DNA from: Neoroseomonas alkaliterrae | Lineage (GTDB): Bacteria; Pseudomonadota; Alphaproteobacteria; Acetobacterales; Acetobacteraceae | NCBI RefSeq assembly: GCF_014199195.1 | Contig: NZ_JACIJE010000007.1 | Coordinates: forward strand, 1 to 64,000 | Direction of reading: 5' to 3' | DNA: 64,000 bases | Shown: one piece after another, positions 1 to 64,000 of the stretch | Position numbering within the stretch: position 1 is the stretch's first letter | Layout of the letters: each line of letters opens with the position of its first letter | Notes under the pieces: generated by a model | What the model was told of the DNA's origin: nothing | Database searches by the model: none | The model's input: only the letters and a program-made list of their open reading frames with translations | Program-made: the position numbers and the translations under genes

Positions 1-352
1 ACTCCAGCACGCGGATGTCGTAGACCGGGTGCTCGAGCATGTTCACGCCGGGGGCATTGGCGAACATCCAGCCGCGGAAGGCCGGCGGGCTGCCGGGCGG
101 CGCGCGGCTGTCGGTGATCTCCATCCAGGCGGCGGCGTCGGGCACCTCGTCCGGGCCGCGCCCGTGGCAGGCGCGCAGGTTGACCGTCAGCGTGCCGAAA
201 CTCGCCGGCTGGCCGACGCGGGCATCGAGGATGGTGATCCGCGCCGTCACCTTGTCGAGCGCCTGCAGCCGGGCGCTGCGCATCGGCACCCATTCCTGCG
301 CGGCGGCCGGGGCAGCGGCCAGCAGCAGGACGAGGAGCGCCGCGCACCTCAT
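1..352 (-). CDS. DUF2155 domain protein (partial, 3' end outside window)
   Basis: The visible 117 residues start with a cleavable signal peptide (hydrophobic stretch ending AAAPAAAQ) and continue into a DUF2155-type domain with the recognisable 'WMFANAPGVNMLEHPVYDI' segment near the cut end. DUF2155 proteins are predicted periplasmic or outer-surface proteins of unknown function in alphaproteobacteria. The ATG at 352 overlaps the stop of the upstream 77-aa gene (ATGA), so it is translationally coupled to the mlaD-like block. The C-terminus runs off the left edge of the window. The family call is good; the function is unknown. Confidence 0.8.
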   Translation of the reverse strand, partial: MRCAALLVLLLAAAPAAAQEWVPMRSARLQALDKVTARITILDARVGQPASFGTLTVNLRACHGRGPDEVPDAAAWMEITDSRAPPGSPPAFRGWMFANAPGVNMLEHPVYDIRVLE

Positions 353-582
353 CGCCCGCGCCTCGGGCTCGCGAGCCCCTCCACGATGCCGGCGAGGATG
401 CGCCGCATCGCCGCCTCGTCCACGCCCATCAGCACCGCATCCTCGAAGGCGTCCTGCAGGACCTGGCGCACCTCGGCGTGGTTCTCGGCGAGCACCTTGA
501 GCTTCTCGCGGCAGGAGATCGGCTGCCCGTCGGCGCCCGGCCAGACGGCGGGCGGCGCGGCGGGGTCCGGCGCCGCGCTCAT
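349..582 (-). CDS. conserved small hypothetical protein, 77 aa
   Basis: This 77-residue soluble protein has no signal peptide or membrane segment. Its middle (residues about 25-65) is predicted helical, rich in Glu, Ala and Val. I do not recognise a family. Its start and stop both sit in ATGA overlaps, with the mlaD-like gene upstream and the DUF2155 gene downstream. That exact packing is the main evidence that it is a real gene, and it suggests co-translation with an envelope-related pair. Confidence 0.6.
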   Translation of the reverse strand: MSAAPDPAAPPAVWPGADGQPISCREKLKVLAENHAEVRQVLQDAFEDAVLMGVDEAAMRRILAGIVEGLASPRRGR

Positions 583-1091
583 CGCGGGCTGGCGGGCGGC
601 TGCGCCGCCGGCGCCTGTTCCCCGCCCCGGCCCTGGTTCATCTCGGTGACGCTGAAGATGAAGCGGCCGAGCAGGCTCTCGAGGCTGACCGCGCTCTGGG
701 TGATGGTGATCTCCTGCCCGTCGCGCAGGATGCGGTCGGAGCCGCCGGGCACCAGCGCGACATATTTCCCGCCGAGCAGCCCCTCGCTCTGGATCTCGGC
801 CGAGGTGTCCGAGGGCAGGCGCAGCGAGGCGTCCACGCGCAGCGTCAGCACCGCGAGGAAGGTCTCGGGGTCTATGCGCTGGCTGGTCACCTGCCCGACC
901 TTCACCCCGGCGAGCCGCACATCGGCCCCGGGCCCGAGGCCGTCGATGCGGTCGAAGCGGGCGGTGAGCGAGATGGCCGGCCCGCCAGCGAGGGAGCGGC
1001 CGCTGCCGGTCACCGCATAGACGAGGAAGGTCGCCGCCACCACGAGGACGACGGCGCCGGTGAGCAACTCGGCAAGGCTGCGCTTCTGCAT
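579..1091 (-). CDS. MlaD-family lipid-transport substrate-binding protein
   Basis: The 170-aa protein has one N-terminal membrane anchor (residues about 5-27) followed by an MCE/MlaD domain, including 'ARFDRIDGLGPGADVRLAGV' and 'SEGLLGGKYVAL'. MlaD proteins bind phospholipid for the Mla transporter, which moves lipids between outer and inner membranes. I chose the ATG at 1091 because it begins directly before the anchor; longer frames add Arg/Pro-rich sequence without family character. No mlaE, mlaF or mlaB gene is present nearby. Pairing with NDUFA12 and DUF2155 is a familiar alphaproteobacterial arrangement. Confidence 0.88.
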   Translation of the reverse strand: MQKRSLAELLTGAVVLVVAATFLVYAVTGSGRSLAGGPAISLTARFDRIDGLGPGADVRLAGVKVGQVTSQRIDPETFLAVLTLRVDASLRLPSDTSAEIQSEGLLGGKYVALVPGGSDRILRDGQEITITQSAVSLESLLGRFIFSVTEMNQGRGGEQAPAAQPPASPR

Positions 1092-1110
1092 GGGATGGGG
1101 ATGTCGGGGC

Positions 1111-1470
1111 TCAGCGCCCCGGCGTCCAGGCCTCGTAGTCGCCGGGCGAGGGCTGGCGGCGTCCGCCTGCGGCATCGTGACCGGGCGGGCGCCAGGCCTC
1201 GCGCGTGCCGGTCATGTTGGGGCGGTGCTCCTTCTGCCAGGGACGGCGGGGCGCATCCTCGGGCAGCGGGCGATCGGTGGTGTGGTGCAGCCAGCCCCAC
1301 CATTCCGGCGGCACGGCCGAGGCCTCGGGCACGCCGGCATAGGTCACGCGGCGCAGCGGGCGGCCGTAGGCATCCTTGCGCGACCGCGCCTCCCAATAGG
1401 TGTTGCCGAAGCGGTCGCGGCCGACCTTGCGGCTGGTCAGGCGGATGAAGAGGTCGTCGAACAAGGCCAT
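1111..1470 (-). CDS. NDUFA12 family protein (complex I accessory subunit)
   Basis: This 119-aa protein matches the NDUFA12/B17.2 family: 'VGRDRFGNTYWEAR' near the N-terminus, 'PPEWWGWLHHTTDRPL' in the middle and a basic 'RPWQKEHRPNMTGT' segment. In alphaproteobacteria and mitochondria this subunit binds the peripheral arm of NADH:ubiquinone oxidoreductase. It is soluble and has no targeting signal. The start ATG at 1470 immediately precedes the conserved N-terminus. It is followed after 19 bp by the mlaD-like gene and probably shares its transcript. Confidence 0.9.
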   Translation of the reverse strand: MALFDDLFIRLTSRKVGRDRFGNTYWEARSRKDAYGRPLRRVTYAGVPEASAVPPEWWGWLHHTTDRPLPEDAPRRPWQKEHRPNMTGTREAWRPPGHDAAGGRRQPSPGDYEAWTPGR

Positions 1471-1638
1471 CGCGGCGTCCCTGGGAGCATCCCGGAAGGA
1501 AGCCCTGATGCCACAGAGAGGGCGCGCGCGCAAAGCCGGGCGGGCGGCGCGTCTATCCACAGGATATTGGGGGTCGGGCAGCCGAATGCCACAAGATGCG
1601 CCTTCCGCTTCCGCCCTTGGCCGCCTAGCATCCGGGCC

Positions 1639-3138
1639 ATGGCAGGCATCACCGGCACGCTCTGGGACGGTGTCGCGCTCCGGCGGGAGCGCGCGGGCGC
1701 CGATCCCGATTCCCCCCTCCGGCCCGTCGCCCTTCCCGCCGCCTGGGACGGCGGGGCGGCCGAGGCGCTCGCCGCCCTCGCGCCGGGCTCCGGCCCGGTG
1801 CTGCTGCCGCGCCTCGCCGAGGGCTGGATCCGCCGCGTGACCGCCCGCGGCCGCCGCCTCGGCCTGCTCGATAGCCCCGAGGAGGCCGACGCCATGGCCG
1901 AGGCGCTCCGCGCCCTGCTGCTCGCGCGCCGCGGCGCGCCCGGGGCGGAGGTCTGGCGCGACCGGCGCGAGGAACCGCGCTTCGTGCTCAACCTGCCGGC
2001 CTTCCTCGAGCCCGGCGGCGGCTTCGACGCGCGCGCCTATGCCGAGGCGGCGGCGCTGGGCGTGCGGGTGCTCGACATCCTCGGCCATGGCCGCGCGCCG
2101 CGGCTGCGGCTCGGCTTCGCCGACCTCGCGGGGCTGCTGGCCGCCTTCCGCATCCCCTATGGCGGGGCGGAGGCACAGGCGGTCGCGGCCGCCGTCGCGG
2201 CCCTGACGCGCGGCGCGGCCGAGGCGGAATCCGGCCGCCTCGCGGCCCGCCACGGCGCGCTGCACCCGGTCGCGCTGATCTGGCCGGAGCCGCCCGCGGC
2301 GACGGCTGTGCCCGGGCTTGCCGCGGCGGCGCGGGCCGCGCTCGACGAAGCCGCGGCCTCGCCCGGCCTGCGCCACCTCGGCTGCGTCGCGCTGGCCCCG
2401 GCCGATGCCGTCGAGGCGCTGCTCGGCGCCGAGACCGCCGGCCTCGCGCCCGCATCCGGCCCCCTGCGCCCCGCCCGGGACGAGAACGGCCGCTACGCGC
2501 TGCGCCCGACGCGCGCCGCGCTGCGCGCCGGGCCGGAGGCGGCGCTGCTGCTCGCCCCGCCGCCGCCCGAGGCCCGCGCGGCGATGGAGGCGGCGGTCCT
2601 GCCCTTCCTCGACGCCGCGCCCCCCGGCCCGCTCGCCATGCCCGCCGCGCCGCAGGCGCCGCGCCGCGCGCCCCCGCGCCCGGTCGCGAGCGCGGCCGCG
2701 CGCACCTGGCGCGTGGCCATCGGCGGCATGCGCCTCGCGCTGCGCGCCACCGAGGACGACCGCGGCGGGCTGCGCGAGATCGCCTTCTCCCTCCCGCGGG
2801 AGGGCGCGGCCTCGCGCGCGCTGCACGAGGCGGTGGCGCAGGCGGTCTCGCTCGGCCTCGCCCATGGCGTGCCGCTCGATGCCTTCGTGGAGGCCTTCGC
2901 CTATGCCCCGGGCGCGGGCGGGATGGTGGAGGGCGACCCCGGCATCCGCCGCGCCACCTCGGTGCTCGACTGGGCCTTCCGCCGCCTCGCGCTCGACTAT
3001 CTCGGCCGCGGCGACCTGCCGGACCCGGCCGAGGAGGAGACGCGCGCGCCCGCCGCCGCCCCGCAGCCGCCGCTGCTGCCGCTCGACCTGCCGGCCCAGC
3101 CCGCGCCGCGGCGCCGGCCCTTCCGCCACGCGGCCTGA
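1639..3138 (+). CDS. TSCPD-domain protein, degenerate relative of class II ribonucleotide reductase NrdJ
   Basis: This 499-aa protein keeps scattered NrdJ-like blocks. Residues about 115-175 resemble the end of the NrdJ barrel, including 'LRLGFADLAGLLAAFRIPYG'. Residues about 360-465 are the C-terminal TSCPD-like domain, with 'GAASRALHEAVAQAVSLGLA', 'GVPLDAFVEAF' and 'GMVEGDPGIRRATSVLDWAF'. The intervening stretch is long and Ala/Pro-rich. Nucleotide reduction looks impossible because almost all cysteines are gone. The C-terminus is a Pro-rich tail. The ATG at 1639 starts the conserved part; longer upstream frames are low complexity. A regulatory or scaffolding role is only a guess. Confidence 0.75.
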   Translation: MAGITGTLWDGVALRRERAGADPDSPLRPVALPAAWDGGAAEALAALAPGSGPVLLPRLAEGWIRRVTARGRRLGLLDSPEEADAMAEALRALLLARRGAPGAEVWRDRREEPRFVLNLPAFLEPGGGFDARAYAEAAALGVRVLDILGHGRAPRLRLGFADLAGLLAAFRIPYGGAEAQAVAAAVAALTRGAAEAESGRLAARHGALHPVALIWPEPPAATAVPGLAAAARAALDEAAASPGLRHLGCVALAPADAVEALLGAETAGLAPASGPLRPARDENGRYALRPTRAALRAGPEAALLLAPPPPEARAAMEAAVLPFLDAAPPGPLAMPAAPQAPRRAPPRPVASAAARTWRVAIGGMRLALRATEDDRGGLREIAFSLPREGAASRALHEAVAQAVSLGLAHGVPLDAFVEAFAYAPGAGGMVEGDPGIRRATSVLDWAFRRLALDYLGRGDLPDPAEEETRAPAAAPQPPLLPLDLPAQPAPRRRPFRHAA

Positions 3139-3182
3139 GGCCGCACGCCCCGAACGACCCGCCGGAGAGAGGAACGCCCGCC

Positions 3183-3647
3183 ATGGCCGGACGCATCGAG
3201 CAGCGCCTGAAGGAACTCGGCATCACCCTGCCCGTGCCCGCGGCGCCGATCGCCAACTACGTGCCCTACGTCGTGACCGGGAAGCTGGTGGTGATCTCGG
3301 GCCAGATCCCGCTGCGCGACGGGGCCGTGGCCTACGCGGGCAAGGTGGGCGAGGCCGTCTCGGCGGAGGAGGGCAAGGCCGCGGCGCGGCTGTGCTTCGT
3401 CAACCTGCTCGCGCAGCTCAAGGCGGCGGCGGGGGATCTCGACCAGGTCAAGCGCGTGGTGCGCCTCGGCGGCTTCATCGCCGCCCCGCCTTCCTTCACA
3501 CAGCATGCGGCGGTGATGAACGGGGCCTCGGACGTCGCGGTGGAGGTATTCGGGGAGGCCGGCCGCCACGCGCGCAGCACGATCGGCGTGCCTTCGTTGC
3601 CGGCCGATGCCGCGGTCGAGGTGGAGGGGATGTTCGAACTCGCGTGA
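3183..3647 (+). CDS. RidA family protein
   Basis: This is a 154-aa RidA/YER057c/UK114 protein. It has the 'ISGQIPLRDG' strand near residues 38-47, then 'KAAARLCFVNLLAQLKAA' and 'VKRVVRLGGFIAAPPSF', and ends with 'VEVEGMFELA'. Family members deaminate reactive enamine/imine intermediates or act in related small-molecule chemistry. The length is that of the longer subgroup, about 150 aa rather than 130. A GAGAGAGGA ribosome site lies about 10 bases before the ATG. It starts 44 bases after the NrdJ-like gene and may be co-transcribed. Confidence 0.92.
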   Translation: MAGRIEQRLKELGITLPVPAAPIANYVPYVVTGKLVVISGQIPLRDGAVAYAGKVGEAVSAEEGKAAARLCFVNLLAQLKAAAGDLDQVKRVVRLGGFIAAPPSFTQHAAVMNGASDVAVEVFGEAGRHARSTIGVPSLPADAAVEVEGMFELA

Positions 3648-3806
3648 GTCATGCTGCGGCGCAGCAAGGAACACGCCGATTCCGCCGCCCTGGCGGGTTG
3701 AATCTGTGGCAGAAACCACACGCGCGTTAAAAACGTCCGATAACCCGTTGCGAAGCTTGCTCTCGATCGAGTGATATCTCCCCGTCGGGCAGGAGGGGAG
3801 CACGAC

Positions 3807-4097
3807 ATGTCTGATCTCACCATGTGGAACGAGGGTGCCGAGGTCGTCGCGGAGACCGAGGACGCCGTCGCTGCGGATCGCTGGACGGCCTTGCTCGGCA
3901 TCGCCGCGCTGCTGGTCGGCTTCACGGCGGCGCTGGCGGGCGCCTGGCTCGGCTTCGGGATGGCGGAGATGCCCGTCGCGCTGCCGGGCGGGCTGCCGGC
4001 CCTGGCGCCCGAGGCGCTGGCGCAGTTCATGGGCCTGACAGGCGGCGTGACGATGCTGCTCGGTGCCGTCAGCCTCTACCGCGCGCCGGGCGGCTGA
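3807..4097 (+). CDS. small two-TM membrane protein, unknown function
   Basis: The 96-residue protein has an acidic N-terminus of about 26 residues and two hydrophobic segments (about 28-50 and 65-90), so it is probably an inner-membrane hairpin. I do not recognise a family. I chose the ATG at 3807 over one 12 codons earlier because an AGGAGGGG ribosome site sits 8 bases before it. The 160 bases upstream are noticeably more AT-rich than the genes and probably hold its promoter, but no clear -35/-10 pair stands out. Confidence 0.6.
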   Translation: MSDLTMWNEGAEVVAETEDAVAADRWTALLGIAALLVGFTAALAGAWLGFGMAEMPVALPGGLPALAPEALAQFMGLTGGVTMLLGAVSLYRAPGG

Positions 4098-4149
4098 GGC
4101 CGCGCCCGGCACGCCTTGCGCGCCGCGCCGGGCGCGCGACATTGGGCCC

Positions 4150-5316
4150 ATGCCCGATGACGGCCCGGCGCCCCTGACACTGACGCTGCATCGCAGCATC
4201 TCCGACATCCCGGCTGCGGAGTGGGATGCCTGCGCGGGGGGCGACAACCCCTTCGTCGGCCATGCCTTCCTCTCCGCGCTCGAGGACAGCGGCAGCGCGG
4301 TGCCCGAACGCGGCTGGCTGCCGCAGCACGCGGCCCTGCGCGACGAGGCCGGCAGGCTCGTCGCCTGCGCGCCCTGCTACGCGAAATCCCATTCCCAGGG
4401 CGAATACGTCTTCGATCATGGCTGGGCCGACGCGCTGGAGCGCGCGGGCGGGCGCTACTACCCGAAGCTGCAGGTGGCCGTGCCCTTCAGCCCGGTGCCC
4501 GGCCCGCGCCTGCTGCTGCGGCCCGGGGCGGGGGTGCCCCCGGCCGCGCTGGCGCAGGCGCTGGTGCAGGCCTGTGAGGCCGTCGGCGCATCCTCGGTCC
4601 ATGCCACCTTCTGCACCGCGGCCGAATGGGAGGCGCTGGGCGAGGCAGGATGGCTGCAGCGCCTCGGCACCCAGTTCCACTGGCACAATCCCGGCTATGG
4701 CTGCTTCGAGGATTTCCTCGGTGCGCTCGCCTCGCGCAAGCGCAAGGCCCTGCGGCGCGAGCGCCGCGACGTGCAGGCCGCGGGCCTCACGCTGCGCTGC
4801 CTGCGCGGGGCCGAGATCACGCCGCGCCACTGGGAGGCCTTCCATCGCTTCTACCGCAGCACCACGGACAAGAAATGGGGCCGCAGCGCCTACCTGACCA
4901 GGCGCTTCTGGCCGATGCTGGGCGAGCGCCTGGGCGATGCCGTGGTGCTGATGGTGGCCGAGCGCGACGGCGAGCCGGTGGCCGGCGCGCTGAACCTGGT
5001 GGGGCGGGAGGCGATCTACGGCCGCAACTGGGGCGCGGTGGTGGACGTGCCCTTCCTGCATTTCGAGCTCTGCTACTACATGGCCATGGACTTCGCGATC
5101 GCGCACGGCATCCCGCGCGTGGAGGCCGGCGCGCAGGGCGAGCACAAGATCCAGCGCGGCTATCTGCCGGTGCCGACCTATTCCGCGCACTGGATCGCGC
5201 ATCCGGGCCTCTCGCGCGCGGTCGCGGACTTCCTGGAACGCGAGCGCCCGGCGATGCGGCGGGAGATGGTGGCCTTGGCGACCCTCTCGCCCTTCCGTCA
5301 GGCAGAGGAGGCGTAG
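4150..5316 (+). CDS. GNAT/FemAB-like acyltransferase family protein (COG3146 type)
   Basis: The 388-aa protein belongs to the FemAB-like 'peptidogalycan biosynthesis' family. It shows 'NPFVGHAFLSALEDSGS', then 'YVFDHGWADALERAGGRYYP', the basic 'SRKRKALRRERRDV' helix, 'FYRSTTDKKWGRSAYLTRRF' and 'GAQGEHKIQRGYLPV' near the end. These are hallmark blocks of this GNAT-superfold family. The substrate is unknown; aminoacyl or acyl transfer is likely by fold. It is cytosolic, with no signal peptide. The ATG at 4150 matches the family start. The stop is followed directly by a weakly initiated alkyltransferase-like gene. Confidence 0.85.
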   Translation: MPDDGPAPLTLTLHRSISDIPAAEWDACAGGDNPFVGHAFLSALEDSGSAVPERGWLPQHAALRDEAGRLVACAPCYAKSHSQGEYVFDHGWADALERAGGRYYPKLQVAVPFSPVPGPRLLLRPGAGVPPAALAQALVQACEAVGASSVHATFCTAAEWEALGEAGWLQRLGTQFHWHNPGYGCFEDFLGALASRKRKALRRERRDVQAAGLTLRCLRGAEITPRHWEAFHRFYRSTTDKKWGRSAYLTRRFWPMLGERLGDAVVLMVAERDGEPVAGALNLVGREAIYGRNWGAVVDVPFLHFELCYYMAMDFAIAHGIPRVEAGAQGEHKIQRGYLPVPTYSAHWIAHPGLSRAVADFLERERPAMRREMVALATLSPFRQAEEA

Positions 5317-5357
5317 GGCGTGGCGAGCCGCCCTTCCTCGCGCGCATCACGGGCGAC

Positions 5358-5732
5358 GTGCCGCGGATCGTGGCGAGGGTGCCGGCTGGGCGCGTGGTGA
5401 GCCGCGCGGATGCGGGCGCGCATCGCGACATCACGCCGCGGCATGGCGCGCCTGTCCTTGCGATGCTTGCCCCGATCGTGGCGGCAACGCTGCCCTGGCA
5501 TCGCGCCGTGGCGGCCGATGGGGCGCTGGGCACGCCGAAGGCCGGCCCGGATGACATGGTACGGCGGGCGGTGCTGGCGGCCGAGGGCGCGGTGTCCAGT
5601 CCCGGCGGACGTATCGCCGGCTTCCAGGCGCGGCGCGTGCATGTGGCGGCGCTCCCGCATGGCGTGCCGGTGCAGACGCGCCCGGCCGATGCGCCGGCGG
5701 AAGCGGTAGGAGCGCACGGCGTCCCGCGATAG
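5358..5732 (+). CDS. MGMT-family alkyltransferase-like protein (ATL)
   Basis: The frame encodes an O6-methylguanine methyltransferase fold C-terminal domain: 'VARVPAGRVVSRADAG', then 'ITPRHGAPVLAMLAPIV', then 'LPWHRAVAADGALGTPKAG'. True MGMT enzymes carry PCHR at the active site. Here Cys is replaced by Trp (PWHR), the mark of alkyltransferase-like proteins that flag alkylated bases for nucleotide excision repair. The start is uncertain: no ATG precedes the domain, so I used the GTG at 5358. The frame opens just after the preceding stop at 5316, and a more upstream non-standard start is possible. Confidence 0.6.
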   Translation: MPRIVARVPAGRVVSRADAGAHRDITPRHGAPVLAMLAPIVAATLPWHRAVAADGALGTPKAGPDDMVRRAVLAAEGAVSSPGGRIAGFQARRVHVAALPHGVPVQTRPADAPAEAVGAHGVPR

Positions 5733-5741
5733 GCTTCGCGG

Positions 5742-6620
5742 GTGCGCCTCGCCTATCTGCAACTCGCCCTCTCCATGGCGCTGGTCGGCGCGAATGTCGC
5801 GGTGGCGAAGCTGCTGGCGGAGGCTCTGCCGATCGCGCTGATCGCCTTCCTGCGCTGCGTGCTGGCGATGGCGGTGCTCTGGCCGCTGGCGCGCCGGATG
5901 GATGGGCCGGTGCGCGTGCCGCGCGACGTGGCGCGCAACCTGGCCCTGCAGGCGCTGTTCGGCACCGCGATCTACAATGCCGGCCTGCTCGCCGGGCTTC
6001 GGCTGACCACGGCGCTCGAGGGCGGGCTGGTGCTGGCCACGCTGCCGGCCGTGGTCGCGATCGGCGGCGCGGTGCTGCTGCGCGAGAGGCTGCCGGCGCG
6101 GCAATGGGCGGCGGTGGCACTCGCCGCGGGCGGCATGGCGGCGATCACGGTGGCGCGCGCGGCGGGCGGGGAGGGCGGGTCGCTGCTCGGCAACCTGCTC
6201 GTCTTCGGCGGGGTGCTGGGGGAGGCGGCCTATGTGCTGCTGGCGCGGCGGATCGCCGGGCGCGTGCCGGTGGTGACCGCAAGCCTGTGGATGCAGGGCT
6301 TCTCCGCGCTCGTGCTGCTGCCCTTCGCCGCCCCCGGCTTCGGCGCGGTGGCGGCGCTGGCGGATGCGTCGCTCGCGGCGCTGCTGGTGTTCCATTCCCT
6401 GACCGCGAGCGTGCTGTGCCTGCTGCTGTGGTATGCGGGGCTGAAGCGCGTGCCGGCGGGCATGGCCGGCGTGTTCACGGCCTTCCTGCCGGGGACCGCG
6501 GCGTTGGTGGCGGTGAGCCTGCTCGGCGAGCCCTTCACGACGACGCATGCGGCCGGCTTCGTGCTGATGATGGGCAGCGTGGCGGTGGCGACCTGGCCGC
6601 GGCGGGGGGGCAGCGGATGA
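5742..6620 (+). CDS. EamA/DMT-family transporter
   Basis: This 292-aa membrane protein has about ten hydrophobic segments arranged as two EamA repeats. The second includes 'LLLWYAGLKRVPAGMAGVFT' and 'FLPGTAALVAVSLLGEPFT', a standard DMT signature. The substrate cannot be predicted; exporters of metabolites or amino acids are common in the family. Translation starts at GTG 5742, ten bases after the ATL gene. Its stop overlaps the next start (ATGA), making it the first gene of a five-gene coupled run. Confidence 0.9.
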   Translation: MRLAYLQLALSMALVGANVAVAKLLAEALPIALIAFLRCVLAMAVLWPLARRMDGPVRVPRDVARNLALQALFGTAIYNAGLLAGLRLTTALEGGLVLATLPAVVAIGGAVLLRERLPARQWAAVALAAGGMAAITVARAAGGEGGSLLGNLLVFGGVLGEAAYVLLARRIAGRVPVVTASLWMQGFSALVLLPFAAPGFGAVAALADASLAALLVFHSLTASVLCLLLWYAGLKRVPAGMAGVFTAFLPGTAALVAVSLLGEPFTTTHAAGFVLMMGSVAVATWPRRGGSG

Positions 6621-8614
6621 GGGCGTGGCTGGCGCGCAGCGGCGCGGACCTGCTGGCCGAGGAGCCGGCGGTGACCGCAGGCCTGCTCGCCGCCGCGCAG
6701 GCGACGCGCGGGCATCCCGGCATGCCGGAGCAGCAGGTGGCCTGGCAAGGCGCGATCGCCGCGCTGCGCGATGCGTTGCGCGCGGCCGGCGGCGCCGCCT
6801 GGACCGTGGCGCTGGAATACGACCTGATGCGCCTCGAGAAACGCGCGGATGCGGTGGTGCTGACCGATCGCGCGATCCTCGTGCTGGAGTTCAAGCAGAC
6901 CGATGCCTCTCCCGCCGCGCTGGCCGAGGCCGAGGATTACGCCCTGGACCTCCGGGACTTCCATGCCGGCAGCCGCGCCCATCCGATCCTCCCGGTGCTG
7001 GTGAGCGGCGGCGTTGCTGGCTTCGCGCCGCCGCGTCAGGCGCCGCTGCTCTGGCACGGCGTTCTGCCGCCGATCGTCTGCGGGCCGGATGGGCTGGCGG
7101 CGCTGTTCGGCTGGGTGCAGTCGGCTGCACCGTCCTCGCCCCTGGACGGTGCCGCCTGGCTCAACGCGCCCTATCGCCCGGTGCCGGGCATCGTCGAGGC
7201 AGCGACCATGCTGTTCGCGCGGCATGGCGTGGCCGAGATCGCCGCCGCGCGCGCGGATGCCGCGAACCTGCGCGAGACCTCCGAGGCGATCGCCCGCGCG
7301 GTGGCGCAGGCGCGGCGCGACCATGCCAAGCGCGTGGTCTTCGTCACCGGGATTCCCGGCGCGGGCAAGACGCTGTGCGGGCTGAACGCGGTGTTCGGCG
7401 CGGCGCGGCAGGACGGCGCGGCCTTCCTGACCGGCAATGCGCCGCTGGTCGCGGTGCTGCGCGAGGCGCTGGCGCGCGATGCGGTCGCTCGGTACCGCAC
7501 CGCCAAGGCGCAGGCGCTGCGCGAGGTGAAGGCGGCGATCCAGAACGTGCACCGCTTCCTCGAGGACGGCGCAGCCCCCGGCGCCGGCGCGCCGCCCGAG
7601 CGCATCATCGTCTTCGACGAGGCGCAGCGCGCCTGGGACGAGGCCAAGGCGCGCCGCGGCACCCAGAACCGACCGGGGAGGCTGACCATGAGCGAGCCGG
7701 CGCAGACGCTCGACATCATGGGCCGGCATCCCGGCTGGGCGGTGGTGGTGGCGCTGATCGGCAACGGGCAGGAGATCAACACCGGCGAGGCCGGCCTGCG
7801 CGAATGGGGCCGCGTGATCGCCGCCGATCCGCGCTGGGGCGCGCTGGCCGCGCGGCGCGTGCTGGAGGCGGCGGACCCGCTGCAGCGCCTGGCCGATGGC
7901 GCGCCACCGTGGCTCGCGATCGACCCTGCGCTCGACCTGACGGTGCCTTTGCGCGCGGTGCGCGACGCCTCGGTGGCGGGCTGGGTGGAGGCGGTGCTGG
8001 CCGGCGATTCCGCCGGCGCCGCGGCGATCGCGCGCGGCGCGGTGGAGTTCCCCGTGTACCTGTCGCGCGACCTCGATGTGGTGCGCGCGGCGCTGCGCGG
8101 CTTCGCGCGCGGGCGCCGGCGCGCGGGGCTGCTGCGGTCCTCGGGTGCCAAGCGTTTGCGCGGCGATGGGCTCGCCGCCGAGGTGCCGGCCGAAGATGTC
8201 GCGGACTGGTTCCTCAACGTCTGGCCGGACGTGCGCGCCAGCGATGCGCTGGAAGCCGCAGCGAGCGAATACGCCTGCCAGGGGCTCGAGCTCGACGTGG
8301 CGGGCCTGGCGTGGGGCGGCGATCTGGTCTGGCGTGACGGCGCCTGGGCTGCGCGCCGCTTCGCCGGCACGCGCTGGCAGGCGGAACGCAGCGAGGCGCA
8401 TTACGTGGTGAACACCTATCGCGTGCTGCTGACGCGCGCGCGCGGCGAGACGGTGGTCTGGGTCCCGCGCGGGAGTGCAGCCGACGATCCGTTCCATGAC
8501 CCGACGCGCGATGCGGCGGCCTATGACGCCGTCGCGGCATTCCTCCTGGCCTGCGGTGCGCGCCCGCTGACCTCCGCGGCGCCCAGGCGCGCCGCAGCCC
8601 CGACGCTGCTATGA
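6617..8614 (+). CDS. DUF2075 (Schlafen-like SF1) ATPase with N-terminal PD-(D/E)XK-like nuclease region
   Basis: The 665-aa protein has two parts. Residues about 60-95 contain 'RADAVVLTDRAILVLEFKQ', with Asp78, Glu91 and Lys93 spaced like a PD-(D/E)XK nuclease core. From about residue 235 it is a DUF2075-type P-loop ATPase: Walker A 'GIPGAGKTLCG' near 245-253, Walker B 'IIVFDEAQRAWD' near 330-340, a motif V-like 'YACQGLELDVAGL' and a motif VI-like 'NTYRVLLTRARG' near residue 600. DUF2075 proteins are predicted nucleic-acid helicases, and several families with this layout act in DNA processing or defence. The ATG overlaps the transporter stop. No role is proven. Confidence 0.82.
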   Translation: MRAWLARSGADLLAEEPAVTAGLLAAAQATRGHPGMPEQQVAWQGAIAALRDALRAAGGAAWTVALEYDLMRLEKRADAVVLTDRAILVLEFKQTDASPAALAEAEDYALDLRDFHAGSRAHPILPVLVSGGVAGFAPPRQAPLLWHGVLPPIVCGPDGLAALFGWVQSAAPSSPLDGAAWLNAPYRPVPGIVEAATMLFARHGVAEIAAARADAANLRETSEAIARAVAQARRDHAKRVVFVTGIPGAGKTLCGLNAVFGAARQDGAAFLTGNAPLVAVLREALARDAVARYRTAKAQALREVKAAIQNVHRFLEDGAAPGAGAPPERIIVFDEAQRAWDEAKARRGTQNRPGRLTMSEPAQTLDIMGRHPGWAVVVALIGNGQEINTGEAGLREWGRVIAADPRWGALAARRVLEAADPLQRLADGAPPWLAIDPALDLTVPLRAVRDASVAGWVEAVLAGDSAGAAAIARGAVEFPVYLSRDLDVVRAALRGFARGRRRAGLLRSSGAKRLRGDGLAAEVPAEDVADWFLNVWPDVRASDALEAAASEYACQGLELDVAGLAWGGDLVWRDGAWAARRFAGTRWQAERSEAHYVVNTYRVLLTRARGETVVWVPRGSAADDPFHDPTRDAAAYDAVAAFLLACGARPLTSAAPRRAAAPTLL

Positions 8615-9492
8615 AGGCCTCCATGCGCCCCCTGCTGATCGCCCTCCTCGCGCTTCTCGCCCTGCCCGCGGCGGCGCAGGAGATCAAGCTCGCCTCCTGG
8701 AACATCGCCTGGCTGAACACGCGGCCGGCCGGCCATCCCGACCTGCCGCCCCGCCTCCGCCCGCGCAGCGAGGCCGATTTCGCGCGGCTGCGCGCCTATG
8801 CCGAAAGGCTCGCGGCCGATGTCGTGGCGCTGCAGGAGGTGGACGGTCCGCTCGCCGCGGCGCGCGTCTTCGACCAGCGCGCCTACGACTTCCACTTCCC
8901 CGCCGAGACCGACATCCAGCGCGCGGGCTTCGCCTGGCGGCGCGAGCTCGAGGTCACGCGCAACCCGGACCTGATGGGCCTCGACACCGCGCCGACGGCG
9001 CGGCGTTCCCTGCGGCGCGGGGCCGACATCACCGTCCGCCGGCCGGGCGGGCCGCCGCTGCGCCTGCTCTCGGTGCATCTCGGCGCCGGCTGTTCCTTCA
9101 GTTCCGTCCGCCAGCCGAACACCTTCGAATGCCAGCGCCTCGGCCAGCAGGCGGAAGTGCTCGCGGGCTGGATCGCGGAGCGGCGGCGCGAGGGCATCGC
9201 CTTCGCCATCCTCGGCGACTTCAACCGCCGCATGGACCGCAACGACGACTTCCTCGCCATGCTGAACGAGGCGGCGCCGCTGCTGCGCGTGAACCAGGGC
9301 TTCGCGGACCCGTGCTGGGCGCGCGACGGCGGGGCGCGGCCCTTCATAGACCACATCCTGCTCGGCGGCCCCGCGCGCGGCTGGCTCGTGCGCGACAGTT
9401 TCCGCGTGCTGGTCTATGCCGAGCGCGACCCGGCGCTGCGCGACGTGCTGTCCGACCATTGCCCGATCAGCGTGCGGCTCGACGCGCGCTGA
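8611..9492 (+). CDS. secreted endonuclease/exonuclease/phosphatase-fold hydrolase
   Basis: The 293-aa protein starts with a signal peptide (hydrophobic core LLIALLALLALPAAAQ), so it is exported. The mature part is an EEP (DNase I-like) domain: 'KLASWNIAWLN', 'DVVALQEVDG', 'LLSVHLGAGC', the metal/catalytic 'FAILGDFNRRMDR' and the final 'LSDHCPISVRL'. The substrate may be nucleic acid or phosphoester and is not predictable. The ATG at 8611 overlaps the DUF2075 stop (ATGA); a second ATG at 8623 gives a tighter signal peptide. Export means it cannot act directly with the cytosolic ATPase upstream. Confidence 0.88.
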   Translation: MKASMRPLLIALLALLALPAAAQEIKLASWNIAWLNTRPAGHPDLPPRLRPRSEADFARLRAYAERLAADVVALQEVDGPLAAARVFDQRAYDFHFPAETDIQRAGFAWRRELEVTRNPDLMGLDTAPTARRSLRRGADITVRRPGGPPLRLLSVHLGAGCSFSSVRQPNTFECQRLGQQAEVLAGWIAERRREGIAFAILGDFNRRMDRNDDFLAMLNEAAPLLRVNQGFADPCWARDGGARPFIDHILLGGPARGWLVRDSFRVLVYAERDPALRDVLSDHCPISVRLDAR

Positions 9493-10724
9493 TGAGCACC
9501 GCGCCCGGCTTCGCCCGCATCACGCTGCCGCTCGCGGCGATCAACTTCCTCAACCAGTGCAATCGCGGGATGGTGGCGACGATCGGGCCGCTGCTCGCCA
9601 TCGAGTTCGGGCTTTCCGCCTCGGAACTCGGGCTGCTGGCCGCCTGCTTCTTCGCGGCCTACGCCGCGGCCCAGCTGCCGATCGGCATCGCCCTCGACCT
9701 CTACGGCCCGCGCCGGGTGCAGAGCAGCCTCGCGATCCTCTCGGCCGTGGGCTTCCTGATGAGCGCGGCCGCGCCGGATGTCGTCACGCTCGCGCTGGCG
9801 CGCATCGTCTGCGGCTTCGGCCTCGCGGCCGGGCTGATGGCGATGCTCAAGGCCAATTCGCAATGGTATCCGAAGGAGCGCGTGGCGGCGGTCACCGGCG
9901 CGGGCCTGTTCCTCGCCGGCATGGGCGGCATGGCGGCCACCGTGCCGGTGCAGTCGGCGATCCCGGTCCTGGGCTGGCGCGGCATCTTCGTGGTGCTGGC
10001 GGTGCTGTCGGTGGCGGCGGCGGCCTGGATCCGCGCCTCGGTGCCCGACCGGCCCGCCGCCGCCATGCCGCAGCGGCGCAGCATCGGCAGCGAGATGGCG
10101 GAGTTCGGCCGCATCTTCCGCGACCGGCCCTTCCTGCGCTTCCTGCCGGCGATCATGGTGCTCTCAGCGCTCAACTTCACCTTCCAGGGGCTGTGGGCGG
10201 GGCCGTGGCTGCGCGACGTGGGCGGGCTCGATGACGGGCTGCGCGCGGTAGGGCTGCTGATCTACGCGCTCGGGATGGTCACCGGCAGCCTCGTGACCGG
10301 GCAGGCGGCCTCCTTCGCGCAGGCGCGCGGCTTCTCGCCGATGTTCGTGCCCTATCTCGGCATCGCCGGCGTGCTCGCGGCGCAGGCGGCGCTGATCGCC
10401 GCGCCCTCGGGCTTCTGGAACGTGGCGCCGATCTGGTTCCTCTTCTCCTTCTGCGGCTCGGTCGGCGTTGCGGGCTATGCGGCGGTGGGGCAGGGCTTCC
10501 CGCCGGAGCTGCAGGGGCGGGTCGCGACCGCGATCAACTTCTCGATGCTGGTGCTGGTGTTCGTCCTGCAGACCGGGATCGGCGCCATCCTCGACCTCTG
10601 GCCGCGCACGGCGGCAGGGGGCTGGAACCCGGCCGGCTATGCGGTGGCGCTCGGCGTGACGTTCCTGTTGCAGGCGCTCGCCGCAGCATGGATCGTGGTG
10701 GCGCCGAGGGGGAGGGCCGCATGA
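9492..10724 (+). CDS. MFS transporter
   Basis: This 410-aa protein has about twelve hydrophobic segments and MFS landmarks, including 'GIALDLYGPRRVQSS' between helices 2 and 3 and 'ARIVCGFGLAAGLMAMLKAN' in helix 4. It resembles the nitrate/sugar-acid type MFS group, but the substrate is unknown. Its ATG shares one base with the EEP gene stop (TGATG). Its own stop overlaps the PPK2 start, so expression is tied to both neighbours. Confidence 0.9.
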   Translation: MSTAPGFARITLPLAAINFLNQCNRGMVATIGPLLAIEFGLSASELGLLAACFFAAYAAAQLPIGIALDLYGPRRVQSSLAILSAVGFLMSAAAPDVVTLALARIVCGFGLAAGLMAMLKANSQWYPKERVAAVTGAGLFLAGMGGMAATVPVQSAIPVLGWRGIFVVLAVLSVAAAAWIRASVPDRPAAAMPQRRSIGSEMAEFGRIFRDRPFLRFLPAIMVLSALNFTFQGLWAGPWLRDVGGLDDGLRAVGLLIYALGMVTGSLVTGQAASFAQARGFSPMFVPYLGIAGVLAAQAALIAAPSGFWNVAPIWFLFSFCGSVGVAGYAAVGQGFPPELQGRVATAINFSMLVLVFVLQTGIGAILDLWPRTAAGGWNPAGYAVALGVTFLLQALAAAWIVVAPRGRAA

Positions 10725-11602
10725 TCACCAAGCGCACCGAGAGGATCCTGGACCGCTACCGCGTCACCGCGGGCAAGGGCTTCCGGTTGCGGGACTGCGA
10801 CCCCGCCGACACGGGCGGGCTGGACCTCGAGAAGAACCACGCGGCCGAGCTGCTGCAGAAGGGCGTGGAGCGGCTCGCGGAACTGCAGGACATGCTCTAC
10901 GCGCAGGACCGCTGGTCGCTGCTGTGCATCTTCCAGGCGATGGACGCGGCCGGGAAGGACGGGGCGATCAAGCACGTCTTCTCGGGCGTCAACCCGCAGG
11001 GCTGCCAGGTGCATTCCTTCAAGGCGCCCAACGCCATGGAGCTCGACCACGACTTCCTCTGGCGCCATTCCACCGCCCTGCCCGAGCGCGGGCGCATCGG
11101 CATCCACAACCGCTCCTGGTACGAGGAGGTGCTGGTGGTGCGCGTGCATCCGCAATTCCTCGAGGGCCAGAAGCTGCCGCCGCGGCTGGTGGGCAAGGCC
11201 ATCTGGGAGGAGCGGCTCGAGGACATCGCGGCCTATGAACGCTACCTCGCCCGGCAGGGCACGGTGGTGCTCAAGTTCTTCCTCAATGTCAGCAAGGAGG
11301 AGCAGAAGCGCCGCTTCCTCTCGCGCATCGAGGAGCCGGCGAAGAACTGGAAGTTCTCGGCGAACGACGTCGCCGAGCGGGCGCACTGGGACGCCTACAT
11401 GAAGGCCTACGAGGCCGCGATCCGCGGCACGGCGGCGAGGCACGCGCCATGGTTCGTGGTGCCGGCGGACACCAAGTGGTTCACGCGGCTGGTGGTGGTG
11501 GCCGCGATCATCGAGGCGCTGGAGGCGCTCGACCTGCACTACCCCAAGGTGACGAAGGCGCAGAAGGCGGCGCTGGAGGTGGCGAGGAAGGCGTTGGTCT
11601 AG
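10721..11602 (+). CDS. polyphosphate kinase 2 family protein (polyP:nucleotide phosphotransferase)
   Basis: The 293-aa protein is a one-domain PPK2. It has Walker A 'MDAAGKDG' at residues 74-81, the 'GVNPQGCQVHSFKAPNA' block, 'HNRSWYEEVLVVRVHP' and 'AERAHWDAYMKAYEAA'. PPK2 enzymes use inorganic polyphosphate to phosphorylate AMP, ADP or GDP. The subclass cannot be fixed by eye, though the sequence looks closest to the short 'polyphosphate:nucleotide phosphotransferase' group. It ends a five-gene overlapping run. Its TAG stop shares a CTAG palindrome with the stop of the convergent CMD gene. Confidence 0.92.
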   Translation: MITKRTERILDRYRVTAGKGFRLRDCDPADTGGLDLEKNHAAELLQKGVERLAELQDMLYAQDRWSLLCIFQAMDAAGKDGAIKHVFSGVNPQGCQVHSFKAPNAMELDHDFLWRHSTALPERGRIGIHNRSWYEEVLVVRVHPQFLEGQKLPPRLVGKAIWEERLEDIAAYERYLARQGTVVLKFFLNVSKEEQKRRFLSRIEEPAKNWKFSANDVAERAHWDAYMKAYEAAIRGTAARHAPWFVVPADTKWFTRLVVVAAIIEALEALDLHYPKVTKAQKAALEVARKALV

Positions 11603-11940
11603 CCCTCGTTTACCCTGTCCAGCGCATGCAGCGCATAGGTGAAGGCCGCGCCCGCATTCAGCGCGATCGCGACGCCGAGCGCCTCCGCGATCTCCTCCTT
11701 CGTCGCGCCTGCGGCCAGCGCCTTGCGCACATGCGCGTCCATGCAGCCCTCGCATTTCGTGGTGATCGCCACCGCCAGGGCGATGAACTCCCGCGTCTTG
11801 GCATCGAGGTGCTGCGTCTTCGCCGCGCCGTTCGACAGCGCGACGAAGCCCTTCACGATCTCGGGGTGAAGCTGCCCGAGCTCCTTGCCGCGCTCGCGCA
11901 GCGCGGCGGAATAGGCGGGCCAGTCCTTGATGGCGCTCAT
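11599..11940 (-). CDS. carboxymuconolactone decarboxylase (AhpD-like) family protein
   Basis: The 113-aa protein has the AhpD-fold signature 'AVAITTKCEGCMDAHVRKAL', with a CxxC pair and nearby His like alkylhydroperoxidase AhpD proteins. Family members reduce peroxides or disulfide partners. 'EIVKGFVALSNGAAK' in the N-terminal helix region also fits. It converges on ppk2, and the two stops overlap by three bases. The upstream 200 bases contain no other gene. Confidence 0.92.
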   Translation of the reverse strand: MSAIKDWPAYSAALRERGKELGQLHPEIVKGFVALSNGAAKTQHLDAKTREFIALAVAITTKCEGCMDAHVRKALAAGATKEEIAEALGVAIALNAGAAFTYALHALDRVNEG

Positions 11941-12097
11941 CGGGCGATCCCCTGCAACGACGAATCGGGCGCGGGGCCGATCCCCCGTGCCCGTCCATCA
12001 TCGCGCCGGATCGGGTGCGGCGCCACCCGGCCGGCCCGGGCGCTGACCGGCTCCACTGCGCTTCACGGCCGAAGCCAGGCGATCACGACTTGAACCA

Positions 12098-12130
12098 GGC
12101 CCCCCGGCCCCTGCCGGGCTGCCGGGGGCC
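12098..12130 (-). terminator. GC-rich hairpin downstream of the peptide-binding protein gene
   Basis: About ten-base arms (GGCCCCCCGGC and GCCGGGGGCC, one extra C on the left) face each other around a short GC loop, 13 bases after the stop of the minus-strand binding-protein gene. No U-tract follows on the minus strand, so it is an atypical or Rho-assisted terminator at best. Confidence 0.35.
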
Positions 12131-12142
12131 TCCGCGCCCGGC

Positions 12143-13726
12143 CTACTGCCCCACGCGCACGAAGCGCAGCGGGAAGTAGTTGTCCGCGAGCTGCTGCAGC
12201 GTGATGTTCTGCCGCGCCGCCCAGATCACCACCTGCTGGTGCAGCGGGATGTGCCCGACATCCTCGGCATGGATCCGCATCGCCTGGTTGATCAGCTCCT
12301 GCCGCCGGGCGCGGTCGGTCTCGGTGGCGATCTGCTCGACCAGCGCATCGAAGCGCGGGTTCGAATAGCCGCCGGAGTTGAACACCCCGCGCGTGCCGTC
12401 GCGCGTGCCCATCAGGTTGAACAGCGCGTTGTGCGCGTCGTAGGTCGGCGGCGTCCAGCCGAGCATGAAGAACGAGGTGTTGTAGCGCGGCCCCAGGATC
12501 TCCGCGAAATAGCGCGCGCGCGTCTGCGCGTTGAGCTGCACGCGGATGCCGACGCGCGCGAGCATGGCGACCACGGCGGTGCAGATCGCCTCGTCGTTCA
12601 CGTAGCGGTCGTTGGGGCAGTCCATGCCGACCTGGAAGCCGTTGGGGTAGCCGGCCTCGGCGAGCAGGCGGCGCGCCTCCTCGGGGTTCGGCCGCACGCG
12701 GAGCGCGCGATCCAGCTCCTCGGTGTGGCCATTCACGCCCGGGCCGATCATCAGCGCGGTCGGGCGCGCCTGGCCGCGCATGACGGTGCGCGCGATCGCC
12801 TCGTTGTCGATGGCGAGCTGCATCGCCCGGCGCACGCGCACGTCGCGGAAGGGGTTGCGGCCGCGCACGTCGGACTTCAGCAGCTCCTCGCGGCTCTGGT
12901 CCATGCCGAGATAGATGGTCCGCAGCTCGGCCTGCTGGTGGATGCGGATGCCGGGGCTGCGCGAAAGGCGGTCGGTGTCCTGGGGCGGCACGGTATAGAC
13001 CATGTCCACCTCGCCGCTGATCAGCGCGGCGACGCGCGTCGCGTCATTGGCGATGACGTTGAACTCGACGCGGGTGAGATTGTGCTCCGGCCGGTCCCAC
13101 CAGGCGGGGTTGGGGGCGAGGACGGTGCGCCGGTCGGGCTCGCGGCTGACGAGCACGAAGGGGCCGGTGCCCATGGCGTTGCGGGTGGCGAAGTTCTCCG
13201 CCCGCTGGGTCAGGTCCGCGACGCGCTGGGCGCTGTTCCGCTCGGCCCAGGCGCGGGACATGATGCCCCAGCCGGTGATCTCCTCGACGAAGATCGGGTT
13301 GGGGCGATGCGTCTCGAACTCGATGACGGAGGGGGAGACGACCCGCGCCTCCTTCACCGAGGCGAAATAGGCGGTGATGTTCGAGCCCGGCCCCCGCGCC
13401 CGCTCGAAGGAGAAGAGCACGTCGTCGGCGCTCAGCGGCGTGCCGTCCGAGAAGCGCACGCCCTCGCGCAAATGGAAGCGCCAGACGGTGGGGGAGGGCT
13501 GTTCCCAGCGCGCGGCGAGCGCCGGCTCGACGGCGAGCTGCCGGTTCCGCCGCACCAGCGGCTCGTAGATGTTGGCGTTGAAGGAGAGGAGGAAGGTCTC
13601 GTTCCGCGCGTAGGGATCCATCGAGTTGACGTCGCCGTCATTGGCCCAGCGGAAGGTATTGGCCTGCGCGGCGAGGGTGGTCCCGGCGAACAGGGCTGCG
13701 GCGGCGAGAAGCGATCGGCGCGGCAT
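12143..13726 (-). CDS. ABC transporter substrate-binding protein, peptide/nickel (SBP_bac_5) type
   Basis: The 527-aa periplasmic protein begins with a signal peptide (LLAAAALFAGTTLAAQA). The SBP_bac_5 fold shows in 'DVNSMDPYARNETFLLSFNA', 'FHLREGVRFSDGTPLSADDV', 'NAMGTGPFVLVSREPD' and 'RRAMQLAIDNEAIA'. Such proteins bind oligopeptides or other cations and solutes for Dpp/Opp-type importers. It is an orphan here, with no permease or ATPase gene on either side, so the partner transporter must be elsewhere. An AT-richer 140-base region upstream likely holds its promoter. Confidence 0.92.
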   Translation of the reverse strand: MPRRSLLAAAALFAGTTLAAQANTFRWANDGDVNSMDPYARNETFLLSFNANIYEPLVRRNRQLAVEPALAARWEQPSPTVWRFHLREGVRFSDGTPLSADDVLFSFERARGPGSNITAYFASVKEARVVSPSVIEFETHRPNPIFVEEITGWGIMSRAWAERNSAQRVADLTQRAENFATRNAMGTGPFVLVSREPDRRTVLAPNPAWWDRPEHNLTRVEFNVIANDATRVAALISGEVDMVYTVPPQDTDRLSRSPGIRIHQQAELRTIYLGMDQSREELLKSDVRGRNPFRDVRVRRAMQLAIDNEAIARTVMRGQARPTALMIGPGVNGHTEELDRALRVRPNPEEARRLLAEAGYPNGFQVGMDCPNDRYVNDEAICTAVVAMLARVGIRVQLNAQTRARYFAEILGPRYNTSFFMLGWTPPTYDAHNALFNLMGTRDGTRGVFNSGGYSNPRFDALVEQIATETDRARRQELINQAMRIHAEDVGHIPLHQQVVIWAARQNITLQQLADNYFPLRFVRVGQ

Positions 13727-13814
13727 CGGCGGCTCCGTGAGTTTATCGTGAAAACAGCGTTAGCCCGTTTCGCGCATCACGAAAAGAGCGCACCAGACAT
13801 GCGCGCAAAACGCA

Positions 13815-13846
13815 ACGGGGCGCCACCCCTGCGGGTAGCGCCCCGT
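13815..13846 (-). terminator. intrinsic-type terminator after the ATP synthase F0 operon
   Basis: Arms ACGGGGCGC (13815-13823) and GCGCCCCGT (13838-13846) pair perfectly and the stem continues imperfectly inward. On the minus strand a TTTT run follows within a few bases. It lies 24 bases past the b-subunit stop, which fits termination of the atp transcript. Confidence 0.6.
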
Positions 13847-13869
13847 CCTGTTTCGCGTGCTGCGGGAAG

Positions 13870-14358
13870 TCAGGCGGCGCGCAGCGCCTTGGGCAGTTCC
13901 GCGAGGCTCTGTTCGACCAGCGCCGCATCCGCGGCCGCGTCAATCCCCTCGCGCAGCACCGCGCGCGCCGCCGCGGCGGCGATGTCGGCCGCGGCAATGC
14001 GCACATCGGCCACCGCGCTTGCCTCGGCGGCGGCGATGCGGTCGAGCGCCATGCGCTCGCGGCGCTTCGCGGCGGCCTCGGCCTCGGCCGCGGCGGCCTC
14101 GGCGATGCGCTCGGCCTCGGCGCGGGCGCGGGCGAGCAGCTCCTCCGCCTCGCGGGCGGCGGCCTGACGCTCGGCCTCGGCGGCCTGCATCATCTGCTCG
14201 GCCTGGGCGCGCAGCTCGGCCGCCTCGTCGAGCTGGCGGCGGATGCCCGCGGCCTTGGCGTCGAGCGCCGAAGTCGCCACCGCCCACAGCTTCTTGCCCA
14301 GCAGGGCGAAGAACAGGACGAAGGAGACGGCGACCCAGAACTTCGGATCAGACATCAT
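13870..14358 (-). CDS. atpF: F0F1 ATP synthase subunit b
   Basis: The 162-aa protein has an N-terminal membrane helix (residues about 5-28, 'FWVAVSFVLFFALLGKKLW') and a long Ala/Glu/Arg-rich helix to residue 125. This is the peripheral-stalk b subunit that joins F0 to F1. It is last in the order I-a-c-b'-b, as in other alphaproteobacteria. Its start overlaps the b' stop (ATGATG, so either of two adjacent ATGs could be used). No F1 genes are present in the window; they are normally at a separate locus in this group. Confidence 0.93.
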   Translation of the reverse strand: MMSDPKFWVAVSFVLFFALLGKKLWAVATSALDAKAAGIRRQLDEAAELRAQAEQMMQAAEAERQAAAREAEELLARARAEAERIAEAAAAEAEAAAKRRERMALDRIAAAEASAVADVRIAAADIAAAAARAVLREGIDAAADAALVEQSLAELPKALRAA

Positions 14359-14957
14359 GCCCTCCCGCGCGCGGCGAGTTCACGCCCGACCGCCGCCTCG
14401 ATGGCGGCGCGGTCGGCCCGGCCGACGAGCTTGCTCACCAGCGCCTCCGCCGTGTCGGCCGCGACCCCGCGCAGCGCGCCCATCGCGGCGGCGCGGGCGG
14501 CCTCGATGCGCGCCTCGGCCTCGGCGATCTGCGCGTTCAGCCGCGCGGTGAGCGCGTCCGCCTTCGCATCCGTCTCGGCCTGGGCCGCCTGCAGCGCGGC
14601 GGCCACCTGCGCGCGGGCGGCGGCGCGGGCCTCCTCCGTCGCGGCGCGATGGGCGGCCATCGCGGCATCGGCCTCGGTCTTGGCCGCCTGCGCGGCCTCG
14701 AGGTCGGCGGCGATGCGCGCCTGGCGGTTCTCGATCACCGCACCGACGCGCGGCAGTACCACGCGGGACATCAGGTAGATCAGCGCGGCGAAGATGATGA
14801 GCTGCCACACCACCTGGCCGACCAGCAGCCGGCCCTGCTCGGGGTGGCCGAAGGCGAGCTGGGGCATGCCCTCGACGGGCACGCTGCTCGTGCTCGCGGC
14901 CATCGCCGCGGCGGGCAGGATGGCGGCCAGGGCCGCCAGCAACGTCACTCGGCGCAT
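14355..14957 (-). CDS. atpG: F0F1 ATP synthase subunit b'
   Basis: This 200-aa second stalk subunit has an apparent N-terminal hydrophobic stretch (residues 3-20), a short loop containing 'GMPQLAFGHPEQGRLLVGQ', then the main membrane helix 'VWQLIIFAALIYLMSRVVLP' and a long Ala-rich helix. That layout is typical for b' of alphaproteobacteria. I chose the ATG at 14957 because GAGGAGAGA lies 7 bases upstream; a longer frame adds unrelated Arg/Pro sequence. It pairs with atpF to form the b/b' heterodimer. Some annotations call this gene atpF2 or atpX. Confidence 0.92.
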   Translation of the reverse strand: MRRVTLLAALAAILPAAAMAASTSSVPVEGMPQLAFGHPEQGRLLVGQVVWQLIIFAALIYLMSRVVLPRVGAVIENRQARIAADLEAAQAAKTEADAAMAAHRAATEEARAAARAQVAAALQAAQAETDAKADALTARLNAQIAEAEARIEAARAAAMGALRGVAADTAEALVSKLVGRADRAAIEAAVGRELAARGRA

Positions 14958-15052
14958 CGCCGTTCTCTCCTCGCCTCGATGCCCGGATGAAAGGCCGCCC
15001 GGGCAGGCCCGCACGCCCCGCCGCGCCCGGATGGGCGGGCGGGGCAGCGGCA

Positions 15053-15277
15053 TCAGGCGAACAGGATGAGGAAGGCGATCAGCAGCGCGAAGAGCGCCAC
15101 GGCTTCCGTCAGCGCGAAGCCCAGGATGCCGATCGGGAAGACCGCGTCACGGGCCGCCGGGTTGCGCGCCACGCTGTTGATCAGCGAGGAGAAGATGTTG
15201 CCGATGCCGAGACCAACGCCGAAGAGGGCGATGACGGCGATACCGGCCCCGAGGGCCTTCGCGGCGGCGACTTCCAT
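15053..15277 (-). CDS. atpE: F0F1 ATP synthase subunit c
   Basis: The 74-aa proteolipid has two membrane helices joined by the polar loop '[14 protein letters not shown]'. Its second helix carries the proton-carrying Glu within '[17 protein letters not shown]'. The first helix has the Gly-rich '[17 protein letters not shown]' used for ring packing. The ATG at 15277 is preceded by AAGGAAGG; a TTG two codons earlier is unlikely. Length and motifs are normal, with a Glu and no sodium-site signature that I can see. Confidence 0.96.
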
Positions 15278-15347
15278 GATCAAATCCTTCCTTGCATGGA
15301 GGTTCTGAACGTACGCGTGCGCAGATGCACCCCGGTCACATGGCGGG

Positions 15348-16103
15348 TCAGTGCAGGTGCACCGCGTCGTGCAGGTAGATGCTGGTCAGGATCGCGAAGA
15401 CGTAAGCCTGCAGGAACGCGACCAGGAACTCGAAGCCCACGAGGGCGACATTCACCGCGAGCGGCATCGCGGCCACGAAGGGGCCGATGGCGCCGAGGCC
15501 GCCGAGCAGCACGACGAAGGTGGCGAACACCTTCAACATGACGTGGCCCGCGACCATGTTCGCGAAGAGGCGCACCGAGAGGCTCACCATGCGCGAGAGG
15601 TAGGAGATCACCTCGACCGGGATGATGATCGGCGCCAGCCACACCGGCGCGCCCTCGGGGAAGAAGTAGGAGAAGAAGTGCATGCCGTGGCGCTTCAGCG
15701 CGATCACGGTCACCGCCACCCAGACCACAACGGCGAGCGTCAGCGTCACCATGATGTGGGAGGTGTAGGTGAAGGCGTAGGGCAGCATGCCGAGCAGGTT
15801 GCCGAACAGCACGAACATGAAGATCGAGAAGACGAAGGGGAAGTACTTCTTGCCCTCGTCGCCGACCTGGTCGCGCACCATCCCCGCCACGAACTCGTAG
15901 GCCGATTCGCCCAGCGCCTGCAGGCGCCCCGGCACCATCGCGCCGCGGTCCGCCGTCGCCTTCATCAGCCAGAAGGTCAGCACCACGGCGATGACCATGA
16001 ACAGGTTCGACTGGCTGAAGGAGACCGCCCAGCCGAACACGCCGCCCACCGGCGACAACTCGAACTGGCTCAGAGCGTCGATCGTCTTGCCTTCGACAGC
16101 CAC
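15348..16103 (-). CDS. atpB: F0F1 ATP synthase subunit a
   Basis: The 251-aa membrane protein has about five to six helices. The conserved half-channel helix contains '[19 protein letters not shown]' with the essential Arg, and the final helix has '[20 protein letters not shown]'. It forms the proton path against the c ring. It is followed after 70 bases by atpE and preceded by the atpI-like gene. Length is normal for alphaproteobacteria. Confidence 0.96.
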
Positions 16104-16121
16104 CGGCAGATCTCCCGTCCG

Positions 16122-16421
16122 TCACTCGTCTCGCGCGCGCGAACGCGGACGCGGGTTGAACAGGCGATACACGTTCAAGACCCCGGCCACGCTGCCCAGG
16201 ACGAAGAACACCAGGAAGAGCCAAGGCCAAGTCCCGAGCCAGCGGTCGAGCGCGAAGCCCAGACCGACGCCGACGACCAGGGCCGAGACCACCTCGACCC
16301 CCGCGCGCAGACCGAAGCCCCAGGGGCTCTGCGGCGCGGGCCCGCCCTTCACGGGCTTGTCCAGGCCCTCGCGGGCCCTGGCCTGCCGCAACCGCTCCTC
16401 GAAACTGTCGCGCTCGTTCAC
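16122..16421 (-). CDS. atpI: AtpI/AtpQ-like ATP synthase assembly protein
   Basis: The 99-aa protein has a charged N-terminus and two membrane helices ('GVEVVSALVVGVGLGFALDR' and 'WPWLFLVFFVLGSVAGVLNV'). This fits the AtpI family, which helps c-ring assembly or magnesium supply for F0. It is the first gene of the F0 operon, 18 bases before atpB. The 115 bases separating it from the smc stop should hold the operon promoter, but no clear hexamers were found. Confidence 0.88.
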   Translation of the reverse strand: MNERDSFEERLRQARAREGLDKPVKGGPAPQSPWGFGLRAGVEVVSALVVGVGLGFALDRWLGTWPWLFLVFFVLGSVAGVLNVYRLFNPRPRSRARDE

Positions 16422-16536
16422 CTTCGCTCCCTGGCGGAACCCCGCCGGAAGGCAGGCGGCGCTTTACGGTCAGCCCCCCGGGCTGTCAAGCCTATGCGGC
16501 GTTGCAGCAAGGCGGAAAGCCACCGCCCGGCGCGGC

Positions 16537-19500
16537 TCAGGCCGCGACCGGCCCCTCGGCCATCTGCACCGCCTGGCCGAGATCCACGCTCAGCAGCCGC
16601 GACACGCCGCGTTCCTGCATGGTGACGCCATAGAGGCGGTGCATCCGCGCCATGGTCAGCGGGTGGTGCGTCACCACCAGGAAGCGCGTGCCCGCCTCGG
16701 CCGCCATGGCGTCGAGCAGGTCGCACAGCCGCTCCACATTCGCGTCGTCGAGCGGCGCGTCCACCTCGTCCAGCACGCAGACGGGGGCGGGGTGGCAGCG
16801 GAACACCGCGAAGATGAGCGAGAGCGCCGTCAGCGCCTGCTCCCCGCCCGAGAGCAGCGAGAGCGTGGCGAGCCGCTTGCCCGGCGGCTCGGCATAGATC
16901 TCGAGCCCCGCCTCCAGCGGATCATCGGAGCCCACCAGCGCGAGATGCGCCCGCCCGCCGCCGAACAGGCGCGTGAACAGCGTGCGGAACTCCGCATCCA
17001 CGCGGTCGAAGACCTCGCGCAGCCGCTCCCGCCCCTCGCGGTTGAGGTGCCCGATGGAGCCGCGCAGCTTGGCGATCGCGGCACTCACCTCGTCGCGGTC
17101 GGCGGTGATCTGGCGGATGCGTTCCTCGATCTCGGCCACCTCGATCTCGGCGCGCAGGTTGACCGGGCCCATCTCCTCCCGCTCGCGCGCGAGGCGCTCG
17201 ACCTTGCGCCGCGCCTTCTCCTCGGCGGCGTCGGAGAGTTCCTCCGGCGGCGCGGGCAGCTCGGCGCCCTCGCCCAGCCGTTCGGCGATTCGCGTGGCGA
17301 CCGCCTCGGCCGCGGTGGCGGCGGCCTCGAAGGCGCCCTCGGCGCGCACCTGCCCCTCGCGGGCGGCGGCGAAGGCGGCATCGGCGCGGCGGCGCTCCTC
17401 GGCCGCTCGGCGCAGCCGGGCCTCGGCCTCGGCCAGCGCGCCCGCCGCGGCGGCATGCGCGGCCTCGGCCTCGGCGAGCAGGGCGGCGGCGGCCGCGCGC
17501 CGCGCCGCGGCGGCCTCGGGGGCGCCGGCGAGCGAGCCGCGCTCCGCCTCGGCCTCCGCGCCGCGGCGGCGCAGTTCCACCACGCGCGCCTCGGCATCCG
17601 CGCCGCGCGTCGTCCACAGCGCGGCTTCCTCGGCCACCGCGGCCCGGCGGGAGGCGACGCGGCCGGCCTCGGCGGCCAGCGCCGCGATGTCGCTGCGCGC
17701 CTGCACCTCGGCGGCGCGGGCGGCGGCGAGCCTGTCGCGCGCGGCCGCGACCGCGGCGCGCAGCGCCTCGAGGTCGGGCAGCGCCGTCTCGGCCGCGCGC
17801 GTCTCGGCCTCGACGGCCTCGGCCTCGGCCAGTTCGGCCGCGAGGCGGAGCAGTTGCGGCTCCAGCGCGGCGAGCCGGCTCTCGGCCTCGGCGGCGCGGG
17901 CGGCGAGCGTCGCCTCGTGCTGGCGGGCGCCGCGCAGCGTCGCCTCGGCGGTGCGGCGCGCCTCGCGCGCGGCGTGCTCGGCGGCCTGGGCGCGGGTCTC
18001 GGCGGCGGCGGCCTCCTCGGCGGCGCGGCGCAGCGCGGGCAGGTCGGGCAGGGCGGCGATGGCGGCCCAGGCGGCCTCCTTCGCGGCCTCGGCCTCGGCG
18101 CGCTCGGTCAGCAGGCGCGCGAGCTGCGGCTCGATGGCGGCGAGGCGGCTCTCGGCCCGCGCGTGGCGGGCGGACAGCGCCGCCTCCTGCTCGCGCGCCG
18201 CGGCGAGCGCGGCCTCGGCGCGGGCGCGTCCGGCGCGCGCGGCCTCCTCGGCGGCGCGCGCCTCCTCCTCGCCGGCGGCGGCCGCGGCGCGGGCGGCCTC
18301 GGCGGCGGCGGCCTCGGCCTCCGCCCTGTCGAGGCGCGCCTCGGCCGCGCGCAGCGCGTTGCGCTGGGCAAGCCGCACCGCGCCCGGCGTCGGCGCGCCG
18401 GCGCGGTGGGTGTGCCCGTCCCAGCGCCACAGCGCGCCATCCTCGGTCACCAGGGCCTGGCCGGGGCGGAGCGCGGCCTGCAGCGCCGCGCCGTCGGCCC
18501 CTTTCGGCAAAAGCCCCACCTGCGAGAGCGCGCGGGCGAGCGCGGCCGGCGCCTCGACCAGCCGCGAGAGCGGCACCGCCCCGCCGGGGAGAGGGGCGGC
18601 GGATTCGAGCGGCGGCAGGGCGCGCCAGAAGCGCGGCGCGCCTTCCTCGGCGGGGCTTTCCAGCGCCTCGCCCAGCGCCGCGCCGAGCGCCGCCTCGAGG
18701 CCCGCCGGCACGCCGACGGCATCGAGCACCGGCGCGGCCGCGCCCGGTTCGCGGGCGCTCAGCATCTCGGCCAGCGCGGCGACCTCCGCGCTCGCGCGGG
18801 CGCGCTCGGCGGCGGCAGCGGCGGCGGCGCGGCCGGCCTCGGCATGGGCGGCGGCGGCCCAGGCGCGCAGCGCCTCGGCCTTCTCGAGCGCGGCACCCGC
18901 CTGCTCCACCGCCTCGCCCGCCGCGGCGAGCGCGGCGGCGGCGGCGGCGCGCTCGGCTTCGGGGATGATCTCGGCCGCGGCGGCGTCGCGCTCGCGCGCG
19001 GTCGCCTCGTGCTGGGCGGCGATGCGCGCGAGGCGTTCCTCGGCCGCGGCGCGGGCGGCCTCGGCGCGGGCGGCCTCGGCTGCGGCCTCGGCGGCGGCGC
19101 GGCGGGCGGCGGCCTGGGTCTCGGCGGCGGCGGCGCGGGCCGCCTCGGCCTGTTCGAGGGCGATGCGCGCGGCCTCCAGCGCGGCCTCGGCGGCGGCGAC
19201 CTCGGCGGCGGCCTCGGCGCGGGCCTCGGCGGGGATGCGGGCGAGGGCGGCGGCGTCGCGCTCGGCGGCGAGGCGCGCATGCCCCTCCCGCGCGCGCGCC
19301 AGCCGGGCCTCGGCGGCCATGCGCGCCTCGGCGGCGGCCTGGGCGCGGGCGGCGGCCTCGGCGGCCTGCTCGGTGGCGGATTCGGCGGCGCGCTCGGCCT
19401 CGCGCGCGGCGGCCTCGGCGGCGGCAAGGGCGGCCTCGGCGGCCTCGCGGCGGCCGGGCAGGCCGCGCTCGACCGCCTCCAGCGCCTCGGCCTCCTGCGC

Positions 19501-20634
19501 AAGCCGCTCGCGCGCCGCATCGGCATCGCGCAGCACGCCCTCGGCATGGGCGAGGTCGCGCCGCAGTTGCGCGAGGCGCGCCTCTGCCGCCTCCAGCGCC
19601 TCGCGGGCGCGGCGTTCCTCGGCCTCGAGCCCCTCGGTCTCGACGCGGCGGCGCTCGAGCGCGGTGCGCGCCTCCGCCTCGGCAGCGCGGGGGGCGGGGA
19701 TGGCCTGCTCGGCCTCGAAAGCGGCAATGGCGGCGCGCTCGGCCTCGGCCTCGGCGGCCCGCACGGCGGCGCGGGCCTCGGCGAATTGCTGGTCGGCCAG
19801 GCGCTGCGCGGCATCGGCGCGGGCGGCCAGGATGGCGAGCCATTCGCCCTCGGCCTGCCGCACCAGGCCCGAGAGATTGCGGTAGCGGTTGGCCTGCCGC
19901 GCCTGGCGCTGCAGCCCCTGGCGCTGGGCCTCGAGCTGGCCGAGCAGGTCCTCGGCGCGGGCGAGATTGGTCTCGGCCTGGCGCAGCTTCAGTTCCGCCT
20001 CGTGCCGGCGGGCGCGCAGCCCGGCGATGCCGGCCGCCTCCTCGAGCACCGAGCGGCGTTCCTCGGGCTTGGCGCCGATCAGCGCCGCGACGCGGCCCTG
20101 GCTGACCATGGCCGAGGCCCGCGCGCCCGAGCCGATATCGGCGAACATGGTCTGCACGTCGCGCGCGCGCACCTCGCGGCCGTTCACGCGGAAGGCGCTG
20201 CCCTGGCCGCGGGTGATGCGGCGGACGATCTCGAGTTCCGGCTGCTCGTGGTTGGGCGGCGGGGCGAGGCCCTCGGCGTCCTCGAGCTGCAGCGTGACCT
20301 CGGCGAGGTTGCGCCCGGGCCGCGTCGCGGTGCCGGCGAAGATGACGTCGTCCATCTCGCCCCCGCGCATGGCCTTGGCGGAGGTCTCGCCCATCGCCCA
20401 GCGCAGCGCCTCGACGACGTTGGACTTGCCGCAGCCATTCGGGCCGACGATGCCGGTCAGGCCGGGCAGGACCTCGACGGTCGTCGCCTCGGCGAAGGAC
20501 TTGAACCCGGCGATGCGGATGCGCGAGAGGGTCGCGCGCACCGCCGCGAGGCGCTGGGCCTCGCTGCGCGGCGCGCCTTCCTCCTCCTCCCCCGGCTCGT
20601 GGGAGGGCGGGGGCAGCGACCCGTCCGCCGTCAC
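16537..20634 (-). CDS. smc: chromosome segregation protein SMC
   Basis: This is a 1365-aa SMC. The N-terminal head has 'IRIAGFKSFAEATTVEVLPG' and Walker A 'GPNGCGKSN' at 64-72. A long Ala/Glu/Arg coiled coil runs to about 620, the hinge covers about 620-765, and a second coil runs to about 1150. The C-terminal head has signature 'LSGGEQALTALSLIFAV' near 1261 and Walker B 'VCVLDEVDAPLDD'. It loads onto and organises the chromosome with ScpA and ScpB. It is longer than the usual 1150-1200 aa, mostly in the arms. It starts at GTG 20634, overlapping the dsbA-like stop (GTGA). Confidence 0.96.
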   Translation of the reverse strand: MTADGSLPPPSHEPGEEEEGAPRSEAQRLAAVRATLSRIRIAGFKSFAEATTVEVLPGLTGIVGPNGCGKSNVVEALRWAMGETSAKAMRGGEMDDVIFAGTATRPGRNLAEVTLQLEDAEGLAPPPNHEQPELEIVRRITRGQGSAFRVNGREVRARDVQTMFADIGSGARASAMVSQGRVAALIGAKPEERRSVLEEAAGIAGLRARRHEAELKLRQAETNLARAEDLLGQLEAQRQGLQRQARQANRYRNLSGLVRQAEGEWLAILAARADAAQRLADQQFAEARAAVRAAEAEAERAAIAAFEAEQAIPAPRAAEAEARTALERRRVETEGLEAEERRAREALEAAEARLAQLRRDLAHAEGVLRDADAARERLAQEAEALEAVERGLPGRREAAEAALAAAEAAAREAERAAESATEQAAEAAARAQAAAEARMAAEARLARAREGHARLAAERDAAALARIPAEARAEAAAEVAAAEAALEAARIALEQAEAARAAAAETQAAARRAAAEAAAEAARAEAARAAAEERLARIAAQHEATARERDAAAAEIIPEAERAAAAAALAAAGEAVEQAGAALEKAEALRAWAAAAHAEAGRAAAAAAAERARASAEVAALAEMLSAREPGAAAPVLDAVGVPAGLEAALGAALGEALESPAEEGAPRFWRALPPLESAAPLPGGAVPLSRLVEAPAALARALSQVGLLPKGADGAALQAALRPGQALVTEDGALWRWDGHTHRAGAPTPGAVRLAQRNALRAAEARLDRAEAEAAAAEAARAAAAAGEEEARAAEEAARAGRARAEAALAAAREQEAALSARHARAESRLAAIEPQLARLLTERAEAEAAKEAAWAAIAALPDLPALRRAAEEAAAAETRAQAAEHAAREARRTAEATLRGARQHEATLAARAAEAESRLAALEPQLLRLAAELAEAEAVEAETRAAETALPDLEALRAAVAAARDRLAAARAAEVQARSDIAALAAEAGRVASRRAAVAEEAALWTTRGADAEARVVELRRRGAEAEAERGSLAGAPEAAAARRAAAAALLAEAEAAHAAAAGALAEAEARLRRAAEERRRADAAFAAAREGQVRAEGAFEAAATAAEAVATRIAERLGEGAELPAPPEELSDAAEEKARRKVERLAREREEMGPVNLRAEIEVAEIEERIRQITADRDEVSAAIAKLRGSIGHLNREGRERLREVFDRVDAEFRTLFTRLFGGGRAHLALVGSDDPLEAGLEIYAEPPGKRLATLSLLSGGEQALTALSLIFAVFRCHPAPVCVLDEVDAPLDDANVERLCDLLDAMAAEAGTRFLVVTHHPLTMARMHRLYGVTMQERGVSRLLSVDLGQAVQMAEGPVAA

Positions 20635-21230
20635 GGCGTCGCGGCCTCGCGGGCGAAGCGGTCGAAGCCGATATTGCCGCTGACGACACGGCGGCCGAAG
20701 ACGAAGGTCGGCGTCGCCTGCACGTTGAACTCGCGCCCACCGGCCTGCGCCTCGAGGATGATGGCGCGGGCGAGGTCGTCATCCGCCCAGGCGGCCTCGA
20801 AGGCGGCGGGGGCCATGCCGGCCATGGCCGCGATCTTGCCGATCTCCGCCTTGTGGTCGGCGCCGCGGGCATAGGCCCAGCGGTCCTGGGTGGTGAAGAG
20901 GGCGGTCAGGAACGCCTCGTAGCGGTCCTCGGGGAAGGCGCGGGCGACCGCGTGCGCGCGCAGCGCCACCTGGTCGAGCGGGAAATCGCGCCAGACCATC
21001 CGCACCCGGCCCGTCTGCACCAGTTCCGCCCGCACCCGCGGCCAGGTGTCGCGATGGAAGGCGCCGCAATGGCTGCAGGTGAGGGAGAAGAACTCCAGCA
21101 CCGTGACCGGCGCCGAGGCATCGCCCATGGCGCGCAGGCCCATCCGCGGATCGGCCTGCTGCGCCAGCGCCGGGCCCGCGGCCAGGAGGCCGCCGGCAGC
21201 CGCGAGCAGGGTTCGACGCTGCGTCATCAT
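20631..21230 (-). CDS. DsbA-family thiol:disulfide oxidoreductase (exported)
   Basis: The 199-aa protein has a signal peptide (TLLAAAGGLLAAGPALAQQ) and a thioredoxin/DsbA fold with active-site CSHC in 'EFFSLTCSHCGAFHRDTWP'. A helical insert is followed by cis-Pro strand 'NVQATPTFVFGRRVVSG'. It probably oxidises or isomerises disulfides in the periplasm. The start is one of two adjacent ATGs after GGGAGAGA. The order mutY, dciA, dsbA-like, smc is shared by many alphaproteobacteria. Its stop overlaps the smc start. Confidence 0.93.
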   Translation of the reverse strand: MMTQRRTLLAAAGGLLAAGPALAQQADPRMGLRAMGDASAPVTVLEFFSLTCSHCGAFHRDTWPRVRAELVQTGRVRMVWRDFPLDQVALRAHAVARAFPEDRYEAFLTALFTTQDRWAYARGADHKAEIGKIAAMAGMAPAAFEAAWADDDLARAIILEAQAGGREFNVQATPTFVFGRRVVSGNIGFDRFAREAATP

Positions 21231-21328
21231 CCATTCTCTCCCTCGTTCCGGCCGCCGTCGGAGGATGGGGGGCGGCGGCCGGGACGGATATGGTGATCCG
21301 CGGCGGGACCGGGACTCGGGACCGCCGG

Positions 21329-21793
21329 CTATCCGTTCCGATAGACGCCGCGGGCCATTCTTGCCAGCGCCGCGCGCAACTCGGGGGAGCCGACCCCATC
21401 GAGCGCCGATTCGACCCGTGCCGGCAGGGGCTGCGGGGCGGATTCGCGCCGCGCCGGCGGGGCGGCGGCGCGCGGCGGCTGCTGGACGAATCGGAACCGT
21501 TCCACCGCCACCCGCCCCAGCGCCGCATTGATCCGCCCTGCGAGCTGCGGGGCGAGGTGCTGCAGCTCCATCGCCACCGGCCCGGAACAGGCGAGCGTCA
21601 GCGTGCCCTGGGCGAGGCGCAGCGGCTGCGACACCGCGGCGATGGCAGGCCCGACCAGCGCCGGCCAGTCCGCCAAGATCTGCGCCCCGGCGGGGCTCTT
21701 GCGCTTGAAGGCGGGGCGTGTGAGGGCGGGCACCAGGGCGCCGAGCGGCCTCGGCCCGCCCAGGAAGCGCCGCTGGTCCTCGTTCCGTGCCAT
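21329..21793 (-). CDS. dciA: DUF721/DciA-family replicative helicase loader-like protein
   Basis: The 154-aa protein has the DUF721 domain in its first 100 residues: 'RPLGALVPALTRPAF', 'ILADWPALVGPAIAAVSQPL' and a following 'GTLTLACSGPVAMELQHLAP'. DciA proteins load or assist the replicative helicase DnaB in most bacteria lacking DnaC. The C-terminal third is Pro/Ala/Arg-rich and variable. The ATG at 21793 lies inside the first codons of divergent mutY, so each gene's promoter overlaps the other's coding start. Confidence 0.85.
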   Translation of the reverse strand: MARNEDQRRFLGGPRPLGALVPALTRPAFKRKSPAGAQILADWPALVGPAIAAVSQPLRLAQGTLTLACSGPVAMELQHLAPQLAGRINAALGRVAVERFRFVQQPPRAAAPPARRESAPQPLPARVESALDGVGSPELRAALARMARGVYRNG

Positions 21794-22842
21794 ACCGTGC
21801 CCCCTCCGCCGCCGATCTCCTCGCCTGGTACGACCGGCACCGGCGGGACCTGCCCTGGCGCGCGGCCCCCGGGCAGGCACGCGATCCATACCGCATCTGG
21901 CTCTCGGAGGTGATGCTCCAGCAGACCACCGTCGCCGCGGTCGGGCCGCGCTATGCGCGCTTTCTCGCGCGCTTCCCCTCGGTCGAGGCGCTGGCGGCGG
22001 CGGACTGGGAGGAGGTGGCGGAGGAATGGGCCGGCCTCGGCTACTACGCCCGGGCGCGCAACCTTCATGCCTGCGCGCGGGCGGTCGCGGCGGCGGGCGG
22101 CTTCCCGTCCGACACGGCGGGCCTTTCCGCCCTGCCCGGCATCGGGCGCTACACGGCGGCGGCGGTCGCGGCCATCGCCTTCGACGCGCCGGTGGTGCCG
22201 GTGGATGGCAATGTCGAGCGGGTGATGGCCCGGCTGCACGCGGTCGAGACGCCGCTGCCCGCCGCCAAGGCCCGGCTTTCGGCGCTCGCCGCCGCCTTCA
22301 TGGCCGAGCCCGCCGCCCGCGCCCGGCCGGGGGATTTCGCGCAAGGCCTGTTCGACCTCGGCGCCACGCTCTGCACCCCGCGCAGGCCCGCCTGCGCGCT
22401 CTGCCCCTGGCAGGCGGGCTGCGCCGCGCGGGCCGCGGGCATCGCCGCCGACCTGCCGCGCAAGGCGGCCAGGCGCGCCCGCCCGCTGCGCCACGGCGCG
22501 CATTTCCTGCTGACGGACGAGGAAGGGCGCATCCTGCTGCGGCGGCGCCCGGCGCGCGGGCTGCTCGGCGGGATGCTCGAACTGCCCGGCACGCCCTGGC
22601 GCGACGAACCCTGGCCCGAGGCCGAGGCGCTGCCCCATGCCCCGCTCGCCGCGCCCTGGCGCCGGCTGCCCGGCGTCGCGCGGCACGGCTTCACGCATTT
22701 CGAGCTCGAGATGGTCCTCTACGCCGCCCGCCACCCGGGCGGGCCACCGCCCGGGGGCGAATGGCGCGAGCCCGCGGCGGCGGCGGCGGCCGTGCCCTCG
22801 GTCATGCGCCGCCTGCTCGCCCTCGCCGCGGAGGCCCCCTGA
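21787..22842 (+). CDS. mutY: A/G-specific adenine glycosylase MutY
   Basis: The 351-aa enzyme removes adenine paired with 8-oxoG. It has 'VMLQQTTVAAVGPRYARF' near 40, the helix-hairpin-helix 'LSALPGIGRYTAAAVAA' and catalytic Asp in 'PVVPVDGNVERVMARLH'. The 4Fe-4S loop ligands are in 'CTPRRPACALCPWQAGC', spacing C-x6-C-x2-C-x5-C, as in MutY. A C-terminal Nudix-like domain starts near 235. It begins with GTG 21787. Its start overlaps dciA head to head by 7 bases, and its stop overlaps the GT87 start. Confidence 0.95.
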   Translation: MPYRAPSAADLLAWYDRHRRDLPWRAAPGQARDPYRIWLSEVMLQQTTVAAVGPRYARFLARFPSVEALAAADWEEVAEEWAGLGYYARARNLHACARAVAAAGGFPSDTAGLSALPGIGRYTAAAVAAIAFDAPVVPVDGNVERVMARLHAVETPLPAAKARLSALAAAFMAEPAARARPGDFAQGLFDLGATLCTPRRPACALCPWQAGCAARAAGIAADLPRKAARRARPLRHGAHFLLTDEEGRILLRRRPARGLLGGMLELPGTPWRDEPWPEAEALPHAPLAAPWRRLPGVARHGFTHFELEMVLYAARHPGGPPPGGEWREPAAAAAAVPSVMRRLLALAAEAP

Positions 22843-24002
22843 TGCGCGAGGCCGCCTGGCTGAACGCCGAGCGCGTGCGGGCCTATGGCCTCGGCTACGC
22901 GGTCTTCGCCCTGTGGGTGCTGGGCGACACCGTGGTCGGCCTGCTCGGCTGGCGGGACATGCCGCCGGGCGATGCCGATTTCCTCTCCTTCTTCGCCGCC
23001 GCGCGGCTGGCGCTGGAGGGCCGGCCCGAGGCGGCGTGGGACCGCGCCGCCCATGCGCTCGCGCAGACCGCCGCGCAGGGCACGCCCGGGCGCTACTACG
23101 CCTTCTTCTATCCGCCGACCTACCTGCTGATCTGCCTGCCGCTCGGCCTGCTGCCGCTGCTGCCGGCCTTCGCCGCCTGGGTGGCGGCGACCGCGGGCGC
23201 GCTGCTCGCCGCGCTGCGCGCCTGGGTGCCGGGCGGCGGCTGGGTCGCGGTGATGCTCGCGCTGCTGGCCCCGGCCTCGGTGATCAACGCGACGCACGGC
23301 CAGAACGCCTTCCTGACCGCGGCACTGCTCGCCGCCGCCGGCCTCGCGCTGGACCGGCGGCCGGCGCTGGGCGGCGCGGCGCTCGCGACCCTCGCCTTCA
23401 AGCCGCAACTGGGGCTGCTGGTGATCCCGGCGCTGCTCGCCGCGCGGCGCTGGGCGGTGCTGGCCTGGGCCACGGCCACGGGGCTCGGCTGGGTCGCGCT
23501 CTCGCTGCTCGCCTTCGGGCCGGAGGCGTGGTGGGCCTTCCTCGCGCGGCTGCCCGATGCCGGCGCGGCGATGGCGAGCGGGGATCTCGAGGCCTGGAAG
23601 CTGCAGAGCGTGCAGGCCATGGCGCTGACCTTCGGCATCCCGCGCGGCGTCGCGACCGCCTTGCAGGCGGCGGTGGCGCTGGCCGCGGTGGCGGCGGTGG
23701 CGTGGTCGCTGCGCCGCCGCCCCGGCGGGCGGGCCGAGGCCGCGGCGATCGCCGCCGGCGCGCCGCTCGTCACCCCCTTCGTCTTCTCCTACGACCTGGT
23801 GCTGCTGCTGGTGCCGCTGGCCTTCCTGGCGGGGGAGGGGCGGCGCGGCGGCTTCCTGCCCTGGGAGAAGGCCGGCGTCGCGCTGGCCTGGCTGCTGCCG
23901 GGCGTCTCGCTCGGCCTCGGCATCCATGCCGGGATCAGCCTCGGGCCGCTGCCGGCGGCGATGCTGCTGCTGCTGGTGCTGCGGCGGCTGCGCGCGGCCT
24001 GA
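22842..24002 (+). CDS. glycosyltransferase family 87 (DUF2029) membrane protein
   Basis: The 386-aa integral membrane protein has about ten hydrophobic segments. Its N-terminal periplasmic loop carries 'PPGDADFLSFFAAARLALEG', then 'AFFYPPTYLLICLPLGLLP', 'INATHGQNAFLTAALLAA' and 'AFKPQLGLLVIPALLAAR', all standard for DUF2029/GT87 polyprenyl-phosphate mannosyl-type transferases. The sugar and acceptor are unknown. The ATG shares a base with the mutY stop, an unusual partner for a membrane glycosyltransferase, so the coupling is probably one of packing. Confidence 0.88.
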   Translation: MREAAWLNAERVRAYGLGYAVFALWVLGDTVVGLLGWRDMPPGDADFLSFFAAARLALEGRPEAAWDRAAHALAQTAAQGTPGRYYAFFYPPTYLLICLPLGLLPLLPAFAAWVAATAGALLAALRAWVPGGGWVAVMLALLAPASVINATHGQNAFLTAALLAAAGLALDRRPALGGAALATLAFKPQLGLLVIPALLAARRWAVLAWATATGLGWVALSLLAFGPEAWWAFLARLPDAGAAMASGDLEAWKLQSVQAMALTFGIPRGVATALQAAVALAAVAAVAWSLRRRPGGRAEAAAIAAGAPLVTPFVFSYDLVLLLVPLAFLAGEGRRGGFLPWEKAGVALAWLLPGVSLGLGIHAGISLGPLPAAMLLLLVLRRLRAA

Positions 24003-24094
24003 TCTTCCGCGCAGCACGCCGCGAAGGCGGAGGCCCCGCGCGCCGCCACTGGCCTTGCCACCATGCGGGGGCCTCGCCCGCGGCACCGAACGCC

Positions 24095-24112
24095 CGCCCC
24101 GCGAGCGGGGCG
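24095..24112. terminator. short GC hairpin between convergent genes
   Basis: Arms CGCCCCG (24095-24101) and CGGGGCG (24106-24112) enclose a CGAG tetraloop in the 143-base space between the GT87 gene and the convergent membrane-protein gene. No U-tract follows in either direction, so it is a weak terminator candidate. Confidence 0.3.
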
Positions 24113-24145
24113 CCGGCACGGGGGCTCACGGGGCGGAGCGGCCGT

Positions 24146-24739
24146 TCAGCCCCGGGCCCGCGCCGCCGTCCAGAGGAAGGCCGCGGCCGTCGCGCCGGCC
24201 AGCACCAGCGCCGCGACGATCAGCAGCGCCGTCTGCTGCACGAAGGCGAGCAGCGGGACGGAGACGGCGAGCAGTGCGCCGACCGCCACGATCCGCCAGG
24301 ATCCCGCATGCACCCCCGCGACGAAGGTGCCGAGGGCGAGCAGCAGCAGCAGCCCGATCTCGGTCGAGCGGCCGGGCATCACCGCCTGCACCTCGGGCCG
24401 GAACAGCAGCAGCATGGCGATCAGGAAGGCCGCCCAATGCGCCGCCTGGGTCCAGACGAGGCGAATGCGCCCGCCGCGGTCCGGCGCGCCGGCCCAGCCG
24501 GCGACCACGCAGAGCAGGCCGAAGCAGGGCGTCAGGATCTTCCAGTAGAGCGCGCTCGGCGCCGTCGAGAAGGCGGCATAGGCGACGCCGCCGAAGGCGC
24601 CGGCCAGCATCAGGATGTAGGGCGCCTGGCCGATGATCTCCCCGGTGAGGCTGCGGGGCGGCGCCGCGTCCGGAGGCGGCCCGGCCGGCATCGGCGGCGG
24701 CGGGGGCGTGGCGGGCGCGCCGGGTCCGGTTTCGCTCAT
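24146..24739 (-). CDS. multi-spanning membrane protein, unknown function
   Basis: The 197-aa protein has a Pro/Gly/Ala-rich cytoplasmic N-terminus of about 30 residues and roughly five hydrophobic segments thereafter. I do not recognise a family. The motif 'WTQAAHWAAFLIAMLLLF' between segments contains a His that may line a site. It lies 16 bases after ccrM on the same strand, so it probably shares that transcript. Confidence 0.7.
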   Translation of the reverse strand: MSETGPGAPATPPPPPMPAGPPPDAAPPRSLTGEIIGQAPYILMLAGAFGGVAYAAFSTAPSALYWKILTPCFGLLCVVAGWAGAPDRGGRIRLVWTQAAHWAAFLIAMLLLFRPEVQAVMPGRSTEIGLLLLLALGTFVAGVHAGSWRIVAVGALLAVSVPLLAFVQQTALLIVAALVLAGATAAAFLWTAARARG

Positions 24740-24755
24740 GCTCGGCTTTCCCTTC

Positions 24756-25949
<1,194 letters not shown>

Positions 25950-26573
25950 TCAGCGCAACAGCGCGTCCACCGGGCCGAAGCCGCGGCGGTGGTGCGGACA
26001 GGGCCCGAGCCTCGCCAGCGCCTCGCGATGCGCGGCCGTCGGGTATCCGGCATGGCGCGCGAAGCCGTAGCCCGGCCAGCGCGCATCGAGCCGCGCCATG
26101 GCCCTGTCGCGCGTGACCTTCGCGAGGATCGAGGCCGCGGCGATGGACAGCGAGATCCCGTCCCCGCCCACCACGCAGCGCGTGGGGCAGGGCAGGCGCG
26201 GCGGCTGGTTGCCGTCCACCAGCGCGAGGTCCGGCCGCGCGGGCAGGCGCGCGACGGCGCGCGCCATGGCGAGATGGGTCGCGCGCAGGATGTCGAGCCG
26301 CCCGATCTCGGCGGCCGAGGCGGCGGCGATGGCGGCGGCGAGCACGCCCTCGCGCGCGGCCTCGCGCAGCGCGGCCGCGGCGGCCGCGCGCCGCGCCGCG
26401 CTCAGGCGCTTGGAATCGTCGAGCAGCGCGACGAGCGCCGCCGGCGGGGCGCGCAGGAAGGCCACCGCCGCCGCGACCACCGGCCCGGCGAGCGGCCCGC
26501 GCCCGGCTTCGTCCACGCCGGCGACAAGGCCGTGGCCGGCTTCGAGGGTGAGGTCGGGGCGCGCGCGACTCAT
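25950..26573 (-). CDS. rnhB: ribonuclease HII
   Basis: The 207-aa enzyme has the RNase HII signature '[20 protein letters not shown]' at 18-37, with catalytic Asp21 and Glu22. '[13 protein letters not shown]' follows with the third acidic residue, and '[19 protein letters not shown]' with '[19 protein letters not shown]' near the end. It cuts RNA in RNA-DNA hybrids and at misincorporated ribonucleotides. It precedes ccrM by about 100 bases on the same strand. Confidence 0.95.
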
Positions 26574-26661
26574 CGCGCGGAGCCTACCACGCCCCCCGGT
26601 TTCACGGGTGCGCGCGGCGGCGGTAGGCTGCACCAGACCGGCACGGCGGAGCACCAGGCGG

Positions 26662-27738
26662 ATGAACGGCAGCGGCCCCCAGACCATGCGCGCGGAGGCC
26701 TTCTGCGCCCGCTTCGGCCTCAGGCTTCCCATCCTGCTCGCGCCCATGGCCGGCGTGCCGGCCCCCGCGCTCTCGGCCGCCATCGCCTCGGCCGGCGGGA
26801 TGGGCGCGGTGGGCGCGCTGATGATGACGCCGGAGGCGATCGCGGACTGGGCGCGCGCCTTCCGCGCGGCGTCGAATGGCGGATTCCAGGCCAATCTCTG
26901 GATCCCCGACCCGCCGCCCGCGCGCGACACGGCGCGGGAGGCCGCGATGGCCGAGTTCCTCGCCCGCCACGGCCCGCGCCCGGCCATTCCCGAACCGCCC
27001 TTCCTGCCGGATTTCGAGGCGCAATGCCGCGCCATCCTCGACGTGCGGCCGGCCGTGATCTCCTCGATCATGGGCGTCTTCCCCGAATGGATGGTCGCCG
27101 AGGCCAAGGCGCGCGGCATCGCCTGGTTCGCCACCGCGACCACGCTGGCCGAGGCGCGGGAGGCGGTGGAAGCCGGGGCGGATGCGATCGTGGCCCAGGG
27201 TGCGGAGGCCGGCGGGCATCGCGGCGCCTTCGACGCGGCGGCGGCCGAGGCGCAATTGACCGGCGGCCTCGCGCTGATCCCGCGCCTCGCGGATGCGCTG
27301 GAGGTGCCGGTGATCGCCACCGGCGGCATCGCGGATGCGCGCGGCATCGCCGCGGCGCTCACGCTTGGGGCGAGCGCGGTGCAGATCGGCACCGGCTTCC
27401 TGCGCTGCCCGGAAGCGGCGATCCACCCCGCCTGGGCCGAGGCGATCGGCGCAGCGGAGCCGGAAGGCACGATGCTGACGCGCGTCTTCTCCGGCCGGCT
27501 CGGGCGCGGGATCGGCAATGCGGTGGTGCGCGCCGCGGCCGCGGCCGGCGCGCCGCCGCCCGCGCCCTATCCCGTGCAGCGCGCCCTCTTCGGCCCGGTG
27601 CGCGCGGCGGCCGAGAAGGCCGGCAACCCGGATGCGATGCAGATGTGGGCCGGGCAGGGGGCGCGCCTTGCCGCGGCGGAACCGGCCGGGACGCTGGCCG
27701 CGCGGCTGTGGCAGGAGGCGCGGGCGCTGCTGCCGTGA
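26662..27738 (+). CDS. nitronate monooxygenase (2-nitropropane dioxygenase family)
   Basis: The 358-aa FMN TIM-barrel protein has '[19 protein letters not shown]' with FMN-contact residues, '[18 protein letters not shown]' with the catalytic-type His, and '[19 protein letters not shown]' plus '[17 protein letters not shown]' for phosphate binding. It oxidises alkyl nitronates such as propionate-3-nitronate. ATG 26662 and ATG 26686 are both plausible starts. It is divergent from rnhB and stands alone. Confidence 0.92.
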
Positions 27739-27784
27739 GGGAAGGTCGGAGCGAACGCCCCCGGCCTTCCGCGCCCGCGCCCGT

Positions 27785-29005
27785 TCACCGCCCCGCCCCG
27801 CGCGGCAGCAGCAGCCAGCCGGCCAGCCCGGCCAGCAGCGCCGCCCCCAGCACTGCGAAACCCGCCCGATAGGCCGCTTCCGGCCGCGCCCCCGCGACTT
27901 CCGGGAACAGCCCCACCACCGCCCCCACCAGCAGCGGCAGCAGCGCCGAGCCCAGAACCTGCGCGAGGTTCACCGTCGTCGCCCCGCGCCCGATGAGGTG
28001 GTCCGGGAACAGGGACCGCGCCTCGGCCACCACCAGCACCGGGAAGGCCGAGAACAGCACCAGCAGCACGAGCAGCGCCAACGCCAGGCCGAGCGGCGCG
28101 CCCGGCAGCAGCGCGAGGCCGAGGAGCACGCCCGCCGCCAGCCCCGCGCCCCAGGCCACGATCGGCCGCCGCGAGCCGATGCGGCGTTCGAGCGGACCGA
28201 TGGCCAGCAGCCCCACCGGCATGGCCAGCCCCATTGCCGCCAGCGCCCAGCCCCGCCCCGCCGCATCGAGCCCATGCACATCGGCGAGATACGGCCCCGC
28301 CCAGAGCCCCAGCACCGTCGCCGCCGCCGCATAGCCCACGAGGTGCATCGCGAGCACCCGCGGCAGGCCGGGCAGGCGCCAGATCGAGGCCTGGCCCGCC
28401 AGCGCCTCGCGCAGCGTCTCGGCCTTGCGCGGCGGGGCAGGGCGGCCGGGCGGGTCGTCCCGCACCAGCCGCCACCACAGGATGCCGCAGGCCCCGGTCA
28501 GCAGCGCCGAGGCGCCGAGCGCCGCCCGCCAGCCGAGCAGCCCCGCCGCCGCCCCGAGCGGCGCGCCGGCCAGCAGGATGCCCGCCTGCGAGATGGCGAA
28601 GACGCGGCTGAGCGCCGCCGTCATCTCCGCCCCCTGATGCCAGCGCGCGCAGAGCACCACCGCCGCCATGAAGGACGCCGCCGAGCCGAGGCCAAGCAGG
28701 AAGCGCGCCGCCAGCAGCCCCGGCCCGTCCGTCGCGAAGGCCTGCCAGGCCGCGCCCGCCACCGCGAGGCCTGTCAGCCCCGCCACGACGCGCCGCGGCC
28801 CGATGCGGTCGAGCGCGATGCCCACGGGGATCTGCGCGGCCAGCAGCGCGGCGAAGAACATCCCGTTCGCCGCGCCCAGCAGGGCCGGGCTCAGGGCGAG
28901 TTCCGCCGTCACCTCCGGCGCGATGACGCCGAGCGCCGCGCGGTGGAACTGGCTGAGCCCCGTCATGGCCGCAAGCGCGAGCATCAGCGCGGCGGCGGCG
29001 CTCAT
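27785..29005 (-). CDS. MFS transporter
   Basis: The 406-aa membrane protein has about twelve hydrophobic segments. Landmarks are 'GIALDRIGPRRVVAGLTGLA' in the loop between helices 2 and 3 and 'ARFLLGLGSAASFMAAVVLC' in helix 4. The substrate is unknown. Its start overlaps the upstream ArsR-type regulator stop (ATGA), so the regulator probably controls it. It differs from the MFS protein at 9492-10724 but shares the N-terminal pattern. Confidence 0.88.
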   Translation of the reverse strand: MSAAAALMLALAAMTGLSQFHRAALGVIAPEVTAELALSPALLGAANGMFFAALLAAQIPVGIALDRIGPRRVVAGLTGLAVAGAAWQAFATDGPGLLAARFLLGLGSAASFMAAVVLCARWHQGAEMTAALSRVFAISQAGILLAGAPLGAAAGLLGWRAALGASALLTGACGILWWRLVRDDPPGRPAPPRKAETLREALAGQASIWRLPGLPRVLAMHLVGYAAAATVLGLWAGPYLADVHGLDAAGRGWALAAMGLAMPVGLLAIGPLERRIGSRRPIVAWGAGLAAGVLLGLALLPGAPLGLALALLVLLVLFSAFPVLVVAEARSLFPDHLIGRGATTVNLAQVLGSALLPLLVGAVVGLFPEVAGARPEAAYRAGFAVLGAALLAGLAGWLLLPRGAGR

Positions 29006-29733
29006 GCGGTCGCGAGGCCGAGGCTCTCCCGCAGGCCGCGCGCGCCCTCGGGCGTGACGGCGATGCGGCGGCGGGCGAGGAGGTCGCCCTCGCCTACGGC
29101 GGGCAGCCGGCGCAGCCAGCCGCGGCCGAGCCAGGCGCGCGCGATCTCCCGCCCCAGCCCGCCGGCGAGATGCGGGCGGCGCTCGGACCAGTCCATGCAG
29201 TCGCGCGCGATGCAGCGATGCGCGGCGAAGCGCGGGGACCGCTCCGCCTCGCCGATCGCCACGCCGGTGGCGGCGAGCCGCGCGCGGCCTTCCGCCGTCG
29301 CGTCCCAGCCGCCCGGCGCGGGCGTCAGCCAGCCCTCGGCGACCAGCCGCGCATGCAGCGCGACGCCGAGCCGCCCGGCCAGGTGGTTCCAGCACAGCCG
29401 GGCCTCGCGCGCCGCCTCGCCATGCGTCCAGGCCCGGGCCGGGGCGATGCGCGCGGCGAGGCCGCCGAGCGTCTCGATCGCCGCCGCCACCTCCTCCGAC
29501 GCCAGGCGGTGGTAGCGGTGCCGGCCCTGGGCATGCACGGCGAGCAGCCCGCCATCGGCCATGCGCGCGAGGTGGCCGCTCGCCGTCGCCGCCGTCACGC
29601 CGGCGATGCGGGCGAGCTCGCCCGCGGTCAGCGCCTCGCCCGACATCAGGGCGGCGAGCATGCGCGCCCGCGCCGGGTCGGCCATCAGCGCGGCGGTGGC
29701 GGCGAGCGGGCCGGGGGCGGTGGGGTCGGTCAT
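29002..29733 (-). CDS. ArsR-family transcriptional regulator with C-terminal extension
   Basis: The 243-aa protein has a winged-helix HTH at residues about 15-80, 'EALTAGELARIAGVTAATAS' being the recognition region. A C-terminal domain of about 150 residues includes 'RLCWNHLAGRLGVALHARL' and 'HRCIARDCMDWSERRPHLAG'. The two cysteines in the last block and the conserved WSERRPHL segment recur in this long ArsR subfamily. The ligand is unknown. It is the first gene of a two-gene unit with the MFS transporter. Confidence 0.87.
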   Translation of the reverse strand: MTDPTAPGPLAATAALMADPARARMLAALMSGEALTAGELARIAGVTAATASGHLARMADGGLLAVHAQGRHRYHRLASEEVAAAIETLGGLAARIAPARAWTHGEAAREARLCWNHLAGRLGVALHARLVAEGWLTPAPGGWDATAEGRARLAATGVAIGEAERSPRFAAHRCIARDCMDWSERRPHLAGGLGREIARAWLGRGWLRRLPAVGEGDLLARRRIAVTPEGARGLRESLGLATA

Positions 29734-29862
29734 GGCCGCAGGCTAGCGCCGATCGGCCGCCGAGGCTTCGGCCCCGGGCGAAGCGCCGGACTGCGGCCCT
29801 TGCGCGTCAGGCCGGGCGAATCCGGCGCGCCGCGCCGTTGATCCGCCGCAAGCGGCCCGCCC

Positions 29863-30663
29863 TCAGCCCATCACGCCGAGGCTGCGCGCCAGCACATAGG
29901 CCGCGACCAGCAGGATCAGCCCGCCGAACACCTTGGTCAGCAGGCCGCGCCGCGCCGCGAGCCGCCGCCCGGCCCAGGTGCCGGCGATGCTGCCGATGAC
30001 GCCGCCACCCACGAAGATCGAGGCCAGCCGCCAGTCCACCAGCCCGGCCGCGGCGTAGCTGCCGGCGGTGGCAAGGCCGAAGGCGGTGACCGCGACGAGC
30101 GAGGTGCCGACCGCCTGCAGCATCGGCATGCCGGTGGCGAGGATCAGCCCCGGCACGATCAGGAAGCCGCCGCCGATGCCGAAGAAGCCCGACAGGCCGC
30201 CCACCGCGAGGCCGGTCGCCACCAGCATCGGCGCGTTGTCCCGGCCGAGGCGCACGCGCCGGTCCTCGCCCGGTTCGCGCCGGCGCAGCATCAGCACCGC
30301 GACCACGGCCATCATCACCGCGAAGGCGGCGAGCAGCGCCTGCCCGTCCACCATCTTGCCGAGCCGCGCGCCGCCCAGCGCGCCGATCACGCCCGCCCCG
30401 GCGAAGACCGAGGCGCAGGGCCAGCGCACATTGCCCGCCCGCGCGTGATTGACGAGCCCGGCCAGCGCATTCGCCGCCACCGCGACGGCGCTGGTGCCGA
30501 TGGCGACATGCGGCAGCGGCACGCCGACGAGATAGACGAGCAGCGGCACGGCGAGGATCGAGCCGCCGCCGCCGACAAGGCCGAGGGAGAAGCCGACCAG
30601 CCCCCCGGCCGCGGCGCCGAGGCCCGTCTGGAGGGCGGTGAGCGTCATCATGGCATGCACCAT
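29863..30663 (-). CDS. TSUP (TauE/SafE) family sulfite/anion exporter
   Basis: The 266-aa protein has about eight hydrophobic segments with the duplicated TSUP pattern: 'GFSLGLVGGGGSILAVPLLV' in the first half and 'GLSGFFGIGGGFLIVPGLIL' in the second. TSUP proteins export sulfite, sulfoacetate or other sulfur compounds. In this setting export of sulfite made by the sulfide-oxidation island is likely. The start may be ATG 30663, 30651 or 30648. It lies 59 bases after the rhodanese gene in the same operon. Confidence 0.9.
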   Translation of the reverse strand: MVHAMMTLTALQTGLGAAAGGLVGFSLGLVGGGGSILAVPLLVYLVGVPLPHVAIGTSAVAVAANALAGLVNHARAGNVRWPCASVFAGAGVIGALGGARLGKMVDGQALLAAFAVMMAVVAVLMLRRREPGEDRRVRLGRDNAPMLVATGLAVGGLSGFFGIGGGFLIVPGLILATGMPMLQAVGTSLVAVTAFGLATAGSYAAAGLVDWRLASIFVGGGVIGSIAGTWAGRRLAARRGLLTKVFGGLILLVAAYVLARSLGVMG

Positions 30664-30722
30664 CCCGCGCGCCGCGGCAGCCGGGCCGCGGCGCGCTCAC
30701 GAGGGCAGCGGAAAGGCCGGGC

Positions 30723-31262
30723 TCAGCCGGCGGCGGGCAGGGCGGCAGCGCGGTTCCAGGGCATCATGCGCAGCACGCGCGCGAGGCCGCAGGTGCCCGT
30801 GACACCCGCGAAGACCAGCCCCGCGCCGACGAAGCCCGCGAGCGCGAGGAACCAGGGCGAGGCCAGCACGCCGAGCAGCACGCCCGCCACCACCATCGAA
30901 CCCGCCGCGATCTGCACCTGGCGCATCAGCTCGAGCGGCTGGCGGCGATCCTCGGCGACCGGCAGGCCGGCCCGCTTCCAGGCATCGAGCCCGCCCTCGA
31001 CGACATAGGCCTCGCACGCGCCCGCCTTGGCGGCGAGGCGCGCGGCATGGCCCGCCGTGCGCGCGCCGGAGCGGCAGTGGAACAGCACGGGCTTGCCCTC
31101 GTGCAGCGCGAGCTCGGCCTCCTCGAGGCGGGAGAGCGGCAGGTTGCGCGCTCCGGGGATGCGCGCGCGGGCGTGCTCGTCGGGCTCGCGCACATCCACG
31201 AGCGTGGCGCACTCCTCGCGCAGCAGGCGGGCGGCTTCCTCGGGGGTTATGGTCTTCAGCAT
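30723..31262 (-). CDS. YgaP-like membrane rhodanese (rhodanese + DUF2892)
   Basis: The 179-aa protein has a rhodanese domain at residues 1-105 with active-site loop 'LFHCRSGARTAGHAARLA', the Cys carrying persulfide. Two membrane helices and the DUF2892 ending 'GTCGLARVLRMMPWNR' follow. Membrane rhodaneses of the YgaP type handle sulfane sulfur at the inner membrane. I chose ATG 31262 because GGAGAGA precedes it. It sits between the SqrR/BigR-like repressor (18 bases upstream) and the TSUP exporter. Confidence 0.92.
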   Translation of the reverse strand: MLKTITPEEAARLLREECATLVDVREPDEHARARIPGARNLPLSRLEEAELALHEGKPVLFHCRSGARTAGHAARLAAKAGACEAYVVEGGLDAWKRAGLPVAEDRRQPLELMRQVQIAAGSMVVAGVLLGVLASPWFLALAGFVGAGLVFAGVTGTCGLARVLRMMPWNRAAALPAAG

Positions 31263-31280
31263 GATCCGTCTCTCCGGCAA

Positions 31281-31607
31281 TCAGGCGCGCGGGGCGCAGT
31301 AGAGGTCGTGAAGGAGGCCCATCACCGCCACGACGCGCGGATCGGCCAGGCGGTAATGCACCGCCTGCGCCTCCCGCCGCGTGGCCACCAGCCCCTCCTC
31401 GCGCAGCCGCGCGAGGTGCTGCGAGAGCGCCGGCTGCGACAGCCCGAGGGCGGCGGCGAGCGCGTTCACCGTCATCTCCCCGCGCTGCGCGAGATGGCAG
31501 AGCAGGACGAGGCGGTTCTCGTTGCCGAGAAGATGCAGCAGCCGCGCCGCCGAACCGGCATTCTCGCGGAGCTCGGCAAGGCCGTCGGGGCTGGTGACGG
31601 CGGTCAT
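31281..31607 (-). CDS. SqrR/BigR-like sulfane-sulfur-responsive ArsR repressor
   Basis: The 108-aa winged-helix protein has 'MTVNALAAALGLSQPALSQH' as the recognition region. It holds exactly two cysteines, Cys37 (in 'RLVLLCHLAQRG') and Cys104 (in 'LLHDLYCAPRA'). Paired cysteines at these places form the polysulfide bridge in Rhodobacter SqrR and Xylella BigR. It should repress its own operon and the divergent ETHE1 gene until sulfide or persulfide rises. GAAGGA precedes the ATG. The assignment is by motif and neighbourhood. Confidence 0.88.
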   Translation of the reverse strand: MTAVTSPDGLAELRENAGSAARLLHLLGNENRLVLLCHLAQRGEMTVNALAAALGLSQPALSQHLARLREEGLVATRREAQAVHYRLADPRVVAVMGLLHDLYCAPRA

Positions 31608-31694
31608 GATGGTCCGGTCCTTCTATTCAGTTGCACTTATTTAGAGAAGTCTTATATGAAAGGCAAGCCTGAAACGACAGCCAGGGAACACGCC
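31608..31694. promoter_or_regulatory. divergent AT-rich promoter/operator of the sulfide island
   Basis: This is the only strongly AT-rich patch in several kilobases, about 31620-31660. A TTGCAC at 31631 and a TATATG at 31653 are spaced 16 bases and could drive the ETHE1 gene. The opposite strand drives the repressor operon. The repressor operator should lie here; I could not define a clean palindrome by eye. Confidence 0.5.
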
Positions 31695-32585
31695 ATGACC
31701 AAGCCCGAGATCCGCGCCTTCTTCGACGAGCCGACCAACACCGTCTCCTACCTGGTCTGGGACCCTGCCACGAAGGAAGGGGCGGTGATCGACCCCGTGC
31801 TCGACTGGGACAACCGCTCGGGCACCGCGGATACCGCCTTCGCCGACCGCATCCTCGCCGCCGCGGCGCAGGAGGGGGTGGCGATCCGCCACGTGCTCGA
31901 GACCCACGCCCATGCCGACCACCTGACGGCCGCGCCCTACATCAAGGCGAAGACCGGCGCGCCGATCGGCATCGGCGAGCACATCCGCGAGGTGCAGCGC
32001 ATCTTCCGCCCCGTCTTCGACGCGCAGGACCTCAAGCCCGAGGGCGGCGACTTCGACCGGCTGTTCAAGGACGGCGAGCGCTTCGCCATCGGCAGCCTCG
32101 AGGTCGAGGTGATCCACACCCCCGGCCACACACCGGCCTGCGTGGCCTACCGCATCGGCGATGACGTCTTCGTGGGCGACACGCTCTTCATGCACGATTA
32201 CGGCACCGCGCGGGCGGATTTCCCGGGCGGGGATGCGCGCATGCTCTACCGTTCCATCAAGCGCCTGCTCGCCCTGCCGCCCGAGACGCGGCTGTGGATG
32301 TGCCACGACTACAAGGCGCCCGGGCGCGACACCTATGCCTGGCAGTCCACCGTGGCCGAGCAGCGCGCGCACAACCCGCATGTGAAGGACGGCATCACGG
32401 AGGAGGAGTTCGTCGCCTTCCGCACGACGCGCGACAAGGACCTCGCCGCGCCCCTGCTGCTGCTGCCCTCGATCCAGGTGAACATCCGCGCCGGCCGCTT
32501 CCCCGAGGCCGAGGAGAACGGCGTGCGCTACCTGCGCGTGCCGGTGCGGGCGAAGAACCCGGCCGCGGTCGCGCCCGGCGCCTGA
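31695..32585 (+). CDS. ETHE1-like persulfide dioxygenase (MBL fold)
   Basis: The 296-aa metallo-beta-lactamase protein has the iron-site motif 'LETHAHADHLTAAPYIK', 'EVEVIHTPGHTPACVAYRIG' and 'VGDTLFMHDYGTARADFPGG'. The 'CHDY' block near residue 203 places it in the ETHE1/Blh group, which oxidises glutathione persulfide to sulfite. It is cytosolic. I chose ATG 31695, with CAGGGA upstream; an ATG at 31656 falls on the probable -10. It has no DUF442 domain fused, unlike BigR-linked Blh of some species. Sulfite product would be exported by the TSUP protein. Confidence 0.92.
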   Translation: MTKPEIRAFFDEPTNTVSYLVWDPATKEGAVIDPVLDWDNRSGTADTAFADRILAAAAQEGVAIRHVLETHAHADHLTAAPYIKAKTGAPIGIGEHIREVQRIFRPVFDAQDLKPEGGDFDRLFKDGERFAIGSLEVEVIHTPGHTPACVAYRIGDDVFVGDTLFMHDYGTARADFPGGDARMLYRSIKRLLALPPETRLWMCHDYKAPGRDTYAWQSTVAEQRAHNPHVKDGITEEEFVAFRTTRDKDLAAPLLLLPSIQVNIRAGRFPEAEENGVRYLRVPVRAKNPAAVAPGA

Positions 32586-32590
32586 TGGCC

Positions 32591-32614
32591 GCCGGGCGAG
32601 GCCCTTCGCCCGGC
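32591..32614. terminator. hairpin between convergent ETHE1 and aminotransferase genes
   Basis: Arms GCCGGGCGA (32591-32599) and TCGCCCGGC (32606-32614) pair perfectly around a six-base loop in a 66-base convergent gap. No U-tract is present, but the position fits termination of both transcripts. Confidence 0.45.
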
Positions 32615-32651
32615 CGCGCGAGCCCTGACGGAGAGGCCCCGCCGCGCCCGC

Positions 32652-33815
32652 CTACCGCCCGAGCCAGGCGGCGAGGCGGGCCGGCGCCTCGGCCATCTCC
32701 TCCTCCCGCCCGCAATAGGAGAGGCGCAGGAAGCGGCTGCCGCGCTCGCGGTCGAAGTCGAGGCCGGTGGTCGCGGCGATGCCGGCGTGTTCCAGCATCT
32801 CGGCGCAGAAGCGCGCGCTGTCGTTGGTCAGGTGCCCCACGTCGCACCAGAGGTAGAAGGCGCCGTCGGCGGCCGCGATGCTGGTGAAGCCCGCCTTGGG
32901 CAGCCCTTCGAGCAGCGCGGCGCGGCTGCGGGCATAGGCGGCCTTGTTGGCCTCCAGCTCCTCGGTGCAGTCCATCGCGGCCTCGGCCGCCACCTGGGCG
33001 ATGTGCGGGGCGCTGATGAACATGTTCTGCGCGAGGCACTCGACCGGGCGGACCAGGTCCTCGGGCAGCACCAGCCAGCCGATGCGCCAGCCGGTCATGG
33101 ACCAGTATTTCGAGAAGGAGTTGACCACCACCGCGCTGTCGCTGAAGGCCGCGGCCGTGCTCTCGGCCACCGTGCCCCAGGTCAGGCCGTGATAGATCTC
33201 GTCGCTGATCAGCCGCACGCCGCTGGCGTGGCACCAGCGCGCGATGGCCGCGAGCTCCCCGGGCGCGAGCATGGTGCCCGCGGGGTTGCAGGGGCTCGCG
33301 ACGATCAGGCCCTCGGGGCGCGGGTCCATCCTCTCCAGCATCGCGAGCGTCGGCTGGAAGCGCGTCGCGGCGTCGCAGGGCAGCAGCACGGGCCGCATCC
33401 CGAGCGCGGTCAGGATGTTCGCATAGGGCGGGTAGAAGGGCGCGGCCATGGCCACGCGGTCGCCGGGATCGAAGGCGGCGAGGAAGGCGAGCGGGAACGC
33501 CCCCGAGGCGCCGACCGTCACCGCGATGCGCGCCTCGGTCACCGCCACGCCGTAGTGCTCGGCATAGTGACGGGCGATGCGCGCGCGCAGGGAGCGCAGG
33601 CCGAAGGCCTCCGTGTAGCCCATGGGCGCGCCGGCCGAGAGGGCGCGGATCGCCGCCTCGGCCGCCCCGCGCGGGGCGCCGGTGCCGGGCTGGCCGACCT
33701 CCATGCGGATGATGCCCGGCGCGCCCGGCGGCAGGGCCGCGGCGCGCGCATTGGCCGCCGCGATCACGTCCATCACCAGGAAGGGCGGCGCATCCGCCGC
33801 CCGGCCGACCTTCAT
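32652..33815 (-). CDS. PLP-dependent class I/II aminotransferase
   Basis: The 387-aa fold-type I enzyme has 'IRMEVGQPGTGAPRGAAEAA', 'IVASPCNPAGTMLAPGELAA', 'LISDEIYHGLTWG' and the PLP-lysine segment 'VVNSFSKYWSMTGWRIGWLV' with Lys236. 'FLRLSYCGREEEMAEA' carries the substrate-carboxylate Arg region. It resembles the aspartate/aromatic aminotransferase-like group with no firm substrate. Its start is fused to the stop of the upstream gamma-glutamyltransferase-like gene (TGATG). Confidence 0.92.
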   Translation of the reverse strand: MKVGRAADAPPFLVMDVIAAANARAAALPPGAPGIIRMEVGQPGTGAPRGAAEAAIRALSAGAPMGYTEAFGLRSLRARIARHYAEHYGVAVTEARIAVTVGASGAFPLAFLAAFDPGDRVAMAAPFYPPYANILTALGMRPVLLPCDAATRFQPTLAMLERMDPRPEGLIVASPCNPAGTMLAPGELAAIARWCHASGVRLISDEIYHGLTWGTVAESTAAAFSDSAVVVNSFSKYWSMTGWRIGWLVLPEDLVRPVECLAQNMFISAPHIAQVAAEAAMDCTEELEANKAAYARSRAALLEGLPKAGFTSIAAADGAFYLWCDVGHLTNDSARFCAEMLEHAGIAATTGLDFDRERGSRFLRLSYCGREEEMAEAPARLAAWLGR

Positions 33816-35215
33816 CACCGCCCGAAGGACCCGATCGCCACCCCCGCGCCGCGCGGGTCGGCGGCGCCGATGCAGGAGGCGTTGCCCCCCGGCGCATAGG
33901 CCGGGCAGGAGATGACGAGCCCGCGGCCCGGTTCGGGGATGCCGCCGAAGGGATCCCCCGCGCGCCGCAGCGCCGCCGCGAGCGCCCCGGCCGCCGCCGC
34001 GCCGGCCGCCTGCTGGCCCGAGCCCGAGGCCGCGGCGCGGAACAGCCTGAGGTCGCGGTTGGTCGCAAGCGCCACCGCGAGCGGGGCGGGCGGCACCGCC
34101 CCCATGTTCGGCGCGGCGGCGAGCAGGATGCCGGTCTCCGGCACCACCCGTCCGGTGCCGAAGAGGTTGTTCATCGAGAAGGCGCAGGCGACCGCGTTGC
34201 CTTGCGGGTCCATCGTCAGCAGCCCCGCGCTCGCGCCCACCATGCCGGAGGAGAGCGGCAGCGCCTGCCCCGCCATCGCCGCCTGGAAGGCCGCAGCCGT
34301 GCCCGCCCCGCCATCGGCCGAGGCCGGCGGGAAGAAGGCGATGTCCGCACCGGCCGGGATGCGGACCGGCTCCAGCACCTCGGCCCGCGCGGCGCGCAGC
34401 TCGGCCGCGGTCAGGCCGCCGCCGGCGAGAAGGGAGCCGGCCTCGAGCCGGCCTGCGAGCCCGCCCTGGTACATCTCCCCCACGCCGCCCGCGCGGAGCT
34501 GCGCGAGGGTGGCGCCGAGGTCGAGCTGCGTCATGCGCTCGCCCGCTCGCAGCGGGCCGCCGCCCGGGGCGCCGAAGACGCGCCGCGCCTGCGGGTCCTG
34601 CAGCAGCGGCGCGGCCACGGCGGCGAGGTCCTCGGCGAAGGCGCGGCTGATCTCGGTGCCGAAGCGGGCGAGATCCTCGGCCGGGCGGATGAGTTGCTCG
34701 AAGCGCAGCCTGCCGCCGCGGGTGTGCAGCAGGAACAGACCGCGCGCCATCATCGGCACCGCCGCCGGGCGATCGACGCCCTGCGGCAGCCCCGCCCGCG
34801 CGCCGGCGGGGAAGGAGATCGCCGTCACCTCCCGCCGCGCGGCGGTGTAGGCGAGGCACACGCCGCCGCCGCCGAGCCCGGCGCGCGAGGGCATCGTCAC
34901 CGTCAGCGCGAAGGCGCCGGCCACCGCCGCATCCACCGCCGAGCCGCCGGCCGAGAGGATCTCGCGCGCGACGATCGCCGCGCGCGGCTCCTCGGCGACC
35001 GCGCCGCCCACGAAGCCCGTGACATGGCCCGGCGTGCCGAGGGGCGCGCGCGGCTCGCGCGCGGCGAAGGGATTGAGCGAGCCGAGCGTGGAGCAGGCCG
35101 GCAGCAGCGCCGCGGCCGCCAGCAGCGCGGCGAGGCGCAGCCGCGCCCGTGCGGGGGCGGCCGCGGGCCGGGGCGGCGGGGCGTCGCCAGGGGTGCTCGT
35201 GATGCGCGTGGTCAT
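33815..35215 (-). CDS. gamma-glutamyltransferase-like lipoprotein with altered nucleophile region
   Basis: The 466-aa protein has a lipoprotein signal (hydrophobic segment ending 'LLPACSTLG', lipid on Cys). GGT fold blocks include 'ILSAGGSAVDAAVAGAFALT', 'MPSRAGLGGGGVCLAYTAA' and 'NAVACAFSMNNLFGTGRVVP'. In GGTs the nucleophile is the first Thr of a TTH-like motif just before the 'D.GNAV' block; here that stretch reads 'VGASAGLLTMDPQGNAV', with neither TTH nor an obvious Thr in place. It is also shorter than the usual ~550 aa. It may be inactive or use Ser. It is coupled to the aminotransferase. Confidence 0.82.
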   Translation of the reverse strand: MTTRITSTPGDAPPPRPAAAPARARLRLAALLAAAALLPACSTLGSLNPFAAREPRAPLGTPGHVTGFVGGAVAEEPRAAIVAREILSAGGSAVDAAVAGAFALTVTMPSRAGLGGGGVCLAYTAARREVTAISFPAGARAGLPQGVDRPAAVPMMARGLFLLHTRGGRLRFEQLIRPAEDLARFGTEISRAFAEDLAAVAAPLLQDPQARRVFGAPGGGPLRAGERMTQLDLGATLAQLRAGGVGEMYQGGLAGRLEAGSLLAGGGLTAAELRAARAEVLEPVRIPAGADIAFFPPASADGGAGTAAAFQAAMAGQALPLSSGMVGASAGLLTMDPQGNAVACAFSMNNLFGTGRVVPETGILLAAAPNMGAVPPAPLAVALATNRDLRLFRAAASGSGQQAAGAAAAGALAAALRRAGDPFGGIPEPGRGLVISCPAYAPGGNASCIGAADPRGAGVAIGSFGR

Positions 35216-35601
35216 GCCGCCGGCCGTCGCCTCCCTGCCGCGCGGAGGGGCGCGCGGCGCGTGGTCATCCCTGCGCGATGCGGGCCGGGGGCTCCGGGGC
35301 CCGAAGGCCGGCCGGAGCCCCTCGGCGCCCGCGTCGCGCTGCTCAGGCCCTCGGCCATAGACGCCTTCGCCGGGGCGGGCAACCGGCGGCATGGATCGCG
35401 GGGCGCCGGCGCTGCGCGGTTGAGCGGGGCGGCGCCAGCGCGCATGCTGGCAGGCACCGCGGCCCGCGGCCGAAGGCGCGCCGCGTCACCACACCGCCCT
35501 GCCCGCGCCCCGGGCCGGGCCAGGGGCGCGCCGGCGCCGGGAGAGACCATGACGAAGCGACACCGCCCCAGACCATCCCGCCGCCTGCCGGGGAGAGGCC
35601 G
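35216..35601. other. 386-base gene-free divergent intergenic region
   Basis: The space lies between the GGT-like gene (minus) and a dsbA-like gene (plus). It is uniformly GC-rich. Open frames here are short, Arg/Pro-rich and without ribosome sites or family character. I see no RNA gene, repeat or clear promoter hexamer; promoters for both genes must lie here. Confidence 0.5.
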
Positions 35602-36336
35602 ATGAGGCGGAGCTTCCTCCTCGCCGGGGCGGGGCTGCTGTTCGGCGGCCGGGCCATGGCGCAGTCCTTCTCCGAGGCCCAGCGGCAGGAGATCGTCACC
35701 ATCCTGCGCGAGGCGCTGCGCCGCGACCCGAGCATCCTGCGCGACGCCTTCCAGGCCATCCAGGAGGCGGAGGAGCGCGAGCGCAGCGGCGCCCAGCGCG
35801 CGGCCATCGCGGCGAACCGGGAGGCGCTGTTCAACGACCCCGAATCGCCGGTGCGCGGCAACCCGCGCGGCGATGTCACCATCGTCGAGTTCTTCGACGT
35901 GCGCTGCCCCTACTGCAAGCGGCTGCATGGCGAGCTCGCCGGGCTGCTGCGGCGCGACCGCGAGCTGCGCATCGTGATGAAGGACCTGCCCATCCTGGGG
36001 CCGCAGAGCGTGGTCGCGGCGCGCGCGCTGCTCGCCGCCCAGCGCCAGGGCAAGTATGTCGAGCTGTTCGACGCGCTGATGTCCGTGCGCGGCGAGCCGA
36101 CCGACGCGGTGATCCGCGCCGCCGCCGAGCGGCTCGGCATCGACCATGCGCGGATGCGCCGCGAGATGGACGACCCCGCCATCCAGCGCCGGATCGAGGC
36201 CAACATCGCGCTCGCCCGCGCGCTCAGGATCGAGGGCACGCCCGCGCTCGTGATCGGGGAGACGCTGATCCCAGGCGTGCTGCCCATGGCGCAGCTCGAG
36301 CAGCTCATCGCGGAGCAGCGGCAGCGCCGGCGATGA
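35602..36336 (+). CDS. DsbA-family exported thiol:disulfide oxidoreductase
   Basis: The 244-aa protein has a signal peptide (SFLLAGAGLLFGGRAMAQ) and an N-terminal helical extension of about 60 residues ('EIVTILREALRRDPSILRDA'), then a thioredoxin fold with active site CPYC in 'EFFDVRCPYCKRLHGELAGL' and cis-Pro 'RIEGTPALVIGETLIPG'. The N-terminal helix plus CPYC layout is that of the Com1/ScsC-like DsbA group. GGGGAGAGG precedes the ATG. Its stop overlaps the MBL gene start. Confidence 0.93.
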   Translation: MRRSFLLAGAGLLFGGRAMAQSFSEAQRQEIVTILREALRRDPSILRDAFQAIQEAEERERSGAQRAAIAANREALFNDPESPVRGNPRGDVTIVEFFDVRCPYCKRLHGELAGLLRRDRELRIVMKDLPILGPQSVVAARALLAAQRQGKYVELFDALMSVRGEPTDAVIRAAAERLGIDHARMRREMDDPAIQRRIEANIALARALRIEGTPALVIGETLIPGVLPMAQLEQLIAEQRQRRR

Positions 36337-37178
36337 GCGCCACGGCCTTCATCTGCGCCACCTGCGGCACCCAGCACGCGCCCTCGGCCGCGCCGCCCGC
36401 CGCCTGCCCGATCTGCGAGGATCCGCGCCAATGGGTTCCCGCCGCCGGCCAGCAATGGACGACGATGGAGGCGCTCGCGCGCCGGCACGCGATCGGCTGG
36501 CGGGAGGTCGCGCCCGGCATCCTCGGCTGCGGCGTCTTCCCCGACTTCGCGATCGGCCAGCGCGCGCTGCTGGTCCGCACCCCGGCGGGCAACGTCCTGT
36601 GGGATTGCGTCGCGCTGCTCGACCCCGCGACGGTGGCGCTGGTCAAGGGCATCGGCGGCATCGCCGCGATCGCGATCAGCCATCCGCATTTCTACACGGC
36701 GATGGTGGAATGGGCGCATGCCTTCGGCTGCCCCGTGCTGCTGCATGCCGCGGACCGGCGATGGGTGATGCGCCCCGACCCGGCGCTGCGCTTCTGGGAG
36801 GGCGAGCGGCACGACATCCTGCCCGGGGTCAGCCTGCATCGCCTCGGCGGGCATTTCCCCGGCGGCACGATCATGCATCTCGCGCGCGGGGCGGGGGCGA
36901 TCCTGACCGGGGACATCGCCGCGGTCGCGCCGGACCGCAGGCACCTCTCCTTCATGTGGTCCTTCCCCAACTGGGTGCCGCTGCCGGGTGCCGAGGTCGC
37001 GCGCATCGGCGCGCGGCTCGCCGCGCTGGATTTCGAGGCGATCTACGGCGGCTGGTGGGACCGTGTGATCGCCGAGGGCGGCAAGGAGGCGGTGGCGCGC
37101 AGCGTGGCGCGCTACCTCGACGCGCTCGCCGCGCCGCCGGAGCACGAGGCGCCGGGCGGATTTCCGCCGGGGGGCTGA
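36333..37178 (+). CDS. MBL-fold protein with N-terminal zinc-ribbon
   Basis: The 281-aa protein begins with a four-Cys ribbon, 'FICATCGTQHAPS' and 'AACPICEDPRQWVP', then an MBL-like fold containing 'AIAISHPHFYTAMVEWAHAF', 'HRLGGHFPGGTIMHLARG' and 'ILTGDIAAVAPDRRH'. The classic HxHxDH motif is reduced to HPHFYT, so metal binding is altered compared with hydrolases. This compact variant is a recurring family of unknown substrate. The ATG overlaps the dsbA-like stop (ATGA). Confidence 0.85.
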   Translation: MSATAFICATCGTQHAPSAAPPAACPICEDPRQWVPAAGQQWTTMEALARRHAIGWREVAPGILGCGVFPDFAIGQRALLVRTPAGNVLWDCVALLDPATVALVKGIGGIAAIAISHPHFYTAMVEWAHAFGCPVLLHAADRRWVMRPDPALRFWEGERHDILPGVSLHRLGGHFPGGTIMHLARGAGAILTGDIAAVAPDRRHLSFMWSFPNWVPLPGAEVARIGARLAALDFEAIYGGWWDRVIAEGGKEAVARSVARYLDALAAPPEHEAPGGFPPGG

Positions 37179-37218
37179 CTGGCGGGGCGTTGATCCGCGC
37201 GCGCATCGCGCGCCGCGG

Positions 37219-37626
37219 CTATGGCGCGGAGAAGCCCGTGCGCTTGTGGCTGCCGTCGCAATAAGGCTGCCTCGCCGAGGCGCCGCAGCGGCAGAGGAAG
37301 ACCTGCGCCGCGCGGTCCGTGACCTCCCCGCCGTCGCTCAGGATCATCACCGGGCCGGTCGCCTTGACCGGGCCGTTGGGCTGCGGCTCGAGGTTGAGCG
37401 GCCCGCCGTCCGGGGGCAGTTCGCGCCCCTCCCGCCGCGGCGGCTCGCCGGTCAGGACGCAGGCGGCGGTCTTGTGACTTCCGTCACACCACGGCTTGTT
37501 CGCCGAGGCGCCGCAGCGGCAGAGCCAGGCCTCCTCGCCGCAGGGCTCGCCATTGAGGAGCAGCGAACCCCGCAGTTCGAGCGGTCCGTCCTTGAGGACG
37601 CGGGCGGTGGCGACGGGCGTGTCCAT
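37219..37626 (-). CDS. double-CDGSH iron-sulfur protein
   Basis: The 135-aa protein carries two CDGSH (mitoNEET-like) motifs: 'CRCGASANKPWCDGSH' near residue 36 and 'CRCGASARQPYCDGSH' near residue 113. Each supplies three Cys and one His to a labile 2Fe-2S cluster. A strand-rich spacer of about 60 residues with 'GPVKATGPVMILSD' separates them. Tandem CDGSH proteins are monomeric relatives of mitoNEET with redox or Fe-S transfer roles. It converges with the MBL gene and diverges from the M14 gene across a palindromic site. Confidence 0.92.
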   Translation of the reverse strand: MDTPVATARVLKDGPLELRGSLLLNGEPCGEEAWLCRCGASANKPWCDGSHKTAACVLTGEPPRREGRELPPDGGPLNLEPQPNGPVKATGPVMILSDGGEVTDRAAQVFLCRCGASARQPYCDGSHKRTGFSAP

Positions 37627-37639
37627 GGGGCCTCCGGGG

Positions 37640-37670
37640 CGGGTGACGGATAGACGGGGTGCGTCACCCG
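37640..37670. promoter_or_regulatory. palindromic operator-like site in divergent promoter
   Basis: Perfect 9-base arms CGGGTGACG (37640-37648) and CGTCACCCG (37662-37670) are separated by 13 bases. The site lies 14 bases upstream of the CDGSH start, with a TATAGA just beyond its right arm and a direct repeat ATAGAC at 37650 and 37672. This looks like a dimeric regulator site; the regulator is unknown. Confidence 0.5.
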
Positions 37671-37693
37671 TATAGACTGCAACCAGGAGGCAC

Positions 37694-37786
37694 ATGTCGA
37701 GCGCGAGCACCCATCCAGGGCCGTGGAGGCCGGTGGCGTGCGGTCCCCTGCGGCCGCGCGCCGGACGGCGAGGAGGCGGCGCGTGA
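37694..37786 (+). CDS. possible 30-codon leader ORF coupled to the M14 gene
   Basis: An AGGAGG three bases before ATG 37694 opens a 30-codon frame (Pro/Arg/Gly-rich) whose TGA overlaps the GTG of the next gene (GTGA). Short spacing to the ribosome site and lack of known homologues keep this speculative; coupling geometry is the only argument for it. Confidence 0.25.
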   Translation: MSSASTHPGPWRPVACGPLRPRAGRRGGGA

Positions 37787-38754
37787 GCGGCGAGGCGGGG
37801 CTGCGCGCCATGCGGCCGCCCGAGGTGCCGGTGAACATCGCCGCACCCGACCTGCGCCGCTGGCTGCCGGGCAATGCCGGCATTCCCGGCGTCTGGACCT
37901 TCGCGGCCGAGGCGCCGGGGCCGCATGTGGCGATCACCGGCATCATCCACGGCAACGAGATCGCCGGGGCGGTCCTGCTCGACCGCTGGCTGGAGGCGGG
38001 CATCCTGCCCGCGCGCGGGCGGCTGACGCTCGTCTTCGGCAACCTCGAGGCCTATGCGCGTTTCGACCCGGCGGACCCGACCGCCTCGCGCTTCCTCGAC
38101 GAGGACCTCAACCGCGTCTGGGACCCCGGCGTGCTCGACGGGCGGCGCCGCTCGGCCGAATTGCGGCGCGCGCGGGAGTTGCGGCCCGTCATCGAGACGG
38201 TGGACCTGCTCGCCGACATGCATTCGATGCTCTGGCCGTCCGATCCGCTGATCCTCGCGGGCGTGCCGGAGAAGGGCGCGCTGCTCGGCTGCGCGATCGG
38301 CGTGCCGCCGGTCGTGGTCAGCGATGCCGGGCATCTGGGCGGCAGGCGGCTGATCGACTTCCCGCGCTTCGCCGGCGAGGGGCCGGCAGCCGCCGTGCTG
38401 GTCGAGGCCGGCGCGCATTGGGAACCGGCCACGGTCGAGACGATGGAGCAGGCCGCGGCGCGGCTGCTGCGCCATGCCGGCCAGGCGCGGCCGGAGGATC
38501 CGCTGCGGCCCGGCGCGCCGCGCGGGCCGGTGCGCCGCGCGCTCGTCACGCGCACCGTCACGGCGAACAGCCGCGACTTCGCCTTCCTGCGCGAGTTCCG
38601 CGGCGGCGAGGTGATCGGCCCGCCCAACGCGCTGATCGCGATGGACGGGGAGGAGGAGATCCGCACCCCGCACGAGGACTGCCTGCTCGTGATGCCCATG
38701 CCGCTCGTGCCGCGCGGCCATACGGCGGTGCGGCTCGCGCGCTTCCTCGGCTGA
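37783..38754 (+). CDS. succinylglutamate desuccinylase/aspartoacylase (M14) family protein
   Basis: The 323-aa protein has the zinc-binding 'ITGIIHGNEIAGAVLLDRW' (His56, Glu59) and the third ligand in 'DLLADMHSMLWPSD', plus 'FLDEDLNRVWDPG' with a substrate Arg. These are AstE/AspA family features; hydrolysis of an N-acyl amino acid or similar amide is likely. GTG 37783 is chosen because AGGAGG lies 6 bases upstream. It stands divergent to the CDGSH gene and 72 bases before a FAH-family gene. Confidence 0.88.
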   Translation: MSGEAGLRAMRPPEVPVNIAAPDLRRWLPGNAGIPGVWTFAAEAPGPHVAITGIIHGNEIAGAVLLDRWLEAGILPARGRLTLVFGNLEAYARFDPADPTASRFLDEDLNRVWDPGVLDGRRRSAELRRARELRPVIETVDLLADMHSMLWPSDPLILAGVPEKGALLGCAIGVPPVVVSDAGHLGGRRLIDFPRFAGEGPAAAVLVEAGAHWEPATVETMEQAAARLLRHAGQARPEDPLRPGAPRGPVRRALVTRTVTANSRDFAFLREFRGGEVIGPPNALIAMDGEEEIRTPHEDCLLVMPMPLVPRGHTAVRLARFLG

Positions 38755-38826
38755 GGGCGCGGGGAGGGGGCTTGCCACCCGCTTCGGCGCGCGCTTGCGT
38801 GGCGCATCGCCTTCGAGGGGGAAACC

Positions 38827-39714
38827 ATGGGCCTGCGACTGATCACCTTCGCCGATGCGGCCGGAAGCCGTGCGGGCGTGCTGCTGGATGGCGGGCGCGT
38901 GCTCGACCTCGGGGCGGCGATGCCGCCGGCGCGCGACATGATCGCGCTGATCGAGGCGGGGCCGGCGGCGCTGGCCGAGGTCCGCGCGCTCGCCGCCGAC
39001 CCGCCGGCCGGGGCGGTGCTGCCGCTCGCGGCCGTCGCGCTGCAGGCGCCGATCCCGCGCCCGCGCCGCAACGTCTTCTGCGTCGGGCGCAACTACATGG
39101 ACCATGTGGCCGAGGGCGACCGCACCCGCGGCATCACCCAGTCCGAGGTGCCGAAATACCCGCAGTTCTTCACCAAGGCCGCCGATACGGTGGTGGCGCC
39201 GGGTGCCACCGTGCCGTCGCATGCCGGGGTGACGAAGTGGCTCGACTACGAGGTGGAACTGGTCGCCGTGATCGGCCGCGCGGGCGCCGACATCCCGAAG
39301 GAGCGCGCGCTGGAACACGTCTTCGGCTGGACCATCGGCAACGACGTCACGGGCCGCGACCTGCAGCGCCGCCACGGGCAGTGGTTCAAGGGCAAGTCGC
39401 TCGACCGTTCCTGCCCGCTCGGGCCGGTGATCGTCCCGCGCGAGGATCTGGACGCCTCGGACCTCGCCATCGGGCTGAAGATCAATGGCGAGCAGCGGCA
39501 GGCCTCGCGCACCTCGAAGATGATCTTCGACGTCGCCGAGATCATCCACCAGCTCTCCGCCGGCTTCACGCTGCTGCCCGGCGACGTGATCCTGACCGGC
39601 ACGCCCGAGGGCGTGGGCTACGCCATGCAGCCGCCGCAGACGCTGAAGCCCGGCGACGTGATGGAACTGACCATCGAGGGGATCGGCACGCTGACCAACA
39701 CGATCGGGGCCTGA
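38827..39714 (+). CDS. fumarylacetoacetate hydrolase family protein
   Basis: The 295-aa protein has a variable N-terminal half and the FAH catalytic domain from about residue 75: 'NVFCVGRNYMDHVAEG', 'KYPQFFTKAADTVVAPGATV', 'LDYEVELVAVIGRAG' with metal ligands, 'GWTIGNDVTGRDLQRRHGQW' and 'LLPGDVILTGTPEGVGYAMQ'. Family enzymes hydrolyse or decarboxylate acylpyruvate-type and oxo-acid substrates. GAGGGGGAAA lies before the ATG. It may form one transcript with the M14 gene. Confidence 0.93.
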   Translation: MGLRLITFADAAGSRAGVLLDGGRVLDLGAAMPPARDMIALIEAGPAALAEVRALAADPPAGAVLPLAAVALQAPIPRPRRNVFCVGRNYMDHVAEGDRTRGITQSEVPKYPQFFTKAADTVVAPGATVPSHAGVTKWLDYEVELVAVIGRAGADIPKERALEHVFGWTIGNDVTGRDLQRRHGQWFKGKSLDRSCPLGPVIVPREDLDASDLAIGLKINGEQRQASRTSKMIFDVAEIIHQLSAGFTLLPGDVILTGTPEGVGYAMQPPQTLKPGDVMELTIEGIGTLTNTIGA

Positions 39715-39721
39715 CCCCGGC

Positions 39722-39744
39722 GGGCGAAGGCATCGCCTTCGCCC
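39722..39744. terminator. hairpin between convergent FAH and acyltransferase genes
   Basis: Ten-base perfect arms GGGCGAAGGC and GCCTTCGCCC enclose a three-base loop, 8 bases past the FAH stop and 29 before the convergent gene's stop. No U-tract is present. The same GCGAAGGC core recurs at 59417-59440. Confidence 0.5.
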
Positions 39745-39772
39745 CACGCCGTGGCGCGCGGCCGGCCGGGCC

Positions 39773-40411
39773 TCAGCCCGGCCCGGGCAGGGGCCGCGCC
39801 GGCACGCCCCCGACCGCGGCACCCGGCGCGACATCCGCGACCACCGCCGCGCCGGCCGCGACCACCGCCCCCGCGCCGACCGCAACCCCCGGCCTGATGA
39901 CCGCGCCCGCGCCGATCAGCGCGCCCGCCCCGATCCGCACGCCGCCGGCCAGCACCGCGCCCGGCGCGACATGCGCGGCTTCGCCGAGCACGCAGTCATG
40001 CTCGACGATGGCCCCGGTGTTCACGAGCGCGAGCCGCCCGACCTCCGCCTCCGCGCCGATCACGGCGCGCGCCATCACCAGCGCGCCCTCCGCGAGGCGC
40101 GCCCCGTGGCCGATCAGCGCCGCGGGATGGGCCAGCGCCGGCAGCGCGAAGCCCGCGGCGGCGAGGCGCGCGGCGGCGGCGAGGCGCTGCGCGTTGTCGC
40201 CGATCGCCGGATGCGCCGCGGCGATGCCCTCCTGCGCGAGCAGCGGCAGCAGCGTCTCGTCCCCGCGCAGCGGCACGCCGAGAAGGGCCGCCGCGCGCGG
40301 CGCGGCGTCGAGCACGGCGGCCGGCCGCCACCCGGGATGGGCGAGCAGCAGGTCCAGCACCGCCTTGCCGTGCCCGCCCGCGCCGAGAACGAGAATCGCC
40401 TGCGCCGTCAT
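39773..40411 (-). CDS. NeuD/PglD-like sugar O-acyltransferase
   Basis: The 212-aa protein has an N-terminal nucleotide-sugar-binding-like domain ('ILVLGAGGHGKAVLDLLLAH') and a left-handed beta-helix of hexapeptide repeats in residues about 95-200, including 'VNTGAIVEHDCVLGEAAHVA' and 'IGAGALIGAGAVIRPGVAVG'. His in 'VEHD' is the expected catalytic base. Relatives acetylate sialic acid or UDP-sugars for surface glycans. It is isolated from the polysaccharide cluster near 60 kb. Confidence 0.9.
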   Translation of the reverse strand: MTAQAILVLGAGGHGKAVLDLLLAHPGWRPAAVLDAAPRAAALLGVPLRGDETLLPLLAQEGIAAAHPAIGDNAQRLAAAARLAAAGFALPALAHPAALIGHGARLAEGALVMARAVIGAEAEVGRLALVNTGAIVEHDCVLGEAAHVAPGAVLAGGVRIGAGALIGAGAVIRPGVAVGAGAVVAAGAAVVADVAPGAAVGGVPARPLPGPG

Positions 40412-40571
40412 GGGCGCGAGGGTAGTGCGCGTTCGCGCGGGCCGGAACCGGCGCGGCTGAGCCCGGCCCGCGGCCGTCCGGCGCAGGCGCGGATGCGCAT
40501 TGACCGGCGCGGCAACACTCCGGCCATGGTCCTGCGCTAGAATCACCGTGCCGCCGACCAGGAGGGACGGA

Positions 40572-41195
40572 ATGCGCAGACTCGCCACCCTGGCCCTGCT
40601 GCTGGGGCTGATCGCCGCCGCCGCGCCGGCCTCGGCGCAGAACCGCTTCTGGCTGCAGAACAACACCGACCTGCCGATCGTCGCCGCGCAGGTCTCGCCC
40701 TCGCGCGTGAGCGACTGGGGGCCGAACATCCTGACGCGCGGCCCCATCGCACCGGGCATGCAGGTCTGGGTCGAGCCGACCTTCTCCGACTGCTACCTCG
40801 ACATCCGCGTCCGCTTCGCCGACGGCTCGGAGGACGGGCATCTCGGCGTGCATGCCTGCACGCTCAGCCGCATCACCTTCGGCCGGGACGCGCCACAGGC
40901 CGCCGCCCCGCCGCCCCCGCCGGGCGAGCGGATGCCGAACAACCCCTCCTTCCGCTTCGTCAATGCGAGCGGGGAGGCGATCCGCGAGATCTACGTCTCC
41001 CTCACCACCGAGCGGAGCTGGGGGCCTGACCGGCTCGGGCCGCGCCAGATCCTGCCGCCCGGCGCGGCGCTGCACATCCCGCTGCCGCGCGGCAGCGTCT
41101 GCACGGTGGACATGCGCATCGTCTTCATGGACGGGCGCATCCTCGAGAACCGCAACGTCGAGACCTGCTCGATCCGCGAATACGCCTGGCGGTGA
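40572..41195 (+). CDS. secreted protein with two tandem homologous domains
   Basis: The 207-aa protein has a signal peptide (LALLLGLIAAAAPASAQ) and two copies of an about 80-residue unit. Copy one has 'FWLQNNTDLPIVAAQVSPS' and 'DWGPNILTRGPIAPG'; copy two has 'FRFVNASGEAIREIYVSLT' and 'SWGPDRLGPRQILPPG'. Each copy also has one central Cys and one late Cys (CYLDIRVRFADG/CTVDMRIVFMDG). A Pro-rich linker joins them. Similar single or double units occur in proteobacterial exported proteins of unknown role. GGAGGG precedes the ATG. Confidence 0.75.
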   Translation: MRRLATLALLLGLIAAAAPASAQNRFWLQNNTDLPIVAAQVSPSRVSDWGPNILTRGPIAPGMQVWVEPTFSDCYLDIRVRFADGSEDGHLGVHACTLSRITFGRDAPQAAAPPPPPGERMPNNPSFRFVNASGEAIREIYVSLTTERSWGPDRLGPRQILPPGAALHIPLPRGSVCTVDMRIVFMDGRILENRNVETCSIREYAWR

Positions 41196-41206
41196 GCGCG
41201 CCTCAC

Positions 41207-41243
41207 GCCCGGCGGGGAAGGGACGCGCCCTGCTCCGCCGGGC
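41207..41243. terminator. bidirectional terminator-like hairpin
   Basis: Nine-base arms GCCCGGCGG (41207-41215) and CCGCCGGGC (41235-41243) pair perfectly, with an inner AGGG/CCCT match. It is in the 73-base gap between convergent genes, where a shared terminator is expected. No U-tract is present. Confidence 0.5.
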
Positions 41244-41268
41244 ATAGAGGCATCCGGCCGCGCCCGCG

Positions 41269-41877
41269 TCAGCCCTCCCGCTGCCGGCGCGCGCGCAGCG
41301 CCGCGGGGCGCGTCAGGCAGGCGTCGAGCCAGGCCTTCACCTTGGGGAAGGGGCCGTAGTCGTAGCCGTTCATCCAGGAGCCGTAGAGTACCGAGGCGAG
41401 GTTGAGATCGGCGATGGTGAAGCCCTCGCCCACCAGGAAGGGCCGCTGCGCGAGTTCCTTCTCGAGCACCGCGAGGCGCGCATCGAGCGCCTCCTTGCCC
41501 GCCGCCGCCTCCGCCGCGACCCGCTCGGCCTCCGGCTTGAGGTAGGCGTTGTAGGACCAGCGCATGACATGCGGCTCGGCCTCGGTAGCGGTCCAGAGCG
41601 TCCATTGCAGCACGCGGGAGGCGTCGTCGCCCGCGGGCATCAGCGGCGCGCCGGCCTTCTTCGCGATGTGCAGGTTGATCGCGAGGCTCTCGAACAGCAC
41701 GAGGTCGCCATCCTCCAGCGCCGGGATCTTGTTGTTGGGGTTGATGGCGACGGCGCGCTCCAGCTTGAAGCCGGGGGCGAAGCCGATGGGCACCACCTCG
41801 TAGGGCAGGCCCGCCTCCTCCGCCGCCCAGATGCAGCGGAAGGCGCGCGAGCGCGGGATGCCGTGGATCCTGAGCAT
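41269..41877 (-). CDS. glutathione S-transferase family protein
   Basis: The 202-aa protein has a thioredoxin-fold N-terminus ('LRIHGIPRSRAFRCIWAAEE' and 'INPNNKIPALEDGDLVLFES') and an all-helical C-terminal domain with 'LVGEGFTIADLNLASVLYG'. These are standard GST contacts for glutathione (IPAL with cis-Pro, ES pair). The substrate is unknown. It is followed by no cognate gene; a small membrane-protein gene lies upstream on the same strand. Confidence 0.92.
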   Translation of the reverse strand: MLRIHGIPRSRAFRCIWAAEEAGLPYEVVPIGFAPGFKLERAVAINPNNKIPALEDGDLVLFESLAINLHIAKKAGAPLMPAGDDASRVLQWTLWTATEAEPHVMRWSYNAYLKPEAERVAAEAAAGKEALDARLAVLEKELAQRPFLVGEGFTIADLNLASVLYGSWMNGYDYGPFPKVKAWLDACLTRPAALRARRQREG

Positions 41878-41907
41878 GGTCGTTCCTCTCGATGATGGCG
41901 CGCGGGA

Positions 41908-42138
41908 TCAGCCCCGGCGCGCGGTCTCCTTGGCAATGGCCTCGGCGAGGCGCTGCACCGCGCCGTGCAGGCGGCGCAGCAGCAGCACCCAGATCACGAG
42001 CAGCAGCACGGCCCAGGGAAAGCCGAACAACTCCCAGGCGAGCGCGGCCGCCGCCACCCAGCCCAGGCCGAGCAGCACGCCCGCGCGCAGGACCCCGAGC
42101 ACCGGGTGCGCGGCGCGATGGAGCGGCGCCTCGCTCAT
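41908..42138 (-). CDS. small membrane protein, 76 aa
   Basis: Two adjacent hydrophobic segments (about residues 14-52) are followed by a basic amphipathic helix 'LHGAVQRLAEAIAKETARRG'. No family is recognised. The frame is supported by residue composition and by proximity to the GST gene, 30 bases downstream; the evidence is limited. Confidence 0.5.
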   Translation of the reverse strand: MSEAPLHRAAHPVLGVLRAGVLLGLGWVAAAALAWELFGFPWAVLLLVIWVLLLRRLHGAVQRLAEAIAKETARRG

Positions 42139-42313
42139 CCCGCGCGCCGGCAGGCGCGAGGATCACCCCCGGCGGATCGCGGCCGCGCCGCGATGCGGGA
42201 GCGCGTAGCGCGACCGCGCGAGGACCGGCAGGCCCGCCCCGCGCAGCCGCGCATGGCGCGCGAGCGAGGCCGCCGCATGGCGGCGCCGGCGCCCGAGGGG
42301 GACGAGATGCTGC

Positions 42314-43942
42314 TCACATGCCCCCGATGTAGTTCGGCCCGCCGCCGCCCTCGGGCGTGCACCAGTCGATGTTCTGCGTCGGGTCCTTGATGTCGCAGGT
42401 CTTGCAGTGCACGCAGTTCTGCGCGTTGATCACGAGGCGCGGCTGGCCTTCCTCCACGCCCACCGCCTCATAGACGCCGGCGGGGCAGTAGCGGCTCTCG
42501 GGGCTGGCGAAGGTGTCGAAGTTCACGACCTTCCAGCGCGACGGATCCTTCAGCTTCAGATGCGCCGGCTGGTCCTCCTCGTGGTTGGTGTTCGAGAGGA
42601 ACACCGAGGAGAGCCGGTCGAAGGAGATCACGCCGTCCGGCTTCGGATACTCGATCCTCGGCGCCTCCGCGGCCTTCTTCAGCACCGCGTGGTCCTCGTG
42701 GTGCGAGAGCGTCCAGGGCGACTTGCCGCGCAGGATGTAGGTCTCGACCGCGGCGTTGATCATGCCGCCCCAGAAGCCGAACTTCGCGAAGCCGGGGCGG
42801 ATGTTGCGCACCGCGCGCAGCTCCTCCCACACCCAGGACGCCTCGAGCAGCGCCGGATAGGCGCCGAGCACGGCCGGGCGCGCCTCCTGCTTCAGCGCCT
42901 CGGCGATGGCCTCGGCCGCGACCATGCCGGACTTCATGGCGGTGTGCGTGCCCTTGATCTTGGGCACGTTCAGGAAGCCCGCGGCATCGCCGATGATCGC
43001 GCCGCCGGGGAAGACGAGCTTCGGGATGGACTGGAACCCGCCCTCGTTCAGCGCGCGCGCGCCGTAGGCGATGCGCTTGCCGCCTTCGAGCATGGGCTTC
43101 ACGGCCGGGTGGTGCTTGAAGCGCTGGAACTCCTCGAAGGGCGAGAGCCAGGGGTTGGTGTAGTCGAGCCCGACCACGAAGCCCACGCTGACGAGGTTCT
43201 CCCCCAGCATGTAGAGCCAGGAGCCGCCATAGGTGTCGCGCGGCAGCGGCCAGCCGGTGGAATGCCAGATCAGCCCCGGCTGGTGCTTCTCCTTCGGGAT
43301 CTCCCACAGCTCCTTGATGCCGATGCCGTAGGTCTGGGGCTGCGCGCCCGCGCGCAGGCCGAAGGTCTCGAACAGCTTCTTGGTCAGCGAGCCGCGGCAG
43401 CCCTCGGCGAAGAGGGTGTAGGTCGCGCGCAGCTCCATCCCCGGCTGGTAGTTCGGACCCTTCTCGCCCTCCTTCGTGATGCCCATCACGCCGGCGACGA
43501 CGCCCTTCACCTGGCCGTCCTCGATGATGGTCTCGGAGGCGGCGAAGCCCGGATAGATCTCGACGCCGAGCGCCTCGGCCTTGGCACCCAGCCAACGGCA
43601 CACATTGCCGAGGGAGACGATGTAGTTGCCGTGATTGTGCATCTGCGGCGGCGTCGGCAGCTTCCAGGCCTTCGTCGCCGTGAGGAACATGAAGCGGTCG
43701 TCCTTGGCCGGTGTGGCGAGCGCCGGCGGATCCTCGCGCCAGTCGGGGATCAGCTCGTCGAGCGCGCGCGGCTCCAGCACCGCGCCCGAGAGGATGTGCG
43801 CGCCGATCTCGCTGCCCTTCTCGATCAGGCAGACCGCTGCATCCGGGCTGAGCTGCTTCAGCCGGATCGCCGCCGCGAGGCCCGAGGGCCCGCCGCCGAC
43901 GATCAGCACGTCGAACTCCATCGATTCGCGTTCTTCGGCCAT
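42314..43942 (-). CDS. electron transfer flavoprotein-ubiquinone oxidoreductase
   Basis: The 542-aa protein has the FAD-binding '[20 protein letters not shown]', then '[20 protein letters not shown]', '[20 protein letters not shown]' and a C-terminal 4Fe-4S domain with '[19 protein letters not shown]'. Cys486, 510, 513 and 516 are the likely cluster ligands. ETF-QO passes electrons from fatty-acid and amino-acid dehydrogenases via ETF to the quinone pool at the inner membrane. The ATG at 43942 precedes 'MEFDVLIV' and fits the family length. Confidence 0.97.
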
Positions 43943-44027
43943 CGCGCCCGGATCTCCTGATCTTTCGCGGCTGATGTAGCGGCAGCGCGGGTTGCGCGGA
44001 ACCCCGCCCGCGCCCGATATGGCGGGG

Positions 44028-44855
44028 ATGGAGGCGGAACGCGCATCCCTGCTCGCGGCGCTGGCCCTGCAGCTCGACTGGGGGGCGACGGAGGCGCTTG
44101 CCGAGACGCCGCCCGAGCGCAGCGCGCAGCGCGCGGCCGCGCCCGAGGCCGCGCCCCTCGCGCCCCCGCCCGGCGCGCCGCCGCCCGCCCGCCCGGCCGT
44201 GCTCGTGCCGATGCCGCCCATCGCCGCGCTGCCGCCCGCCACCGGGCGCGCCGCCGAGGCCGCCGCCGCCGCGACGGACCTCGCCGCGCTGCGCGAGGCC
44301 ATCGCCGCCTTCGACGGGTCCGCCCTGCGCGAGACGGCGACCAACCTCGTCTTCGCCGATGGCGCGCCGGAGAGCGGTCTGATGCTGATCGGCGAGGCGC
44401 CGGGCGCGGAGGAGGACCGGCTCGGCCGGCCCTTCGTCGGCCCCTCGGGGCAGTTGCTCGACCGGATGTTCGCCTCGATCGGGCTGCGGCGCGAGGAGGG
44501 CGGCTTCTACATCACCAACATCCTGCCCTGGCGCCCGCCGGGCAACCGCACGCCGACGGACGGGGAGATCGCCCTGTTCCTGCCCTTCGTGCTGCGCCAC
44601 ATCGCGCTGGCGCGGCCGCGGCGGATCGTGCTGCTGGGCGGCACCGCGGCCAAGGCGCTGCTGCGCGCGAAGGACGGCATCACGCGCCTGCGCGGCCGCT
44701 GGCACCGCGTGCCGGCCGACGGCCCCGGGGAGGTTCCGGCGCTGGCCACGCTCCACCCCGCCTTCCTGTTGCGCAACCCGGCGGCCAAGCGCGATGCCTG
44801 GGCCGATCTGCTTCTGCTGCGGCGCAGCATGGATGCCGATGGCGGGCCGGCTTGA
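44028..44855 (+). CDS. uracil-DNA glycosylase family 4-like, lacking all cysteines
   Basis: The 275-aa protein has an Ala/Pro-rich N-terminal region of about 80 residues and a UDG domain. Its motifs are '[20 protein letters not shown]' (motif A with GEAPG), '[18 protein letters not shown]' and the C-terminal '[17 protein letters not shown]' (HPAFLLR motif). Family 4 enzymes usually bind a 4Fe-4S cluster through four Cys; this protein contains no cysteine at all. '[14 protein letters not shown]' aligns to a family block that normally starts DGC. It removes uracil from DNA by family inference. The start could also be ATG 44019. Confidence 0.85.
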
Positions 44856-44980
44856 CGATTCGCCGTCTGCACCGCCGCCCGCAACCGGCTGATCCCGTTA
44901 CGGGCGGTCTCGATCCGCGTGATTCATCCCGAAGATCGGAGTTGCACACGCGGAAGAACCACCGGTAGTCGCGAGTCGCC

Positions 44981-46798
44981 ATGCGCGCGATCTGCCCCAT
45001 GGCCCGGCGCGCGCCGGCCGTCCTCGTGGCGGCGATCGGCGCGCCCCTCTGGCTCGGGACCCCCCTCCCGGCCAAGGCGCAACGGGCCGACCAGACCGCC
45101 TCGGGCGCTCCAGCCGCTCCCGCGCCGGGTGCCGGGGCGGCCGGGTTGCCGCGCCCGCTCGCCGGGGCGGATGCGGCGCGGCTTGCCCGCGTCTTCCGCC
45201 TGCAGGCCGAGGGCGAGGCCGAGGCCGCGATCCGCGAGCACGCGCTGCTGCGCGACCGGCGCCTCGATGGCCATGTGCTGGCCGACCGCTGGCTGCGCCC
45301 GGGGGCGAGCCCGCCGCGGCGGGAGGAGCTGCTCGCCTGGCTCGAACGCCATGCCGACCAGCCCGACGCGCCGCGCATCCATGCGCTGCTCGTCGCGCGC
45401 AGCCCGCAGGGGGCGAGCCTGCCCCCCGCCCCGCCCGATGCGGCCCTGCCCGAGGATGGCGAGGCGGTGCCCGAGGAGAGCGAGCCCCCCGCCCGCGGCT
45501 TCGTGCGCAACCCGGCGCTGGACCGCACCGTGCGCGAACGCGCCTTCGCCGGGGATACGCGCGGGGCGCTCGAGCTCATCCGCCGCACCCGCGGCATGAC
45601 GCCGGCCTATGCGGCGGCGCTGCGCGCCGATGTGGCGCTCGCACTGTTCCGCCGCGGCGAGGATGCGGCCGCCTTCCGCCTCGCGAGCGAGACCGCGCGC
45701 GGCGGGCGCGAGCGCACCGGCCGCGCCGCCTTCGCCGCCGGGCTCGCGGCCTGGGGCCTCGGCCGCTACGAGGTCGCGCTTCCCTATTTCGAGGCGGCGG
45801 CGCGGGCCGAGGGCGGCTCGGCCGCGGCGCGCGCCTCGGCCGCCTTCTGGACGGCGCGGGCGGCGGTGCGGGCGCGCCGGCCGAGCCTCTACGTGCCCTG
45901 GATGCTGCAGGCGGCGCAGGAGCCGCGCACCTTCCACGGGCTGCTCGCGCGTCGCGCCCTCGGCCTGACGCCCGGCTTCGCCTGGCACGGCGAACCGGCC
46001 GAGGGCGGCGCGGCGGCGCTGGCCGAGACCGCCGGGGGCTGGCGCGCCCTCGCGCTGCTGCAGATCGGCGAGACCGCGCGGGCGGAGGCCGAGCTGCGCG
46101 CCCTCTGGCCCGCCGCGCGCGGCAATGCGGCGCTGCTGCGGGCGATGCTGACGGTGACCTCGCGCGCGGGGATGACGCATCTCGGCGCCCAGGTGGCGGG
46201 GCTGGCGCAGGGGGCCGATGGCCGCCCGCGCGACCTGCAGCGCTTCCCGCTGCCGCGGCTCGCCCCGCCCCAGGGCTTCCAGGTGGACCCGGCGCTGCTC
46301 TATGCGCTGGCGCGGCAGGAATCGAACTTCGACCCCGCCGCCGTCTCGCGCGCCGGGGCGCGCGGGCTGCTGCAGGTGATGCCGGCGACCGCGGCCTACA
46401 TCGCCAACGATCCCTCCTTCCGCGGGGAGGGGGCGCAGCGCCTGCACGACCCGGCGCTGTCGCTCGAGATCGGCCAGCGCTACCTGCTCTACCTCGCGCG
46501 GCACGAGGCGGTGGGCGGCGACCTGATCCGCCTGCTCGCGGCCTACAATGCGGGGCCGGGCAACCTCGCACGCTGGCTGCCCGCGGCGCGGCACCGCGAC
46601 GACCCGTTCCTGTTCATCGAGGCCATCCCGTCCGCCGAGACGCGCCAGCATGTCCAGCGCGTGCTGGCCTATTCCTGGATCTACGCCTCCCGCCTCGGCC
46701 TGCCCGCGCCGAGCCTGGAGGCGCTGGCGCGCGGCGCCTTCCCGCGCTTCGGGGAGGGTGCGGCGGTCGCGCCGGGGCGGCGCGTCGCGCTGAACTGA
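44981..46798 (+). CDS. soluble lytic murein transglycosylase (Slt70-like)
   Basis: The 605-aa periplasmic protein has a signal peptide (ATG 44981 or 44999), a helical superhelix (U-domain) to about residue 420 and a C-terminal SLT domain. Catalytic Glu is in 'LARQESNFDPAAVSRAG', followed by 'ARGLLQVMPATAAYIAN' and 'LLAAYNAGPGNLARWLP'. It cleaves peptidoglycan to 1,6-anhydromuramyl products. It is isolated, downstream of the UDG gene by 125 bases. Confidence 0.93.
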   Translation: MRAICPMARRAPAVLVAAIGAPLWLGTPLPAKAQRADQTASGAPAAPAPGAGAAGLPRPLAGADAARLARVFRLQAEGEAEAAIREHALLRDRRLDGHVLADRWLRPGASPPRREELLAWLERHADQPDAPRIHALLVARSPQGASLPPAPPDAALPEDGEAVPEESEPPARGFVRNPALDRTVRERAFAGDTRGALELIRRTRGMTPAYAAALRADVALALFRRGEDAAAFRLASETARGGRERTGRAAFAAGLAAWGLGRYEVALPYFEAAARAEGGSAAARASAAFWTARAAVRARRPSLYVPWMLQAAQEPRTFHGLLARRALGLTPGFAWHGEPAEGGAAALAETAGGWRALALLQIGETARAEAELRALWPAARGNAALLRAMLTVTSRAGMTHLGAQVAGLAQGADGRPRDLQRFPLPRLAPPQGFQVDPALLYALARQESNFDPAAVSRAGARGLLQVMPATAAYIANDPSFRGEGAQRLHDPALSLEIGQRYLLYLARHEAVGGDLIRLLAAYNAGPGNLARWLPAARHRDDPFLFIEAIPSAETRQHVQRVLAYSWIYASRLGLPAPSLEALARGAFPRFGEGAAVAPGRRVALN

Positions 46799-46915
46799 CC
46801 GCCGGCGGGCAAGGCAAGCACCGTTCCCCGCCGCGCTTCGGAAGGCGGCTCCGCGCGCCGCCGCCTCGCCAGCCGCGCGCGCGGTGCGGCAGGGCGGCGC
46901 GACCGCCCCCGGCCG

Positions 46916-47872
46916 TCAGCGCGCCGGTGTCGGCGGCAGGTCGGCCACCGCGGGCGCGGCCCCGGCGGCCGGTGCGGGGGCGGGATCGTCCACGCCGAAG
47001 CGGAAGCGCTCGTGCTTCCCGGGCAGGTAGAGCGTGCCGAACATCCAGTCCCACAGCGCGAAGACGGTGGCGTAGTTCTTGTCGTGCTGCGCCACGTCCG
47101 CCGAATGATGCGCCTGGTGCATGTGCGGGCTGACCAGCACATAGGAGAGCCAGCGCGGGAAGGGCAGCGCGACGTGGCTGTGGCGCAGGTGGGAGAAGGC
47201 GAGGTTCCACACCAGCGTGAACACGTTCACGCCGAGCAGCGTCACCGGATCCACATTCGCCCCGAAGGCCGTCGCGACGAGGCCGAGCGCGAAGCCGTTC
47301 ATGAAGGTGCCGCCCGCGATGTGCACGAACTGCTCGTGCGGCCAGAAGCGGAAGGCGGTGACCGGCGTCAGCACCTCAGGCTCGTGGTGCAGGCGGTGCG
47401 AGCGCCACAGCAGCGGGAAGGTGTGGAAGATGCGGTGCGTCCAGTAGAGCGAGAAATCCGTCGCGATGAAGGGCAGCAGCGCGGCCAGCAGCATCGCGAG
47501 CGGTGTTGCGAGCCGCGCGGCCGGGTCCGGCATGCCGAAGACGGGCGCGAGCAGCACCACGCCGAGCGTCGCCCCCGCCGCGCTCAGCAGCAGCAGCACC
47601 GGGGCGGCGAGGAAGGGAATGGCGGAGTTGACCACGAAGAATCCCGTGTCCACCGCCAGTTGCCGCAGGAAGCGGCGCGGCGCGCAGGGCATGGCCTGGC
47701 GGCGCATCTCGGCGAGCGAGGCGCGGCCGACCAGCCCCAGCACCAGGAGCGCGAGCCCCGCCGCGATGATGGTCGGCCACCAGAAGGGCGAGCCCGGATC
47801 CGTCAGCAGCCCCGGCAGATGGGCGAGCCAGTTCCAGGTCGCGGTCAGCGGGTCGTAGGAAGCGGTGGTCAT
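46916..47872 (-). CDS. sterol desaturase/fatty acid hydroxylase superfamily protein
   Basis: The 318-aa membrane protein has four to five hydrophobic segments and the histidine clusters of the superfamily: 'SLYWTHRIFHTFPLLWRSHR', 'LHHEPEVLTPVTAFRFWPHE' and 'SPHMHQAHHSADV'. These bind a diiron centre that hydroxylates or desaturates a lipid. The Pro/Ala-rich C-terminal tail is variable. The substrate could be a fatty acid, hopanoid or carotenoid. It is divergent from the creatininase gene across 72 AT-richer bases. Confidence 0.9.
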   Translation of the reverse strand: MTTASYDPLTATWNWLAHLPGLLTDPGSPFWWPTIIAAGLALLVLGLVGRASLAEMRRQAMPCAPRRFLRQLAVDTGFFVVNSAIPFLAAPVLLLLSAAGATLGVVLLAPVFGMPDPAARLATPLAMLLAALLPFIATDFSLYWTHRIFHTFPLLWRSHRLHHEPEVLTPVTAFRFWPHEQFVHIAGGTFMNGFALGLVATAFGANVDPVTLLGVNVFTLVWNLAFSHLRHSHVALPFPRWLSYVLVSPHMHQAHHSADVAQHDKNYATVFALWDWMFGTLYLPGKHERFRFGVDDPAPAPAAGAAPAVADLPPTPAR

Positions 47873-47944
47873 CGTCGCGTCTTGCGGGCAATGTTTGTAT
47901 ATTGAGATACGACCAACCGGCCCCAGGATGGAAGCGCGAACTGC

Positions 47945-48751
47945 ATGGACCTGACCCGCGCCCTGGCCATGATCGGCCTTGCCCTGCTGCTCGCAGCCCC
48001 GGCGGCGGCCCAGCGGCTGCCCGAGAGCCTCGACATCGCGGACATGACCTGGATCGAGGTCCGGGACGCCATCGCCGCCGGCCGGCGCACGGTGATCGTG
48101 CCGAGCGGGGGTGTCGAGCAGAACGGGCCGCACATGGTCCTGGGCAAGCACGACCACATCGCGCGCCATGCCGCGCGGCGGATCGCGGCCGAGCTGGGCG
48201 ACGCGCTGGTGGTGCCGGTGCTGCCCTTCGCGCCCCAGGGCCGGCTCGACCCGCCGGAGGGCAATCTGCGCTTCCCCGGCACGCTCGGCGTGAGCGAGGA
48301 GGCCTTCGCCGCCATGCTCGAAGGGGTGGCGCGCAGCCTGCGCGCGGCGGGCTTCCGCACCATCTGCCTGCTGGCCGAGAACGGGGCGAGCCAGCGGCCG
48401 CAGGAACGCCTCGCCACCAGGCTCTCGGCCGAATGGCGGCGCGAGGGGGTGCGGGTGATCGCCGTCTCGCGCTGGTATGGCGCCATCGCCGAGCAGGATG
48501 CCTGGCTGCGCGCCCGGGGCGAGACCGCGGCCAGCATCGGCAGCCATGCCGGCATCGGCGACACCTCGGAACTGATGGCGATCCATCCGCCCGGCGTGGA
48601 CCTCTCGCGCCTGCCGCCCGACCCGGCCGAGCTGCCGCGGCTCGGCGCGAGCGGCGACCCGGCGCGCGCCTCGGCCGGGCGCGGGGAGGCGCTGCTGGCC
48701 ATCCGCATCGCCGCGGCGTTGGCGCAGATCCGCGCCGAGCGCGGGCGGTAG
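47945..48751 (+). CDS. creatininase family protein with signal peptide
   Basis: The 268-aa protein has a signal peptide (ALAMIGLALLLAAPAAAQ) and the creatininase/MftE fold: 'VPSGGVEQNGPHMVLGKHDH' with zinc-binding Glu, His and Asp, then 'GRLDPPEGNLRFPGTLGVSE' and 'IGSHAGIGDTSELMAIHPPG' with His and Glu ligands. Creatininase-like enzymes hydrolyse cyclic amides; export is less common in the family. Substrate is unknown. Confidence 0.87.
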   Translation: MDLTRALAMIGLALLLAAPAAAQRLPESLDIADMTWIEVRDAIAAGRRTVIVPSGGVEQNGPHMVLGKHDHIARHAARRIAAELGDALVVPVLPFAPQGRLDPPEGNLRFPGTLGVSEEAFAAMLEGVARSLRAAGFRTICLLAENGASQRPQERLATRLSAEWRREGVRVIAVSRWYGAIAEQDAWLRARGETAASIGSHAGIGDTSELMAIHPPGVDLSRLPPDPAELPRLGASGDPARASAGRGEALLAIRIAAALAQIRAERGR

Positions 48752-48858
48752 CGGCGGGGGCTGGCGCGATGCGCCGCGCCACGCCGCGGCGCCCCGGCCT
48801 GTTGCGCCGGGGCCGCCCCGGGACCATCGTGGAGCAGCGCCCGAAGGAGGCAGCCGCC

Positions 48859-49398
48859 ATGCCGATCGACGAATCCCTGCCCTTCCTGCCTGTCAACATC
48901 GCGGTGCTGACCGTGAGCGACACGCGCGACATGAGCACCGACCGCTCAGGCCAGACCCTGCAGGAGCGCATCGAGGCCGGCGGCCACCGCTGCGTCGCGC
49001 GCGAGATCGTGCGCGACGAGGCGGATGCGATCGAGGCCATCCTCCGCCGCTGGATCGCCGATCCGGGGGTGGATTGCGTCATCACCACCGGCGGGACCGG
49101 CATCACCGGCCGCGACGTGACGCCCGAGGCCTTCAAGCGCGTGCTGGAGAAGGAGATCGAGGGCTTCGGCGAGCTCTTCCGGATGCTCAGCTACCAGAAG
49201 ATCGGCACCTCCACGATGCAGTCCCGCGCGATCGGCGGGGTGGCGGAGGGCACCTACCTCTTCGCGCTGCCGGGCTCGACCGGGGCCTGCAAGGATGCCT
49301 GGGACGACATCCTGCGCTGGCAACTCGACAGCCGCCACCGGCCCTGCAATCTCGTGGAGCTGATGCCGCGGCTGAAGGAGCACCTGAAGGCGGCGTAG
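48859..49398 (+). CDS. moaB: molybdenum cofactor biosynthesis protein B
   Basis: The 179-aa protein matches MoaB: 'IAVLTVSDTRDMSTDRSGQT', 'DCVITTGGTGITGRDVTPEA', 'EGFGELFRMLSYQKIGTSTM' and 'LFALPGSTGACKDAWDDIL'. MoaB/Mog proteins adenylylate molybdopterin before metal insertion. AAGGAGG sits 9 bases before the ATG, fixing the start although the frame is open further upstream. No other moa gene lies nearby. Confidence 0.95.
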   Translation: MPIDESLPFLPVNIAVLTVSDTRDMSTDRSGQTLQERIEAGGHRCVAREIVRDEADAIEAILRRWIADPGVDCVITTGGTGITGRDVTPEAFKRVLEKEIEGFGELFRMLSYQKIGTSTMQSRAIGGVAEGTYLFALPGSTGACKDAWDDILRWQLDSRHRPCNLVELMPRLKEHLKAA

Positions 49399-49608
49399 AG
49401 GCGGTGCGGGGAGCGGCCTTGCGGGCCGGCGGCTGGCGCCGATGACACGCGCGCCGTGCCGAGTTCCCCGATCCGGGGTTCGCCCCGCATCGAGAGGTCA
49501 GGTCGTCAGGCGCACGCGTAGCCCCTCGCCGTGCCGGCAGGGCGCGATCCGCGCATCCAGCCTGCGCTCCGGCGGCGCGAAGCAAGGTTGCCGCGCGGTG
49601 CCGGTGCG

Positions 49609-51174
49609 ATGAACCCCGGACAAGGAACGCTGTGGCCGCCCGCAACCCTCCGGGGCCGCATGTTGTCTCTGTTCGCCATCGTCACCGTTTCAGCGATCGT
49701 CATCCGATTTTTCGGGATTTCCTTCTACCCGCTGTATTTCGACGAGTTGTTCTCGCTCCTGTGGTCAAGAAGCGACCCTGCTTTTCTTTGGCGCGAGGGT
49801 CCGGTCCTCGAGGGCAATCCTCCGCTCTATTATCTTCTTCTCCGTGTCTGGATCCGCCTGGTCGGGGAAGGCGAAGCCGCGCTGCGCGCGCCCTCCGCCC
49901 TCGCCATGGCCCTCGCGGCCGGATGCACCTTCCTTGCCGGATGGATGATTCGCGGACAGGCGCTCGGGCTCCTCGCGGGGATTCTCGCGGCCCTGCTGCC
50001 ATTCTCGGTCCTGCTCGGGGGGGTGGCGCGGCCCGTGGTGCTATCGGGGCTCGTGCAGGCGGTCGCGCTGGTGCTGACGCTGGCCTATGTGCTCGCGCCG
50101 CTCCGGCGCGGAACCGCGGAGGGCGATGGACATCCGTGGCGATACGAGGCCGTCCTCCTGGCGCTGTTCGGACTCGTCGCGATCCTGCTCGTCCACACGC
50201 ACGCGATGTCCGTGATCTTCGCGGCGCTGTGCGGTCTCTGCCTCGCGGTGCAGGCGGTGCTGCGCGGCTGGCGCTCGGTCCTCCTGGTCGGTGTGTGCGG
50301 TCTGATCGTCCTCGCGGTGAGCGTGCCGCAGCTTCTGGCCTACGTCACGATCGCGCGCAGCACCGCCATCGGCGAGTTCGCCCCGCAGAGCCGCTACGAC
50401 GTGATGCGCTTCTTCATCGCGCTTGCGAGCGGCGAGAGCCTCGCGCGCTTCGATCTCGGCCTCGGGGCCCGCCTCGCGCTGTCGGCACCGCTCCTGGCGC
50501 TCGCCGTGGCCGGCCTTCTCTGCATGCCGCGGGCCGCCGCGCTCGTGCTGGCCTCCACCGCGGGCGGGTTCGTCCTGCTCGGGGCGATCCTTGGCGTGAA
50601 CAACCTGCTCCTGCACCCGCGCATCGCGACCGTCCTGATGGCGCCGTTCTGCCTCGGGCTCGCAGCCGCGGCGCTCGCGCCGGCCGGGCGGAAGGTCCGG
50701 CTCCCCGTGGTCCTGCCGATGCTGTTCCTCGCCATGGTCGTGCTGCAGCAGACGCGCGGCTGGACCGCCACCTGGCATCCCGTTCAGGACAACCGCCTCG
50801 CGGCCCGCAGCATCGGGCCGGGGGAAGCCTGCGACGGGCCGGTTCTCGCCGACGGGTCGCTGCAACTGCTGTTCCTCGCCTTCTATCACCCCGCTCCGCC
50901 CGAGCGGTTCCTGGTGCGCGGGCCAGGCCAGCCCGGCTTCGCTTCTGATTGGGCGATGGCGGGGATCGCCGGCTACACCGTCATCGGGCCGGAGGCGCTG
51001 GATGCCCATCTCGCGGCATCCCGTTCGCTGGTTCTGCTGCCCTATGCGCGCCCCGACGGTCCGGGGCCGGTTGCCACCGCCCTCGAACGGCCCCTTGCGG
51101 GATGGGAAAGGACCATCCTCACGATACCGAAGGGGCTGGTGCTGCATTGCCTGCGGCGATCGGGCGCCGACTGA
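49609..51174 (+). CDS. GT39/ArnT-like membrane glycosyltransferase, compositionally distinct
   Basis: The 521-aa protein has about ten hydrophobic segments. A first periplasmic loop contains 'FYPLYFDELFSLLWSRSDPA' (Asp-Glu pair typical of GT-C enzymes) and 'EGNPPLYYLLLRVWIRLVG'. It should transfer a sugar from a polyprenyl donor. The first 250 bases are clearly more AT-rich and use T-ending codons unlike the neighbours, which suggests recent transfer. Its TGA stop is the first base triplet of a palindromic repeat. ATG 49609 or 49660 could start it. Confidence 0.78.
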   Translation: MNPGQGTLWPPATLRGRMLSLFAIVTVSAIVIRFFGISFYPLYFDELFSLLWSRSDPAFLWREGPVLEGNPPLYYLLLRVWIRLVGEGEAALRAPSALAMALAAGCTFLAGWMIRGQALGLLAGILAALLPFSVLLGGVARPVVLSGLVQAVALVLTLAYVLAPLRRGTAEGDGHPWRYEAVLLALFGLVAILLVHTHAMSVIFAALCGLCLAVQAVLRGWRSVLLVGVCGLIVLAVSVPQLLAYVTIARSTAIGEFAPQSRYDVMRFFIALASGESLARFDLGLGARLALSAPLLALAVAGLLCMPRAAALVLASTAGGFVLLGAILGVNNLLLHPRIATVLMAPFCLGLAAAALAPAGRKVRLPVVLPMLFLAMVVLQQTRGWTATWHPVQDNRLAARSIGPGEACDGPVLADGSLQLLFLAFYHPAPPERFLVRGPGQPGFASDWAMAGIAGYTVIGPEALDAHLAASRSLVLLPYARPDGPGPVATALERPLAGWERTILTIPKGLVLHCLRRSGAD

Positions 51175-51255
51175 TATCCTGCGGACGAAGGATCAACCTT
51201 GCTGTCCGCAGGGCATCAGGCTCTGGTTCCGCGCGGGGCCGCGCCGCGCGCCCCG
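51172..51255. repeat. palindromic intergenic repeat, copy A (single-hairpin form)
   Basis: The left arm TGATATCCTGCGGACGAAGG (51172-51191) faces CCTT, GTCCGCAGG and ATCA on the right, up to 51218. A GC-rich tail reading CAGGCTCTGGTTCCGCGC follows. Copies B and C near 56 kb share the same core and tail. The first three bases are the stop codon of the glycosyltransferase. No second hairpin is seen in this copy. Confidence 0.75.
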
Positions 51256-51500
51256 CGCTGGCGTGAGGCCTCCGCAGGGATGCCTGCCGATACCGGCGCC
51301 ATGACCGCCCCGACGGACAACGAGAAACCGCCGCTCCGCCGCGCATCCGTCTTCGCTTCCGCGCCCGGCCGCGCCCGAGTCCAGGGAGCGAGAACCGCGG
51401 TCCCGCGCCCGCCTGCATGCCAAGGCGCCGGGCCCGCGGCGCCCGCCGACATGCCATCGCCGCGGATGCAGCGCGGCGATGCCCGCCGAGGCGCCCCCGG
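51219..51500. other. gene-free GC-rich region downstream of repeat A
   Basis: This 282-base stretch between the repeat hairpin and the convergent radical SAM gene stop shows only short Arg/Pro/Ala-rich frames. No ribosome site, RNA gene or promoter is evident. The convergent setting means it needs only to hold termination signals. Confidence 0.4.
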
Positions 51501-52652
51501 TCAGAACAGCGCCAGCTGCGCCGTCTGCGCCGCCCTGCCCTCCGCCGGCGGCACCCGGAACCGCGAGCAGTCCAGCGCCGCAACCCCGCCGCCGCGGCGC
51601 TCGAGGCCCAGCCGGCGCGCGGCGATGGCGAAGCGCTGCGCCAGCAGGTCGGCGTAGGCGCCGGTGCCCTTCTGGCGGATGCCGAAGCGGCTGTCGTAGA
51701 GCGCGCCCCCGCGCGTCTGGCGGATCAGGGAGAGCACGCGCGCCGCGCGCTCGGGCATGTGGCGGGCGAGCCAATCCTCGAAGAGCTGCTTGATCTCGTG
51801 CGGCAGGCGCAGCAGCACGTAGCCGGCGCTGCCGGCCCCGGCGGCGGCGCAGCGCTCGAGGATGGACTCGAGCTCCGCATCGTTCACGCCCGGGATCATG
51901 GGCGCGGCCAGCACGGCGGTGGGGATGCCGGCATCGGCGAGCTGCCGGATCGCCGCGATCCGCCTCTCGGGCGTGGCGGCGCGGGGTTCCATGATGCGCG
52001 CGAGGCGGGGGTCGAGCGTGGTCACGGACAGGCACACGCGCACCAGGTTGCGCTTCGCCATGGCGCCGAGGATGTCCATGTCGCGCAGCACGCCGGCGGA
52101 TTTCGTCACGATCGTCACCGGATGCTCGAAGCGGTCGAGCAGCTCGAGCACGGCGCGGGTGAGCTTCAGCGTCCGCTCGACGGGCTGGTAGGGATCGGTG
52201 TTCGAGCCGAGCGCGATCGGCCTCGCCACGTAGCCGGGCTTGCGGAGCTCCTTCTCCAGCAGCGCCGCGACATCGGGCTTGAAGAGCAGCCGCGTCTCGA
52301 AGTCGAGACCGGGGGAGAGGCCGAGATAGGCATGCGACGGCCGAGCGTAGCAGTAGACGCAGCCATGCTCGCAGCCGCGATAGGGATTCACCGCGCGGTC
52401 GAAGCCGATATCGGGGCTGTCGTTCCAGGCGAGGGCGGATTTCGACTTGTCGGGCGTGAGCGTGGTGGGCAAGGGGGGCAGGTCGGCGAAGGCGGCCTCC
52501 AGCGTGCCCCAGCCGTCGTCGAAGGCGTGGCGGGCGGAGGATTCGAAGCGGATGGGCGGGTTCAGCCCGGCGCCGCGGCCCTTGCGGGCGGGCGAGGGCA
52601 TGGCGAAGGCCTCGGAGCCGGGCGGGAGGCGATGGGGCGTGCCGTCGGGCAT
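51501..52652 (-). CDS. PA0069-family radical SAM protein (SplB-like)
   Basis: The 383-aa protein has the radical SAM triad in 'NPYRGCEHGCVYCYARPSHA' (CxxxCxxC), preceded by 'SALAWNDSPDIGFDRAV'. It has 'IALGSNTDPYQPVERTLKLT' and 'VTIVTKSAGVLRDMDILGAM' typical of the PA0069/spore-photoproduct-lyase-like group. It probably binds SAM and a 4Fe-4S cluster to repair or modify nucleic acid; this is inferred from relatives, not shown. Upstream lies a GTTC-N7-GTTC box, so SOS control is likely. Start at ATG 52652 is preceded by a weak ribosome site. Confidence 0.88.
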   Translation of the reverse strand: MPDGTPHRLPPGSEAFAMPSPARKGRGAGLNPPIRFESSARHAFDDGWGTLEAAFADLPPLPTTLTPDKSKSALAWNDSPDIGFDRAVNPYRGCEHGCVYCYARPSHAYLGLSPGLDFETRLLFKPDVAALLEKELRKPGYVARPIALGSNTDPYQPVERTLKLTRAVLELLDRFEHPVTIVTKSAGVLRDMDILGAMAKRNLVRVCLSVTTLDPRLARIMEPRAATPERRIAAIRQLADAGIPTAVLAAPMIPGVNDAELESILERCAAAGAGSAGYVLLRLPHEIKQLFEDWLARHMPERAARVLSLIRQTRGGALYDSRFGIRQKGTGAYADLLAQRFAIAARRLGLERRGGGVAALDCSRFRVPPAEGRAAQTAQLALF

Positions 52653-52666
52653 GGCGCTGGTCCCGT

Positions 52667-52681
52667 GTTCGCTGTATGTTC
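52667..52681 (-). promoter_or_regulatory. LexA-type box 1 (GAAC-N7-GAAC)
   Basis: On the minus strand the site reads GAACATACAGCGAAC, an exact match to the alphaproteobacterial LexA consensus, 14 bases before the radical SAM start. It should repress that gene until DNA damage. Confidence 0.72.
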
Positions 52682-52717
52682 CCCGGCACTCTGGCCCGGG
52701 GCCGGCCGCCGCGTCAA

Positions 52718-52732
52718 GAACAGAATGGGAAC
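52718..52732 (+). promoter_or_regulatory. LexA-type box 2 (GAAC-N7-GAAC)
   Basis: The plus strand reads GAACAGAATGGGAAC, again an exact match, 37 bases before the divergent glycosyltransferase start. It lies midway between the two divergent genes and could control either. Confidence 0.7.
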
Positions 52733-52769
52733 GCGTGGTTAATCGGTCCTTAACGCGATCCTGGGCAGA

Positions 52770-53462
52770 ATGAGAACGCAGAGCGAACTCGCCGCCGTCA
52801 TCCCGACGCTCAACGCCGCCTCGGGCCTCGGCCGCACCCTCGATGCACTGAGCGGCCAGGTGGCGGAGATCGTCGTCGCCGATGGCGGCTCCAGCGATGC
52901 CACGCCAGCCATCGCCACGGCCGCCGGCGCCCGCCTCCTTGCCGCCCCGCGCGGCCGTGGCAGCCAGATCGCCGCCGGCACCGCCGCCGCCACCGCGCCC
53001 TGGCTGCTCGTGATCCATGCCGACACCATCCCCGGCCCCGGCTGGGCCGAGGCCGCCGCGCGCTTCATCGCCGAGCCCGCCAACGCCGCGCGCGCGGCGC
53101 ATTTCCGCTTCGCCCTCGACGATGCGAGCCCCGCCGCGCGCCGCCTCGAACGCGCCGTCGCCTGGCGCTGCCGCGCCCTCGGCCTGCCCTATGGCGACCA
53201 GGGGCTGCTGATCGCGCGCCGCTTCCTCGACAGGCTCGGCGGCTACCGGCACATCCCGATCATGGAGGATGTGGACCTGGTGCGGCGCATCGGCCGCGGG
53301 CGCCTTGCCGCGCTCGATCCGCCCTTCGTCACCTCCGCCGAGCGCTGGCGGCGGGAAGGCTGGCTTGCGCGCTCGGCCCGCAACCTCTCCTGCCTCGCCC
53401 TGTGGTTCGCCGGCATGCCGCCGGAGCGCATCGCCCGCCTCTACGCGCGCGGGCGGCGATAG
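52770..53462 (+). CDS. TIGR04283-type glycosyltransferase (family 2)
   Basis: The 230-aa GT-A protein has 'LAAVIPTLNAASGLGRTLDA', 'EIVVADGGSSDATPAIATAA', the metal-binding 'LLVIHADTIPGPGW' and 'IMEDVDLVRRIGRGRLAALD'. This is the TIGR04283 group often labelled 'arsenosugar biosynthesis glycosyltransferase'. No arsenic methyltransferase or arsenosugar radical SAM gene is nearby, so that label is doubtful. It is followed after 11 bases by its usual partner, TIGR04282. A GAAC-N7-GAAC box overlaps its second to seventh codons. Confidence 0.87.
   Translation: MRTQSELAAVIPTLNAASGLGRTLDALSGQVAEIVVADGGSSDATPAIATAAGARLLAAPRGRGSQIAAGTAAATAPWLLVIHADTIPGPGWAEAAARFIAEPANAARAAHFRFALDDASPAARRLERAVAWRCRALGLPYGDQGLLIARRFLDRLGGYRHIPIMEDVDLVRRIGRGRLAALDPPFVTSAERWRREGWLARSARNLSCLALWFAGMPPERIARLYARGRR
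52774..52788 (+). promoter_or_regulatory. LexA-type box 3 (GAAC-N7-GAAC), inside the 5' end of the TIGR04283 gene
   Basis: The plus strand reads GAACGCAGAGCGAAC, a third exact match within 122 bases. It lies just past the ATG at 52770, where bound LexA could block early elongation or where the actual start may be further downstream. Confidence 0.55.
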
Positions 53463-53473
53463 GCGCGCCGCGC

Positions 53474-54163
53474 GTGGCACGGCCGGTCGTCATCCTCTTC
53501 GCCCGCGCGCCCCGCCTCGGCGCGGTCAAGCGGCGCCTCGCGGGCGGCATCGGCGCGCGCGCCGCGCTGCGCTTCTACCGCGCCACCCTCGCCGCCACCG
53601 CGCGGCCCATCGCGCGCGACCGCCGCTGGCGCACCATCCTCGCCGTCACGCCCGCGGGCGCCCGCGCGGACTGGGCGCGCCTCGTCCCGCGCGGCACGCC
53701 GCGCATGCCGCAGCCCCGGGGCGACCTCGGCCGGCGCATGGCGCTCTGCATGCGGCCCTTCCCGGTCGCGATCCTGGCCGGCAGCGACATCCCCGACCTG
53801 CGCCCCGCCGACATCGCCGCGGCCATCCGCGCCCTCGGCCGGGCGCAGGCCGTTTTCGGGCCGGCCGAGGACGGGGGCTTCTGGCTCGTCGGCCTCGGCC
53901 CGCGCCGGCCGGCGAGGCCTTTCGACGACGTGCGCTGGTCGAGCGAGCACGCGCTCTCCGACACGCTGCGGAACTTCCGGGGGCGGCGCGTCGCCACCCT
54001 GCGGCGGCTTCAGGACGTGGATACGGCGGAAGACCTGGCGCGGTGGCGCGGGGGAGGGCGCCGACCTCCCCCGGGACCCCCTCCCGCCAAAGGCCTGAGG
54101 GCCCTTGGAAACCTCGACTTCAGTCGGGGATTCCGGGGAGGGGCGTCACCGGCGCGCCCATGA
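53474..54163 (+). CDS. TIGR04282 (DUF2064) nucleotidyl/glycosyltransferase-like protein with repeat-derived tail
   Basis: The 229-aa GT-A-like protein has 'VILFARAPRLGAVKRRLAGG', 'VAILAGSDIPDLRPADIAAA' and 'FGPAEDGGFWLVGLGP', the DUF2064/TIGR04282 pattern. It starts with GTG 53474. The family usually ends near 'VDTAEDLARW' (residue about 193 here). The following 35 or so residues are Pro/Gly-rich and are read from the left arm of a palindromic repeat (from 54062). So the gene has probably lost its own stop by repeat insertion and gained a new tail. Confidence 0.83.
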   Translation: MARPVVILFARAPRLGAVKRRLAGGIGARAALRFYRATLAATARPIARDRRWRTILAVTPAGARADWARLVPRGTPRMPQPRGDLGRRMALCMRPFPVAILAGSDIPDLRPADIAAAIRALGRAQAVFGPAEDGGFWLVGLGPRRPARPFDDVRWSSEHALSDTLRNFRGRRVATLRRLQDVDTAEDLARWRGGGRRPPPGPPPAKGLRALGNLDFSRGFRGGASPARP

Positions 54164-54257
54164 TCGCTGGCGCACCATGCCCCTCCCCGAAATCCCCGAT
54201 CCGGGATTGGTGTCCAGAGGCCGTTCGGCCTCCGGTGGGGAGAGGTCCGGAGAGGGG
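54062..54257. repeat. long imperfect inverted repeat, about 80-base arms
   Basis: The left arm (54062-54144) and the right arm (54179-54257) are related in inverted orientation. Shared blocks include CCGGGGAGGGGC against GCCCCTCCCCG at the inner ends and GGGGATTCC against GAAATCCCC next to them. The outer parts are related through the GGTCC, GGCCT and TTTCC/TGTCC stretches, with indels. The 34-base centre is itself weakly palindromic (GGCGCGCC and GGCGCACC). It has no reading frame of a transposase. Half-arms of this style recur between genes of high-GC Acetobacteraceae. Confidence 0.65.
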
Positions 54258-54337
54258 CAACGCCCCTCTCCGCCCGCCCTCCGCCCCTGGCCCGCCCGCC
54301 TCCCGCGTGCCAGCCTGCCTCGCGGGAGGGTCCTGCC

Positions 54338-55024
54338 ATGACCGAGCCGCTGCGTTTCGGCCTTCTGCTGTTTCCGCGCCTGACCCAGCTCGACATGACC
54401 GGGCCCTTCGAGGTCTTCGCCCGCGTCCCCGGCGCGCGCGTGCATCTCGTCTGGAAGACGCGCGATCCGGTGGTGTCCGACACCGGCCTTGCGATGCTGC
54501 CGGACACCGATTTCGACTCCTGCCCGCCGCTCGATGTCCTCTGCGTGCCGGGCGGGCCGGGCGTGGCGCCGCTGATGGAGGATGAGGCGGTGCTCGCCTT
54601 CCTCCGCGCCCAGGCGGCGCGCGCGCGCTTCGTCACCTCGGTCTGCACCGGCGCGCTGGTGCTGGGGGCGGCGGGGCTGCTCAAGGGCGTGCGCGCGACG
54701 ACGCATTGGGCGAGCCATGATTTCCTTGCCGCACTCGGCGCGCAGCCGGTGCAGGCGCGCTGGGTGCGCGATGGCCGCGTGGTGACGGGCGGCGGCGTGA
54801 CGGCGGGGATCGACTTCGCGCTCGCGCTGGTGGCCGAGATGCTCTCGCCCGAGGCCGCGCAGGCCATCCAATTGCAGATCGAATACGCCCCCGCGCCGCC
54901 CTTCGCGGCCGGTTCGCCAGAGACGGCGCCGCCGGCGGTGCTCGCCGCGGCGCGGGCGCGCGGGGCGGGGATGCGGACCGAGCGCGAGGCGCTGGTGGCG
55001 CGGGTCGCGGCGCGGCTCGCGTGA
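54338..55024 (+). CDS. DJ-1/PfpI family protein, isonitrile hydratase-like
   Basis: The 228-aa protein has the DJ-1/PfpI fold with nucleophile Cys in 'FVTSVCTGALVLGAAGLLKG' after 'VLCVPGGPGVAPLMEDEAVL'. 'ATTHWASHDFLAALGAQPVQ' and 'VTGGGVTAGIDFALALVAEM' complete the class seen in isonitrile hydratases (InhA) and GATase1-like regulators. It lacks an AraC-type DNA-binding domain, so an enzyme is more likely. GGGAGGGTCC precedes ATG 54338. Its stop overlaps the next start (GTGA). Confidence 0.9.
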   Translation: MTEPLRFGLLLFPRLTQLDMTGPFEVFARVPGARVHLVWKTRDPVVSDTGLAMLPDTDFDSCPPLDVLCVPGGPGVAPLMEDEAVLAFLRAQAARARFVTSVCTGALVLGAAGLLKGVRATTHWASHDFLAALGAQPVQARWVRDGRVVTGGGVTAGIDFALALVAEMLSPEAAQAIQLQIEYAPAPPFAAGSPETAPPAVLAAARARGAGMRTEREALVARVAARLA

Positions 55025-55533
55025 TCCTCGAGACGGCGCGCCTGAGGCTGCGCCCCTTCGTGGCGGCGGACGTGCCGGCCTATGCGGCGATCCGCGCCGA
55101 TCCCGAGGTGATGCGCCCCATGCCCGGCGGCGTTGCGCGCTGCGCGAGCGCGGCCGCCGATGCCGCGCGCCTGGTTGCGGATTTCGCCGCGCAATGGGGC
55201 ACGGTCGGCTGCGCCCCCTGGGCGGTGGAGGAGCGGGCGAGCGGCGCGCTGCTCGGCCATGGCGGGCTGCGCCTGCTGCCCGACCTCGGCGGCGAGACGG
55301 AGATCCTCTACCTCCTCACGCGCGCCGCCTGGGGGCGCGGGCTGGCGAGCGAGGTGGCGGCGGCGGCGCGGGATGCCGGGTTCGGGCGCTTCGGCCTGCG
55401 CCGCCTCGTCGGCTATGCGGCGCCGGGCAATGCGGCCTCGTGCCGCGTGCTGGAGAAGACCGGCCTCGCCTTCGAGCGGGAGGTCGAGGTGTTCGGCCTC
55501 GCGGCGCGGCGCACCGTGATCGGGCGCGGCTGA
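55021..55533 (+). CDS. GNAT family N-acetyltransferase (RimJ/RimL type)
   Basis: The 170-aa protein matches the RimJ-type GNAT fold: 'LETARLRLRPFVAADVPAYA' at the N-terminus, 'EILYLLTRAAWGRGLASEVA' covering the acetyl-CoA loop (RGLA) and 'VGYAAPGNAASCRVLEKTGL'. It probably acetylates a small molecule or protein N-terminus. It begins with GTG 55021 in an overlap with the DJ-1 stop. Confidence 0.92.
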   Translation: MILETARLRLRPFVAADVPAYAAIRADPEVMRPMPGGVARCASAAADAARLVADFAAQWGTVGCAPWAVEERASGALLGHGGLRLLPDLGGETEILYLLTRAAWGRGLASEVAAAARDAGFGRFGLRRLVGYAAPGNAASCRVLEKTGLAFEREVEVFGLAARRTVIGRG

Positions 55534-55593
55534 CCGGCGCCGCGTTCACCGCCGCTTCACGCCTCGCGCGCATGCTGGATGCGGAGGCCGACC

Positions 55594-55971
55594 ATGAGCC
55601 AGACCAGCCAGCCGACCGCCGAGGCCGAACGCGAGGCGCGCCAGCGCGTCGCCCGCCACCTGCAGGACCTGCACCGCCTGCACCTCGCCCTGGCCGAGGA
55701 GAGCCGCGCGCTCAAGCGCTTCACGACCGAAGGCGCGGCGCGCGCCGAGATCGAGATCGCGGCGGAGATGATCGAGGGCTATCTCGCCGCCTCCGCCGCC
55801 TTCCTCGAGAACATGCGCGGCCGCTTCGAGGCGCGGCTGCCGCTGTTGCGGCGCGGCGAGCCGGCCTTCGGCGCCAGGCCCGGCGAGGCGCCGGAGCATG
55901 GCGCCTTCTGGCTGGCCTTCTCCCGCCTCTGCGCCGTGCTGCGGCGCGCCGGGCGGCACGCGGAGGGGTGA
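55594..55971 (+). CDS. small helical protein, unknown function
   Basis: The 125-aa protein is mainly helical and charged, with heptad-like 'ARQRVARHLQDLHRLHLALA' and 'AEIEIAAEMIEGYLAASAAF' segments, so a coiled coil or helical bundle is likely. No family is recognised. GGAGG 7 bases before ATG 55594 chooses this start over ATG 55579. The TGA stop lies within the first arm of palindromic repeat B, suggesting the repeat defines its 3' end. Confidence 0.65.
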   Translation: MSQTSQPTAEAEREARQRVARHLQDLHRLHLALAEESRALKRFTTEGAARAEIEIAAEMIEGYLAASAAFLENMRGRFEARLPLLRRGEPAFGARPGEAPEHGAFWLAFSRLCAVLRRAGRHAEG

Positions 55972-56097
55972 TACCCTGCGGACAAAGGTCGATCCTTTGT
56001 CCGCAGGCTATCAGGATCTGCTTCCTCCCGCGGCCGCCCGACCGGCCACGCGCGCCATGCCAGAGCGCGAAAGGTCAAATCTTTCGCCCTCTGGTAT
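55969..56097. repeat. palindromic intergenic repeat, copy B (two-hairpin form)
   Basis: Hairpin 1 pairs TGATACCCTGCGGACAAAGG (55969-55988) with its complement at 55994-56013 across a 5-base loop; only one of twenty positions mismatches. Hairpin 2 pairs 56057-56073 (ATGCCAGAGCGCGAAAG) with 56081-56097 across 7 bases, with one mismatch and one G-T pair. A spacer related to copy C (CAGGATCTGCTTCC, CGGCCGCCC) lies between. Its first three bases are a gene's stop codon. Confidence 0.8.
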
Positions 56098-56231
56098 GCG
56101 GAGCCGCCTCGCGCGGGTTCCGCCGCGCATCCTGCGTGCGGCGCGCGCGACCGACCCGAGAGTCCCGCGCAGGCAGAGCGGCGGCTCGCCGCCCGACGCC
56201 GCGGGCGAGAGCAGCGCGTGGCATCCCGGCC

Positions 56232-56360
56232 CGATCATCCCCTGCGGACGAAGGATCAGCCTTTCTCCAAAGGGCATCAGGATTCGGCTCCGCGCGCGGC
56301 CGCCCCACCAGCCCCGCGCGCGAGACCAGCGGGCGCAAGTCCAAACCTGTCGCCCGCTGG
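56232..56360. repeat. palindromic intergenic repeat, copy C (two-hairpin form, degenerate first hairpin)
   Basis: The left arm of hairpin 1 (CCTGCGGACGAAGGATCA, 56240 on) is like copy A, but the right arm (CCTTTCTCCAAAGGGCATCA) has drifted, giving six mismatches in twenty. Hairpin 2 has perfect 10-base arms CCAGCGGGCG (56326-56335) and CGCCCGCTGG (56351-56360). Together with copy B it fills the 429-base gap 55972-56400, which holds no gene. Confidence 0.7.
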
Positions 56361-56400
56361 CATCACCTTCGCCCACGCGCCCGGCGAGACGCGCGCCCCT

Positions 56401-58842
56401 TCAGCCGAGCCTCGCCCCCGCGATCAGCAGCACCAGGTCGCGGCCGGTGTCCGGCTCGGTGACGCCGGCCTCGAAGGCCAGGGCCAACTCGTTCCGCCCG
56501 GCTTGCAGCACGAGGTCGAGCACCACCTCGCGCGCCTCCTGCAATCCACCGCCCGCGAGGTCGAGGCGCGCCGCCGCGGCGCCGTTGAGCGCGGCCCGCA
56601 TCCCCTGCCGCGGCACGAGGCAGCGGTAGTCGAGATGCAGCCGCACCGGGCCGGCCTCCGACGCCTCGATCACGAGGCAGGCCCGGCGCGCGGTGACCCA
56701 GCGCACGCCGCCGGGCAGGCCGAGATCCGGGTAGGGGCCCTCGGGCTCCCCGATCCCCTCGGCGAGATCCCAGCGCAGCCGGGCCTCGCCGCGGGCGGGC
56801 GCCGGCACCTCGGCGGGCGGCGGCAGGGGCCGGCGCGACACGCCCGCAAGGGGGTTCGCCGCGACGGAGAGCAGCACCGCCGGCGGCCCGCCCTCGGCCA
56901 GCAGGTCCCAGGGCGCGGGCTCGCCCGCGGCGCGCAGCAGCGCGGCGGGCAGCGCCGCGGTGGCGAGGAAGCCGCCCGCCTCGTCCGGCGCCACGCTCAG
57001 CCGCGCGCTCACCCCGCCCAGCCGCAGCGCGAGCGCGGGCGGCGCCTCGGCGGCGATGCGGAAGGCGAGCACGCAGGGCCGGCCGGGCTCGGCGAGCACC
57101 TCCCCGGACACGGCGGGCGCGATCTCCCAGCCGCCGCCCGGGCGCGGCGGCGCCGTGACACGGGCGAGGGGGCGCGGCGCGTCCCCGCCCTCCCGCGGCG
57201 CGGGCGCGCCCGCCTGCGGGGCCGGGCCGAGGCGCAGGCTCGCGAGCAGGATGCCGAGGTCGCGCGATTCATTGGCCGGACGATGGGTGTGCGGCAGGCG
57301 CAGCCGCAACGCGATGCGCGGGCTGGCCCGCCCCGGCCCGGGGCCGCACAGGATCATGCGCGCCCCGCCGCCCTCGCGCCGCCAGAGCAGGCTGACGGGC
57401 CCCGGGCCGCCGGTGACGACCGCCTTGTCCAGCTGCTCCGGCCCGAAGAAGGCGAGCAGGCCGAGGTCCAGTTCCCACGGCGTCTCGAAGGGCCAGTCGA
57501 AGGCGATCGCCGCCTCCCGGTCCGACCAGCGCGCCGGCCGGCCCTGCACGCTCTCCATGCGATGCCAGCCTTCGCCGAGGCGCGCGATGTCGAGCAGCCC
57601 CTCGACCGGGCGGGCGATCAGGCTCGCCGTCGCGGCGTGGCGGACCCAGAGGGGCGCGAGCTGGTCGAGCAGCGCCGCCGGCCCGTTTGCCGCGCGGTAG
57701 CGCGCCCCGGCCTCGGCCGATCGCGCGGCGAGGCTGCCGAGCCCGGTGAGCGCCTGCCCCACGGCCTCGGCGAGCGCCGCCTCGTCATGGGCGGGGCAGG
57801 CGAGATGGCCCGCGCCCCAGTGCCGGGCCTCGGCGGCGAGCCATGTGTCGTCGGGCACCACCAGCGGAATGCCGAGGCTCACCGCCTCCCACAGCACGCC
57901 CGAGGATTTGCGGCGCGCGAGGCGCGGGTCGTAGGGCAGCACCACGAGATCCGATTCGCGCAGCATGTCGAGATAGGCCCCGGGCGCGAGGCGTCCGGTC
58001 AGGATCTCGATGTTCGGCGCACTGCCGGCGAGCGCGGCGAGGGCCGCGGCGGCCTCGCGCGCCTCGCCCCAGGCGCGCTCGGCGTTGACATGGGCGGCGA
58101 AGGTCGCGCCCGGATGCGCGGCGGCGAGCCGCGGGAGCAGCCGGGGCAGCAGGGCGATGCCCTTGTCCGGCCGCGCATCGCCGGCGAAGAGCAGCACGCG
58201 CGGCGCGGCATGCGGGCGCGGCGGGCCGGGCTCGGGGCGGATCGGCAGCGGGTGGGGCGGGATGGCGCGGCCGAACAGCGCGCCGAACTCCGCCGCGCGC
58301 TGGCCGCCGCTGGCGAAGAGATGGACCTCCGGCCCGTCCTCCTGCGCGAGGCGCTCGGCCATGCGGTAGAACAGGGCGCGCAGCGGTTCCTCGACCGCCA
58401 TCGCGCCCGCGGCGTCGAGCGTGACGCCGGCGGGAAACATCAGATGCACGGCGAAGAGCGGCGCCTCGGCCGGGTCGAAGCCCTTCATCCAGGCGAGGTA
58501 GCCCGCGAGATGGTTCTCCGTGGTGGTGGGCACCAGCACGGCGGCCTCGGGCGGCGTCTCGGCGCGCGGCAGCAGGGAGAGTTCGGCGAGCAGTCGGTCG
58601 TTCAGCGCCTTCCAGTCGTCGGCGGCGCCGATTACCGGGTCGTCGTGCTCACGCGCATAGGTGCTGGTGGAGAAGTGCGGGAGGATGCGCACGCCCTCGA
58701 TGGTGCCGGCGCGGAAGGCGCGGTTGGCGATGATGGTCGCGGGCTGGCCGCGCGCCAGCGCCTCGCGCGCGATGGCGAGGTCGTAGGCGAGGTGATGCCC
58801 CGCTTCGCCTTCGAGATTGGGGTCGAGGATCACGAGCGCCAT
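56401..58842 (-). CDS. large GT-B glycosyltransferase with C-terminal beta-rich domain
   Basis: The 813-aa protein has a GT4-like GT-B region in its first 450 residues: 'LVILDPNLEGEAGHHLAYDL' at the start, 'VLLFAGDARPDKGIALLPRL' and 'VVLPYDPRLARRKSSGVLWE' with the donor-binding Glu, 'SLGIPLVVPDDTWLAAEARH'. Residues about 460-813 are beta-rich and contain 'WELDLGLLAFFGPEQLDKAV' and Gly/Pro linkers, of unknown fold. It is probably cytoplasmic and acts in surface polysaccharide synthesis. It lies 4 bases after the next gene's stop in the same operon. Confidence 0.83.
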   Translation of the reverse strand: MALVILDPNLEGEAGHHLAYDLAIAREALARGQPATIIANRAFRAGTIEGVRILPHFSTSTYAREHDDPVIGAADDWKALNDRLLAELSLLPRAETPPEAAVLVPTTTENHLAGYLAWMKGFDPAEAPLFAVHLMFPAGVTLDAAGAMAVEEPLRALFYRMAERLAQEDGPEVHLFASGGQRAAEFGALFGRAIPPHPLPIRPEPGPPRPHAAPRVLLFAGDARPDKGIALLPRLLPRLAAAHPGATFAAHVNAERAWGEAREAAAALAALAGSAPNIEILTGRLAPGAYLDMLRESDLVVLPYDPRLARRKSSGVLWEAVSLGIPLVVPDDTWLAAEARHWGAGHLACPAHDEAALAEAVGQALTGLGSLAARSAEAGARYRAANGPAALLDQLAPLWVRHAATASLIARPVEGLLDIARLGEGWHRMESVQGRPARWSDREAAIAFDWPFETPWELDLGLLAFFGPEQLDKAVVTGGPGPVSLLWRREGGGARMILCGPGPGRASPRIALRLRLPHTHRPANESRDLGILLASLRLGPAPQAGAPAPREGGDAPRPLARVTAPPRPGGGWEIAPAVSGEVLAEPGRPCVLAFRIAAEAPPALALRLGGVSARLSVAPDEAGGFLATAALPAALLRAAGEPAPWDLLAEGGPPAVLLSVAANPLAGVSRRPLPPPAEVPAPARGEARLRWDLAEGIGEPEGPYPDLGLPGGVRWVTARRACLVIEASEAGPVRLHLDYRCLVPRQGMRAALNGAAAARLDLAGGGLQEAREVVLDLVLQAGRNELALAFEAGVTEPDTGRDLVLLIAGARLG

Positions 58843-58846
58843 GCGG

Positions 58847-59416
58847 CTATTCCATGAGCGCGGCGACGAAGGCGCCGAGGGCGGGGCTGCGGCAGAGCGG
58901 ATGCCGCGCGAGATGGGCGAGGATGGCAGCGATGGCGGCCTGCGTCTCGGGGCGCTCCCGCGCGGCGGCGAGCATTTCGGCGGCGGTCGCGAGCGCGGCG
59001 TCGAGGTTGTGCGCTGCCAGCGCCGCGGTGATGCGCGCCGCGAGGGCGGGGAGGTTGCAGCCCTGCGCGCGCGGCGGCACGAGCAGGGCGCGCGGGGCGA
59101 GCAGGGCGAGGCTCGGCGAGGGCGCGGGATGCGGCACCACCGCGACGCGGCAGCGCGCGGGGGGCTGTGGCGCCTGCAGCACCAGCCGCGCGCCCGTGGC
59201 GACCGAGGGCAGCGCGACGAAGCCGCCCGCGCCGGCGGGCAGGAAATGCACGGGCGGCCCCTCGGGCGGGACGAGCCGCGCGGCATCGGGCACCGGCCAG
59301 CCTGTGGCCTCGACGGCGATGCCCCCGGCGCAGGAGGCGACGAAGCCGGCGGCGTAGCCGCCCGCCGCGATGGGCTGCCAGGCGGCGGGCGGGAGGTCGG
59401 TGAGGCGGGGGCTCAT
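58847..59416 (-). CDS. unknown protein in polysaccharide operon
   Basis: The 189-aa protein is Ala/Pro/Leu-rich without signal peptide or clear membrane segment. Residues 25-120 look beta-rich and 120-189 helical. No family is recognised. Its ATG overlaps the stop of a 20-codon frame (59413-59475), and its stop is 4 bases before the large glycosyltransferase. Position suggests a helper or structural role in the glycan pathway. Confidence 0.6.
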   Translation of the reverse strand: MSPRLTDLPPAAWQPIAAGGYAAGFVASCAGGIAVEATGWPVPDAARLVPPEGPPVHFLPAGAGGFVALPSVATGARLVLQAPQPPARCRVAVVPHPAPSPSLALLAPRALLVPPRAQGCNLPALAARITAALAAHNLDAALATAAEMLAAARERPETQAAIAAILAHLARHPLCRSPALGAFVAALME

Positions 59417-59475
59417 CGGCGCCGCGCGAAGGCTTCGCCTCCGCCCGCGGGGCGCCCTGCCGGGGCGTTGCTCAT
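59413..59475 (-). CDS. 20-codon frame bridging two coupled genes
   Basis: ATG 59475 overlaps the tandem glycosyltransferase stop (ATGA), and the frame's own TGA overlaps the next ATG (ATGA). It encodes Gly/Ala/Arg-rich 'MSNAPAGRPAGGGEAFARRR'. It could be a coupling device; a real peptide product is uncertain. It includes the palindrome GCGAAGGCTTCGC. Confidence 0.25.
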   Translation of the reverse strand: MSNAPAGRPAGGGEAFARRR

Positions 59476-61988
59476 GCCGCGCCCTCGATCAGCGCGCGGT
59501 AGAGCGCGGCATGGGCCTCGGCGACGGAGCGCCAGTCGAGCGCCTCGGCCCGCGCCCGCGCCGCGCGGCCGAGCGCCGCGACGGCGGCCGGGTCGGCGGC
59601 GAGCGCCAGCACCGCCTCGGCGAGCGCGCGCCCATCGCCGGGCCGGACGAGGCGGGCCGCACCCTGCGTCGCCTCGGCCACGCCGCCGACATCGGTCGCC
59701 ACCACCGGGCGGCCGCAGGCCATCGCCTCCAGGATGGCGTTGTTCGCCGTGGCGTCGGTCAGCGGCAGAAGCAGCGCGTCGGCGTCGCGATAGGCCTCGC
59801 GCAGCGCGGCGTCGTCGAGGCCCGTCGCGACGGTGACGCCCTCGGGCAGGGTGGCGGGCGGGTGCGGCGTGACCAGCCGCAGGCTCGCCGCGAGCCCGGC
59901 CTCGCGCAGCAGGGCGAGGGCGGCGAAGGCGGTCGCGTGGTCGCGCAGCCAATGGCCGACGCAGAGCAGCCGGAAGCCCGGCCCGGGCGCGCGCGGGCCG
60001 GGGGTGAAGAAGCGCGTGTCCACGCCATGCGGGATGAGGTGCAACCGTGCCGGATGGACGTGCCGCGCCAGCGCCGCGCGCTGCGCCTCGCACAGCACGA
60101 TGACGGCATCGAGCCGCGCCAGCGCCGCGCGGTCGAGCATGCCGCCGAGCAGCGCCGGCGGCTGGTGGAAGGTCGCGACCAGGCGCGGGCGCTGCCCGGC
60201 CCCGAGATGCGCCGCGGGAATGCGCGCGAGCAGCGGCAGGGCGAACTCGCCGTCGATCGCGTGCAGGATGGCCGGCGGGGCGGCGGCGCAGGCGATCAGC
60301 GCCTCGGCCTCGGCGAGCCAGGCATTGGCCTGCTCGCCGAATTGCGGCGCGCCGAGCAGGCGCGACCAGCCGCGATACGCGCCGGCCCTGTCGCCGGCGA
60401 GCGCCGTGCCGAGCGGCGTGGCGAGGATCTCCGCGCGCAGCCCCTCGGGCAGGTGGCGCAGGAACTGCCACGGCCCCGCATGCGCGCCGTGATGCGCGTG
60501 GCGCACATGCAGCGCGAGCACCACGGCCGGCGCGGGCGGGGCGGCGGCGAACGCATCCGCCGCCGCGCCTGCCTCCTGCCGCAGCAGGTGGTTGAGCGGG
60601 AAGCGCAGGAAGGCGGCATCCGGCCGCGCCGCGGCGGGGACCGGGGCGCGGGCGAAGGCGCGCAGCGCGCGGGCGGCGGCGGCGGCATCGCTGCGCGGCG
60701 CGGCCGCGGGCGCGAGCGAATCGTAGAGCGCGGCGAGCCGCGCGCCGATCACCGGCAGCGCGTTCTCCGCCTCCACCTGCTCGCGCGCGCCCGCGCGCAG
60801 GGCGGCGTCGCCGTGGTGATGCCGGGCGAAGCGCAGCAGCGCCTCGGCGATGGCCCCGGCCTCGGCGGCGGCGGCGACGAGGCCGCTCGTGCCCTCGCGC
60901 ACCAGTTCCGGCAGGCCGCCCACCGGCGTGGCGAGGCAGGGCGTGCCGCAGGCGAGCGCCTCCAGCGCGATGTTGGGGTAGTTGTCCTCGCGCGAGGGAA
61001 TCACCGCGAGATCGGCGGCGCCGAGGATGCCGGCGAGCACCGTGTCGTCCTCCACCTCCCCGAAGGCGAGCGTCGGGATGCCCTCGGGCGCCGGCAGGCA
61101 GGCGCGGCCGAAGCCCGCGAGCACCACGCGCGCGCCTCGCGGCAGCGCGGCGGCGAGGCTCCCATCGGCATGCAGCCGCGCGAGCGCCTCGGCGAGCAGC
61201 GCGCCGCCCTTGCGCGCCTCGCGGTTGTCATGCGCGCCGGCGACGAGCAGCAGGTCGGCCGGGCCGAGGCCGAGCGCGGCCCGCAGCGCCGCGCGGTCCG
61301 GCGGCGGGGCGAAGACCTCCGTCTCGATGGCATTCGGGATGGCCTCGATCCGGCAGCGGCCGAGGACCGCGCTCTTTGACGCGCAGCCCGCCATCCAGGC
61401 CGAGGGCGCGACGATGACGGGCCCGGGCGCGGACCAGGCGGCGCGCTTCTCGGCGAAGGCGTTGGGCACGATGGACCAGGAATCGGCGATCTGCGGGCAG
61501 GCGAGGCAGGCGCTCCGCCACTGTTCGCAGGCGCCGGGGTAGTGGCAGCCGCCGGTCATCGGCCAGAGATCGTGCAGCGTCCAGACCACCGCGCGCCCGG
61601 CACCGAGCCAGGCGCGCAGCGTCGCGGGCGGGACGAGCCAGCTCGTCCAGTGCAGGTGCAGCACCTCGGCCGCGGCGATCAGGCCGTGGCGTTCGAGCGC
61701 GAGGCCCGGATGGGCGATGGAGAGCAGCGTGCCGGCCTCGCCGCGCCGCGCGGCAGGGATGGCGCCCCATTGCAGGCCGGCATGCAGCGCCCCGGCGAGC
61801 GCGGCCTCGGCCGCGTCCTCGGCCGGGGTGGCGTGCAGGCGCAGTTCGGTCTCGTCGGCGGGGGTGCCCTCGGCGAAGGCGAAGGCGGAGAGCGCGCCCG
61901 CTTCGCGCGCCGCGCGGTGCGCCCGACGTGCCGCGCGGCCCGCGCCGCCGCCCGCGCCATGCGAGAGATGCACGATGCGCCGTGCCAC
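59472..61988 (-). CDS. tandem double GT-B glycosyltransferase
   Basis: The 838-aa protein contains two GT4-like modules. Module one (about 1-410) has 'VVWTLHDLWPMTGGCHYPGA', 'LAVIPSREDNYPNIALEALA' and 'CGTPCLATPVGGLPELV'. Module two (about 470-838) has 'HLIPHGVDTRFFTPGPRAPG', 'DALLLPLTDATANNAILEAM' and 'CGRPVVATDVGGVAEATQG'. Each has a complete donor-binding E-x7-E-like site, so both could be active, adding two sugars in succession. I chose GTG 61988 with AAGGGG nine bases upstream. It heads an operon with the genes down to 56401. Confidence 0.85.
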   Translation of the reverse strand: MARRIVHLSHGAGGGAGRAARRAHRAAREAGALSAFAFAEGTPADETELRLHATPAEDAAEAALAGALHAGLQWGAIPAARRGEAGTLLSIAHPGLALERHGLIAAAEVLHLHWTSWLVPPATLRAWLGAGRAVVWTLHDLWPMTGGCHYPGACEQWRSACLACPQIADSWSIVPNAFAEKRAAWSAPGPVIVAPSAWMAGCASKSAVLGRCRIEAIPNAIETEVFAPPPDRAALRAALGLGPADLLLVAGAHDNREARKGGALLAEALARLHADGSLAAALPRGARVVLAGFGRACLPAPEGIPTLAFGEVEDDTVLAGILGAADLAVIPSREDNYPNIALEALACGTPCLATPVGGLPELVREGTSGLVAAAAEAGAIAEALLRFARHHHGDAALRAGAREQVEAENALPVIGARLAALYDSLAPAAAPRSDAAAAARALRAFARAPVPAAARPDAAFLRFPLNHLLRQEAGAAADAFAAAPPAPAVVLALHVRHAHHGAHAGPWQFLRHLPEGLRAEILATPLGTALAGDRAGAYRGWSRLLGAPQFGEQANAWLAEAEALIACAAAPPAILHAIDGEFALPLLARIPAAHLGAGQRPRLVATFHQPPALLGGMLDRAALARLDAVIVLCEAQRAALARHVHPARLHLIPHGVDTRFFTPGPRAPGPGFRLLCVGHWLRDHATAFAALALLREAGLAASLRLVTPHPPATLPEGVTVATGLDDAALREAYRDADALLLPLTDATANNAILEAMACGRPVVATDVGGVAEATQGAARLVRPGDGRALAEAVLALAADPAAVAALGRAARARAEALDWRSVAEAHAALYRALIEGAA

Positions 61989-62148
61989 GCGCGCCACCCC
62001 CTTCCGCCGCCGTCGCGGCCCGCAGCGGCGGTAGACCGCGCCCGGCCGCAGGGTCAAGCGCCGCGCCCGCGCTTGACTTCCGCCGCGCGCCGGCCCGTGT
62101 TGCGCCGTCCGGGCGCAGCCCGCGCCGCGATGGAGACACGCACCGCCC

Positions 62149-62961
62149 ATGGCCGACGCGCCGCCCTTCCTCGTCACCATCGCGACGCAGCGCAGCGGCA
62201 CGAAGTTCCTCGGCACGGCCTTCTCGGCGGGCGGGCTGGTGCGCTCGCTGGGCGAGGTGCTCCAGCCCGGCGCGCCGGCGGCCTTCGGGCGCTTCTTCGC
62301 CGATTTCGTGCGCCCGCGCGATGCCTTCGCCTTCGAGGCGGCGGAGATGACCGCGTGCCTCGACGCCTTCCTCGCGCGGCTTGCGGCGCAGGTGGCCCCG
62401 GCGCGGCTGCATTTCGACCTGATGTACAACACGCTCGGCGCGCTCGCGCCGATCTGGACGCTGCCCGACGCCGGGCCGGCGGCGAACTTCCTGCTCGACT
62501 GGCTCAAGGCGCGCGGCGCGGGCGTGATCCACCTGCTGCGCCCCGACCTCGCCGAATGCCATGCGAGCCATGTCATCGCCGAGACGCGCGGCCTCTATCA
62601 CAGCGGCAGCGACGGCGACGCGGCGCGCGGGATGCGCCTGCGCCTCGACCCGGCGGCGGCGACGGCGCGGATCCGCGGCGTGCTGCGCGCGCGCGCCTTC
62701 GTGCGCGCGGCCTTCTCGGGATACGCGCGCTTCGTGGAGATCGCCTATCCCGATTTCGTCGCCGGCCAGACGGTGGCGCCGGAGGCGGCGGCGCGCATCG
62801 CGCGGCTCGCCGGCATGGTCTCGCCGCAGGGGCTGTTCGGGCCCTCGCCGCTGCGCGTGACCGCGCCCGACAAGGCGGCGCTGGTCGAGAACCTCGACGA
62901 GATCCGCGCCATCGCCGCGCGGCTCGAGGCGGAGGAGGGCGGGCTCAGCCCTCCTCGGTGA
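62149..62961 (+). CDS. sulfotransferase family protein
   Basis: The 270-aa protein begins with a PAPS 5'-phosphosulfate-binding loop 'TIATQRSGTKFLGTAF' (residues 10-25) as in bacterial Stf0/heparan-type sulfotransferases. 'GVIHLLRPDLAECHASHV' holds the 3'-phosphate-binding region with Arg and Ser. It probably sulfates a glycan or lipid. It runs divergent to the tandem glycosyltransferase and converges with the next gene, overlapping it by 17 bases at the stops. Confidence 0.84.
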   Translation: MADAPPFLVTIATQRSGTKFLGTAFSAGGLVRSLGEVLQPGAPAAFGRFFADFVRPRDAFAFEAAEMTACLDAFLARLAAQVAPARLHFDLMYNTLGALAPIWTLPDAGPAANFLLDWLKARGAGVIHLLRPDLAECHASHVIAETRGLYHSGSDGDAARGMRLRLDPAAATARIRGVLRARAFVRAAFSGYARFVEIAYPDFVAGQTVAPEAAARIARLAGMVSPQGLFGPSPLRVTAPDKAALVENLDEIRAIAARLEAEEGGLSPPR

Positions 62962-63982
62962 CGCCGGGCTGCGCGCGCGCGGCCAGGGTGTCGAGCCCAT
63001 GGACGCAGAGCATCCGCAGCACCTGCCGGTCCATCGCCTCGGGCGAGCGGAGATCGGCCTGGTGGCGGGTCAGAGCGAGATGCACGAGGCGGTGGATGCG
63101 CACCGGGTCATGCGCGGCGAGCGCGGCATCGAACGCCCGCGGCGCATCGGCCGGCTCGCGCAGCGCATGCGCGGCGTGGCGGTAGTCGGCGCGCGCGAGG
63201 CACAGCACCGGCTTCTCGTGGAGCAGGGCCTCGAAGCCGACGGCGGAGTTGGCGGTCAGCACCGCCTTGCAGCCCGGCAGCAGGTCGTGGATGGACCCGT
63301 CGCTGACCAGAAGGTTCCCGCAGGCGAGGCGGCCGAGCATCGCCATCACCTCCGCGGTGCGCCCCTTCGGATGCGGCTTGGCCACGACGCGCTCGCCGCG
63401 GGCGAGCATGGCGCGGATCGCCGTCTCCATGGCGGGCAGGTAGCCCTCCTTCGCGAAGAGCAGGGAGAGGACGGTATCGCCCGGCACCTGCAGCGGCACG
63501 AAGACGTAGCCCGGCTCAGGTGGCGGCGCCGCGGCGGGCTGGCGCGAGCCGGTGATGCGGCCGCCGATGACATGGCGCGCGAGGGCGACGAAGAAGGCCC
63601 GCGCCTCCTCCGCGCCGATCGCGGCGAGGCGCTCGGGCGTCTCGTCGTGCAGCTCCGACCAGCCCGAATAGCCCTTGCGGTCGATATGGGCCATGAAGGG
63701 CAGATAGGCGGCCTTGTAATGCCAGAGGCCGCGCCGTTCCCCGCGCGAATGGTGGTTCAGCAGGATGGCGTTGTCCTCGCGCGGGACCTCGGCACCCTTG
63801 CGGATGAAGGTGATGGACCCGCCCACGCGCTCGACCGCGTGCAGCAGCGCGGCGCGGATGGGCTCGCTGCGCTGGCCGGGGACGTAGAGCACGATCCAGC
63901 GCGGCGCGAAGAGCGCCTGCAGGACGCGCGCCCTCTCGCGCGGGGTGTCGCAATCGTGGAAGCGGGCGATGGTGCGCCGCAT
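62945..63982 (-). CDS. capsule polysaccharide biosynthesis-like protein (possibly truncated by window edge)
   Basis: The 345-aa protein resembles KpsC/KpsS-type capsule synthesis glycosyltransferases (GT-B): 'RVVAKPHPKGRTAEVMAM', 'LLVSDGSIHDLLPGCKAVLT' and 'NSAVGFEALLHEKPVLCLAR' correspond to the nucleotide-sugar site. ATG 63982 is used, but no ribosome site precedes it and the frame stays open to the right edge (reading DEFRRD upstream), so the true start may lie outside. Its 3' end overlaps the sulfotransferase stop. Confidence 0.75.
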   Translation of the reverse strand: MRRTIARFHDCDTPRERARVLQALFAPRWIVLYVPGQRSEPIRAALLHAVERVGGSITFIRKGAEVPREDNAILLNHHSRGERRGLWHYKAAYLPFMAHIDRKGYSGWSELHDETPERLAAIGAEEARAFFVALARHVIGGRITGSRQPAAAPPPEPGYVFVPLQVPGDTVLSLLFAKEGYLPAMETAIRAMLARGERVVAKPHPKGRTAEVMAMLGRLACGNLLVSDGSIHDLLPGCKAVLTANSAVGFEALLHEKPVLCLARADYRHAAHALREPADAPRAFDAALAAHDPVRIHRLVHLALTRHQADLRSPEAMDRQVLRMLCVHGLDTLAARAQPGVTEEG

Positions 63983-64000
63983 ATCGCGGCGGAACTCGTC

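Follow-up and report, generated by a model that had tools for sequence, protein, structure and literature searches.

Three LexA-type boxes between a PA0069-type radical SAM gene and a divergent glycosyltransferase gene in Neoroseomonas alkaliterrae: a conserved putative SOS operator and its probable extension to a neighbouring gene

SOS control of a radical SAM gene of this kind is already known, since LexA control of splB (COG1533) has been predicted in alpha- and betaproteobacteria, with GTTC-N7-GTTC as the alphaproteobacterial motif, in the accessible passages of the study concerned (PMC3323433). That splB is probably the same gene family as the radical SAM gene considered here; among 289 genomes of the class, NF033668, the model of the present gene, is matched over its cut-off in 143, and TIGR03886, the model of the spore photoproduct lyase (SPL) family, in one. 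Radical SAM or SplB genes have also been placed in LexA or LexA-like regulons of Gram-positives, Balneolaeota, Bacteroidetes and Streptomyces, in passages that leave membership in the PA0069/Rv2578c subfamily unstated (PMC7739468, PMC8565304, PMC9380542). Furthermore, the available excerpts describe SplB-like radical SAM genes linked to ImuB-C operons (PMC3765255), as well as a RecA-dependent "DNA repair photolyase" in M. tuberculosis, whose gene is unnamed in the passage (PMC8151990). PA0069 itself appears, in one published passage, in a gene list without comment, and the open-licence literature yielded no report tying PA0069 or Rv2578c to LexA. Both genes reportedly belong to LexA regulons that have been published, PA0069 to that of P. 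aeruginosa and Rv2578c to that of M. tuberculosis. As for the operator, SOS promoters of Caulobacter carry GTTC-N7-GTTC and about 97% of them are single-box, according to the accessible parts of a study whose main text contains neither "radical SAM" nor "photolyase" (PMC12700426).

The window, i.e., the whole 64-kb stretch analysed here, from a member of the Acetobacteraceae, contains this motif in its complementary reading, GAAC-N7-GAAC, as exact copies at three places and nowhere else: on the minus strand at 52667-52681 (box 1) and on the plus strand at 52718-52732 (box 2) and 52774-52788 (box 3), just as the original prediction had located them. Box 1 lies in the 5′ leader of a minus-strand gene (51501..52652) for a PA0069-type radical SAM protein of 383 residues, with CxxxCxxC at residues 94-101 and a score of 487 bits against NF033668 (rSAM_PA0069; cut-off 360). 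Box 2 is the operator that has a counterpart across the class, and box 3 falls within codons 2-6 of a divergent TIGR04283 glycosyltransferase gene on the plus strand (52770..53462, 230 residues; 195 bits, cut-off 182). This gene is followed by its probable operon partner, a plus-strand TIGR04282 (DUF2064) nucleotidyltransferase-like gene whose start is uncertain (53474..54163; 142 bits, cut-off 134) and whose product matches 3cgx, a putative nucleotide-diphospho-sugar transferase (E 2.1e-12). All three family labels given at first sight are thus above their cut-offs. The glycosyltransferase has the residues of its DGGS, HAD and MED motifs invariant or nearly so in 37 sequences. Two kinds of repeats were also observed nearby: an inverted repeat at the end of the TIGR04282 gene (54124-54199), whose 21-nt arms are 95% complementary and which may be a terminator or REP-like, and a dispersed repeat, at most 127 bp long, present in three copies within 5.2 kb (51178-51258, 55971-56097 and 56237-56363), with aligned stretches 73-92% alike.

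The claim that so many boxes exceed chance is borne out, because dinucleotide shuffles of the window lead one to expect 0.38 exact boxes, and three anywhere in 64 kb were reached in one shuffled window out of 100. In the whole genome (4,236,229 bases in 50 contigs) there are 59 exact sites, versus 15 for the pattern read backwards, and the three boxes of the window are the only ones less than 500 bp apart on one contig; the next closest pair is 552 bp apart, within one long open frame. The reading that we favour, with a probability of about 0.7, is that the interval would be a LexA-repressed bidirectional promoter, with one arm serving the radical SAM gene and a second arm, particular to the genus, serving the glycosyltransferase.

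The motif can be taken as the LexA operator of this genome because the same exact box precedes a gene with Peptidase_S24 and LexA_DNA_bind domains, the recA gene (RecA, 570 bits) and an ImuA-like gene (85.8 bits, below the cut-off of 150); a fourth gene preceded by it matches LexA in part (28.5 bits, cut-off 111). The promoters of the LexA-domain, recA and imuA-like genes have one exact box each within 200 bp, versus three in the window, and when one mismatch is allowed the first and the last of them gain a second, weak box. Among the 56 other sites of the genome, 52 were inspected, and 30 of these were flagged as lying inside long open frames, where they are probably chance occurrences. Elsewhere in the genome, one exact box separates a ribonucleotide reductase alpha gene from an open frame with universal-stress-protein domains (contig C3, 391785), and two more, whose spacers are A-rich, are situated roughly 290-310 bp away from two DUF2924 genes (contigs C16 and C28), possibly mobile-element genes.

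The original prediction had made conservation at orthologous promoters its test, and this test was passed in three sets that overlap by a few genomes. The first comprises 119 related genomes, including that of the window, of which 87 have the radical SAM protein (90 rows, less a weak one in G093 and one piece each of the copies in G017 and G114). In the span from 400 bp upstream to 40 bp inside the extrapolated radical SAM start, an exact box occurs at 85 of these 87 loci, with G097 and G104 as the misses. The same 87 stretches gave zero hits for a six-base spacer, three for an eight-base spacer, two for the reversed motif and zero for GAAC-N7-GTTC. Close relatives contribute to these figures, such as Neoroseomonas marina and N. 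oryzicola, of the window's own genus, with proteins 89% and 88% identical to the window's. In the class-wide set, which joins the 30 best-scoring loci to 20 chosen for a divergent glycosyltransferase, the exact box is found at 48/50. The third set, of named genomes, has it in 68/80 (reversed-motif control, 1/80), and seven of the 12 misses bear names from outside the alphaproteobacteria and five from inside.

Outside the class, the motif changes. Among 20 loci from other classes of the phylum, read out of 32 matches over cut-off, the alphaproteobacterial box is found in none, and 14 carry an exact CTGT-N8-ACAG, the E. coli-type box, for which 0.07 would be expected; in the named gammaproteobacterium Modicisalibacter xianhensis, CTGTATTTAAATACAG lies 42 bp before the aligned radical SAM start. 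Since this E. coli-type box occurs outside the alphaproteobacteria, LexA sites of two different motifs are associated with the radical SAM gene. The six remaining loci have neither type of box, and in them we found no TTAG-N6-TACTA, which we take to be the Xanthomonad-type LexA motif; together with the five boxless loci under alphaproteobacterial names, they count against the explanation. Altogether, the occurrence of this box also at the LexA-domain gene and at recA, its class-wide conservation and the change of motif outside the class lend strong support, at the level of sequence, to regulation of the radical SAM gene by LexA.

The position of the box relative to the promoter was studied in 188 distinct loci aligned on it and grouped by identity to the window's radical SAM protein. 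In the genus profile (29 loci), TTGAC follows the box directly, invariant or nearly so, with CAGGAT 17 bp further on; in more distant loci a TTG is found inside the spacer of the box, with a weak TAGGAT 17 bp further. If these are -35 and -10 elements, the box has moved along the DNA by 11 bp, or about one helical turn, with respect to the -35. In the window, box 2 abuts the TTGAC of the radical SAM gene (-35 TTGACG, minus strand, 52712..52717), a feature that the first inspection missed. A weak -10-like CAGAGT, assigned by eye, would lie on the same strand at 52688..52693, within one base of the genus CAGGAT, and box 1 is probably placed over the transcription start. The window thus presents a GTTC-N7-GTTC operator overlapping a putative promoter. 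An inverted partner box 49-52 bp away occurs at 38 of the 87 related loci, namely downstream at 16/35 loci of the genus and 22/27 of the other genera of the family; it occurs at none of the 25 remaining loci, i.e., 24 from other families plus the second, divergent copy of G070. In this two-box layout, LexA would cover both the -35 and the start region of the radical SAM gene.

On the glycosyltransferase side, distant loci conserve nothing beyond two or three bases beside the box. In the genus, the sequence GTTAAT (plus strand, 52738..52743 in the window) is present in 13/15 sequences, and its TTAA in 15/15, and it is probably the -10 of the glycosyltransferase. This TTAA is also the first half of a TTAA-N7-TTAA at 52739-52753, which we take to be a CtrA-type motif, and which is shared by five congeners (L052-L056). 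It could be argued from this that CtrA, or some other regulator, and not LexA, is the main regulator here; the full site is missing, however, in nine of 14 congeners, it is the GAAC boxes that remain conserved outside the genus, and the first TTAA half may simply be the -10. CtrA control was rejected on the first of these grounds, and we regard a regulator other than LexA as extremely unlikely.

Is the glycosyltransferase pair really part of the response? Among the 289 class genomes, TIGR04283 is over its cut-off in 92 and the radical SAM protein is present in 146 (143 over cut-off plus three cut or broken copies), with both in 81 (Fisher p 1.5e-19, uncorrected for descent or genome size). In 61 of these 81, the two matches are less than 4 kb apart, 60 times divergent and once codirectional, and 45 of the divergent pairs are less than 600 bp apart. 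In pairs with long gaps, the intervening genes that were read are of differing kinds and share no common function. In turn, TIGR04283 copies located elsewhere than at the radical SAM gene have a box in 2/45 cases overall. Class-wide it is 1 of 40 copies picked as not adjoining the radical SAM gene, some of them below cut-off or second copies; in a first sample, excluding three loci at contig ends (L143, L147, L148), it is 0/4 separated copies in the family and 1/1 elsewhere (G092), with 0/4 for long-gap pairs. Three distant TIGR04283 paralogues have no box either. Class-wide LexA control of the glycosyltransferase as such was rejected on the 1/40 figure. As separated copies mostly lack it, the box goes with the radical SAM gene, and the pair would owe its LexA control to adjacency.

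These data are also what would be seen if LexA controlled the radical SAM gene only and the pair were a passenger retained by old gene order, either constitutive or incidentally repressed. Where the two genes have parted, it is the radical SAM gene that retains the box (the copy in G092 and one of the 40 class-wide copies excepted), and in distant loci the conserved promoter elements are on its side only. Moreover, in a tree built from 67 paired TIGR04283 copies and 36 separated ones, with weak support at a third of its forks and a bootstrap that had not converged, the separated copies are mostly scattered, with 20 label changes, at least nine of them forced by well-supported branches; six separated copies form one well-supported group. 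This explanation is nevertheless hard to reconcile with the frequency of close divergent pairing, and in the genus with a box kept in rare codons at a fixed spacing, as described below, so that we consider it doubtful, though a serious contender. The idea of an SOS-controlled module consequently stands for the radical SAM arm and only in part for the pair; a damage-linked role of the latter likewise has the common divergent pairing and the conservation of box 3 in the genus in its favour, and the boxless separated copies against it. Shortened partners were seen as well, at three loci (L274, L317 and L308) from Rhizobium, Mesorhizobium and Rhodopseudomonas: a shortened divergent TIGR04283-like gene adjoins the radical SAM gene, with a LexA box between, in L317 (167 residues, 37 bits) and L308 (202 residues), and L274 has a partial TIGR04283 match.

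The suggestion that box 3 overlaps the first codons of the glycosyltransferase holds, and the alternative then offered, a misplaced start, is unlikely: an ATG or GTG is kept at the annotated start in 14/15 genus sequences, including the window, ten codons before IPTLNAA, so that the annotation is probably correct. An exact box 3 is found at 11 of the 35 loci of the genus, each time 56 bp from box 2. Codon 2 is an arginine in 12/15 genus sequences (nine AGA, three CGA), and all of these spell GAAC; elsewhere in the same genes AGA accounts for 0/451 arginine codons and CGA for 17/451. Two congeners with GGA keep the GAAC too, and the glutamate of the second half is GAA in 13/13, versus 30/99 elsewhere. 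Congeners of a second clade have instead one box ending 2 bp before an in-frame glycosyltransferase ATG.

Such a bias might simply result from the codons chosen where the gene begins, box 3 being then no operator. Selection for weak mRNA structure near gene starts favours AGA at codon 2 as well, and one congener (L057) has the first half of the box without the second, while in two others (L059, L060) the second half is inexact. This alternative seems improbable to us, because the CGA and GGA congeners preserve GAAC although the base before it changes, and because the glutamate codon and the spacing are constant. There is thus a constraint at the level of DNA, in which codons change and the motif is kept, that is hard to explain otherwise, although the relatedness of the congeners weakens the count. 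Weighing against our favoured explanation are that same non-independence, the presence of an exact box 3 in only 11 of the 35 loci, and the fact that AGA could in part reflect selection for an A-rich start. Given a box kept with rare codons, the glycosyltransferase has probably been drawn into the regulon in the genus, where its repression by LexA appears likely.

With respect to the radical SAM protein, its AlphaFold model (pLDDT 87.7, pTM 0.86) retrieves six SPL entries as the top six structures by Z score, and the protein is accordingly predicted to have the spore-photoproduct-lyase fold. A sequence-profile search of the PDB gave one weak match, to SkfB (6efn, E 0.0034), so the link to SPL rests on profile alignment and predicted fold. 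Cys140 of 4fhc is presumably the catalytic H-donor cysteine of SPL, and its equivalent is not a cysteine in any of 58 sequences, in either of two ungapped registers that leave its place uncertain by two residues: by profile alignment it is T152 (T in 58/58), and by aligning TDP to TDP it is residue 150 (T 31, S 13, A 10, I 2, V 1, G 1). Three of the 58 have a cysteine close by, at residue 154, and the only invariant cysteines are the three of the cluster. Judged by these residues, the protein is not a spore photoproduct lyase. As to the proposed DNA-lesion repair enzyme, it remains plausible in that SPL is the nearest solved fold; the absence of the SPL cysteine points to another lesion or another hydrogen-transfer route. 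Downstream of the radical SAM gene, a ribonuclease HII-like gene was noticed by eye at five loci (L126, L157, L161, L274, L317), followed at two of them (L157, L161) by a CcrM-like methyltransferase gene.

The pair has an arsenosugar connotation, which the original prediction had discounted, and the negative evidence agrees: of the 92 class genomes in which TIGR04283 passes its cut-off, not one has ArsS (TIGR04167) over cut-off, and the best ArsS match in the window's genome is 58 bits against a cut-off of 300. ArsS is over cut-off in 2/289 class genomes (G084, G217), where it adjoins a TIGR04283 match below cut-off. Separated TIGR04283 copies adjoin a different radical SAM gene at four loci (L181, L194, L204, L214); the three of these genes that were scored are Rv1681-related (89-109 bits, below the cut-off of 380), and L214 also has an ArsM-like gene nearby. 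These could possibly be unannotated arsenosugar-like clusters. One may ask from this whether our radical SAM enzyme works with the pair in a single small-molecule pathway, comparable to ArsS and its partners, with damage as a mere signal. The co-occurrence of the families would fit, as would the Rv1681-related neighbours; yet many loci have the LexA box at the radical SAM gene without the pair, ArsS is nearly absent from the class, and the closest fold is that of a DNA repair lyase. We judge this quite improbable.

Returning to the LexA-repressed bidirectional promoter, its operation could be pictured as follows. For the radical SAM gene, the -35 region would be covered by LexA bound at box 2 and the start region by LexA bound at box 1; RecA-DNA filaments would trigger LexA self-cleavage, upon which the radical SAM enzyme would be made. 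The enzyme would most likely act on damaged DNA or nucleotides, using radical chemistry on its predicted fold. In the genus, LexA at boxes 2 and 3 would block the TIGR04283-TIGR04282 operon through its promoter and first codons, and both arms would rise together after damage. A broader version, to which we assign a low likelihood, would have the pairing as ancestral in the alphaproteobacteria and the damage response as two-armed, with an enzyme of SPL fold, lacking the SPL hydrogen-donor cysteine, that reverses or processes a DNA or nucleotide lesion other than the spore photoproduct, the pair modifying the product or the envelope, and the operator in the codons fixing the second arm secondarily.

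The core of this locus is thus a known SOS gene, and what is new is the operator layout and the common divergent partner. The PA0069-type gene looks to be among the most widely kept SOS genes of the Pseudomonadota without an assigned function, as LexA sites recur at it even where the motif differs. The missing SPL cysteine suggests a reaction other than that of the known lyase and narrows what this enzyme can be, and an operator of three boxes and two genes, one box being in codons, would offer a case of a neighbouring gene drawn into a regulon. For a LexA link of TIGR04283 or TIGR04282 we found no report in an open-licence literature covered in part, an absence of little weight.

Compared with SPL (PDB 4fhc and its mutants), the radical SAM protein would share the fold and has no equivalent of Cys140. 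The pair passes the NCBIfam cut-offs of the arsenosugar families TIGR04283 and TIGR04282, but in a genome that has no ArsS over cut-off. The splB genes described earlier are likewise COG1533-type radical SAM genes with upstream LexA boxes, in a study of multi-chromosome genomes whose accessible passages name no glycosyltransferase neighbour, multi-box operator or missing cysteine (PMC3323433). Finally, the SOS promoters of Caulobacter, as far as the accessible parts of their description go, use the same box, mostly singly (PMC12700426), whereas the window has three exact copies of it, placed between and in two genes.
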